Virus record (IMG/VR): IMGVR_UViG_3300010885_001736
Location: 1 to 34,314 of that record
Length of the DNA: 34,314 nt
Strand: one strand, 5' to 3'
Source of the DNA: a virus
Position 1 is the first letter of the stretch; every line of letters begins with the position of its first letter. Under the pieces are notes generated by a model. That model saw only the letters and a program-made list of their open reading frames with translations, was not told the origin of the DNA and did no database searches. The translations under genes were made by a program, and so were the position numbers. Of the stretch, positions 1 through 34,314 are shown piece after piece.

Positions 1-123
1 GCATTGCAAGCCCTCGTGACAGTTTTCACGGTCAAACCAGCAGTTAACAAAGATTGTCCTGGCAGCGTTGATGGAGTCCAAGATTGGAGTCTTGGGAATG
101 ATCTTGGTTTTGTATCCCGCAGC
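1..123. repeat. Left copy of 123-bp terminal direct repeat (circular overlap)
   Basis: Bases 1-123 are identical to bases 34192-34314. The repeat lies inside the terminase large-subunit gene, and the reading frame continues unbroken when the two copies are superimposed. This is what an assembler leaves when it opens a circular or circularly permuted genome. A true terminal repeat is less likely, because it would cut terL in two. Confidence 0.93.
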
Positions 124-1098
124 TCTCACGATTTCCTCAATGCTTCTGCCATTGGCCGCCAGCGTCTTGTTCTCGGCATCGTGTGGCAGCCATAACGTGT
201 CGTAGATATAACCAAACGTCTGCATCTTTGCTAGGTAGTCGCTCATTGTTTGCTGGTTGCCTTCAATGTAGCGAATCAGGCGGGTTTCCATGCCAATGAA
301 CTGCAAGAACCAAATGGCCGTAGCGTCTGACCAGCCTAGGTCAAAGATTGCGTGAACGGGCTTTGTCGGGTCATAGTTGACCTTGGTAATGCGCCCATCT
401 AACTCAGCCACTTGCATTTCTTTGGCAAAGATAGCCCCATCCACCGTCTGTCGGCATAAACCTTCCCAAACCACGTTATAGGCCTGTGGATCACGGCTTT
501 TAAGGGCATCTTTCTCCAAGCGTAGCGTTTCAGGAAACCACGGGTTATCTGACCAATTGACCTTGACCACCACGCAGTCATCAGGCGGGTTTAGAACAAA
601 CCGCTGGTAAGTCTCGTCTGTCTCTAACTCAGGGTTGAACGTAATCCAGATTTCTGACTTCTCTTTTCGGATTGTTGGAATAAGCACGTTCCAGGACATT
701 CGGCTGGTTGTTTGGGCTTCCTCCACCCAGCAAATATCTACACCCTCATAAGACTTGACGTTTGCCACATTGTTCTTTAAGCCTACAAAGCTGAACTCAG
801 AACCATTCTTGCCCCTGATGCTTGTTTGGGTGATCTCGTAAAAAGTCCCCAGGCCAAGCGCCTCGATCTGGTCACACAGCAGCTTGTGAACTGAGTCTTT
901 AATTGAAGTCTGGAATTCACGGGCGCAAAGCACACGCAACGGGGATTGTGCGCCTTTAATCAATAACGCCCTGGCAACACCCCAAGACTTAGCCCCGCCT
1001 CGTCCACCGTACAGGACTTTGTACCTGGAGGGCTGAAACAAGCATTGCAGCTTTAGCGGAAATTCCGCTTTAGCGATGGCTGAGTTGACTTCACTCAT
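1..1098 (-). CDS. terL: Terminase large subunit, 5' part (N-terminal 366 residues)
   Basis: ATPase-nuclease motor that pumps DNA into the prohead through the portal. Translation starts at the ATG at 1098, overlapping the end of terS by 8 bp, and stays open to the window edge; it resumes at 34191 to give about 427 residues in all. The Walker A motif GGRGGAKS is at residues 31-38 and Walker B VDICWVEE at 120-127, as in the Terminase_3 (PBSX-type) family. The RNase H-like nuclease domain begins near residue 250 with IFDLGWSD, whose first Asp is a likely metal ligand. The gene is split only by the linearisation of the circle, not by mutation. Confidence 0.95.
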   Translation of the reverse strand, partial: MSEVNSAIAKAEFPLKLQCLFQPSRYKVLYGGRGGAKSWGVARALLIKGAQSPLRVLCAREFQTSIKDSVHKLLCDQIEALGLGTFYEITQTSIRGKNGSEFSFVGLKNNVANVKSYEGVDICWVEEAQTTSRMSWNVLIPTIRKEKSEIWITFNPELETDETYQRFVLNPPDDCVVVKVNWSDNPWFPETLRLEKDALKSRDPQAYNVVWEGLCRQTVDGAIFAKEMQVAELDGRITKVNYDPTKPVHAIFDLGWSDATAIWFLQFIGMETRLIRYIEGNQQTMSDYLAKMQTFGYIYDTLWLPHDAENKTLAANGRSIEEIVRAAGYKTKIIPKTPILDSINAARTIFVNCWFDRENCHEGLQC

Positions 1099-1495
1099 TA
1101 GGCTTTACAAAACTGACCTGGATGCCTGACAGCAGCGGTGCGCCATCAGCACCCGTGATCTCAGTTTTTGTGCTTTCACGATACTTTTTTGGGAATCGTG
1201 CCGCCATTGATCGTGACCACAAAGATGCGTTCAAACGATCGCTTTCTTTGTTCTCAACCATGTAAGCCTGTGCTTGTTCTTCCCACCAGGCTTGCTCATG
1301 AGTCTTTGCATCGTCCAAGGCGTGCAAAAATTCTTCATGAGCATCACGCCATGAATACATTGTTCGTAAGGAAACGTTAAGAGTTGATGCTATTTGCTCA
1401 ACAGACTTACCGATTTTGCCCAGGGCAACCACTTCCTCACAATACTTTGGATCGTAGAGGGATGGACGTCCAACAGGGCGCTTTTCTTCGGTCAT
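1091..1495 (-). CDS. terS: Terminase small subunit
   Basis: A 134-residue DNA-recognition subunit that would select the packaging site and load TerL. The N-terminus GRPSLYDPKYCEEVVALG followed by a helix-turn-helix (about residues 28-52, KSVEQIASTLNVSLRTMYSW) is typical of small terminases of P22-like and related podoviruses. A central charged helical segment (about 60-100) would form the oligomeric ring. It lies directly upstream of terL with an 8-bp overlap and shares an ATGA start-stop overlap with the small gene before it, so the three are translationally coupled. In P22 the pac site lies in this gene; I cannot identify it here. Confidence 0.9.
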   Translation of the reverse strand: MTEEKRPVGRPSLYDPKYCEEVVALGKIGKSVEQIASTLNVSLRTMYSWRDAHEEFLHALDDAKTHEQAWWEEQAQAYMVENKESDRLNASLWSRSMAARFPKKYRESTKTEITGADGAPLLSGIQVSFVKPNE

Positions 1496-1635
1496 TTCTT
1501 CTTAGCCTTCTTTTCGGCTTCTCGCTTTTCGGAATAAGCTATCGCCACGGCTTGTTTGACAGGTTTCCCCGCCTTCACTTCCGCTTTGATGTTCTCTTTA
1601 AACGCTTTCGGGCTGGCTGATTTCTTCAGGGGCAT
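1492..1635 (-). CDS. 47-residue basic protein, DUF6496-like
   Basis: A very short gene starting at the ATG at 1635 and ending in an ATGA overlap with terS. The product is Lys- and Ala-rich: it begins MPLKKSASPKAFKENIKAEV, has the core KAGKPVKQAVAIAYSEKR, and ends in KKAKKK. The pattern 'KxGKPxKQAVAIAY' is what I remember for the small phage family DUF6496, of unknown role. The gene overlaps the preceding coiled-coil gene by 38 bp. The family match is from memory; the reading frame and coupling to terS are visible directly. Confidence 0.75.
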   Translation of the reverse strand: MPLKKSASPKAFKENIKAEVKAGKPVKQAVAIAYSEKREAEKKAKKK

Positions 1636-1768
1636 TTTGTTTCTCCAATTCGGCTAACCAATGATTGCAGTCCTGAAGCGCACCGTTAATCATGTGCAGC
1701 TGGACTTCCAGTTGTTTGCCCTGAGTCATCAAGGTTTCAATTTGTTTGTTGATTGCTTCTTTATTCAT
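1598..1768 (-). CDS. 56-residue coiled-coil protein of unknown function
   Basis: The start at 1768 is chosen because it forms an ATGA overlap with the stop of the GroES-like gene; a longer frame upstream exists but has no such support. The product (MNKEAINKQIETLMTQGKQL...) is almost wholly amphipathic helix with heptad-like spacing over residues 4-40, followed by an acidic Pro-containing tail. No family is recognised. It sits between the co-chaperonin and the DUF6496-like gene in the terminase-proximal part of the late unit. Confidence 0.7.
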   Translation of the reverse strand: MNKEAINKQIETLMTQGKQLEVQLHMINGALQDCNHWLAELEKQNAPEEISQPESV

Positions 1769-2052
1769 GATTCTTCCATTACGAAACATACATCTTGCCA
1801 ACTCATTTTGAGTAAGCGCTCGTCATTGTGCTTGATTTCCTCAAACTTCAGATATTCGTCTTTGTAGTCTTTGCCGAATGTGCCAAAAGTGATGAAGTCA
1901 CCAACGTTTAGGCCCTCTGCTTGGGCTTCTGGGCCTACTGCAACCACAGTCCCACGGCTGTCAGCTTCTGCTGATTGGTAATAAACAATGTCGCTTAAAT
2001 TGCGCTTTTCAGGGCGAACTAGGATTTTGTCTCTCAATGGCTGCAAGTTCAT
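1765..2052 (-). CDS. GroES-like co-chaperonin
   Basis: A 95-residue Cpn10 homologue. The N-terminus LQPLRDKILVRPE and the hairpin RGTVVAVGP (residues 33-41) followed by VGDFITFG are the GroES beta-barrel signature. The mobile-loop position (residues 16-32) carries IVY at 22-24, where bacterial GroES has the IVL tripeptide that docks on GroEL. The expected role is to replace or modify host GroES as the lid on host GroEL during folding of phage proteins, as T4 gp31 does for its coat; P22 coat folding is known to involve GroEL/GroES. ATGA overlaps couple it to both neighbours. The host-replacement role is inference. Confidence 0.88.
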   Translation of the reverse strand: MNLQPLRDKILVRPEKRNLSDIVYYQSAEADSRGTVVAVGPEAQAEGLNVGDFITFGTFGKDYKDEYLKFEEIKHNDERLLKMSWQDVCFVMEES

Positions 2053-2261
2053 TTTGCTTCCTTTGCTGGTCTGCCACGTTTTTTAGGTAAAAAAGAACCC
2101 GCAACTGGTGCGGGTGAAACATCCTCCTCACGGACGATGGCAACTACAAACTCACCACACCAATCATTAGCGTGCTTGTTCTGTAAAACTGGATAGCGTC
2201 TGCAACTACCCATAATCTGAGAGTCACGAAAGAATTTACAAACTTCGCATTTCTCAGTCAT
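2049..2261 (-). CDS. Small Cys-rich, probable zinc-binding protein
   Basis: A 70-residue protein with CEVC at residues 5-8, Cys20 and Cys35 (GSCRRYP and DWCGEF), an arrangement that can hold one zinc ion. The C-terminus has a basic KKRGRPAKEAK tail that resembles an AT-hook (GRP core), suggesting nucleic-acid contact. Similar short 'CxxC...CRRxP...WCGEF' proteins occur in many environmental phages without assigned function. It is joined by ATGA overlaps to the genes on both sides. Confidence 0.75.
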   Translation of the reverse strand: MTEKCEVCKFFRDSQIMGSCRRYPVLQNKHANDWCGEFVVAIVREEDVSPAPVAGSFLPKKRGRPAKEAK

Positions 2262-2458
2262 CGTGACTTTGCCTCACTAGCCAAAACTGCTTTGTTTAAT
2301 CCAGCAGCCAGGCGCTCGGCAAAACCTTTGTTCTCTAAATCAAAAGTTCGGGCCTCTTTGTAATCAGAGAACTTTTCCTGATGTGCCTCGGTAGATGGCA
2401 TCGGAGATTCTCTCCTTGCCGCCAATGCCGCTGCTTCTAACTCGCTCAAGTGTGTCAT
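2258..2458 (-). CDS. 66-residue hypothetical protein overlapping the kinase gene
   Basis: The start at 2458 is preferred because AGGAGG lies just upstream; a second ATG at 2479 with its own GAGGAG would add seven residues. The 5' part overlaps the 3' end of the zeta-type kinase gene by 95 bp in another frame, so both proteins use the same DNA there. The product is Ala- and Glu-rich and predicted helical. It does not resemble the epsilon antitoxin or another known antitoxin, although its position beside a toxin-like kinase makes that worth testing. Confidence 0.62.
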   Translation of the reverse strand: MTHLSELEAAALAARRESPMPSTEAHQEKFSDYKEARTFDLENKGFAERLAAGLNKAVLASEAKSR

Positions 2459-3245
2459 GTAACCTCCTACGAACTTCATTCTCCTCTAGTTTAGGTAGCT
2501 TGTCAAGCTGGCTTGCAATAGCCTTACCTTTTCCTTTGGAGTTATCGACAATTTGAATGTTTACCCTGGGATTGTCTTTGTACTTCTCTTTAAGTTCTTC
2601 AATGACTTTGCGTGCGCCAATATGAGTCTTTAGGTGTTCCTCAATTGGGACGGTGCGGCCAGAACCTTTTTCTTTTTCCATGCGGCTGGCTCGGCTCAAT
2701 GCGCCAAACTCCAGCGCTTCAGCTGGGTCACGGTATGTGTAAACAATACGAACCTTGCGCTTGGCATCTAGGGCCTGTTTGATCTTTTTGTCGGCAGATT
2801 CAAACTTGTTCATGTTGGTGTCGTAGATCATTTCCGACCGTCTAAGGGCTGGATCGACAGATTCCAACAAATCCAAAGCTGTTGTTTTACCAGCACCAGT
2901 ACCGCCAGCGCTAAAGACAACGGTGTTATCCATGCCTTTGGGTGTGGGGTTTGCCAGCTTTTCCGCATACAGCTGCTTCATAAAAGCGCTTGATGGCTCA
3001 TGAACGTCTGCTGACTTTGTGCGGTCTGCTCGGTATTCAGGGGACATTTCCCTGGCAACGTCTGTGTTGATAATGCGGCCACCCTTGGATTCAGGGTGTG
3101 CTGCATATTCCTGAATCAACTCAGGATAGGATTGAGCCAGGCGCTGAAAATAGGCCTGTTCAATAGGGTTTGCAGGGGCAACCGCTTGCGCCCTTGCAGG
3201 GGCTGGCTGTCCCATCCCCATCAATGAGGATAGCTGGACAGCCAT
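2364..3245 (-). CDS. Zeta-toxin-like P-loop kinase
   Basis: A 293-residue protein with a strong Walker A (GGTGAGKTT, residues 114-122) and zeta-family features: INTDVAREMSPEY (59-71) with a downstream VHEPSS, YDTNMN (141-146), an Arg-rich segment with RDPAEA (172-177), GRTVP (196-200) and DNS (234-236). Zeta kinases phosphorylate UDP-N-acetylglucosamine or related substrates and can block cell-wall synthesis. The NTD and VHEPSS block lies before the P-loop here, whereas I know it after the P-loop in canonical zeta proteins. Residues 1-50 are an Ala/Pro-rich leader. It is second in the late unit, 3 bp after the previous gene. Whether it is a toxin or a packaged enzyme is unknown. Confidence 0.72.
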   Translation of the reverse strand: MAVQLSSLMGMGQPAPARAQAVAPANPIEQAYFQRLAQSYPELIQEYAAHPESKGGRIINTDVAREMSPEYRADRTKSADVHEPSSAFMKQLYAEKLANPTPKGMDNTVVFSAGGTGAGKTTALDLLESVDPALRRSEMIYDTNMNKFESADKKIKQALDAKRKVRIVYTYRDPAEALEFGALSRASRMEKEKGSGRTVPIEEHLKTHIGARKVIEELKEKYKDNPRVNIQIVDNSKGKGKAIASQLDKLPKLEENEVRRRLHDTLERVRSSGIGGKERISDAIYRGTSGKVL

Positions 3246-3248
3246 TTT

Positions 3249-3461
3249 TTAGCGGTACTCTGAACGGGTCTTGGTGTAGCAGATGCCTTCGGTGCGGCCA
3301 GTATTGAACTGCTTGTCAGCACCAGTTTGATCTTCTTTACCCATCGCCACGCCACCACGCATTTTTTCCATGCGCTCGCCTGTGCGGTCAGAAGATGTTG
3401 CACCTTTGGGGGGTGTTGCACCAGTTGTGCTCTTAGCCATTGTTGTGTCTGCTTTTCCCAT
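3249..3461 (-). CDS. 70-residue hypothetical protein, first gene of the late leftward unit
   Basis: The start at 3461 follows AAGGA with normal spacing and lies about 25 bp downstream of the predicted transcription start. The product is Thr-, Gly- and Lys-rich, with MAKSTTGATPPKGATS near the N-terminus and a C-terminus GRTEGICYTKTRSEYR. The composition suggests a flexible, perhaps virion-associated protein. No family is recognised. It precedes the kinase gene by 3 bp. Confidence 0.72.
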   Translation of the reverse strand: MGKADTTMAKSTTGATPPKGATSSDRTGERMEKMRGGVAMGKEDQTGADKQFNTGRTEGICYTKTRSEYR

Positions 3462-3492
3462 GATTTTTCCTTGCAAAGAATTTATGGTTTTG

Positions 3493-3521
3493 ACTTTATG
3501 CGCTATGTGGCACAATGTCAA
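3493..3521 (-). promoter_or_regulatory. Predicted promoter of the late leftward unit
   Basis: On the minus strand TTGACA (3521-3516) is followed after 17 bp by TAAAGT (3498-3493). The -35 is consensus and the -10 matches 4 of 6. Initiation near 3486 would transcribe the gene at 3461 and then the terminase and virion genes. A TTGACT on the plus strand at 3490-3495 overlaps it and could serve the opposite gene at 3546, so the two promoters may compete. Confidence 0.6.
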
Positions 3522-3545
3522 TCACCATTTTAACAGGAATTTATC

Positions 3546-3752
3546 ATGGCTACAAACTTCAAAATCACAGAGCAAAAACGTCAACCTACAAGCGGAGGCC
3601 ATTACGAAAAAGTCTCTGAGCATCGTGAGGAACTTCGCAGAATCGCAGCTGTGGAAAAAGAACTCAAACGTCATGAGTCGCAAGGCCTAGACAAAGCCCA
3701 CAAAGGCGGCTCACAAAAAGACGCACCGCTGCCCAATATGCGCTCATATTGA
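3546..3752 (+). CDS. 68-residue charged hypothetical protein, lone rightward gene
   Basis: The start ATG has AGGA eight bases upstream. The product is highly charged and helical in the middle (EKVSEHREELRRIAAVEKEL) and ends DAPLPNMRSY. It is the only rightward gene between two leftward blocks: head to head with the late unit (84-bp gap) and tail to tail with the YbcO-like gene (9-bp overlap). The position is like that of a late-switch regulator or a moron gene, but no DNA-binding motif is visible and no function is assigned. Confidence 0.65.
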   Translation: MATNFKITEQKRQPTSGGHYEKVSEHREELRRIAAVEKELKRHESQGLDKAHKGGSQKDAPLPNMRSY

Positions 3753-4058
3753 GGGTTTTGGCACTTCGGTAGGCCAGCCGTCACCAAGTGCCTTAACTGT
3801 TGCTGTGTGGGCTTTTAACCACATTTTTTTGCGCTCGTCTTTTGTAAAATTTGCGCCCTGGTCAATTTCGTAATGACACGCCAGGCAAAGGGCAGCCACC
3901 AGGTTGTCATCGGCCTTGATGCCCTTACCCTTACCACCGCCCCAATTACTGTGAGCCGCTTGGACGCCATTGTCCATGCCACAGTTTTGACAGGAAAGAC
4001 CCGCCACTAACTTCAGCAGCTTCTGGCTTCTCACATATTTGTGCTTGGGATATTGCAT
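3744..4058 (-). CDS. YbcO-like (DUF1364) HNH-type nuclease
   Basis: A 104-residue protein with the pattern CQNCGMDNGVQAAHSN, then GGGKGKGIKADDN, then ALCLACHYEIDQG. Two CxxC pairs would hold a structural zinc, and AHS plus ACHYEID give the His/Asp residues of an HNH nuclease core. This matches the lambdoid YbcO (DUF1364) family, found beside NinB and RusA in phage recombination blocks, as here. The start at 4058 is uncertain: the conserved part begins about residue 8, and in-frame ATGs exist further upstream inside the preceding gene. It is the last gene of the early leftward unit. Confidence 0.8.
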   Translation of the reverse strand: MQYPKHKYVRSQKLLKLVAGLSCQNCGMDNGVQAAHSNWGGGKGKGIKADDNLVAALCLACHYEIDQGANFTKDERKKMWLKAHTATVKALGDGWPTEVPKPSI

Positions 4059-4176
4059 ATTCTTTGGTGTAAAACTTGTGGTTGTTCTCACATTGGCGTT
4101 TGCGGCTAACAAATTCTGGGTTTGACCTGGTATCCAAAACTTTGAGGGTTTCAGAGCCGCAGCGGGGACACATCAT
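3946..4176 (-). CDS. Zinc-ribbon protein with an NrdR-like N-terminus
   Basis: A 76-residue product starting at the first of two adjacent ATGs (4176), in ATGA overlap with ninB and preceded by AAGGAA. Residues 2-40 give CPRCGSETLKVLDTR, then RKRQCENNHKFYTKEY, the four-Cys-like zinc ribbon of the N-terminus of NrdR, although the fourth ligand looks replaced (CENNH). The ATP-cone of NrdR is absent, so it is not a complete NrdR. The last 113 bp overlap the YbcO-like gene in another frame, and this C-terminus may carry no function. Confidence 0.68.
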   Translation of the reverse strand: MMCPRCGSETLKVLDTRSNPEFVSRKRQCENNHKFYTKEYAISQAQICEKPEAAEVSGGSFLSKLWHGQWRPSGSQ

Positions 4177-4574
4177 GTTTCTATTCCTTTTTCTGTCATC
4201 CAGGCCAAAAGCCATTCAATAAACTCTGAGCCTTCTTCTTTTGTAAATTTGTGGCTTTGGAGGCCAAGCTGAACAACACGCTCACCGTCCAGACTTGGGG
4301 CAACCTTGCCGATCTTGCGGCCAGTCTCATGCGCCCATTGGTCAATCAATAGGCGTTTCCAATCGTCAGCTGTCCAGGTAGAACCCACGGCCTTCATGCT
4401 TTTTGCAACCTGGTCAATCAGGCTGTGAAACATGGCGTTTTGATCTGTGCTTCGGCTGGCCTTTTTGATTTCCAGGCGCAGCTGCTTTCCAGCTTGCAGA
4501 TTTTCTTTGATCTTGGGCCATAAGTCTTTCAGCACCGCATGGCCTTGTTGTGCATTGTGCAGCGTGACAATCAT
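4173..4574 (-). CDS. ninB: NinB-family recombination protein
   Basis: A 133-residue homologue of lambda NinB (Orf), a mediator that helps annealing proteins load on SSB-coated single strands. The diagnostic core is KKASRSTDQNAMFHSLIDQV near residues 37-56, followed by WKRLLIDQW and a C-terminal EFIEWLLAW helix. The start is taken as the ATG at 4574, which overlaps the stop of the small membrane-protein gene (ATGA); a TTG at 4610 would extend it by 12 residues. Its partners in this genome would be the ERF annealing protein and the SSB-like protein of the rightward unit. Confidence 0.85.
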   Translation of the reverse strand: MIVTLHNAQQGHAVLKDLWPKIKENLQAGKQLRLEIKKASRSTDQNAMFHSLIDQVAKSMKAVGSTWTADDWKRLLIDQWAHETGRKIGKVAPSLDGERVVQLGLQSHKFTKEEGSEFIEWLLAWMTEKGIET

Positions 4575-4660
4575 GGTTTGATCCACAGAAACCAAGCCAT
4601 CAATGCCCAATGTGCGATCAGTAAGCCAACAAGCAATAAATAAACAACTTTGTTGCTCAT
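4571..4660 (-). CDS. 29-residue single-pass membrane peptide
   Basis: An ATG at 4660 opens a 30-codon frame whose start and stop both form ATGA overlaps, with the glutaredoxin gene upstream and ninB downstream. The product is nearly all hydrophobic after a Ser-Asn-Lys start (VVYLLLVGLLIAHWALMAWF) and ends WIKP, so one transmembrane helix is expected with the N-terminus probably inside. The double overlap is good evidence that it is translated. The function is unknown. Confidence 0.7.
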   Translation of the reverse strand: MSNKVVYLLLVGLLIAHWALMAWFLWIKP

Positions 4661-4893
4661 ACGCCCTCCAGCTGCTTTAGCGCTGCTTGGAGGCCAGCCA
4701 AACCGCCAACCCTTTGGTCATCAATGATAATCTGAGGCATTCCACGCACGCCTGGATAAGCAAACTCAAACGCAAATCTAACTTTTTCATTGCTGAAATC
4801 AAGTTCAACAAAACGCAGCCCCTTTTCTTTCATCAGCTTTTTTGCTGTGACGCAGTTTGGGCAGCCTGATTTTGTGTAAATAAAGATATTCAT
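4657..4893 (-). CDS. Glutaredoxin
   Basis: A 78-residue thioredoxin-fold protein with the dithiol site CPNC (residues 11-14) after a first strand MNIFIYTKSG, the cis-proline segment GMPQIIIDD near 51-59, and GGLAGL in the GSH-binding turn. Phage glutaredoxins supply electrons to ribonucleotide reductase; this genome shows no such reductase, so it would act on the host enzyme or in another redox role. Coupled by ATGA to rusA upstream and the small membrane peptide downstream. Confidence 0.9.
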   Translation of the reverse strand: MNIFIYTKSGCPNCVTAKKLMKEKGLRFVELDFSNEKVRFAFEFAYPGVRGMPQIIIDDQRVGGLAGLQAALKQLEGV

Positions 4894-5309
4894 ATTTGCC
4901 TCACCAAAACCTCAACCTTGGCAGTCTCGCCATAAACCTTCGTGGCGTGAATTGACGTTATTTGCGCATCCGATAAAAAGACAATTTTGTCCATGCCATC
5001 ACAAATTGCTTTGACCACGTTGTCCAGGTCAGGCTTTTTTGTGTGTTGTTCAAAACCTTTTAAACAGGCCTCTGTGCGTTTTTTTGTGTAAGACGCTGGA
5101 ACGGAAAAGGTAACGTAGATATAAGCCTCTAGAGGCCCTTCTAGGGCTTCTGACGCACCCATTGCCGCTTTTGCCATCATTGCAACCTCAGATTCATAGG
5201 TTTTTGTCTTTTGTGGCGTGTAGGCAACGGGAAATTTCCCCCTGGTTGAAAACCTCGGTCTGCCTTTGGCTACTGGCTCACCGTAAACCGTGAACATTAT
5301 TGAGATCAT
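4890..5309 (-). CDS. rusA: RusA-family Holliday junction resolvase
   Basis: A 139-residue endonuclease that cuts four-way DNA junctions and so trims recombination and replication intermediates before packaging. The N-terminus has the family hairpin GEPVAKGRPRFS, and the active-site block KKPDLDNVVKAICDGM supplies Asp94, Asp96 and Lys100; Asp114 in FLSDAQI is the third acidic residue. These correspond to D70, D72, K76 and D91 of E. coli RusA. The length fits the family. ATGA overlaps at both ends place it in the early leftward unit with ninB and the YbcO-like nuclease. Confidence 0.93.
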   Translation of the reverse strand: MISIMFTVYGEPVAKGRPRFSTRGKFPVAYTPQKTKTYESEVAMMAKAAMGASEALEGPLEAYIYVTFSVPASYTKKRTEACLKGFEQHTKKPDLDNVVKAICDGMDKIVFLSDAQITSIHATKVYGETAKVEVLVRQI

Positions 5310-5575
5310 TTTTTGTCTTTCTGTTCGTTCATGCGTCTGCGCAAATCGTCAGCAGCTGCCTGGCCTCGCCTCTTGGCAATGTCTGCCAGAGTTTGCTGCC
5401 ACCAGTATTGCGCTTCCCCTCTGCCCTCCTCCAGCGCTTTCTTGCGATAACGTCTGATCCATTCCAGGGCTTCGGTGTGCCTCATAGTCTCCTGTAAGTT
5501 CAAGCGCTCTAAGGATGACAAACTCGCTAAATTGCTGGCCTTCTTTGGCTCGATCAAGGATTGCTGTTGCTTCAT
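5306..5575 (-). CDS. Hypothetical protein, basic helical C-terminus
   Basis: An 89-residue frame with ATGA overlaps at both ends. Only its second half looks conserved: EALEWIRRYRKKALEEG, then WWQQTLADIAKRRG and DDLRRRMN, a pattern I associate with small proteins of phage replication blocks. The first 29 residues are Ser/Leu/Lys-rich and less protein-like. An internal ATG at 5486 with AGGAG just upstream would give a 59-residue product containing only the conserved part. See the overlapping frame starting at 5585. Confidence 0.6.
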   Translation of the reverse strand: MKQQQSLIEPKKASNLASLSSLERLNLQETMRHTEALEWIRRYRKKALEEGRGEAQYWWQQTLADIAKRRGQAAADDLRRRMNEQKDKK

Positions 5576-5585
5576 GGTGCGTCAT
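5349..5585 (-). CDS. Overlapping frame with a protein-like N-terminus
   Basis: This 78-residue frame starts with the ATG at 5585, 14 bp before the end of the upstream gene. Residues 1-38 (THHEATAILDRAKEGQQF, then LRALELTGDYEA) read like a genuine small phage protein, while the remainder (SQESAGGGQRGSA...) reads like an out-of-frame tail. The neighbour in the +1 frame shows the opposite pattern. Either two genes overlap, or one ancestral gene was split by a frameshift near 5490. Confidence 0.4.
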   Translation of the reverse strand: MTHHEATAILDRAKEGQQFSEFVILRALELTGDYEAHRSPGMDQTLSQESAGGGQRGSAILVAANSGRHCQEARPGSC

Positions 5586-5973
5586 TTTGCGTAATTCTTT
5601 TTTTTAATTCTGCCAATCTAGCCAATGCTTCTGATCTGATTCTGTCGCTTTCAATTTGTTCATGAATTGTTTTCTTACGCTCAATCAAAACTTCAGTTGG
5701 CGGTTTGACAGGAATCGATGGGCCTTGGTTGCACATATCCCGAAAAGCCAAAGCGCTGGGGGGAAAGTCTTTGTCAAGTTTGTCAAGCGCAAAATCTAAA
5801 CTTGGTTTGTATGTCAAGAATTTGCCTAAGCATCGTTTCCATGTTTCACGCACTAGCGTTGGGTCAACATCTTGCCAATGAGTGATAAACCGTGAACCGT
5901 AAATGGCGTTCATCATTCCAAAAATGTAATCAAAGCCTGAGTCGGCATCACAAAAGTCGTTTTCGTTCCACAT
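5572..5973 (-). CDS. Replication protein P-like helicase loader (candidate)
   Basis: A 133-residue protein with the plan of the lambda P group found next to phage initiators: an N-terminal helical region with MNAIYGSRFITHWQDVD, then VRETWKRCLGKFLTYKP, then FPPSALAFRDMCNQG. P-type proteins bring the host DnaB helicase to the phage origin. It lies directly downstream of the initiator gene with a 26-bp overlap, the lambda O-P order. The C-terminal 45 residues are charged coiled coil. It is shorter than lambda P, and the family call rests on pattern and position. Confidence 0.6.
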   Translation of the reverse strand: MWNENDFCDADSGFDYIFGMMNAIYGSRFITHWQDVDPTLVRETWKRCLGKFLTYKPSLDFALDKLDKDFPPSALAFRDMCNQGPSIPVKPPTEVLIERKKTIHEQIESDRIRSEALARLAELKKRITQNDAP

Positions 5974-6661
5974 TTTCAGCCTCCAAAATTACAGTCTCAG
6001 GTTTAGCCCAAAATGGCGTTTGAGGGATTGATTTGCCCCTGGTCAATTCAGCCATGACGTTTTGACGTTCCTCCGAACGGGTCAATTTTTCTTTAACCCA
6101 AGCAGCTTTAAATGTTTGCCAATTCCTTACAACAATTTCATTCAATGCTTCCTCCAGCGTCCAGCCAGCTAACTTTGCTTGTCCAACAATGGCATCCATT
6201 ACCCGTTCAGTAATTTGCGCTCGCCTGGCCTTTCTTTGTTTAACAAAAGAATTCCAAACTTCAAGAGAAACGCCTTCAGGCGGTTTTGCCTCTTTCTTTG
6301 TCTCTTTCTCTTTCTCTCCCTCTGTCTCTCTCTCTGTCTCTGGGATAGCAACTTGATAGCTATCTGCTAGCATATCACTAGCAACAACAAAAAAACCGTT
6401 TGAAATCAACGGTTGTAATCCTTGTTGGTAATCTTTTTCTGAAATATGCAGCCTGAACACTAGCTCATCTAATGAGCCATCAAAGACACCGTCTTTTGAT
6501 TCACTTGCTAGCAACCAAAGCATTGGTGCAAGCGCCTTGCTAGCAATTGGCAAGCGCATAAATGATCTGTCGTTTAACAAATCACGATGAAGTTTTATCC
6601 AAGGGGGGCAGCGATCTTTGTAATGTTGAAAGACGCCCCAATTTTTGGGCTTTAAAAGCAT
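5948..6661 (-). CDS. Phage replication initiator (O-like)
   Basis: The start at 6661 has GAGGAA upstream, giving 237 residues. The N-terminal domain (WGVFQHYKDRCPPWIKLHRD, then SFMRLPIASKALAPMLWLLA and an ELVFRLHISEKDY stretch) looks like the winged-helix DNA-binding half of phage initiators. A very charged Glu/Lys/Thr linker (about residues 108-128) precedes a C-terminal domain (LEVWNSFVKQRKARRAQ...) that would contact the helicase loader or DnaB. This layout, with the origin-like repeats inside the gene and the loader gene behind it, matches lambda O. It is the second gene of the early leftward unit, after the Cro-like gene. Confidence 0.75.
   Translation of the reverse strand: MLLKPKNWGVFQHYKDRCPPWIKLHRDLLNDRSFMRLPIASKALAPMLWLLASESKDGVFDGSLDELVFRLHISEKDYQQGLQPLISNGFFVVASDMLADSYQVAIPETERETEGEKEKETKKEAKPPEGVSLEVWNSFVKQRKARRAQITERVMDAIVGQAKLAGWTLEEALNEIVVRNWQTFKAAWVKEKLTRSEERQNVMAELTRGKSIPQTPFWAKPETVILEAENVERKRLL
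6293..6546. other. Candidate replication origin inside the initiator gene
   Basis: Two exact palindromes TTGCTAGCAA lie at 6505-6514 and 6537-6546, with related copies TGCTAGCA at 6365-6372 and ACTAGCAA at 6377-6384. Next to them a roughly 55-base strand-asymmetric tract (about 6293-6345) is nearly pure pyrimidine on the plus strand. Lambda ori has the same plan: iterons and a purine-biased tract within gene O. The repeats also encode plausible initiator residues, so function is not proven. Confidence 0.45.
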
Positions 6662-6766
6662 AATTTTTCCTCGCACAGTCCTCCACTAAAAGAAACAATC
6701 GGCAGGCGGGGAGGCTCGCTTTTCGATGGGGAGATCAAGCCCTATCTAGCCGTGTTTCAAAATATC

Positions 6767-6925
6767 TTAACCGATAAACCAATCAGGCCGCAACGCTTTT
6801 AACTGCCACACCCTAGCCTGGGGAACTTTGTCACCCCATTGGCTTATCGCTGCCCTGGTTATCCCCAGCAGCTGTGCCAGGTCTTTGGCAGAACCAGCGT
6901 TTTTTATAGCTTGCAATTTATCCAT
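6767..6925 (-). CDS. Cro-like helix-turn-helix repressor
   Basis: A 52-residue gene beginning at the ATG at 6925. Residues 13-33 (AKDLAQLLGITRAAISQWGD) form a clear helix-turn-helix with the Cro/CI hallmark 'AxLLGITxxAISQW', followed by KVPQARVWQLKAL, as in small Cro proteins of the P22 type. The protein would bind the 14-bp operators at 6935, 6974, 7010 and 8187. Its ATG falls where the leftward transcript should begin, so translation is probably leaderless, as for lambda cI from PRM. It opens the early leftward unit and so would control its own expression. No second, CI-like repressor was found. Confidence 0.85.
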   Translation of the reverse strand: MDKLQAIKNAGSAKDLAQLLGITRAAISQWGDKVPQARVWQLKALRPDWFIG

Positions 6926-6931
6926 ATTTGC

Positions 6932-6960
6932 ATATTAAGCCAACTTACTCAAACAGTCAA
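6932..6960 (-). promoter_or_regulatory. Leftward early promoter (PL-like)
   Basis: On the minus strand TTGACT (6960-6955), a 17-bp spacer and TAATAT (6937-6932). The -10 is overlapped by an operator. Only six bases separate the -10 from the ATG of the Cro-like gene, so the start of transcription is predicted at that A. It would drive the repressor, replication and ninB-rusA genes. Confidence 0.82.
6935..6948. promoter_or_regulatory. Operator 1 (at PL)
   Basis: TTAAGCCAACTTAC, matching the two-fold symmetric consensus TTAAGC-NN-GCTTAA in 12 of 14 positions counting the free centre. It covers part of the PL -10, so a bound repressor would block leftward transcription and make the Cro-like gene self-regulating. 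Confidence 0.7.
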
Positions 6961-6973
6961 TTACCCGACAAAT

Positions 6974-6987
6974 TTAAGTGGGCTTTA
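6974..6987. promoter_or_regulatory. Operator 2 (between the promoters)
   Basis: TTAAGTGGGCTTTA, a 12 of 14 match to the same consensus. It lies between the two -35 boxes, 39 bp from operator 1 and 36 bp from operator 3 (start to start), a spacing that would allow cooperative binding or bridging on one side of the helix. Confidence 0.6.
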
Positions 6988-6997
6988 CAAATACCAT

Positions 6998-7026
6998 TTG
7001 ACACGATAGTTAAGCTGGCTTAATAT
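6998..7026 (+). promoter_or_regulatory. Rightward early promoter (PR-like)
   Basis: TTGACA (6998-7003), 17-bp spacer, TAATAT (7021-7026). The predicted start is A7033, the first base of ATG CCC TGA. It drives the rightward unit beginning with the LPD29 gene at 7072, whose AAGGAG lies at 7058-7063. Confidence 0.85.
7010..7023. promoter_or_regulatory. Operator 3 (at PR)
   Basis: TTAAGCTGGCTTAA, a perfect inverted repeat with a two-base centre. It runs from the spacer into the PR -10, the mirror image of operator 1 on PL. It is the most symmetric copy and probably the strongest site. Confidence 0.78.
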
Positions 7027-7035
7027 TCACCCATG

Positions 7036-7051
7036 CCCTGACGTTTCGGGG
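7036..7051 (+). promoter_or_regulatory. 5'-terminal mRNA hairpin of the rightward unit
   Basis: CCCTGA, loop CGTT, TCGGGG (one G-U pair) starts three bases from the predicted mRNA 5' end and is repeated with a different loop at 8213. The stem is conserved and the loop is not, which supports an RNA function such as protection of the 5' end. It contains the CCC TGA of the two-codon frame. Confidence 0.6.
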
Positions 7052-7071
7052 TCTTTTAAGGAGAAATCAAA

Positions 7072-7617
7072 ATGGCTAATCAATATCTTTCTTGCGCTGA
7101 AACTGCAAAATTAGTTCGTGCTGCTCTCAGAGAATCTTTCCCTGGCGTAAAGTTTTCTGTTCGCTCTAGCGTGTACAGCGGAGGCGCTTCAATTACCGTT
7201 GGTTACGTCAACGGCCCAACATCAGAAGCTGTCAAAAACGTTGTGGCAATGTTCGAGGGCGCTTACTTTGACGGGATGACCGATTACCAGGGTTACAACT
7301 ACAACAGCCTGGACGGTGTTGAAACCAGCTTCGGTGCTAACTACATTTTCGTCAATCGTGAAATGACCTTGGACGTCATGCAAGCAGCTGTGCAAGAGGC
7401 TTGCCAATACTACGGTTTGCAAGTGCCAGCTGTCAAAGACGGTTACCGTGGCGCTTACATTGCGGACTTCATGGATTACAACAACGAAAGACGCATTATG
7501 GATCGTGTCGCTGCTACCAGTTTCTGTGAGACACAACCCAGCCCCACCTTGGCCCGTGTCGCTTTCTTAGGCGATGACGGTTACGGCTTCAATTCTGTTG
7601 GACGCCTGGCAGCTTAA
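7072..7617 (+). CDS. LPD29-domain protein
   Basis: A 181-residue first product of the rightward early unit. Residues 3-75 (QYLSCAETAKLVRAALRESF, then FSVRSSVYSGGASITVGYV and GAYFDGMTDYQGY) match the large polyvalent protein-associated domain 29, seen both alone and in giant multi-domain phage and plasmid proteins; its biochemical role is not known. The C-terminal half (about 95-181) is less conserved, with Tyr/Asn-rich segments and a GDDGYGFNS motif. The first position after PR suggests an early host-takeover role, which is inference. Confidence 0.75.
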   Translation: MANQYLSCAETAKLVRAALRESFPGVKFSVRSSVYSGGASITVGYVNGPTSEAVKNVVAMFEGAYFDGMTDYQGYNYNSLDGVETSFGANYIFVNREMTLDVMQAAVQEACQYYGLQVPAVKDGYRGAYIADFMDYNNERRIMDRVAATSFCETQPSPTLARVAFLGDDGYGFNSVGRLAA

Positions 7618-7623
7618 ATCAAC

Positions 7624-7637
7624 GGGGCGCAAGCCCC
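7624..7637 (+). promoter_or_regulatory. Hairpin with GCAA tetraloop before a ribosome site
   Basis: GGGGC-GCAA-GCCCC, a perfect 5-bp stem with a GNRA loop, ends four bases before AAGGAA and lies between the LPD29 gene and the gene at 7653. There is no T-tract, so it is more likely an RNA processing or stability element than a terminator. Confidence 0.6.
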
Positions 7638-7652
7638 TCTAAGGAAAACAAA

Positions 7653-7856
7653 ATGATCATTTCTCAAATTTCTAGCGAAAACGCCACATTTATTAATGTT
7701 TTGCATGGCATCACCGCCCTGGTCACCAAAGTAACAAAAGGTTATGCGGTCACTTTGATTGACACAGATGCAAAAAAAATTGTTGCTACCAAAATTTACC
7801 CGCTAACCATGTTTGACCAGGCAGTCGCCTACGCCAAAAAAATCGCCAACGTTTAA
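7653..7856 (+). CDS. 67-residue hypothetical protein
   Basis: Preceded by AAGGAA. The product is a mixed beta/alpha small protein (MIISQISSENATFINVLHG, then KGYAVTLIDTDAKKIVATK, then FDQAVAYAKKIA). The alternating hydrophobic strands followed by one helix are compatible with a compact domain. No family recognised. It lies between two other unknown small early genes. Confidence 0.68.
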   Translation: MIISQISSENATFINVLHGITALVTKVTKGYAVTLIDTDAKKIVATKIYPLTMFDQAVAYAKKIANV

Positions 7857-7865
7857 GGACACATC

Positions 7866-8177
7866 ATGCAAATTACAAAATCCCCATTTGGCTGGAAAGC
7901 TGTGACCCTGGCAGCGCTGGACGATGAAACCCGAATTGCCATTGCAACAATGAAACGCAGCAGCGGCCTGATCACCACAACGGTGACGGGCAGTCGCAAA
8001 GAGGGTGAAATGTATTACTTCACCGTCACAAAAGATTATCAAATGACCTGGGCCGTGACTGGCGGCAGAGCCACAGAAAAGGCCATCACCATGCAACACC
8101 AGGCAGTCATTGCGCAAATTGACAAAATAATTGCTGAAACTGTTGCTTTTTACGCAAATTTAAGGGAATTCACCTAG
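7866..8177 (+). CDS. 103-residue hypothetical protein
   Basis: Starts at an ATG after AAGGACAC. The N-terminal 75 residues look like a beta-sheet domain (WKAVTLAALDDETRIAIAT, then LITTTVTGSRKEGEMYYFTV), and the C-terminus is a helix (VIAQIDKIIAETVAFYANL). No family recognised. It is the last gene before the duplicated promoter at 8198. Confidence 0.68.
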   Translation: MQITKSPFGWKAVTLAALDDETRIAIATMKRSSGLITTTVTGSRKEGEMYYFTVTKDYQMTWAVTGGRATEKAITMQHQAVIAQIDKIIAETVAFYANLREFT

Positions 8178-8203
8178 TTGATTTGGTTAAGCTGGCTTAT
8201 AAT
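8178..8203 (+). promoter_or_regulatory. Second operator-controlled rightward promoter
   Basis: A consensus TATAAT (8198-8203) inside sequence nearly identical to PR. The -35 is poor: TTGATT at 8178 gives only a 14-bp spacer, and the 17-bp position reads TAGTTG. The predicted start A8210 again opens ATG CCC TGA. It would transcribe the small genes from 8248 onward, probably less strongly than PR. Confidence 0.62.
8187..8200. promoter_or_regulatory. Operator 4 (on the second rightward promoter)
   Basis: TTAAGCTGGCTTAT, one base different from operator 3 and placed in the same way against the -10. It puts the internal promoter under the same repressor as PL and PR. Confidence 0.68.
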
Positions 8204-8212
8204 TCAACCATG

Positions 8213-8229
8213 CCCTGAACTTCTCGGGG
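8213..8229 (+). promoter_or_regulatory. 5'-terminal hairpin, second copy
   Basis: CCCTGA, loop ACTTC, TCGGGG: the same stem as at 7036-7051 with a different loop, at the same distance from the predicted mRNA start. It is followed by TTTAGGAAATC and the ATG at 8248. Confidence 0.58.
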
Positions 8230-8247
8230 TCTATTTAGGAAATCAAA

Positions 8248-8508
8248 ATGACAAACGCAACACAAATCAATCGCAACGTTTCAATGTATGGCTTTGCAGA
8301 TATTGACGCTTACATTGAATCAGTCAAAGAATCCATCACTTACCAATTAACTGGCGGCAACATGGTTGTGGCTGGCCTTATGTCTGACGCTCAAGAGTTG
8401 ATGACATTGGACACAGATCGTGCCAGACAAACTCTGAACATTGCCAAAATCATTCTGTTCATGATTGCAGATGGTGAATTAGTTGGCACACAGCCCTCAC
8501 GCATTTAA
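8248..8508 (+). CDS. 86-residue hypothetical protein
   Basis: First gene after the second rightward promoter, with TAGGAA upstream. Mostly helical product: YGFADIDAYIESVKESI, then NMVVAGLMSDAQELM, then ARQTLNIAKIILFMIADG. The last stretch is hydrophobic but short for a membrane helix. No family recognised. Confidence 0.7.
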   Translation: MTNATQINRNVSMYGFADIDAYIESVKESITYQLTGGNMVVAGLMSDAQELMTLDTDRARQTLNIAKIILFMIADGELVGTQPSRI

Positions 8509-8518
8509 GGGGCTGCAC

Positions 8519-8701
8519 ATGAACCGCAAAACAGTTTTCACCCAGGGCAACATCACCATTGTTCGTGTCCAAGATTACGGGTTTCGTTGCAACACGCTTT
8601 CATCCAGCTGGGAATTATTTGTTGATGGCAAGTTTCGCTGGACTTTTTCCAGACTGAAAGACGCAAAAAGAACCATCACTCAGAACTTGATTCCAAATTA
8701 A
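8519..8701 (+). CDS. 60-residue hypothetical protein
   Basis: The ATG at 8519 follows TAAGGGG. The product is basic and beta-rich (KTVFTQGNITIVRVQDYGF, then WELFVDGKFRWTFSRLKDA). Its ribosome site sits in the loop of a possible hairpin, CAGCCC (8491-8496) with GGGCTG (8510-8515), that also contains the stop codon of the upstream gene. Translation of the upstream gene would melt this hairpin, so the two genes may be translationally coupled. Function unknown. Confidence 0.68.
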   Translation: MNRKTVFTQGNITIVRVQDYGFRCNTLSSSWELFVDGKFRWTFSRLKDAKRTITQNLIPN

Positions 8702-8707
8702 CTAACC

Positions 8708-8721
8708 AGGGCTTCGGCCCT
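8708..8721 (+). promoter_or_regulatory. Hairpin with UUCG tetraloop before a ribosome site
   Basis: AGGGC-TTCG-GCCCT, a perfect 5-bp stem closed as C(UUCG)G, the most stable RNA tetraloop class, followed three bases on by AAGGAAA and the ATG at 8735. No T-tract follows, so a terminator is unlikely. It parallels the GCAA hairpin at 7624. Confidence 0.6.
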
Positions 8722-8734
8722 CTAAGGAAACACC

Positions 8735-8827
8735 ATGAAACAAAAAATTATCACCACTTTAATTCAATGTGCCTTGGCTATCGTCATCTTTGGCGGTTGG
8801 GGTGTGATGTTGGCTTGGAGGGGTTAA
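8735..8827 (+). CDS. 30-residue single-pass membrane peptide
   Basis: An ATG at 8735 after AAGGAAA opens a 31-codon frame ending TAA at 8827, two bases before the next gene. The product has a Lys-containing start (MKQKIITT) followed by a hydrophobic helix (LIQCALAIVIFGGWGVMLAW) and Arg-Gly. It resembles in size and type the 29-residue peptide at 4571-4660. Function unknown; the clear ribosome site supports translation. Confidence 0.7.
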   Translation: MKQKIITTLIQCALAIVIFGGWGVMLAWRG

Positions 8828-8829
8828 GC

Positions 8830-9045
8830 ATGAACGAACCAGCATTTCCACAAGTTGACCCAATTGCAAATCAATTTAATAAAGATTTTGGAAAAGACAG
8901 AGGCATGACATTGCGTGACTACTTTGCGGCTAAAGCTATGCAAGCATTTGAATCAAGAAAAGACCTTGATGATATTGCCGCAATTAACAAAGCAAATAGA
9001 TGTTATCGAATTGCAGACGCAATGATGGAAGCAAGAAAAGCATGA
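8830..9045 (+). CDS. 71-residue phage protein with 'MTLRDYFAAKAMQA' motif
   Basis: Start at 8830, two bases after the preceding stop. The product ends with the widespread phage pattern GMTLRDYFAAKAMQAF, then a helix, then CYRIADAMMEARKA. Such short proteins occur in early or recombination regions of many phages of Gram-negative hosts, but I know no function. The stop forms an ATGA overlap with the next gene. Confidence 0.75.
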   Translation: MNEPAFPQVDPIANQFNKDFGKDRGMTLRDYFAAKAMQAFESRKDLDDIAAINKANRCYRIADAMMEARKA

Positions 9046-9227
9046 TTGAACACATTAAAGACTATTGGCGTATGCCATCAGCCAAAGAGTTAGCGGCTAA
9101 AGAGTTGGAACAAGCCCAACGAAAACTGTTAGACGCTCTCAGCGCACAGGAATATGCCAAGCGCATGGCTGACTATCATTCAGACCGAATCAAACGCCTC
9201 ACGGCTTATTTAAAGGACGAATCATGA
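9042..9227 (+). CDS. 61-residue coiled-coil protein
   Basis: The start at 9042 is fixed by an ATGA overlap. After MIEHIKDYWRMPSAKELAA the protein is one long charged helix (ELEQAQRKLLDALSAQEYAK, then RMADYHSDRIKRL), probably a dimeric coiled coil. Small proteins of this form commonly precede recombination genes in phages. No enzymatic motif. Confidence 0.73.
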   Translation: MIEHIKDYWRMPSAKELAAKELEQAQRKLLDALSAQEYAKRMADYHSDRIKRLTAYLKDES

Positions 9228-9418
9228 ACGCAGATTACATCATCACGCAAGTGGCCCAGCAAGCAGCCACGATCTACGAAAACCAAGACCCACGGGATCG
9301 CCTGGCTTTTCAAGTCGGAATGCTGCAAGGCAAAATCCGCAACCTTTGCTATTTGATCAACGTCACTTCAGATCAACTCAAACAAATCCAATTAGAACTC
9401 ACAAAGGAACAAGCATGA
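9224..9418 (+). CDS. 64-residue helical protein upstream of the annealing protein
   Basis: ATGA overlaps at both ends place it firmly in the recombination block. The product (MNADYIITQVAQQAATIYEN, then FQVGMLQGKIRNLCYLINV) is helical with a C-terminal coiled-coil segment. It is not similar to a known family in my reading. Coupling to the ERF gene suggests joint expression. Confidence 0.72.
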   Translation: MNADYIITQVAQQAATIYENQDPRDRLAFQVGMLQGKIRNLCYLINVTSDQLKQIQLELTKEQA

Positions 9419-9972
9419 AAAACCTAGCCACAGCATTGGTCAAAGCACAAAAGGCCTTTGGGCCAGCTTTAAAGACCTCTACAAACCCGCATTTTCGCTC
9501 ACGCTATGCAGACCTATCCGCTTGCGTTGAGGCCGTTATAGACGCTTTAAACGACAACGGCATTGCCCTCATTCAGAAGAACTATGACTGCGCCAACGGT
9601 GTGATGATCGAAACCATGTTCATCCACGAATCTGGCGAAATGTTGGAATGCGGCATTCTCCATGTGCCAGCCAACAAACAAGATGCCCAGGGTTACGGCA
9701 GCGCTTTGACGTATGCCAGGCGTTACAGCTTGATGGCCGCTTGCGGTATTGCACCAGAGGACGATGACGGGAATGTCGCCAGTCGTAAAACAGTTATTGA
9801 AAAGACAGTCAATGAAAGCGCCCTGGTAGATCACTTGGCAGCTATTGAGGCATCTACTGACCAGGAAAGTCTGAAAGCAGCTTACAAGGCCGCCTATGCA
9901 GCTTGCAATGGTGATGCAGACTGGCAGAAGAAAGTTATTGCAGCCAAAGACAAAGTAAAGGCCAAACTATGA
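9415..9972 (+). CDS. erf: ERF-family single-strand annealing protein
   Basis: A 185-residue recombinase that anneals complementary single strands, the partner of the exonuclease encoded further on. The ERF signature is visible: LVKAQKAFGPALKTSTNPHF, RSRYADLSACVEAVIDALN, then GYGSALTYARRYSLMAACGI and an acidic EDDDGN. The P22 Erf protein is the founding member and circularises P22 DNA after infection. The C-terminal 45 residues are a helical tail. Start at 9415 in ATGA overlap. It can act with the NinB-like mediator. Confidence 0.92.
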   Translation: MKNLATALVKAQKAFGPALKTSTNPHFRSRYADLSACVEAVIDALNDNGIALIQKNYDCANGVMIETMFIHESGEMLECGILHVPANKQDAQGYGSALTYARRYSLMAACGIAPEDDDGNVASRKTVIEKTVNESALVDHLAAIEASTDQESLKAAYKAAYAACNGDADWQKKVIAAKDKVKAKL

Positions 9973-10235
9973 ACACGCCAGCTTGCCCCAAAGGGTTGAT
10001 TGAATTTGAATGCGAACTGGAGGGCGTTGACTTGGTGTGTTTCTTGGAATACACGCCTTTTGAAAGTGGCTCACTTGATGAACGTGGCTTACCTAATGAG
10101 CCTGACGTTCAAGAAAGTATGGAACTGGTCAACGCTTACGTCAAAAATACTGATGTAGATATTGCCCATTTACTGCTGCAATATTTAGTCGATCACATTA
10201 CCGAAACAGCACTTGAGGACTTTAAAAATGATTGA
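9969..10235 (+). CDS. 88-residue acidic hypothetical protein
   Basis: ATGA overlap with erf and an 8-bp overlap with the exonuclease gene. The product is acidic (FECELEGVDLVCFLEYTPFE, then ending ETALEDFKND) and probably mixed alpha/beta. No family recognised. Lying between the annealing protein and its exonuclease suggests an accessory role in recombination, but nothing in the sequence proves it. Confidence 0.7.
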   Translation: MNTPACPKGLIEFECELEGVDLVCFLEYTPFESGSLDERGLPNEPDVQESMELVNAYVKNTDVDIAHLLLQYLVDHITETALEDFKND

Positions 10236-10854
10236 AATGATGGAACAAGGGACAGACGCCTGGTTTGAGGCCCGTATTGGTAAGGTCACGGCCTCCCGTG
10301 TGGCTGACGTTATCGCCAAGACCAAAACGGGTTATTCAACCAGTCGGGACAATTACATGGCGCAGCTGGTGTGCGAACGCCTGACCAAACAAAAAGCAGA
10401 GGGATTTACCAACGCTGCCATGCAACACGGCACAGAGACAGAACCGCTTGCCAGGCTGTCTTATGAAGTCGCTCAGAACGTTTTAGTCGATGAAGTGGGG
10501 TTTGTGCCTCACCCATCAATTGAAATGGCTGGTGCGTCCCCTGACGGTCTTGTGGGCGATGATGGGCTGCTGGAAATCAAATGCCCCAACACGGCCACGC
10601 ACATTGAGACTTTGCTCAGTCAAACTGTGCCAGGCAAATACAACACCCAGATGCAATTCCAGATGGCTTGCACAGGGCGTAAGTGGTGCGATTTTGTCAG
10701 CTTTGACAATCGCCTACCCCACGAACTTCAATTGTTTGTGAAACGTGTCCCACGGGATGACGTTTTCATCAAACAAATAGAAGCCGAAATTGTCCAATTC
10801 TTAGCCGAACTGGATGACAAAATCACCAAACTCATGAAAGTCAAGAATGTCTAA
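10228..10854 (+). CDS. YqaJ-family (lambda exonuclease-like) recombination exonuclease
   Basis: A 208-residue nuclease that would resect double-strand ends to expose 3' strands for the ERF protein. The PD-(D/E)XK core is clear: ARIGKVTASRVADVI near the N-terminus, MQHGTETEPLAR at 65-76, then ASPDGLVGDDGLLEIKCPN with Asp106, Glu116 and Lys118 as catalytic residues, followed by MQFQMACTG. The start at 10228 gives MIEMMEQGTDAWFEAR, the typical beginning ('QGTxxWxxAR'). It overlaps the next gene by 8 bp. Confidence 0.93.
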   Translation: MIEMMEQGTDAWFEARIGKVTASRVADVIAKTKTGYSTSRDNYMAQLVCERLTKQKAEGFTNAAMQHGTETEPLARLSYEVAQNVLVDEVGFVPHPSIEMAGASPDGLVGDDGLLEIKCPNTATHIETLLSQTVPGKYNTQMQFQMACTGRKWCDFVSFDNRLPHELQLFVKRVPRDDVFIKQIEAEIVQFLAELDDKITKLMKVKNV

Positions 10855-11083
10855 ACTGTACGAAATCACCGTTGTTTCTGGAAAATACAAAAACAAAGAT
10901 GGTGTGGAAAAGTCCCGCTATCAAACCATTGGCTCTGTAATCGAAACAAAAAACGGCCCAATGTTGAAGTTGGACAATATCCCCTTAATGGATGGCGGCT
11001 GGAACGGCTGGGCCTATCTGAACACACCCAAACCCAAAGACGAATACCAGGGTTTGCCAAAGGACGATGACATGGATTTTTGA
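10847..11083 (+). CDS. Small SSB-like single-stranded DNA-binding protein (candidate)
   Basis: A 78-residue protein: LYEITVVSGKYKNKDGVEKS, a strand pattern RYQTIGSVIETKNGPMLKL, a GWAYLNTP segment, and the acidic C-terminal tip DDDMDF. The tip closely mimics the DDDIPF tail by which bacterial SSB recruits its partners. With an ERF protein and an exonuclease directly upstream, a small OB-fold SSB is the natural reading. It is shorter than bacterial SSB, so the fold assignment needs a structure prediction. Confidence 0.72.
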   Translation: MSKLYEITVVSGKYKNKDGVEKSRYQTIGSVIETKNGPMLKLDNIPLMDGGWNGWAYLNTPKPKDEYQGLPKDDDMDF

Positions 11084-11089
11084 GTTTAC

Positions 11090-11137
11090 GGGGTGAAAGC
11101 TGTGCAATTTAGCTTGCGGACGAACAGTCGTAGCCCC
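11090..11137 (+). promoter_or_regulatory. Possible three-way-junction RNA element in the 71-bp gap
   Basis: Between the SSB-like gene and the gene at 11155, GGGG (11090-11093) can pair with CCCC (11134-11137). They enclose two hairpins: AAGCT/AGCTT (11097-11101 with 11111-11115) and ACGA/TCGT (11120-11123 with 11128-11131). The gap is unusually long for this tightly packed unit. It may be a regulatory leader, an RNA processing site or a weak terminator (TTTT at 11141). No known riboswitch class is recognised. Confidence 0.35.
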
Positions 11138-11154
11138 ACCTTTTAAGAACAATC

Positions 11155-11481
11155 ATGGACTATAAAGACGCATTTAAGAAAATTTTTGCCATGCCAGACT
11201 TCCCAAGAGTCAGGGCCAACGATCCAATCACCTCATTTGAGGCAGCAGAGTCGATCAAAGATTCTGTCTCCCAGCATCACCAGGTCATTTTGGAATGTCT
11301 CCAAACACATGGCCCTCTGGGTAAAGACGGGATTTCAGCGCACACCGACCTGGACAGCAACCAGGTTGCCAGGCGCTTAAACGAAATGAAAGTAATTGGT
11401 TTGATTGAACTGACTGGCAACAAAGTCAAATCAAATTCAGGACGCAACGAAAGAGAATGGCAATGTATCCAATCGGCCTAA
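11155..11481 (+). CDS. Winged-helix DNA-binding protein
   Basis: A 108-residue protein. RANDPITSFEAAESIKD leads into a winged helix: HHQVILECLQTHGPLGKDGI (helix 1), HTDLDSNQVARRLNEMKVIG (helices 2-3), then LIELTGNKVKSNSGRNEREW (wing). The 'DPxTSxxAAE' opening and this fold are typical of small phage regulators or accessory replication proteins. It is a possible regulator of late expression, since it is expressed near the end of the early rightward unit, but no target site is known. Confidence 0.7.
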   Translation: MDYKDAFKKIFAMPDFPRVRANDPITSFEAAESIKDSVSQHHQVILECLQTHGPLGKDGISAHTDLDSNQVARRLNEMKVIGLIELTGNKVKSNSGRNEREWQCIQSA

Positions 11482-11642
11482 ACGACAAACAGCCTTTGCA
11501 CCCGTACAAATGCTGCAACAAATGTGACCAGGATAAACCGCCAGAGGGCGGGATCGACATGGGCCACAAATGGATTTGTCAATCTTGCTGGATTTCCAGA
11601 ACCACAGGCCGACATTTAAGGCAAAACCATGAACAAAGATGA
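11457..11642 (+). CDS. Small zinc-ribbon protein
   Basis: A 61-residue protein with KCCNKCDQDKPPEGG (a CCxxC group, residues 19-23) and CQSCW (residues 42-45) forming a likely zinc knuckle. It overlaps the winged-helix gene by 25 bp and the following gene by 14 bp. The start is uncertain between the ATGs at 11457 and 11463. Similar 'C..C...PP.GGI.M...WIC..CW' proteins are common in environmental phages without known function. Confidence 0.68.
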   Translation: MAMYPIGLNDKQPLHPYKCCNKCDQDKPPEGGIDMGHKWICQSCWISRTTGRHLRQNHEQR

Positions 11643-11826
11643 TTTGATTACATTGCTTCGCATTACAGGCGCTCAAGAAGCCGCAATAGACGCTGTATGC
11701 GCTGCTTACGATGCTGGTTGGAACGATGCCCTTGACAATGCCTCAAAACGCATTGTGGGGCTTCCTTTTGGCGACACAGCGGCCAGTTTTGCTGTATTTG
11801 TTAAACAGGCAAAAACTCAAGCGTAA
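11629..11826 (+). CDS. 65-residue hypothetical protein, last gene of the rightward unit
   Basis: An Ala/Asp-rich helical protein (DDLITLLRITGAQEAAIDAV, then YDAGWNDALDNASKRI). The 'AYDAGWNDALDNA' segment resembles short phage proteins of unknown role. Its end overlaps the end of the convergent endolysin gene by 10 bp, so early rightward and late leftward transcripts collide here. I see no clear terminator at the junction. Confidence 0.68.
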   Translation: MNKDDLITLLRITGAQEAAIDAVCAAYDAGWNDALDNASKRIVGLPFGDTAASFAVFVKQAKTQA

Positions 11827-12245
11827 TTGCGTGTTCCTTGCTTGTCAATGATCAAAGCCTGTTTACGGGGTGAACGGGCTTCCTCATTTGGAATGCTGAT
11901 GTGCGTCCAACGATCAAACTCCCGAATCACTTGGTCATAACCAAGGTCTGAGGCGATCACAGCCTTGACTACCTCATCAGGGGTCATAGAGGGAACACGA
12001 ATATCAGCTGCGCAGCCGATCCGATGCTGGCTAGTGTCTTTGCTGCCCACAGCATCATTGACTTGTTTTGATCGGAAAGCTGAATTGACCATGATGGGTT
12101 TGCCGCCCAGGACAGTTTTGACTTGTTCCAGGAACTCAGCCAAGCGTTTAATGTTTTCCAATTCTGCATCATTAGGGATATTGTCGAATTCACGGTGATC
12201 TGTGTGCGTTAGTTCTTCTAACGTAAAGTGTTCAGTCAAGTTCAT
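11817..12245 (-). CDS. Endolysin, M15A D-Ala-D-Ala peptidase type
   Basis: A 142-residue zinc peptidase that would cut peptidoglycan cross-links at lysis. The zinc site is visible: SQHRIGCAADIRVP supplies His74 and Asp81, and RWTHISI supplies His115. SAFRSKQVNDAVG (55-67) is the family's substrate-side motif. No signal peptide is present, so it relies on a holin for export. It is the last gene of the late unit and overlaps the holin gene by 4 bp. Confidence 0.92.
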   Translation of the reverse strand: MNLTEHFTLEELTHTDHREFDNIPNDAELENIKRLAEFLEQVKTVLGGKPIMVNSAFRSKQVNDAVGSKDTSQHRIGCAADIRVPSMTPDEVVKAVIASDLGYDQVIREFDRWTHISIPNEEARSPRKQALIIDKQGTRNYA

Positions 12246-12649
12246 TTTTTCACCCGATCAGCAATTTTTTCCATTGTGCGTCCACCAAAATAGAAACTCA
12301 TTACAAGCATTCCCCATTGGCCCAACAACTCAACGTAAGCGCCACGGGTTTCATATTCAAAGATGGATGCAATAGCAAACCCAGAATAGGCAATCAAAAG
12401 GAATACAAGAGTCAAGGGGCGAATATTTTTGCTCATCCATGAGTCGCTAGCCATGTCAGCTTTTAAACGCTCTGTAAGGTTGTTTTGCTCAACCTCAAAC
12501 AGTTTGGTTTCGTTAGCCATCTTTGCCAACTCACCATCTTGAGCCATCTTTTGCAATTCAAGCTGCGCCTTGGCTTTGGCCTCTGGATCAGGGATTAGCT
12601 TGTCAATTAGCTTCCCGCCCACTTGCAATAGTGCATCCAGTCCTAGCAT
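12242..12649 (-). CDS. Holin, GTA 3-TM type
   Basis: A 135-residue membrane protein with start at 12649 after AGGGGA. The N-terminal part (GLDALLQVGGKLIDKLIPDP, then a long Ala/Glu/Lys helix, then DSWMSKNIRPLTL) and the hydrophobic segments LTLVFLLIAYSGFAIASIF and LLGQWGMLVMSFYFGGRTME match the 'holin of 3TMs' family first seen in gene-transfer-agent clusters. It would open the inner membrane for the M15 endolysin that follows. Two membrane helices are obvious; the third is weaker. Confidence 0.85.
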   Translation of the reverse strand: MLGLDALLQVGGKLIDKLIPDPEAKAKAQLELQKMAQDGELAKMANETKLFEVEQNNLTERLKADMASDSWMSKNIRPLTLVFLLIAYSGFAIASIFEYETRGAYVELLGQWGMLVMSFYFGGRTMEKIADRVKK

Positions 12650-12650
12650 T

Positions 12651-12884
12651 TCATTCCCCTTTATCAAATGATTGGGACAGCTTGATCCCAGCTAACAAGC
12701 CAATAAAACCACCCGTAATGGTTTGCAGCACAGGCGTAATCTCTTTAAAGATTTCTGCGTTGTCAACGTCAGCAGAATACAAACCCAATAACAAGGCTGT
12801 AATGATTCCAAGCATTACCAGGCACAAAGTGGCGGTCACCATCAATGTCACAGCAAATGTTAGTTTGGCTCTTAAATCATCCAT
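12651..12884 (-). CDS. Two-helix membrane protein of the lysis block
   Basis: The start at 12884 follows GAGG with good spacing, giving 77 residues. Two membrane helices are seen, about residues 10-34 (VTLMVTATLCLVMLGIITAL) and 50-70 (ITGGFIGLLAGIKL). It lies one base before the holin gene. It could be a second holin, an antiholin or a pinholin; no family is recognised, so the role rests on position and topology. Confidence 0.7.
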   Translation of the reverse strand: MDDLRAKLTFAVTLMVTATLCLVMLGIITALLLGLYSADVDNAEIFKEITPVLQTITGGFIGLLAGIKLSQSFDKGE

Positions 12885-12891
12885 GTTTGCC

Positions 12892-13131
12892 TCATACATA
12901 CTTGTCAAAGTTTCGCCCGTTAGAGAATATCTCTAACTCAATTGTGGTCTGCCTGGCACGCTTGTTGTACAGCTCTAAATCGTAGGCTTCTACGGCCTCA
13001 CGCACCTTTTCAGCTTTAACAACTTGAGCATATTCAAATTCTAATCTTTCAACACGTTTCTCAAAAGCAACTTGCTTAACGTCATATTCTTTTGGAAATA
13101 CAAATGGAAACCACTTGTGAAGTTGGATCAC
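12892..13131 (-). CDS. 79-residue coiled-coil protein in the lysis block
   Basis: A soluble, charged helical protein (EYDVKQVAFEKRVERLEFEY, then AEKVREAVEAYDLELYNKRA) with heptad-like spacing. It overlaps the next upstream gene by 4 bp (ATGA). It has no signal peptide or membrane helix, so it is not a typical inner-membrane spanin. Function unknown. Confidence 0.68.
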   Translation of the reverse strand: MIQLHKWFPFVFPKEYDVKQVAFEKRVERLEFEYAQVVKAEKVREAVEAYDLELYNKRARQTTIELEIFSNGRNFDKYV

Positions 13132-13412
13132 TTCTTTTCCCTTTCAGCGGCCCTCGCATAAAAGTAAAGAATCTTTCCACGCAATTCTTGGCTGTCAGCA
13201 GTTCCTGCCCACATTGCCAGGTTGTTCCAAATAGCAAGCAGCTGGTCAGTTGTGCATGAGTCGCCATTTGTGGTCAACCATTGAGACAAACGATGATGAC
13301 GTTCTGTTGGATCACCAAGCCAGCTTAAACCGTAAAAGTCAGCAGTCACGCATTTTTGCTGGGAGGCTGCTAACAAACACATTGTCAACAGTCCAACAAA
13401 AAGCCATTTCAT
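13128..13412 (-). CDS. Secreted or membrane-anchored small protein of the lysis block
   Basis: The start at 13412 makes an ATGA overlap with the gene before it and gives 94 residues. The N-terminus MKWLFVGLLTMCLLAASQQK is a signal peptide by composition. The mature part has Cys at about 21 and 53 and a helical C-terminus (ILYFYARAAEREKK). A periplasmic lysis role (spanin-like or lysozyme-inhibitor-like) is possible, but no lipobox of normal spacing is evident. Confidence 0.65.
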   Translation of the reverse strand: MKWLFVGLLTMCLLAASQQKCVTADFYGLSWLGDPTERHHRLSQWLTTNGDSCTTDQLLAIWNNLAMWAGTADSQELRGKILYFYARAAEREKK

Positions 13413-13612
13413 TTTGACCAGTAATGGCTGATGTAGCCCAAAAGTGTTGATATAGCAGACACAAATGCCATGCCCATCCAAAAACCGCCACGGCCTTTGT
13501 TTGCCAGTTCAATAAGGGTTTCAAGTTGGGCCTCCATCTTGTCAATTTTGGCCTCCATTGATTCAACTTTTTGCCAAAGAACCCCGTATTTGACCAAATC
13601 AATATCAGACAT
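13409..13612 (-). CDS. XhlA-like membrane-associated lysis protein (candidate)
   Basis: Start at 13612, one base after the fibre gene stop; 67 residues. The plan is a coiled coil (WQKVESMEAKIDKMEAQLET) followed by one C-terminal membrane helix (FWMGMAFVSAISTLLGYI), as in the XhlA haemolysin family that assists holins. It is the first gene of the lysis block in the direction of transcription. Confidence 0.68.
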   Translation of the reverse strand: MSDIDLVKYGVLWQKVESMEAKIDKMEAQLETLIELANKGRGGFWMGMAFVSAISTLLGYISHYWSK

Positions 13613-13613
13613 T

Positions 13614-14156
13614 TCAGGCCTTTTGGATGAACGCAAGCGCATAGTATAAAGGTAGGTTTGTGCCGCCAGAACCCGCTACGTTGGATGTAAAACCACCTGT
13701 ATTGCCCACAGCGTAAGTATTACCCGCACCCACCACAAAACGGTCACGCAAGTCTGGTGTGCCGTTCTGACCATCGCACAAATAGTAACCAGATGGAACA
13801 GCACCAATTGATCCTGACCACATAATGATGCTGCCCGCAGGGATTGGGGTTGTGCTGGCGCTTGTTCCCAAGATGCCATAAAGGTTGTCGTAAGTGGCGA
13901 TCTGCACGTTGGCAGAGTCAGTCAAAACAAACTTGTAAGAATAACCAGAAGTCAACCAAATCTCTTGTGGGGGACGTCCGCTAGTTCCCAACTGAATGGG
14001 GTTGGTGTTGGAAGTCGTACCCGCTGACGTTGTGTAAGTCGCTAGGGGAGTGCTTGAACCAGCCTGGTAGGTATAAATGTACCCACCATTCAGGGGGAGG
14101 CCTGTGTTGGTAAAGAATTGGAAACCGTTACCAATAGGGGAAAGATTGACTGCCAT
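13614..14156 (-). CDS. Tail fibre protein with collar domain
   Basis: A 180-residue protein. The N-terminal half (PIGNGFQFFTNTGLPLNGGY, then YTYQAGSSTPLATYT and GRPPQEIWL) is a common head-binding or adaptor domain of podovirus fibres. The second half (PAGSIIMWSGSIGAVPSGYY, then CDGQNGTPDLRDRFVVGAG) is a phage tail collar domain, ending in YYALAFIQKA. It is short, so it may cap or decorate a longer fibre. It separates the ejection proteins from the lysis genes. Confidence 0.85.
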   Translation of the reverse strand: MAVNLSPIGNGFQFFTNTGLPLNGGYIYTYQAGSSTPLATYTTSAGTTSNTNPIQLGTSGRPPQEIWLTSGYSYKFVLTDSANVQIATYDNLYGILGTSASTTPIPAGSIIMWSGSIGAVPSGYYLCDGQNGTPDLRDRFVVGAGNTYAVGNTGGFTSNVAGSGGTNLPLYYALAFIQKA

Positions 14157-14157
14157 G

Positions 14158-16752
14158 TTATTTTCCTAAGTCTGAAAGTTTAGTGCCAAGTTGGGATGCC
14201 TTCTGCATTTCCTTTTGGGACTTTTGTGCTTCTTTAGTCAATGCTTTGGCAGCAAGTTTCTCTGAACCAGCCATGCCAGCTTTGCCGCCCAAATAACCAC
14301 CCACAGCTGCACCGCCTGGCCCTGCAATAGCGCCACCAATGCCAGCGCCAGCTGTTGTGCCAAGTTTGCCTAGGTTGCCCTCAATAAGCCCAACTCGTCT
14401 TAATTGCTGACCAGCGCCCTCATAGCTGTGAACGCCTGGCATCAAGTAGCCACCCATGTTCAATGTGTGGAATGCTTGTTGTTCTTCAGGTGTAAACGCC
14501 ATTTTGATCTTGTCTGCCCTGGCATTCAAAATCTTATTGACAGCATTCTGATTCCATTCACCAGCTTTGGCAGCGCCAGCCTGGTAGATTTCACGGGCCA
14601 AGTTGCCACGCATCTCATTCATTGCAGATTGGGCTGAAACACGCAAGTCTTGCGGGACTTCCACAGTCCACTTTGGCAAACCCGTAGCCTTATCAACAGG
14701 GCCAGAAATAGTGCCTTTGGAAACTTTCTCAGCTGTGTCGTAAATGTGCCGCCATTGGTCAAGAGGCATACTGTTCAACTTCTGTGGAATTGCATCAAAG
14801 GCTGTGGCAGTCTGAACTCCATTGGGGTCAATGTCGCCAAATATCTCTTTAATACCCTTAGAGCCAAACAAAACCTTTTCGGCCTGGTGCAAACTGTCAG
14901 CCTTTTTCAGCAAGTCTAAACCGCCAGCCTGACCAATATCACGCTCAATTGCCTGGTTGATTTGCTTGATCACGCCAGCGTTGTCTTTTGTCCAATTGCT
15001 ATTTAAAGCCTTTTGAACGGCTGTCCATGCGCCTACGGTGTTGGGCGCATACACGTTGCCCATTTCATCTTTGAAACCGACAGTCTTAGCGTGATTGATC
15101 AAATCTTCAGCAGCTTTGGCAACGCCTTCATTTCCCTTTAGACCAAGGCCAGCCTTAAATTGTTTGTCACCAAATAGGTTTTCAACATTGCTAGTTTGGA
15201 TTGGGTTGTCGCCAACCTTCTGGGTAACTTCGTCATACAGTTTCTTTTTCTCTCCTTTAAAGAACCCTGCAAGACCTTCCTCACCAGCAAATGCGTCATT
15301 GATACGCTGACCACGCTCATAGGGCGTAATCAATGTTGGGCTTGCGCCTGTGTTCTCAATGCGCTTTTGAGCATAGTTAGACAACGCCACTTGTTCATTA
15401 GCGATTTGCTGTTTGTACAGTTCACCTTCTGGCGTTGGGTTTGCCATTTTTGCTTTGGTGTGTTCATTGCGCAACAGATTTTCATTGCCTGTGATCACGC
15501 CTGGGCGAACTTGTCCCGTGTCGCCAAGAATCTCATTGGCAATTTGCGCCCTGGTCTGTTGTTCAGTAACTGGCACATCTTGCGCAGTCTTGGACAGTTT
15601 GACTTGAGGAAATTGACCTCGGGCTGATTCTTCACCAGTAATCTGACCAGCGTAAGGATTGTTCTCAACTTTGGCCGCACCAATATTGCCAGGCTTGGCT
15701 TGGGGTTGTACTTGGAATTGTGGTTGCCCGCCCTTGGCCTCAAACTGTCTTTGCAACTCTAGTTCACCAACACCAAGTTGTTTGCCAATAACGCCTGGTA
15801 TCTGTCTGCCAGCTTGAACAACTTGACCCACGGCCTGTCGTGCTTGTTGCGCAGCTGGCGCAGCCAACGGTGCAAAACCAGCCAATTCAGGCATCATGCT
15901 TGGAGGCACTTTGCTTGCTTCAAACGCTTGTTGCAGTCCACCTAAAACAGCCTGGGCTTGTGGTGTTCTAATTTCAGGTGACAGCTGCTTTTGTAAGTTT
16001 GCAGATTGTTCTTGACCAATGCGCACACCTTCAGGTGTTCCATATTGACCAGATCTTAATGATGCAACAATACCCGTTGCAGGGCCGAGAACGCTTGTTG
16101 CAGCGCCAGCCAAAGGCGCTGTAATGATCTCACCCAAAGCACGTTTGCCTTGTTGAAATTGGTTGTAAAGGTCAACAGCGCCATTTAAAACAGGGCCACC
16201 AGTAGGTTGTTTTGGCCCACGGGTTGACTGGCCTTCAGCAATTGCTTTTGCCTGGGGATCAAACCCTGCGTATGAACCACGCCCTGCACCACCGTCAAAT
16301 GTCGGCTGCATGGGTTTGTTTGGCTGTGTTTGCTTGCCAAGGATCATTGCCCCTAATTCATCATCAGGGGCTTGTGTTTGTTGTGCTGGCGCTGTGCCCT
16401 GCATTACCTTGTTGACATAGGCTGACGGGTCTTTGGTGACAAAGCCGCCATATTGGGCCAATGCTTTGTTTACATCACCATTGTTTCGCTGAACCAATTG
16501 TTCCAGATATGCTTTGGCTGCGCCACGGGCTTCTTTTTCGTCAAAGGGATTGAACTTCATCCCTTGCTTATGCAGCATTTGCACAGTCTCAGGCATAAAC
16601 TGGTAAGCGCCCATTGCCTTGGTATCTTTATTGATGGCAAATGGGTCTTTGCCACTCTCAACCTTTTTGAGTCGATCTAGCAATTCATCTGTAACGACAG
16701 AGGCTTTGGCTTCAGGCGCTTTGCCTAAAATAAGTGCGCCAAGTTCATCCAT
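14158..16752 (-). CDS. Ejection (internal virion) protein with lytic transglycosylase domain
   Basis: An 864-residue protein. Residues 21-110 form a soluble lytic transglycosylase domain: catalytic Glu32 in VESGKDPFAINKD, then MGAYQFMPETV (47-57), and ALAQYGG (98-104). The middle is long, Gln/Ala-rich and helical. The C-terminus (GIGGAIAGPGGAAVGGYLGG) is a glycine-zipper hydrophobic segment that could insert in membranes. It is the largest of three consecutive ejection-type proteins, in the position of the P22 gp16/gp20/gp7 group. It would leave the virion with the DNA and open a path through the wall. DELGALILGK is present at residues 2-11 and DELGAMILGK at 131-140. Confidence 0.85.
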   Translation of the reverse strand: MDELGALILGKAPEAKASVVTDELLDRLKKVESGKDPFAINKDTKAMGAYQFMPETVQMLHKQGMKFNPFDEKEARGAAKAYLEQLVQRNNGDVNKALAQYGGFVTKDPSAYVNKVMQGTAPAQQTQAPDDELGAMILGKQTQPNKPMQPTFDGGAGRGSYAGFDPQAKAIAEGQSTRGPKQPTGGPVLNGAVDLYNQFQQGKRALGEIITAPLAGAATSVLGPATGIVASLRSGQYGTPEGVRIGQEQSANLQKQLSPEIRTPQAQAVLGGLQQAFEASKVPPSMMPELAGFAPLAAPAAQQARQAVGQVVQAGRQIPGVIGKQLGVGELELQRQFEAKGGQPQFQVQPQAKPGNIGAAKVENNPYAGQITGEESARGQFPQVKLSKTAQDVPVTEQQTRAQIANEILGDTGQVRPGVITGNENLLRNEHTKAKMANPTPEGELYKQQIANEQVALSNYAQKRIENTGASPTLITPYERGQRINDAFAGEEGLAGFFKGEKKKLYDEVTQKVGDNPIQTSNVENLFGDKQFKAGLGLKGNEGVAKAAEDLINHAKTVGFKDEMGNVYAPNTVGAWTAVQKALNSNWTKDNAGVIKQINQAIERDIGQAGGLDLLKKADSLHQAEKVLFGSKGIKEIFGDIDPNGVQTATAFDAIPQKLNSMPLDQWRHIYDTAEKVSKGTISGPVDKATGLPKWTVEVPQDLRVSAQSAMNEMRGNLAREIYQAGAAKAGEWNQNAVNKILNARADKIKMAFTPEEQQAFHTLNMGGYLMPGVHSYEGAGQQLRRVGLIEGNLGKLGTTAGAGIGGAIAGPGGAAVGGYLGGKAGMAGSEKLAAKALTKEAQKSQKEMQKASQLGTKLSDLGK

Positions 16753-18221
16753 TACAAACCTCCAGTTTCAGACAATTTCTTGATGTTCTGATACTTATTG
16801 TAGAACTCTTGACGCTTTTTAGGGTCACTTCCAAGCAGTTTTTCAATCTCAAACTTGCGCTGCGTTGGGTCAGTTATGTCCTTATAAATGTTCATAACTT
16901 CAAAAATCTTGCTGTCAGCATTTGAGTTCCACAATTGCTGATAAGCCTTCATGTTGTTGTCGCCATACTGTTGGGCAAACTTCTGTGCGCCAGTCGCTTG
17001 CATATCAATATTGGTTTGGTCAGCCTGAACCCTACGGGCAATTTTGGTCAAAACCTCTGGAGGCACTTTAATTGTGCCGTTAGCAACCGCTTGCATATCC
17101 AGGCCAGCCACGGTGTTTCCTAAACCGCCCATTGCTTTGGTATTGGAAAGCGCCATGTTCGCCAAGTCTTTAGCCAACATATCATATTGCTCACTACCGA
17201 TTGCCATGCGAATTTTTTGCTCAACTTGACCAGGAATGCCGCCTTTAGAAAAGTAAAGATCACTTCCGATTTTGTTGGCTTGTTGGATAACTTCCTCAGT
17301 ATTCCTACGGGCCTGGCTTAAACCGCCTTGGGCTTCAACCAAACGTGAACGGTAGGCTTGACCAGCTGTTTGGTCTGCGGCTTCTGTTGGCTCTGGTGCA
17401 TAAGGCTGTGAGGCGCTTCTAACGGGGTAAGGCAATGGCGTATTGCCAAGCACAGGCTTTTGACCAGCTGCGCCACTAGGCATCCCGCCAGGCTGACCAG
17501 GAGTGTTTTGCAAACCGCCAGCAACGCCAATTGTGGCTGTGGGCGTACTGCCACCAACACTAGGTTGTGTAAGGATAGTTTGACCTTGCGCTGTTGTGGT
17601 AATGCCAGGCGTCAAAGATGATTGTTTTTCTGCTGGCGACAGCAAAGATTGCTCTTGTGAAATCAAATCTTTGACAACGTGAGGGCCACGGTTTGTTCTG
17701 CTTAACGGGACTTTGTAAGCCTCAATTAAGTCATGCACTTCACGGCTGTCAGGATTTTCAGCTTTCAAACGATCCAATTCACCCATGACGGTTTTAGGAT
17801 CGTCAATGCCCATGCGTCCCAAGATTCCCAGGCGGCCACCAACAATTTTACGCATATCTTGCGTCATTGCATTTTTTGCTTTTGTGGCTTCGGTTTGGCT
17901 TGTATGCAATTGGCTGAATGAACTAATCACTTCAGGGCCAGTCAACGGTGCAATTTTTGGAATGACAGAATTCAGCTTATCCATGTCAATCCGACCGTTG
18001 GTTTGCCAATTGTCAGGATTGCTGGTGAACTCTTGCAGCTTCAAACGCTCGTCATTCTTTTGCTTTAAAACTTGATTCTCAATTTGAGCCTTCTCCAAGG
18101 CCAAAGGATTCATCTGCTGCGCTTGCTGGAAATTCTGAATACCAGACGCCATGTTTACCATGTCCCCGAGACTTGTAGTCTGGGGCTTGGCGTAGTTCAC
18201 GTTCATTGAAAAGTCAGCCAT
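16752..18221 (-). CDS. Ejection (internal virion) protein, middle
   Basis: A 489-residue, largely helical protein. The N-terminus MADFSMNVNYAKPQTTSLGD, then VNMASGIQNFQQAQQMN, then a charged coiled coil, is the usual opening of ejection proteins in P22-like environmental phages. A Gly/Pro/Gln-rich low-complexity region lies at about 205-280, and the C-terminus is helical again with Gln/Asn-rich stretches. It shares one base with the gene downstream. No enzymatic motif. The role as a pilot or DNA-injection protein is inferred from position. Confidence 0.72.
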   Translation of the reverse strand: MADFSMNVNYAKPQTTSLGDMVNMASGIQNFQQAQQMNPLALEKAQIENQVLKQKNDERLKLQEFTSNPDNWQTNGRIDMDKLNSVIPKIAPLTGPEVISSFSQLHTSQTEATKAKNAMTQDMRKIVGGRLGILGRMGIDDPKTVMGELDRLKAENPDSREVHDLIEAYKVPLSRTNRGPHVVKDLISQEQSLLSPAEKQSSLTPGITTTAQGQTILTQPSVGGSTPTATIGVAGGLQNTPGQPGGMPSGAAGQKPVLGNTPLPYPVRSASQPYAPEPTEAADQTAGQAYRSRLVEAQGGLSQARRNTEEVIQQANKIGSDLYFSKGGIPGQVEQKIRMAIGSEQYDMLAKDLANMALSNTKAMGGLGNTVAGLDMQAVANGTIKVPPEVLTKIARRVQADQTNIDMQATGAQKFAQQYGDNNMKAYQQLWNSNADSKIFEVMNIYKDITDPTQRKFEIEKLLGSDPKKRQEFYNKYQNIKKLSETGGL

Positions 18222-18230
18222 GATTTGTCC

Positions 18231-20216
18231 TTATGTCGCTTTAAGCATAGAGCCAAGTAATGCGGTATTGCCAAGGTTGCTCAAAAGCGCTGCGTTGTTT
18301 GCGCCTGATTGTGTGGCGTTGCTTGCCAAGGCTGATCCAATACCCGTTGCAAGGTTGGCTGTGTTCAAACCATAAGCATTTGCTGCACCAATTCCCTGAC
18401 CGTAACCTTGTGTCAAATTGCCACCATAATTAGAGGCCAATGAACCAAGGTTAGAACCATAATTAGCACCAAGACCAGCCAACTGACCAGCTGACGTTGT
18501 GCCAATTTGAGCCATGTTAGCCAGGTTGTTGTAGATGTTACTGCGTTGGTCTTGGAAATTCTTGAACGCTTGTTGATAAGCATTACCCGCATAGTCTTGC
18601 GTATAGCGTTGCAAACCTTGCAGCGCATTACCACCTAAAGCACCACCACCCATGTTGCCAGCACGCTGGTTAGCCATCTGACCTTGTTGCAATTGGAATG
18701 CGTAGTTAGGTGCTAAATTAGCGTTAAGGTCAGCATTGGTAAATTGGCGGGTCAAATAATCTTGATTTGCTGCCAAGCCTGATGCACCCTGGTTGCCAAT
18801 TTGCTGATAAGGCGCTTGATAGCCAACTTGTTGGTTATACAAGTTTTGTAGATTTGAGCCAGTATTTGAGTAAATATTGGCTAAATCTTGGCGGTTAGCT
18901 ATGCCAAGATTTTGAGCATTTAAATAAGCATTTGCTAGGTTAGAACCCGCTTGACCACCGTATTGGTTAATTAAGTTTCTAGCATCAGCAATGCCTTGTT
19001 GATTGGCAACATTACCAAGCACATTACCAAGGGCAGACAAACCTAAACCAGTTCCAAGACTTGTGCCTAGAGCTGTTCCCAGGCCTGTTCCCAAGCCTGT
19101 GCCAACTCCTGTGCCTGTTCCTGTGCCACCAACAACGCCTGTTCCTGTGCCTGTTCCACCGCCCGTTGTGAGGCCTGTGCCAGCGCCTACAACACCGCCT
19201 GTGCCACCGCCTGAACCAACGCCAGTAACCAAACCGCCTGTTCCAACATTAGTGCCACCAAGACCCGTTACACCGCCTGTGACACCTGACCCTGCGCCTG
19301 TGCCTAAAAGTGTTGTACCAAGGTTAGAGCCAGTTAAAACACCCGTACCCGTTAAGCCTGTTCCTGTATTTGTACCAAGCAAATTTGTGCCAAGGTTAGA
19401 ACCAGTCAAAACGCCAGTTCCAGTCAAATTATTAAGTGCTGAAGCACCCAACAAACCTTCACCCAAAGTTGAGCCTGACAACACGCCTGTGCCTGTTAGA
19501 CCGCTTCCCGCAGTAATGCCAGCGCCCAAACCTTCAGCACCAAGACCCGCAGTCCCTGCATTCAATCCAAGTCCTGAATAACCGCCCGTAATGCCTTGTG
19601 CACCACCCATGCCAGCAACGCCAGCACCAGTTCCTAAACCGTAATCAGCGCCTAATGAGCCAAGTGAGCCTAATGTTGAACCGCCCTCTAGGGCAGACAA
19701 ACCACCAACGCCAGCGCCAGTCGTACCAGCAGCGGCTTCACCAAGGCCAGGCAAGCCAAACGCCATGCCACCAGCTGCCAACAAAAACGGCAGCATATTG
19801 TTGTCAACTTTTTGCGTTACGCCAGTACGTTGGAATGTTCCATCTGCACCATATTGTTGATATTGTGATCCAGTAGGCGATTTATAGTTAGGATCGCCAT
19901 TAGTCTTGTATGTGTAAACATTTTCAAGACCACCAATTTGTTGATCCATGCCTGAACCAATTGTTTGGTATTGGGGCTGAACAACCGTGTCGCCAAGAGT
20001 CATTGATTGACCTGGAGGGATAGTCGCTGCAACCCTTGCGGCCACTTCACCAGGCGAAACACCTACGACAGATGCCAATTGTGTTGGAGAAACCCCATAA
20101 GTCTGCATTGCAGAAGCAATTTGGGCATCGCTTGGGCCACTTGCCAAAAAGTCTTTAATCTGTTGGTCAGTAACGCCAACAGCTTTAGAAACTAATGAAT
20201 TTATTGTGTTGTCCAT
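18231..20216 (-). CDS. Ejection (internal virion) protein with Gly/Thr-rich repeats
   Basis: A 661-residue protein in three parts. Residues 13-65 form a short helical domain (VTDQQIKDFLASGPSDAQIA, then YGVSPTQLASVVGVSPGEVA) found in related phage proteins. Residues 160-395 are a Gly/Thr/Leu-rich repeat region (LTGTGVLTGSNLGT and variants). The last third is Gln/Asn/Ala-rich and helical (LANAYLNAQNLGIANRQDLA). It is first of three consecutive ejection-type genes. The repeat DNA makes the opposite strand open as a Pro-rich frame that is not a gene. Confidence 0.72.
   Translation of the reverse strand: MDNTINSLVSKAVGVTDQQIKDFLASGPSDAQIASAMQTYGVSPTQLASVVGVSPGEVAARVAATIPPGQSMTLGDTVVQPQYQTIGSGMDQQIGGLENVYTYKTNGDPNYKSPTGSQYQQYGADGTFQRTGVTQKVDNNMLPFLLAAGGMAFGLPGLGEAAAGTTGAGVGGLSALEGGSTLGSLGSLGADYGLGTGAGVAGMGGAQGITGGYSGLGLNAGTAGLGAEGLGAGITAGSGLTGTGVLSGSTLGEGLLGASALNNLTGTGVLTGSNLGTNLLGTNTGTGLTGTGVLTGSNLGTTLLGTGAGSGVTGGVTGLGGTNVGTGGLVTGVGSGGGTGGVVGAGTGLTTGGGTGTGTGVVGGTGTGTGVGTGLGTGLGTALGTSLGTGLGLSALGNVLGNVANQQGIADARNLINQYGGQAGSNLANAYLNAQNLGIANRQDLANIYSNTGSNLQNLYNQQVGYQAPYQQIGNQGASGLAANQDYLTRQFTNADLNANLAPNYAFQLQQGQMANQRAGNMGGGALGGNALQGLQRYTQDYAGNAYQQAFKNFQDQRSNIYNNLANMAQIGTTSAGQLAGLGANYGSNLGSLASNYGGNLTQGYGQGIGAANAYGLNTANLATGIGSALASNATQSGANNAALLSNLGNTALLGSMLKAT
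19319..19462 (-). repeat. 72-bp tandem repeat in the Gly-rich ejection gene
   Basis: Two imperfect copies of about 72 bp (near 19319-19390 and 19391-19462) encode a 24-residue unit built on LTGTGVLTGSNLGT. Shorter CCTGTG/CCTGTTC-type repeats continue from about 19070 to 19300. Such regions change length by slippage. Confidence 0.6.
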
Positions 20217-20229
20217 GACTTAGGCTTTC

Positions 20230-20469
20230 TCAAACATTGTAGTAAGGCACTTTGTAGGTCTTACCATTAACTGTGACATTCATAAACCCAGCAGGGTTAG
20301 CTGGCAACGTAGCCGATCCAGCCGTTGCAGTTGTGGCAGAACTGAAATTCAACAAGTTAATGAAAAACTGTTGCCAAGACCGTGAGGGACGGTTAGTCGT
20401 GCCATCCAAAAACGGTGCTTGTGGATAGGGGTTAACTTGCTGTGTGCTAGAGAGTCCAGGAGAAGCCAT
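20230..20469 (-). CDS. 79-residue structural protein (candidate)
   Basis: A short protein between the gp10-like and ejection genes. The N-terminus is Pro/Ser-rich (SSTQQVNPYPQAPFLDG), and the C-terminus has a short beta segment (FMNVTVNGKTYKVPYYNV). It overlaps the gp10-like gene by one base. The position suggests a small tail or neck component; no family is recognised. Confidence 0.65.
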   Translation of the reverse strand: MASPGLSSTQQVNPYPQAPFLDGTTNRPSRSWQQFFINLLNFSSATTATAGSATLPANPAGFMNVTVNGKTYKVPYYNV

Positions 20470-22457
20470 TAGTTTTCTGCCCCTTGTACTTTAAGGTTTG
20501 CTGAAATGATGACGAAATTCACAGGATCGGTCACCGATACCTCAAAAATTCTGTCACGGGCCGTTCCCAATCTGCGCCAAATGGCACGATTTCTGTATTT
20601 ACCCATTTGACCAACGCTTGTCCAATGCTCATTTGACCAGGTTGAACCACCGTCATTTGACCATCGCAACATCGCTTGTGGATAAGTTGTTGTGGTGTTT
20701 GCATTGATGGTGTTGAACTCGCCCAAATAAACAGTATCCAATGCCCCAATTGTAAGAGTTCCCGTGTCAGTAATGACATAAGGACTTTGCAAATTGATCT
20801 GTTGAATTGCAGCAGAAAGACCAGTTGTTCCCACGCCTGGCTGAAACTGAATCTGCAATTCATCAAAATATTGACGCTGGAATTCAGTCACCAAGTGAGG
20901 CGCTCTGCGCAGTCTGCGGACATTTTGACCGTCATCTGTGTAATTAGTTTTGTCTAATTGATACAGTTTGCCGTTGGCATAATCGCCAACAATCACCAAA
21001 CCTTGAAACGTAGCACAGCAGTTTCCACGGTGACGCTGATATTGGTTGTCATCAGTCGTATAAAGCCATTTGTGCCACATTTGCGTTGTAGCGTCATAAG
21101 CCCATGTCAAATTTAACGATGGAAATGACACCACATAGATTTCATGGCCCTCAAGCTGATAAGTCCACGCTATCGCATCATCAACATTTTGGTTGGCTAG
21201 GGTGTTCTCAACCGCATGGGTAGAAATCCGCTGCGGGATGTACCCTTGCATTTGCATGATCTGGGCTTGTCCACGGTTGTTGCGTGAAACGTAAGCAAAC
21301 GAATTGCCAAGGCGATACAAGGAAAAAGGCGCTGCAATACCGTGTTGGGTAGATGTGCCAGGAATCCTTTGGAATGGAAACGGTACAGTTCCCACATCAG
21401 TCCACACCTCAGATGAAATCTCACCCATCAAATAAACTTCACGGTGATCAACGATCAAAGCCACCAGGTCATCTGGCGCACCGTCTTTTAATGAATAGCT
21501 AGTTTGGGGTGAAATGGGCGACAAAAGGTCACTAGCGCCCCATTGCTGGGTTGTTGGGTTGTTATAGACAAAGTAGTTGTCAATAATGTCCACGGTGTTT
21601 GCACCACTAAACGCACCGTCTGTGGAGGGCAAAACAGAAAAGTTAATGCCATACATGGTCACGCCAACGGCTACCGTACTTGCCACGCTCAATGTGTAAG
21701 TTCCAACGCCACCCGTTCCCGTTCCTAATGCCGTGATAATTGTGCCAAGTGTCACGCCAGCACCTTGGATAGTCTGACCAACGTGCAAAGCACCTGATGC
21801 AACCGCAGAAACGGTCATTACAGACCCTGCAATGGTTGCTGTAACCTTAGCCCCCACAGTTGCAGAACTTAGCGAACCAGACGCCACAGTTTGACTTCTG
21901 TTGATTGTGTAAGTTCCAGTCCCGCCTGTACCCGTTCCAAGCGCTGTAATGACAGTTTCTGGCAATATTCCAATGCCATACAAAGACTGGCCGATGGCAA
22001 TTGTTCCGCTAGAAACGCTTGTCACGGTCAATGTTGTGCCGCTGGTTGAGCCAGTAAACACGGCAGCAGCTGGGCTTGAGATATACCAGGTATAACGATA
22101 AGCACCGTCCACAATATAGACGTTAACCCCGTTGTCGGTAATTTTGACTATTCCAGAACTGGAATTAAGTTGACCAATTACAGAGGGGACAAGGTTGGCT
22201 GTCAGCGCATAGACGTAAGGCCCACAGACTGCGATAAGTTGTTCACCACCAGAAACAGAATGAAGCCCACGCACTTCTTGCTGATTAGGGAAAACCGCTT
22301 TAACGGTTAAGCCTGGCGTTGGGTAAAGCGCAATTACCCCACGTTCGCCTGGTTGCTTAGTAGGATCGACCTCGGGAAAGAAATTTATTAGCTCTTGTGC
22401 GTCTTGGTACAAACTAGGCGCTTCGTAAGCCGATCCCACAAAGTTAAAATCAGGCAT
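20469..22457 (-). CDS. P22 gp10-like tail hub / packaged-DNA stabilisation protein
   Basis: A 662-residue protein. The start [20 protein letters not shown], then [19 protein letters not shown] and [12 protein letters not shown], is the well-known opening of P22 gp10-like stabilisation proteins. [38 protein letters not shown] and the C-terminal [13 protein letters not shown] with [15 protein letters not shown] are also family features. It plugs the portal after packaging. Two tandem copies of a beta-rich module (residues about 132-198 and 205-270) are inserted between the second and third conserved blocks. The family is about 470 residues in P22, so the inserts explain much of the excess length. 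Confidence 0.86.
21648..22064 (-). repeat. Two tandem copies of an inserted beta-module
   Basis: Copy 1 (about 22064-21864) and copy 2 (about 21845-21648) share [20 protein letters not shown] and [20 protein letters not shown] at the start, and [16 protein letters not shown] and [16 protein letters not shown] at the end. A third copy lies in the gp4-like gene at 23644-23856. Confidence 0.78.
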
Positions 22458-23049
22458 GATCGTCCTTATAAGAATCGCCTCTAATCAAGGTTTTCATACT
22501 AGGTAAGCTGATGCCAAAACGCACAGCAAGTTCCCTAGTGGAAACGCCTTCTTTGCGTAATTGTCTGGCTTCTCTAGCTTGATTCATAGTTAATTTACAC
22601 CTTGGGCCTGTATCACTCGGAAATTTCTTCTGCCTGTTTTTTTTGACTTTATCAGCCATGTTGTCTTTGTGAGTACCAACCCACAAATGTTTAGGGTTAC
22701 AACACGCTGGATTGTCGCAAGTATGAAGTAAAAATCCTTTTTCGTCAGTTAGTTTAGGCGCTCGAATGTTGATTACATCAGGAAAAACTAAGTTGTAAAT
22801 AACTCGATGTGCATAGTATTGCCAATCATTGATTTGCACCCTACCGTAGCCATCTTCATTTTTATAACCTAACCAATTCCAACATTCATCTTCGCCTTTC
22901 TTATCAACCTTACTCCACAAAACTTCTGGAGTATTTGCTGGCCTTCCAGCTTTTGTAGCAACATTACCATTTTTCTTTTTGGCGTAATGCGCTTTTGCAT
23001 ATTCACGTTGTTTCAATCTTTTTGCTAACAGTTTGTCTAAATTTTCCAT
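22450..23049 (-). CDS. Free-standing HNH homing endonuclease (candidate)
   Basis: Start at 23049 after AAAGGAG, giving 199 residues. The N-terminus is basic. [20 protein letters not shown], then [11 protein letters not shown], then [20 protein letters not shown] with [12 protein letters not shown] form an HNH_3 nuclease with a zinc-binding Cys/His cluster. The C-terminus ([20 protein letters not shown]) is a helix-turn-helix for target binding. It stands between the gp4-like and gp10-like genes with its own promoter, has visibly more A+T than its neighbours, and overlaps the downstream gene by 8 bp: all marks of a mobile intergenic endonuclease. Confidence 0.87.
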
Positions 23050-23077
23050 TTTTAACTCCTTTGTTGATGGAGTCTGA

Positions 23078-23106
23078 ATGGTACATATTTCTACATTTCC
23101 TGTCAA
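23078..23106 (-). promoter_or_regulatory. Predicted promoter of the HNH gene
   Basis: On the minus strand TTGACA (23106-23101), 17-bp spacer, TACCAT (23083-23078). The -35 is consensus and the -10 matches 4 of 6. It lies in the 69-bp gap upstream of the endonuclease, so the gene could be expressed apart from the late unit. Confidence 0.55.
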
Positions 23107-23118
23107 CTTGATAAATCC

Positions 23119-24099
23119 CTAAATGAAACCTCCGCTCAAAATCCATCCAGCGTCTTTAGCTTTACCAGTAAGCAGCGCATCTGGGTAACGTGCAGTCTGC
23201 AATGGTGACATATTGGTGCGCTTCAGCGTAGCTTTGGCCTGACCCGCAAACGTCTGAATCATCGTTATTTGCGTTGGAGAGGCTTTGCCATACATGGGCA
23301 TCAAACGCTCTGCCAAACACCATCTGAGAGCCATTGAGTAGCCTTGTGGGAGGAATAAATCCTCGTACATGGATTCGTAGCGGCTGAATAAGGTATTTGC
23401 AAACAAGTGCAGTTCACCTTGCGATGGGCTAGGCCAAATAAACAAGTTGCCAGAATCAGAGTTTGGGTTGAAGTAAAGCGCTTTAGGCCACGGGCCGTTC
23501 AGCGTTTTCAAGCCAATCATTTCGTAGTCTTGCAAGGCAAGAATGGACATTGGATAGTCCAAACCACCGCCTGTGATCGGCTGACCATTGGATGTGGTGT
23601 TCACCCTGACAAACGCAGAATCAATGTTCAAAGGCTTTTGGTAGTAAGCCGTGATGGTTGTTGAGGCTACGGTTTGAGAGATGTTTAACTCGTAAGTGCC
23701 GACATAGTTGACATTACCGCCCGCGCCTGTAAGGGTCTGGGTGATCTTTGTTCCCGCTGTGATGCCTGTTCCACTTAAGGTTTGACCTTGGGCAATAGCA
23801 CCAGAATTGATGCCAGTCACCGTCAGAATATTGCCCGCGATTGAGCCGATAAAGGACGCACCGATAAAGTTCTGGGTTGATGGATTAGGGCCAATGGTGT
23901 ATTGGGTTTGACCAGCAATAACAGGGCAGATGATTTCTGTGACATTGAAAACCATCATGTTTTCATTTGACCATTGGTCAATCATGTCATTCATCATGTC
24001 AAACGCATCTTTGGCTGCGTCTGGAGTCGGAGTTTCACCAGCTTCCAATGCGCCAATGTCTTTTAACGCTCGGCTAACAATGTCATACGGGACAGCCAT
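23119..24099 (-). CDS. P22 gp4-like tail accessory / head completion protein
   Basis: A 326-residue adaptor that would close the portal and join it to the tail hub. The start [20 protein letters not shown], then [20 protein letters not shown], and later [38 protein letters not shown] and [19 protein letters not shown], match the gp4-like family of P22-type phages. A beta-rich module of about 70 residues (82-152) interrupts it between [12 protein letters not shown] and [11 protein letters not shown], which would otherwise be adjacent. P22 gp4 is about 166 residues, so this member is much longer even without the insert. It lies next to the endonuclease gene. Confidence 0.78.
23644..23856 (-). 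repeat. Third copy of the inserted beta-module
   Basis: Encodes [20 protein letters not shown], then [16 protein letters not shown], then [20 protein letters not shown], the same module as the two copies in the gp10-like gene, but more divergent. Confidence 0.75.
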
Positions 24100-24108
24100 G
24101 GTGTTTCC

Positions 24109-24423
24109 TTACAGTTTCACAGAAAAGGTCTGAGGTTGCCAAGGAGGGGGCGTAAATTGGCTTTTGCTCAGAGAATCTAATTGCTCTTTTAGCCTAGATT
24201 TTATGACGCAAACGCCATCTCGCATAGTCTCTTTTTCAATCCATTCAACAATCATTTCCTCTTTCACTTGGTCAAAGGGAATTGATAGTTTTGGGCTGTC
24301 AAAAGTCCAATAACCCTCTGTTTCAACAGATAGGTCATCTTCCTTTGCAATCACATGATATTTAGCACAAAGAATCAAGCCATCTTGGACTTGAGTCTCT
24401 GTGATTGACCATTGGCAGATCAT
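24109..24423 (-). CDS. 104-residue hypothetical protein
   Basis: A beta-rich protein (MICQWSITETQVQDGLILCA, then YHVIAKEDDLSVETEGYW) with a helical second half (VKEEMIVEWIEKETM) and a Pro-rich end (TPPPWQPQTFSVKL). Such proteins are common between fibre and hub genes in environmental P22-like phages; I cannot name a function. The ATGA overlap with the preceding gene indicates coupling. Confidence 0.68.
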   Translation of the reverse strand: MICQWSITETQVQDGLILCAKYHVIAKEDDLSVETEGYWTFDSPKLSIPFDQVKEEMIVEWIEKETMRDGVCVIKSRLKEQLDSLSKSQFTPPPWQPQTFSVKL

Positions 24424-24683
24424 GACTGGTTTCGTGCAGCTTCAGCAGCAGCCTGTGCCGCTTGATAAGCCGCAATAACTTCAGCAGTCCATGCCGTATT
24501 GCAAATAGCAACAACATTAGCGGGAACGCCTGTCAAGTCTTGTGCGGGTGTGAGGCTTGAACGATGGTAGGTTTGGCTAATCTGATTTCCATCTTCCATG
24601 ACGCGAGTAGCTTCACGATAGAGAACAGTTCCATCCTCAGTTACTGTAATTTGGTCAACGACAGTTTGTTTGGTAAGTGACAT
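24420..24683 (-). CDS. 87-residue hypothetical protein
   Basis: The N-terminal half is beta-rich (TKQTVVDQITVTEDGTVLYR, then QISQTYHRSSLTPAQDL), and the C-terminus is an Ala-rich helix (VIAAYQAAQAAAEAARNQ). It lies downstream of the second fibre gene and is coupled to the next gene by ATGA. Perhaps a small tail-associated protein; no family recognised. Confidence 0.68.
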   Translation of the reverse strand: MSLTKQTVVDQITVTEDGTVLYREATRVMEDGNQISQTYHRSSLTPAQDLTGVPANVVAICNTAWTAEVIAAYQAAQAAAEAARNQS

Positions 24684-24726
24684 GATTTTCCTTTTGTTAA
24701 GTGTCTGTTTTGGTAATCCAAGCTAA

Positions 24727-25866
24727 TTAAGTGGTTGCCCTATACGTTATTGCAAGATAAATTGTTGAACTGCTTAATGTCGCATTTAATGATTGCGTTG
24801 TTGAATTTACTGGAAATAATAAAAATGTTCCACCAGTGTTGATAAGAACTTTTTGCGCACCAGCGTTGGCGCTTAAAACAGAACCAGCTAAATTATTTAA
24901 ATTTGTATTAAATGGAAGACCATTGATTGAGCAAGACAATGTATTTGCTGTTGATGGATATGAAAATATTGCTGTTGCAGTAACCATTTGACCAACTTTT
25001 ACATATTGAGCGCCAGTAACAGTAAAACTTAATCCTGCGCCACTTCCATCTGTAGGTGTCCAAGTCCCTTCCTCATAGTCATCTAGCGTATTAGCGTCTG
25101 ATGATGCTGATTGAGTTGCGGGGAATGTGATGCCAATACCGCTTGTTGTGGGTGTTACATTGCCAACAGAAATTGAACCCCAATTTTTGATATTGCCTGA
25201 AGTGTTAATTGTTATTCTTGGCGTATTGCCTTGCTGAATTTCAAGACCCAATGAATCACTTACTTCAAAGTCATAAAACGAAACATCACCTGTAGACGAC
25301 AAACGAAAACCGCCATCTGTACCACTTGCGTTGTTTACAGTTAATTTTCCTATTTGCGTAAGAGTAGTGCCGCTATATGTGAGGTTTGCAGAAGCACCAA
25401 ACGCACCTGAGTTGTTGTATTGAATTTGAGTGTTTGAACCAGCAGGTGTTCCACCACCACCCGCAGGAGTGGCCCAAGTTCCATCACCACGCCAAAATGT
25501 CGTAGATGATGCTGATGTTCCTGAATTTAAATTAGTAACAGGCAAATTACCTGTCACGCCTGTGGACAAAGGCAATCCTGTGGCGTTGGTCAATGTGACC
25601 GATGTTGGCGTTCCAAGAATCGGAGTTACAAGAGTTGGGCTTGTAGACAAAACATTGCTGCCCGATCCAGTTGAAGTGGTGACACCCGTACCACCGCCAG
25701 CCACACCCAAAGTTCCAAATGATAAAACACCGCTGCCATTGGTTGTCCAAGTCTGACCGCTTGTGCCATCAGCGCTTGGCAATGTAAAGTTGACAGTTCC
25801 AGCGATGTTTGGGCCAATCAAATTGACTGCCCCGCCTAAAGTTGCTTGAAAAACAAGTTGTCCCAT
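24727..25866 (-). CDS. Tail fibre protein, second
   Basis: A 379-residue fibre. The opening [20 protein letters not shown], then [20 protein letters not shown] and [15 protein letters not shown], is the usual N-terminal domain of phage fibre proteins. A low-complexity Thr/Ser/Gly section follows, then [10 protein letters not shown], and a C-terminal beta domain (about 260-379; [20 protein letters not shown]) that recalls trimeric tail-fibre tips. It follows the larger fibre gene by 9 bp. The receptor is unknown. Confidence 0.82.
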
Positions 25867-25875
25867 GATATTTCC

Positions 25876-28377
25876 TTACGGTGCAATGATTAGCTGATTG
25901 GCGGTTAATGCGCCTGTGCTTGGGTTGTATTTTAACTTTGTGGATGAAACCGTGATCGGCAAATTACCCGTTGTTGTGCTTACAAAAGTTGGGTAATAGG
26001 TTGAATTTGTGCTGGTGTTATCAGTCACGCCCACATTTGTCGTATTAGTTGCGCTTGTTGCGCTTGTCGCAGTTGACGCATTACCAGACAAAGCGCCCAC
26101 AAAAGTGGTTGATGTAACAGAAGTCAGACCCGTCAAAGTCGTAGCAGTCGCACCCAAAGCAATTGTGGTTGAACCAACCGTGACGCTTGAGTTAACCAAC
26201 GCGCCATTAGGAATGCTTGTCAGATTAGCACCTGAACCGCTGAACCCTGTAGCTGTCAAAATGCCTGTGGAGGGGTTAAATTGGTACTTGGTAGAGCTGA
26301 CATATTCAGTCGTTAAATTACCCGCTGTAGCGGCTGCAAACAGCGGATAACGGGTTGCGTTCGTTGTCGTGTCGTCAGTAACCGTTGCATAAGCAGTCGG
26401 TGTCACCCAACTTGGGGCTGATGCACCATTAGACTGGAGAACCTGACCACTTGTGCCTGCCGCCAAAATTGCCAAGGCTGATGAGGTTGAATAAACAACA
26501 CCACCAACAGCGGCTGTCAGATTTGCCGATGTGCCGCCATTAGCTAAGGCCACTTGACCACTAATGATTGAAGCGGGGACGTTTAATGGCGTTGTTTGCT
26601 TGACGTAAATCTTGCCAGCAGATGAATCAACATAAGACACCACGCCAACTTGAACTGTAATTCCTGTTGGAGGAATTGTGTTCATCAATTGACCCGCTGA
26701 ATAAGGGCTTAGATAAAGCACTTGTCCAACAGTAAATGTGCCAGTATTGACGTTATCAATACCACCTTGTGAGGTTACATAACCGATTGCACCATTAGCA
26801 ATTGAACCATTGGTCAAACCGATAACAGATGAAGTTGCCGCTACATCAGCTTTAGCTAATGCAATATTTGGGTAAGTTTGACCGCTAGAACTGGATGTAA
26901 TGTAAACAGGAGAACCATTTGCAATGGTTGAACCCGTGTTGTTGATTACTTTTACTTGTAGGTCTTGACCAATATGAACTATTGATGTTGAAGAATCGTT
27001 GTAATACGCTAAAGCATGAGCCGTAGAGTCATACCATTGACGACCTTCAGCATAAGATGGGGCAGATGTTCCTGTCCAAATCTCATAATTGCTAATTGTT
27101 GGGTTAGATAATGTTGCGCCTGTTGTTAAAGCAACATTTCCACTTCCCGACACAGCGTAAGACGTACCCCATGCCGAACCAGTTGAGTTTGGAATACCCG
27201 AGCCTGGGTAAACCATTGGCGAAGAATTCGTGATCGTTACCGCAGCCGAACCGTTGTAACTTGTACCTGACAAACCTGAACCAATGGTCAATGAGAATAG
27301 ATTAGAACCCAAGGACACCCCTGAGATCGTGCTGTTTTGCAGTTGGGCATTGGTAATCGTTCCACTCAAATCAGTTGTTGGAATTTGCGTAACGGTGCTA
27401 AACGCTGATGTTCCACTCGCTTTGAGGTAGCCAGCCGTAAATGTAGCCGCGCCAGTACCACCATAAGCAACGCCAATTGTTGAGGCGTTCCATACACCCG
27501 CAGTCAGCGTTCCAACGCCTGTAATGCCTGTGTATGAGCCTGAAATACGGGCTGTGTCGATAGTTCCAGATGTGATCTGAGTCGCAGCAATGGCAATGTT
27601 TGTGTCTGCCAAGGCGGTTAATTGACCTTGTGCGTTAACAGTCGCTGTCAGGGTTTTGGAGGCTGAACCGTAAGAGGCAGCCGTTACACCCGTATTGGTG
27701 ATTGAGAACGTGTTTGACGCAAGGGTTAGACCCGTACCCGCGAAGTATGTTGCAGAACCTGAGAACTGTACAAACGTGATCGGGGTGACGTTGATTGTGC
27801 CTGTCGTTGCAGAAGTGGACACCCACCCTGTATTTGCGTTTGCAGAACCACTTACGACAACGGTGTACGCGCCTGGCACTTCAGCCCAAACATCCATGTC
27901 TGTGGCCCGTGTCCAGGCAGACGCAGAAGCCACATAGATGCCGTTTTCTGACGATGTTCCTTGATTTTTAACCAGGACACGATCACCCGCCAATGTGGTG
28001 TAAGTGTCAATTGTTTGGAGGCCAGACAGCGTAATTGACGTTGTTGTGGCGCATTTGACCGCTTGCTTGGGGTTTAGACCCTGTGCAATGCTGTCAACAT
28101 AGAATTTATTGGCAATGTCTGTGTTGGCGGTTGGAGAAGTCGTAACTTGTCCTGTGGTTGCCAGGATATTTGTAAAAACGCCTGTGGATGGCGAAATTGC
28201 ACCGATTGTGGTGCTGTTGATTGTGCTATTCGTAATGTTTAACCCAGACTGATCTGGATTAAGTGTGGCGTAAAAAGGCTGACCCTGACCGATAAACGTG
28301 TTAAAGGTATTGTCTAAATTAAACAGCGCCTGGACAGGCAGAATGTTTTGATCTACTGTCTTGGCAGGGTCAGCCAT
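25876..28377 (-). CDS. Tail fibre protein, large
   Basis: An 833-residue fibre. The N-terminus (TVDQNILPVQALFNLDNTFN, then FIGQGQPFYATLNP) and ANKFYVDSIAQGLNPKQAVK, then VLVKNQGTSSENGIYVASAS (about 80-160) are standard fibre modules. The shaft is Thr/Ser/Gly-rich, with VAYGGTGAATFTAGYLKASG near 305. The C-terminus holds two copies of a 43-residue unit ending STKYQFNPSTGILTA and STKLKYNPSTGALTA. No catalytic depolymerase motif is evident, so a binding role is expected. Confidence 0.83.
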   Translation of the reverse strand: MADPAKTVDQNILPVQALFNLDNTFNTFIGQGQPFYATLNPDQSGLNITNSTINSTTIGAISPSTGVFTNILATTGQVTTSPTANTDIANKFYVDSIAQGLNPKQAVKCATTTSITLSGLQTIDTYTTLAGDRVLVKNQGTSSENGIYVASASAWTRATDMDVWAEVPGAYTVVVSGSANANTGWVSTSATTGTINVTPITFVQFSGSATYFAGTGLTLASNTFSITNTGVTAASYGSASKTLTATVNAQGQLTALADTNIAIAATQITSGTIDTARISGSYTGITGVGTLTAGVWNASTIGVAYGGTGAATFTAGYLKASGTSAFSTVTQIPTTDLSGTITNAQLQNSTISGVSLGSNLFSLTIGSGLSGTSYNGSAAVTITNSSPMVYPGSGIPNSTGSAWGTSYAVSGSGNVALTTGATLSNPTISNYEIWTGTSAPSYAEGRQWYDSTAHALAYYNDSSTSIVHIGQDLQVKVINNTGSTIANGSPVYITSSSSGQTYPNIALAKADVAATSSVIGLTNGSIANGAIGYVTSQGGIDNVNTGTFTVGQVLYLSPYSAGQLMNTIPPTGITVQVGVVSYVDSSAGKIYVKQTTPLNVPASIISGQVALANGGTSANLTAAVGGVVYSTSSALAILAAGTSGQVLQSNGASAPSWVTPTAYATVTDDTTTNATRYPLFAAATAGNLTTEYVSSTKYQFNPSTGILTATGFSGSGANLTSIPNGALVNSSVTVGSTTIALGATATTLTGLTSVTSTTFVGALSGNASTATSATSATNTTNVGVTDNTSTNSTYYPTFVSTTTGNLPITVSSTKLKYNPSTGALTANQLIIAP
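25900..26382 (-). repeat. Two 43-44-residue repeats at the fibre C-terminus
   Basis: Copy A (about 26382-26251) begins VTDDTTTNATRYPLFAA, and copy B (about 26028-25900) begins VTDNTSTNSTYYPTFVS. Both end in an STK...NPSTG.LTA motif and are separated by about 75 residues of Thr/Ser/Ala-rich sequence. Confidence 0.72.
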
Positions 28378-28385
28378 ATCACCTC

Positions 28386-28733
28386 TTATGATTGGTCAGC
28401 TGTGGCAGTCACATAAACGATGGACGGGCCAGCAGCCGATCCAATCATTCGCACATAAAAGGGAGTCGTTGGAACAGCCAACACCATAGGTGCTGTCATG
28501 TTTGCTGGCAACACAAAGTCACCTGTGTTAGAACCGCTGACAGGAAACACCGCAGCGCCCACATTAGCATCGCCAAATTTCACAGCCACAAGCGTTGAGC
28601 CTGAGTTGAGAAAAGAAGCGTAATTAACCTGGTCATTGGTGTTATCGTCAATCAGAAGTGCCGTTGTGGATGTAGCGCCTACGGATTGTGCGTAGGTGAC
28701 ACCAGCTTGACGCAATACTGATGTGTTAGCCAT
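28386..28733 (-). CDS. 115-residue probable virion protein
   Basis: Start at 28733, two bases after the upstream stop. A beta-rich protein: TSVLRQAGVTYAQSVGATST, then STLVAVKFGDANVGAAVF, then TPFYVRMIGSAAGPSIVYVT. The composition (Ala/Val/Thr, few charges) and its place between coat-associated and fibre genes suggest a capsid decoration or tail protein. No family recognised. Confidence 0.66.
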   Translation of the reverse strand: MANTSVLRQAGVTYAQSVGATSTTALLIDDNTNDQVNYASFLNSGSTLVAVKFGDANVGAAVFPVSGSNTGDFVLPANMTAPMVLAVPTTPFYVRMIGSAAGPSIVYVTATADQS

Positions 28734-28735
28734 GA

Positions 28736-29059
28736 TTAGACAACACTCGCAGGGATTGGTTGATCTTCGCAAGACTTCACGGTAATCAACATTGTGGCAG
28801 CCGCTTGAGTCACAGAAGCACCAGTCAAGTTCAACAAACGCACGATAACTTGATTATCAGTCGTTGTGTAAACATTACCAATGCCAACGCCCACAGTCAT
28901 TGCGGCATCGATTTGCGCTTGAATGAAGTCTGAGGATTTAACACCAGGCACAGAAAGCGTGACTTCTGTTGATGTTGTGGAAAATGTGGTGCTTGGGAAA
29001 GTCACTTGCACAATACTTTGTGCCAAGACGTTTCCACGGGAAATAGTCGTTTTAGACAT
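28736..29059 (-). CDS. 107-residue probable virion protein
   Basis: First gene after the internal terminator. Beta-rich: NVLAQSIVQVTFPSTTFSTT, then TEVTLSVPGVKSSDFIQAQI, then QVIVRLLNLTGASVTQAA. This small proline-poor beta protein is typical of decoration or fibre-accessory proteins in phages of this type, but the role is unproven. It is followed after two bases by the 115-residue gene. Confidence 0.67.
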   Translation of the reverse strand: MSKTTISRGNVLAQSIVQVTFPSTTFSTTSTEVTLSVPGVKSSDFIQAQIDAAMTVGVGIGNVYTTTDNQVIVRLLNLTGASVTQAAATMLITVKSCEDQPIPASVV

Positions 29060-29105
29060 GATGATTCCTTTTCAAGAATAGTTTAAATTGTAACGCCAAA
29101 TAAAG

Positions 29106-29134
29106 AAAAAGCCACCCCTTTGACAGAGTGGCTT
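29106..29134 (-). terminator. Rho-independent terminator after the coat-gene cluster
   Basis: On the minus strand AAGCCAC (29134-29128) and GTGGCTT (29115-29109) form a 7-bp stem, followed by TTTTTCTTTA. It lies about 20 bases after the stop of the gene at 29154 and would cut or reduce transcription between the capsid genes and the tail genes. The loop is 12 bases. Confidence 0.8.
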
Positions 29135-29153
29135 GTTCCTCTTTTATCCCCGA

Positions 29154-29585
29154 TTAGAACTCGGAGAAGTCGTAACCGTAAACGAAAATGTCAACAGTAC
29201 CGCCTGCAACGGCTGTGCCAACTTTTACATAAAGGGTTTGTGCTGACAAGTTTGCGTTCTTAGTTGCGGACACAACGGTTGAGTTGGTCACATAAGCTGA
29301 AGAAGTGTTGCCTGTCAAAGCAGCGTTGGTAACGATCTCTGTACCTGTACCAGCGGGTGCTGTCCAAATTGCCAAAGCACCAGAACTAACGTCTTTGTTA
29401 GCGTTGGTGATAGCAACATTGGTCACAGCATAGCTTGTGGTGTTGTTAACAGGGAGGGTTACAGAAGCATCACCAGTTAGGCCGATAGGCACACCGCTGG
29501 CGTAAGCCAACAAGCGGATAGCCTGGTTTGTTGCCAAATTACTTGGGTGAATCGTTGTGGTACTTGCTGGGCCTGGATTGCTCAT
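29154..29585 (-). CDS. Probable head decoration protein
   Basis: A 143-residue protein directly downstream of the coat gene. Beta-rich and low in charge: IRLLAYASGVPIGLTGDASV, then VTNVAITNANKDVSSGALAI, then YVKVGTAVAGGTVDIFVYGY. Position and composition fit a decoration or cement protein. The start at 29585 follows AAGGAAATT. The call is from context, not from a recognised family. Confidence 0.66.
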   Translation of the reverse strand: MSNPGPASTTTIHPSNLATNQAIRLLAYASGVPIGLTGDASVTLPVNNTTSYAVTNVAITNANKDVSSGALAIWTAPAGTGTEIVTNAALTGNTSSAYVTNSTVVSATKNANLSAQTLYVKVGTAVAGGTVDIFVYGYDFSEF

Positions 29586-29613
29586 GATAATTTCCTTAAA
29601 TTAAGTTTAGAAC

Positions 29614-29632
29614 GGGCGGTGATTAGCCGCCC
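29614..29632 (-). promoter_or_regulatory. GC-rich hairpin between coat and decoration genes
   Basis: GGGCGG and CCGCCC form a perfect 6-bp stem with a 7-base loop in the 54-bp gap after the coat gene. On the minus strand it is followed by GTTCTAAAC, not by a T-tract, so it is more likely an mRNA 3'-end stabiliser or processing site than a terminator. Confidence 0.5.
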
Positions 29633-29639
29633 TAGACCA

Positions 29640-30896
29640 TTAGGCTGCTACTCGGCAAGCCAACTCTGGGTAGAGTGGGGCCCAACCATAGAGAACGTCC
29701 AAACGTGTGGGAATGGAGTCATTGTTGATGGTGTACTGACGCACAACACGCATTGACAAACCGATTTCCTTATCGCTTGCACGACCAGCAAAATGCACAC
29801 CTTCTGGCAATTCCAGATCGGCTACTGCCAATGTGAAAGCATTGCGGTGCATGATGATGTTCTGGGGAGAAACAGTACCTGTGCTGTTGAACTGAGTCAC
29901 AGCGGCTGTGGCAGAAGTTGTCGGGATAGACACGTTCTGGAACTGACCAGCGGTGATAACAGCGGGGCTAACGGTCACAGACACAGAAGAACCAGAAGCA
30001 ACGGAAGCAGCAGCCTTCACAACGAAATTGCGAAGTTTGTTAGTGCCGTAGGCTTGACGATTCTGTGGGTTGACTGCGTACACACCAGCGATCTGGATAA
30101 CGTCACCAGCGTTCAGGTTCAATGTACCTGTGTTGGCGGCTGTCAAAGTGATAGTGCTTGAAGATGCCCAACCAGAAGTCAGGAAACCAGAAGCAGCAGT
30201 AGTGCTGACCGAAGCTGTCACAGTTGTTGTGGAGTTAGAGCCAAAAGTTTGGCTCACCACGTTCTGATCCATTTTCCAGTTCATACCAGCAGAGTCACGG
30301 CCCATCAAACCTTTACGGTATTGCTCACCGATAGCCTCTTGAGGAACGAACAAACCTTTCAGGCTGTCCACGATTGTTGCGCTTGTGAAAGGCTCAACGA
30401 TACATGAACGACGGCCATCACGGGGTGCGCCTTCAGAGTCCAGATAAGCACCAGCTGTCAAATAAGTGATCAAGCCAGTTGGGGGTGTGCCAGCTGTGCC
30501 AACGATGTTGGCTGTGTTCAGCGTAGCCATAGACATACCGTCACGGTCAATCTTGTTGGCAATTGCTGCAATAGCGGGTTTCAACACACGGTCAGAGAAC
30601 ATATCCAAAGATAATGCTAAATCGGATGTGGTGAATTGTGTGTCAACGTGGAATTGAGTGCTGAGAGTAACGGGAACTGAAGTCTCGTTGAAATCTTCAA
30701 CATTCAAAGCTCGGCCAGTAGTACCGATGAAACGGCCAGGTCTGCGGACGTTAACGGTGTTACCGATTTTTGCGCCTACGACAGCGAATTGATCGTCGTA
30801 ATTGCGGTCAACTTCCGATGTGAAAGTCAGTTCATTTTCCAAGACCATCAACGCTTCGTTGGTGATCTTGCTGATCGTCAATAAATTATTAGCCAT
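29640..30896 (-). CDS. Major capsid protein, P22 coat family
   Basis: A 418-residue HK97-fold coat protein of the P22 gp5 family (430 residues in P22). Typical features: N-terminus ANNLLTISKITNEALMVLEN, RNYDDQFAVVGAKIGNTVNV, RRPGRFIGTTGRALNVEDFN, then a variable insertion region (about 215-330, Thr/Ser/Ala-rich), and a C-terminal PQNIIMHRNAFTLAVADLEL followed by SMRVVRQYTINNDSIPTRLD. Folding of P22 coat needs host GroEL/GroES, which makes the GroES-like gene of this phage relevant. The scaffold gene lies 24 bp upstream. Confidence 0.93.
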   Translation of the reverse strand: MANNLLTISKITNEALMVLENELTFTSEVDRNYDDQFAVVGAKIGNTVNVRRPGRFIGTTGRALNVEDFNETSVPVTLSTQFHVDTQFTTSDLALSLDMFSDRVLKPAIAAIANKIDRDGMSMATLNTANIVGTAGTPPTGLITYLTAGAYLDSEGAPRDGRRSCIVEPFTSATIVDSLKGLFVPQEAIGEQYRKGLMGRDSAGMNWKMDQNVVSQTFGSNSTTTVTASVSTTAASGFLTSGWASSSTITLTAANTGTLNLNAGDVIQIAGVYAVNPQNRQAYGTNKLRNFVVKAAASVASGSSVSVTVSPAVITAGQFQNVSIPTTSATAAVTQFNSTGTVSPQNIIMHRNAFTLAVADLELPEGVHFAGRASDKEIGLSMRVVRQYTINNDSIPTRLDVLYGWAPLYPELACRVAA

Positions 30897-30920
30897 TTTG
30901 TAACTCCAAAAAGATTAGGT

Positions 30921-31820
30921 TTACCGAATTTTTCCCGATTTTCTAGCAGCCTTCCAAGCCTGGTAAGACCCATGAAATTCACCGTTTGGCGAAATGGGTA
31001 TATCAGCCTTGCCTTGACCGCCTCGAATCGGTTGAATCGGTGCTGGTGCTTTACTTCTTACAACAGGGGCTGTCTGCTCAGGTTTTGCTTCAAACCTTGC
31101 TTCTAGTTTCCCAATCTCTCTAAGCGCTGCATTTGGGCTTAAACCAGCGATTTTGCGTGCCAGGTCATTGTTTTCAGCTAGGTGATACAGGATTTTTGGG
31201 CCTACATCACTCTCCAGAATTGCATCACGAACTGCGTTGTTTACCACAACATCGCTCGATGCGACCATATCGTCAAAATCAGGCATTTCCGCTTTGGCTG
31301 CTTGAACTTTCTGCGCCCATGATTGGATAATCTTTTGCTGCGCTTCTTGCTCTTTCGCCTGGGCAACTTGCCTATCCCGTTCTGCTAACGCTTTTTCTGT
31401 CGAATACTCTGCAAGAGCCTTCGCATACTCAAACGCATCGCTGAACTGGCTTGGTTGTGGCTCTTGATCAATGTTGACCGCCTGTTGTTCAGGTTGTCTG
31501 TTTTGCTCTAGTGCCGCCAAACGCTGTTCTAAATCTAACCTTGCTTGGCGTTCCCGCTGGGCTTCTTGCCTGGCTTCCTCGCGTTGCTTGGTTATCTCTG
31601 AAAACCGCTTTTCAAGTTTAGGATTTTGCTTACGCTCACCCTCTTGGTTTGCTTCCTTTTCTGCCTCTTTCGGCTCACTCTGTTCTTCCTCGGCTACTGG
31701 CTCGGGAGTTTCCTCAACCGCCTCAGTCTCCGCATTAGATTCAGCTAAACCTAATCTGTTTGCATAAAATTCTGCTGCATTCTCGCTTGTCAATACTTGA
31801 CCCGCTTCTTTATCGGACAT
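30921..31820 (-). CDS. Scaffolding protein
   Basis: A 299-residue, highly charged, mainly helical protein: an acidic N-terminus (EEEQSEPKEAEKEANQEGER), long coiled coil (about 60-180; REEARQEAQRERQARLDLEQ), then PDFDDMVASSDVVVNNAVRD and a basic C-terminus (GSYQAWKAARKSGKIR) that would contact the coat, as in P22 gp8. It lies between portal and coat genes, the standard scaffold position, and the length is close to the P22 scaffold (303). Confidence 0.85.
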   Translation of the reverse strand: MSDKEAGQVLTSENAAEFYANRLGLAESNAETEAVEETPEPVAEEEQSEPKEAEKEANQEGERKQNPKLEKRFSEITKQREEARQEAQRERQARLDLEQRLAALEQNRQPEQQAVNIDQEPQPSQFSDAFEYAKALAEYSTEKALAERDRQVAQAKEQEAQQKIIQSWAQKVQAAKAEMPDFDDMVASSDVVVNNAVRDAILESDVGPKILYHLAENNDLARKIAGLSPNAALREIGKLEARFEAKPEQTAPVVRSKAPAPIQPIRGGQGKADIPISPNGEFHGSYQAWKAARKSGKIR

Positions 31821-31840
31821 ACGTTTCCCAACGATTTGAC

Positions 31841-31880
31841 CCTGTGAACCTCACAGGTACGGTTTAGTGGTTTTTACCAC
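31841..31880 (-). promoter_or_regulatory. Two hairpins between portal and scaffold genes
   Basis: CCTGTGA and TCACAGG (31841-31847, 31851-31857) give a perfect 7-bp stem with a 3-base loop. GTGGT and ACCAC (31867-31871, 31876-31880) give a second stem with a 4-base loop. No T-tract follows either on the minus strand. They may adjust mRNA stability between two genes whose products are needed in very different amounts. Confidence 0.45.
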
Positions 31881-31894
31881 AAATTTTGTAAATC

Positions 31895-33976
31895 TCAAAT
31901 AGCCCGTTCAGTTGTTTCCGCACTAGCATTTCTCAATGCCAGTTTGTCAATCGTAGCCAGGCGAATTGCAATTTCTGCTTTCATGCGCTCAATCTCAAGT
32001 TGAGTCTGTGTTTTGACCACAGTATCGTGTGCTTGACCGTCAACCTTCATTTTCATTTCTTCACGGTCACTTTGCTCACGCAGCTCAATTTCGTGCGCTC
32101 TGTTTGTCTCTTTCAGCAATGTGCGCTTAGTCTCAGCGTCTTGCTTCATCTGCTCAACGTCCATGCGCTGCTTGATCAACAAGTCTTTGGCCTGAAGCGC
32201 TTGTGTAAGTTCCTGAATCTGTTTCTGTGACATAGCCAGCTGCATTTGAACCTGGGGCGGCACTTTGGACTTGTCATCGATCTGGGCCATTGGGTTAGCT
32301 GCGGCCAGTCGGTCAGCAATAATGTCAGCACCAGGCCAGTCCATGTTTCTGAACACCAGGTCACCAGCCACTTGCATAAGTTCTGGGGCAGCAGAGAGCA
32401 ATGGCAACATATTGTCCACAGCTTCCTGACGCTTGGAGTTATAGCCTGGGCCTGTTTCCATGACCACATCGTATTGACCAACAGAAATGTCGTTCAGCAC
32501 ACGGCCCACAGAATCCCGCTGGTTGATGGTCAACAGTTCTGGCTTGCCATCGTCACCAATAATCCGCATAACACGCTCTGTGTCGTAAATTTTGGGGATC
32601 AAGTCCAAACAAATCTTGCCCACATGGGCAATTGTGCGGGTTAGGTTGTCGTAATAGTCAAAGTTTGTCAGGTCAACTTGTTGTTGCTGGCCGTTCAATG
32701 CTTTCCCTGAGATATTGCCCTGGCCTAATTGCGCAGGGTCAAAGATGCCCATAATTGACTTGATGTCATCATTAACACCCGCAGCTGCTGCCATCACGCC
32801 CGTCTGTGGAGGCTCTGGTTGCAGTCGTGTAGGAACAGGCGCAGGGCGGCCATCAATGTCTGTCTGTTTGTAACGCAGCAATGGGAATGACTTGATGTTG
32901 GCATTGGCCCAATCGCTTTCATGCCCCTCGTCTTGGCCTTCAGCAAGCAGCCATTTGGCCTTTGGTGCTAATGCCACGCCTTCGGTGATAGAAGTCTGCC
33001 AGAAGTTGTACATCCGCTGTGGGTCTTTGGCATAGCGAATCATGCCGAACTTCTTACGCTTGTCACCAATCACGATGTGACGGCCATAAACGGGAACGAT
33101 GGGGATATATTTACCCGCCCAATCACGTTCTTCCAAAATCTCAACGGCAGTCATCTTGCAGTATTTGATTGTTTTTTTGTATGAGTCACGCTGGTCAACC
33201 ACTTCAATTTTGTAGGCTGCCAGGCGATTAAAGAAGTCTTTGTCATCAGCAAATGTCGCTGTGCCATCGCTCAAAAGGTACAGTTTTGCCTTTTCTTTGA
33301 CTGTGTAGTAATACTCAGCCAAGCGAATATCCTCTTTGGTAATCCACTCGGATTGTGAGTCGCCAGTTCCACGTTGGGTGAAACTTGTGCCACCGTCATC
33401 CGCTTCTGGGTACATCTTGCGGAACTGGTCTTTAGACACCATTGTTGTGATTAAGCAACGCTCGGCATCTGAACCGTCAGGCGCTACTGAATTGGGATCG
33501 TAATAGACCGTAAATGGGTTATCTACGGGGTCAATGTAGATTTCCTGGTCAAATGAATCCTCGGAAATGTAGTCTGTGCGCACTCGCAAGAAACCCCAGC
33601 CCATGCGGACAGCATAGTCAAACGCATTGTCATAGGCGTAATCAGCGTTGGAATTGACCTCGATGTGGCGAATAATGCCCTGGATGGTCTGTGCGTCAAC
33701 CATGTCATCATGCGTGTTTGTGGCATGGACTTTAATGCGGGGACGCTGCTGTCGTTGCTGATTGGAGACTTGGCGACAGTAGTTGTCCACCTTGTTCACA
33801 GTAATGACTGGACGGGATTCTAGGTTGCGGGAGTTCTGCAACTCTACGGGCCATTGATCACCACCGCCAAACTTCAAATCTTCCAGGGCTTCCTGGCGAT
33901 TCATTGTGTCGGCATCGTTTGCCAATTTTAGAAAGTCAATCGCTTCCTGAATTCGTGAGTCGTAATCATCAGCCAT
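31895..33976 (-). CDS. Portal protein, P22 gp1 family
   Basis: A 693-residue portal (725 in P22) forming the dodecameric ring at the DNA entrance. Recognisable segments: QEALEDLKFGGGDQWPVELQ, NKVDNYCRQVSNQQRQQRPR, the FTVYYDPNSVAPDGSDAERC region, KKFGMIRYAKDPQRMYNFWQ, GLGQGNISGKALNGQQQQ-like sequence (AQLGQGNISGKALNGQQQQ), and a long helical C-terminal barrel (about 590-680, Gln/Glu/Lys-rich). It lies directly after terL across the circular junction and before the scaffold gene. Confidence 0.93.
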   Translation of the reverse strand: MADDYDSRIQEAIDFLKLANDADTMNRQEALEDLKFGGGDQWPVELQNSRNLESRPVITVNKVDNYCRQVSNQQRQQRPRIKVHATNTHDDMVDAQTIQGIIRHIEVNSNADYAYDNAFDYAVRMGWGFLRVRTDYISEDSFDQEIYIDPVDNPFTVYYDPNSVAPDGSDAERCLITTMVSKDQFRKMYPEADDGGTSFTQRGTGDSQSEWITKEDIRLAEYYYTVKEKAKLYLLSDGTATFADDKDFFNRLAAYKIEVVDQRDSYKKTIKYCKMTAVEILEERDWAGKYIPIVPVYGRHIVIGDKRKKFGMIRYAKDPQRMYNFWQTSITEGVALAPKAKWLLAEGQDEGHESDWANANIKSFPLLRYKQTDIDGRPAPVPTRLQPEPPQTGVMAAAAGVNDDIKSIMGIFDPAQLGQGNISGKALNGQQQQVDLTNFDYYDNLTRTIAHVGKICLDLIPKIYDTERVMRIIGDDGKPELLTINQRDSVGRVLNDISVGQYDVVMETGPGYNSKRQEAVDNMLPLLSAAPELMQVAGDLVFRNMDWPGADIIADRLAAANPMAQIDDKSKVPPQVQMQLAMSQKQIQELTQALQAKDLLIKQRMDVEQMKQDAETKRTLLKETNRAHEIELREQSDREEMKMKVDGQAHDTVVKTQTQLEIERMKAEIAIRLATIDKLALRNASAETTERAI

Positions 33977-34005
33977 GATGTTGCCCTAAGTGATTTTGTG
34001 GCATT

Positions 34006-34314
34006 TTACGCCATCCATGAATGTTGGCTACCATAATTTAAGTTCAGCCTTGGCCTTCTTGCCTGGCGAGGCTCGTTGACCATTAAACCAATGTATCTAA
34101 ACGCATCAGCCCCGTGTGAATAGTTGTCGTGCAATGGCGTTCTGCTGAATTGCTTTGTATCTGGGTCAACATCGTAACGGTAGTGTCTCAGGCATTGCAA
34201 GCCCTCGTGACAGTTTTCACGGTCAAACCAGCAGTTAACAAAGATTGTCCTGGCAGCGTTGATGGAGTCCAAGATTGGAGTCTTGGGAATGATCTTGGTT
34301 TTGTATCCCGCAGC
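34006..34314 (-). CDS. terL: Terminase large subunit, 3' part (C-terminus)
   Basis: Continuation of the gene at 1-1098. Within the repeat it re-encodes residues 326-366, and from 34191 it adds 61 further residues (LRHYRYDVDPDTKQFSRTPL, then SHGADAFRYIGLMV). The HGADAFRY motif supplies the last catalytic Asp of the RNase H-like nuclease domain, completing the active site begun in the other segment. The portal gene starts 29 bases downstream of the stop. Confidence 0.93.
   Translation of the reverse strand, partial: AAGYKTKIIPKTPILDSINAARTIFVNCWFDRENCHEGLQCLRHYRYDVDPDTKQFSRTPLHDNYSHGADAFRYIGLMVNEPRQARRPRLNLNYGSQHSWMA
34192..34314. repeat. Right copy of the 123-bp terminal direct repeat
   Basis: Identical to bases 1-123. 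It allows the contig to be closed into a circle of about 34,191 bp. Confidence 0.93.

Follow-up and report, generated by a model that had tools for sequence, protein, structure and literature searches.

A P22-type early control region with Cro and clustered operators but no recognisable CI gene in an uncultivated freshwater phage

Genes, promoters and operators at the locus

We analysed a 34,314-nucleotide window, the full stretch of IMG/VR record IMGVR_UViG_3300010885_001736, which comes from an uncultivated freshwater virus that infects bacteria. A 123-bp direct repeat terminates the record, which is therefore probably complete. The window carries genes for a P22-type coat (phrog_283) and portal (phrog_156), and no near DNA match to it was found among the phage records searched. 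Its early genes lie on either side of a 146-bp intergenic region, and the features of this part of the genome are as follows.

4173..5973, (-), remaining leftward early operon: helicase-loader-like ORF (weak match), RusA and NinB
5948..6661, (-), O-like replication gene, after cro in its operon (phrog_26426, E 2e-31)
6680..6756, (-), structured RNA between cro and the O-like gene, related to Rfam int-alpA, with a probable pseudoknot
6767..6925, (-), cro, encoding a 52-aa repressor of the P22_Cro family (Pfam PF14549)
6932..6960, (-), cro promoter (lambda/P22 PR equivalent): TTGACT (6960), 17 bp, TAATAT (ends 6932)
6935..6948, unstranded, cro-side operator overlapping the cro -10 box: TTAAGCCAACTTAC, one mismatch
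6974..6987, unstranded, central operator between the two -35 boxes: TTAAGTGGGCTTTA, one mismatch
6998..7026, (+), rightward early promoter (lambda/P22 PL equivalent): TTGACA (6998), 17 bp, TAATAT (7021-7026)
7010..7023, unstranded, rightward operator overlapping the rightward -10 box: TTAAGCTGGCTTAA, perfect
7035..7052, (+), 5' leader hairpin, followed by TCTTTTAA and then the ribosome-binding site
7072..7617, (+), LPD29 domain protein, first rightward early gene (PF18847, E 4e-22)
8187..8200, unstranded, fourth operator, in the second rightward promoter: TTAAGCTGGCTTAT, one mismatch
8198-8203, (+), -10 box (TATAAT) of the second rightward promoter, overlapped by the fourth operator
8212..8230, (+), duplicate of the leader hairpin, preceding ORF 8248-8508
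9346..10854, (+), Erf annealing protein and exonuclease (recombination), as in the lambda/P22 PL operon

The O-like gene, whose start was set at the ATG seen in relatives, also matches phrog_678 ('replication initiation O-like', E 4e-16), and small ORFs accompany the LPD29 protein, Erf and the exonuclease among the rightward early genes. The leftward region also holds genes for a GroES-like co-chaperonin and a glutaredoxin, at 1765-2052 (-) and 4657-4893 (-). A zeta-toxin-like kinase ORF lies near the packaging genes (2364-3245, (-); PF06414, E 4e-14), with no partner antitoxin recognised.

Both divergent promoters are sigma70-like and near consensus, and they were found where a reading of the sequence alone (hereafter the sequence-only reading) had placed a PL/PR pair; the rightward one is conserved in relatives. 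Across the window, consensus promoters are not above chance (12 observed against 21.7 expected from shuffling). The gene content reverses the labels of that pair. The lambda/P22 PR operon resembles the leftward set here in content and the PL operon the rightward set, and the promoter formerly called PL is thus the functional PR, because it drives the cro-O-P side.

The two outer operators (6935 and 7010) occupy the same place in each promoter, running into the -10 box. Three 14-bp operators had been proposed before, and their positions, the -10 overlaps and the third site between the promoters all hold, but the strict form TTAAGC-NN-GCTTAA that had been given for them is exact only at 7010, with two mismatches at both 6935 and 6974. 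We replaced it by TTAAG-N4-CTTAA, the P22-type form backed by the family comparison. When a single mismatch is tolerated, about 1.05 sites are expected per simulated genome of the same dinucleotide make-up, and 1000 simulations gave no cluster of three within 100 bp. A loose pattern allowing two mismatches gave three-site clusters in 12 of 300 simulations and is weak as a lone test. The fourth operator with its promoter, the predicted leaderless start of cro and the structured RNA behind cro had gone unmentioned in the sequence-only reading.

The 52-residue protein is Cro-like, as had been proposed, and belongs with P22_Cro both by Pfam profile (PF14549, E 2.2e-12, 47 bits against a curated cut-off of 30.2) and by fold. 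Its AlphaFold2 model (pLDDT 91) has the five helices of the all-alpha Cro fold. The top three Foldseek matches are N15 and P22 Cro (probability 1.00, E 0.05-0.07), the best folds being N15 Cro 6on0 and P22 Cro 1rzs (34% identity, rmsd 1.0 over 44 columns); 1rzs is also the nearest solved sequence. We infer that this Cro acts at the P22-type operators near the early promoters. The sequence-only reading named it as the only DNA-binding candidate next to the operators; elsewhere, an ORF that closes the rightward early operon (11155-11481, (+)) has winged-helix matches below cut-off (phrog_1123, MarR-like) and is a possible second regulator.

Conservation of the layout and change of operators with Cro

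Queries with Cro, the O-like protein and the LPD29 protein found 19, 80 and 80 viral loci, respectively. A search of related phages for conserved operators had been suggested with the sequence-only reading, and we found the three-operator layout (cro-side, central, then rightward operator on the -10 box) in about 50 distinct cro-LPD29 regions. The arrangement had been called unusual; it is not singular, being conserved across a large environmental phage group, and Pantoea phage PdC23, an isolate, shows a parallel arrangement. The central operator lies 36 bp from the rightward one (22 bp in some) in most relatives, and three (L138, L156 and L164) are without a convincing central site. Most family members have a central operator that matches less well than the rightward one. 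For the cro-side operator the match is worse than for its rightward counterpart in 42 of 49 members, as good in 6 and better in 1; L132, L151, L137 and L177, where the type of site is different or unclear, were omitted from this comparison. The unit of promoter, operator, hairpin and leader is repeated at further genes, the hairpin-TCTTTT-leader part having an operator just upstream in 107 of 118 distinct plus-strand start-codon places, and second modules with operators also occur in relatives. At one locus, L143, cro, upstream of the LPD29 gene, reads broken (two ORFs with an internal TAG) and the operators are kept.

The operators differ where the recognition helix of Cro differs, which ties Cro to the sites. 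Helices such as TRAAISQW and TRQAISQW go with AAG-N4-CTT sites. L132 and L151, with the helix KQSVVSNW, have instead three exact copies of TCACANNTGTGA (TCACA-N2-TGTGA) at -156, -68 and +826, which fall at the promoters of cro and LPD29 and at a downstream unit, and no AAG site. L162 and L179, with SPPAVCVW, likewise have no AAG site, and their LPD29 promoter and the DNA adjoining cro carry TTAAC-N4-GTTAA; the third member of this group, L163, has the same sites and one AAG-type match far off, at +1552. These changes represent two lineages and hence few independent events, with several sites altered together in each. With its many Cro/operator pairs, two clear changes of specificity among them, the family is suited to working out rules of protein-DNA recognition, and the interest of the locus rests on these co-changing pairs and on the RNA behind cro.

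The spacing of the cro start is conserved too. The cro ATG lies exactly 6 nt past the -10 hexamer in 51 of 52 interpretable relatives, with varying bases in between, and 7 nt past it in L137; this count omits L162, L163, L179 and L143, and the operators of the first three were read separately. A 6-nt spacing would put the +1 at or next to the A of the ATG, and we predict that the cro mRNA is leaderless. The cI mRNA of lambda is an example of a leaderless repressor mRNA. A measured precedent is phage PY54, in which both the cro and cI mRNAs are leaderless (PMC4488713).

Lysogeny functions, known phages and a proposed timer

Profile searches of 29 family records gave P22_Cro in 26 and no integrase (PF00589), Peptidase_S24 or above-cut-off HTH_3 protein in any. 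The window record was likewise negative for all three, in agreement with the earlier statement that it has no integrase and no second repressor, and the 146-bp intergenic region holds no cI/c2-type gene or CI-like remnant; a CI-like protein lying outside the profiles used could be missed. With the opposing repressor absent, the term 'switch' that had been applied to the locus does not hold in its bistable sense. Among the proteins scanned we recognised no partition or maintenance gene, and the flanking LPD29 marker gave no copy in this context in bacterial genomes, in a search of limited sensitivity for chromosomal copies that returned 14 loci, the four inspected (L189, L190, L191 and L193) being without a Cro match. 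These results lend no support to the non-integrated persistence that had been suggested.

Temperate relatives do carry the missing functions. The two distant ones searched alongside the family (records G029 and G030; L018 and L020, Cro identity 43-45%) both carry an integrase (PF00589) together with a CI-type gene adjoining cro, and L020 has TTAAG-N4-CTTAA sites upstream of cro in its cI-cro region. Xanthomonas phage PBR31 shares the P22-like coat (56% identity), portal, GroES and terminase module with the window; its integrase, excisionase and c repressor are annotated and it is presumably temperate (PMC10975493). Since L018, L020 and PBR31 carry integrase and repressor, these comparisons make it plausible that a temperate ancestor lost its lysogeny module. 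The GroES gene is found in MW202520 as well as in PBR31. Rhodoferax phage P26218, a relative by coat, was set aside as a comparison, its early region being different with no cro annotated.

Salmonella phage P22 is alike in Cro family and fold, in its TTAAG-N4-CTTAA half-sites and in having cro followed by an O-like replication gene, and its annotated OR/OL region shows the same half-site (TTAAGTCATCTTAA, TTAAGACTTCTTAA and TTAAGTGTTCTTTA), including exact TTAAG-N4-CTTAA. P22 differs in having an antiterminator (gene 24), c1, PRM and, separating its operator groups, c2, whereas the present locus lacks a repressor gene and its operators fit within 90 bp. The bistable switch of lambda and P22 matches the locus in operators that overlap divergent early promoters, but not in a cI/c2 gene divergent from cro or in integration functions. 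The isolated Certevirus PdC23 has a Cro-like regulator, an O-like DUF4373 protein and P on one side and Erf on the other, with divergent early genes, and integrase and S24 repressor were not found in it. It differs in that its Cro is 49% identical over 45 aa, no TTAAG-N4-CTTAA cluster was seen, and its cro seems to be preceded by a leader that includes a ribosome-binding site. In the immB regions of the telomere phages PY54, N15 and phiKO2, an all-alpha Cro is present in N15, and N15 and phiKO2 have three operators (PMC4997575); all three phages, in contrast, have a prophage repressor, and in PY54 and phiKO2 the sole site bound by Cro is OR3, upstream of the repressor gene, whereas here an operator overlaps cro's own promoter.

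We conclude that the locus is a Cro-only variant of the known lambda/P22 system, real and well conserved. Our preferred reading, to which we give a probability of roughly 0.85, is a P22-type immunity region without c2/cI in which Cro would be a one-way negative-feedback timer of lytic growth rather than part of a lysis/lysogeny choice; the lack of CI, PRM and integrase points to a timer of this kind. The reading is built on what can be seen in the DNA: the sites, the promoter geometry, the Cro family, the conservation, the Cro/operator co-change, and no recognisable CI or integrase. The left and right operators would stand back to back within about 90 bp, with the c2/cI gene missing between them. 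On infection, host sigma70 RNA polymerase would fire both near-consensus promoters. Leftward transcription would begin with cro, on an mRNA predicted to be leaderless, and continue through the O- and P-like replication genes to RusA and NinB, and the rightward promoter, aided by the second one at 8187, would yield the LPD29 protein and the recombination genes. We infer that accumulating Cro binds the TTAAG-N4-CTTAA operators on the -10 boxes and represses the early promoters, the rightward ones probably first and its own last, because the cro-side operator is the poorer match. The earlier suggestion that the locus times early expression is supported as a reading of this kind.

Cro might instead be a dual regulator, which at low levels would sit mainly on the central operator and raise one promoter and at high levels would repress both. 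In favour are the position of the central site, upstream of both -35 boxes, and its conserved distance of 36 or 22 bp from the rightward operator in most relatives, yet its weaker match in most members, the three relatives without a convincing copy and the annotation of P22 Cro as turning off early genes make such a role unlikely. The central operator may nevertheless serve activation or cooperativity. Less probable again is a life-style switch, with abundant Cro or a second regulator that went unrecognised silencing the early operons and allowing unintegrated persistence (pseudolysogeny or a plasmid-like state). Cro would control every early promoter found, that of replication included, the winged-helix ORF could be the second regulator, and there is the zeta-toxin-like ORF; but a silent state is not self-sustaining with a lone autorepressor, partition, integrase and CI-type families were not found, and the LPD29 marker gave no chromosomal copy. 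That the operators are a functionless inheritance from a temperate ancestor is suggested by PBR31, the closest named isolate by coat protein, being presumably temperate with integrase and c repressor (PMC10975493). We consider this highly improbable, since the sites, their spacing and cro persist in diverged relatives, and the sites vary along with the specificity of Cro and have reached additional promoters.

On the timer reading, natural genomes show what remains when the lambda/P22 switch is without its lysogeny half, namely Cro and its operators. The two are kept and diversify together, which argues that Cro is valuable in lytic growth alone.

RNA elements behind cro and in the rightward leaders

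The RNA between cro and the O-like gene scores 33.2 bits against the Rfam family int-alpA (RF02996), whose gathering score is 35.8; relatives L176 (44.3 bits), L143, L118 and L016 lie above gathering, and a match (E up to 0.1) was found in 25 of 29 family records. The RNA, probably pseudoknotted, is conserved at this place in L016, L115, L118, L121, L139, L143, L176 and others. Among 30 sequences, one pair of the outer stem is seen as C-G, A-U, U-A and G-C, and two inner stems covary. The probable pseudoknot, formed by the second hairpin loop with the downstream strand, has a mean of 5.8 pairs against 4.6 when partners are swapped (maximum of 300 swaps, 5.0), a comparison of related sequences and hence not a formal probability. 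This RNA does not lie between integrase and alpA genes here, no integrase being present; it lies where nutR lies in lambda and P22. Our guess is that it acts in cis on the downstream replication gene. It also provides a new covarying sequence set, in a defined regulatory place, for an orphan Rfam family.

On the rightward side, a leader of hairpin and GGTCTTTTAA (boxA-like) stands just before the ribosome-binding site at 7035-7062 and 8212-8240 (+). Such leaders are repeated at several early genes across the family and are placed like lambda nutL. The folding energy of the hairpin at 7035..7052 (-9.6 kcal/mol, z -1.1) is unexceptional against shuffles. One 52-residue repressor and cis-acting RNA could conceivably run the whole early programme, the int-alpA-like RNA in the nutR place and the hairpin/boxA-like leader in the nutL place replacing N/nut, an idea that we put forward as speculation and regard as rather doubtful. 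If true, it would mean that antitermination or translational control needs no phage protein of its own, with Cro at the repeated operators timing the promoters. In seven relatives (L101, L103, L104, L119, L122, L137 and L171) another conserved block (..GTATAATCC..CCCCGCAG..GTGTGGTCTTG..) lies directly behind cro and is possibly a further RNA type.
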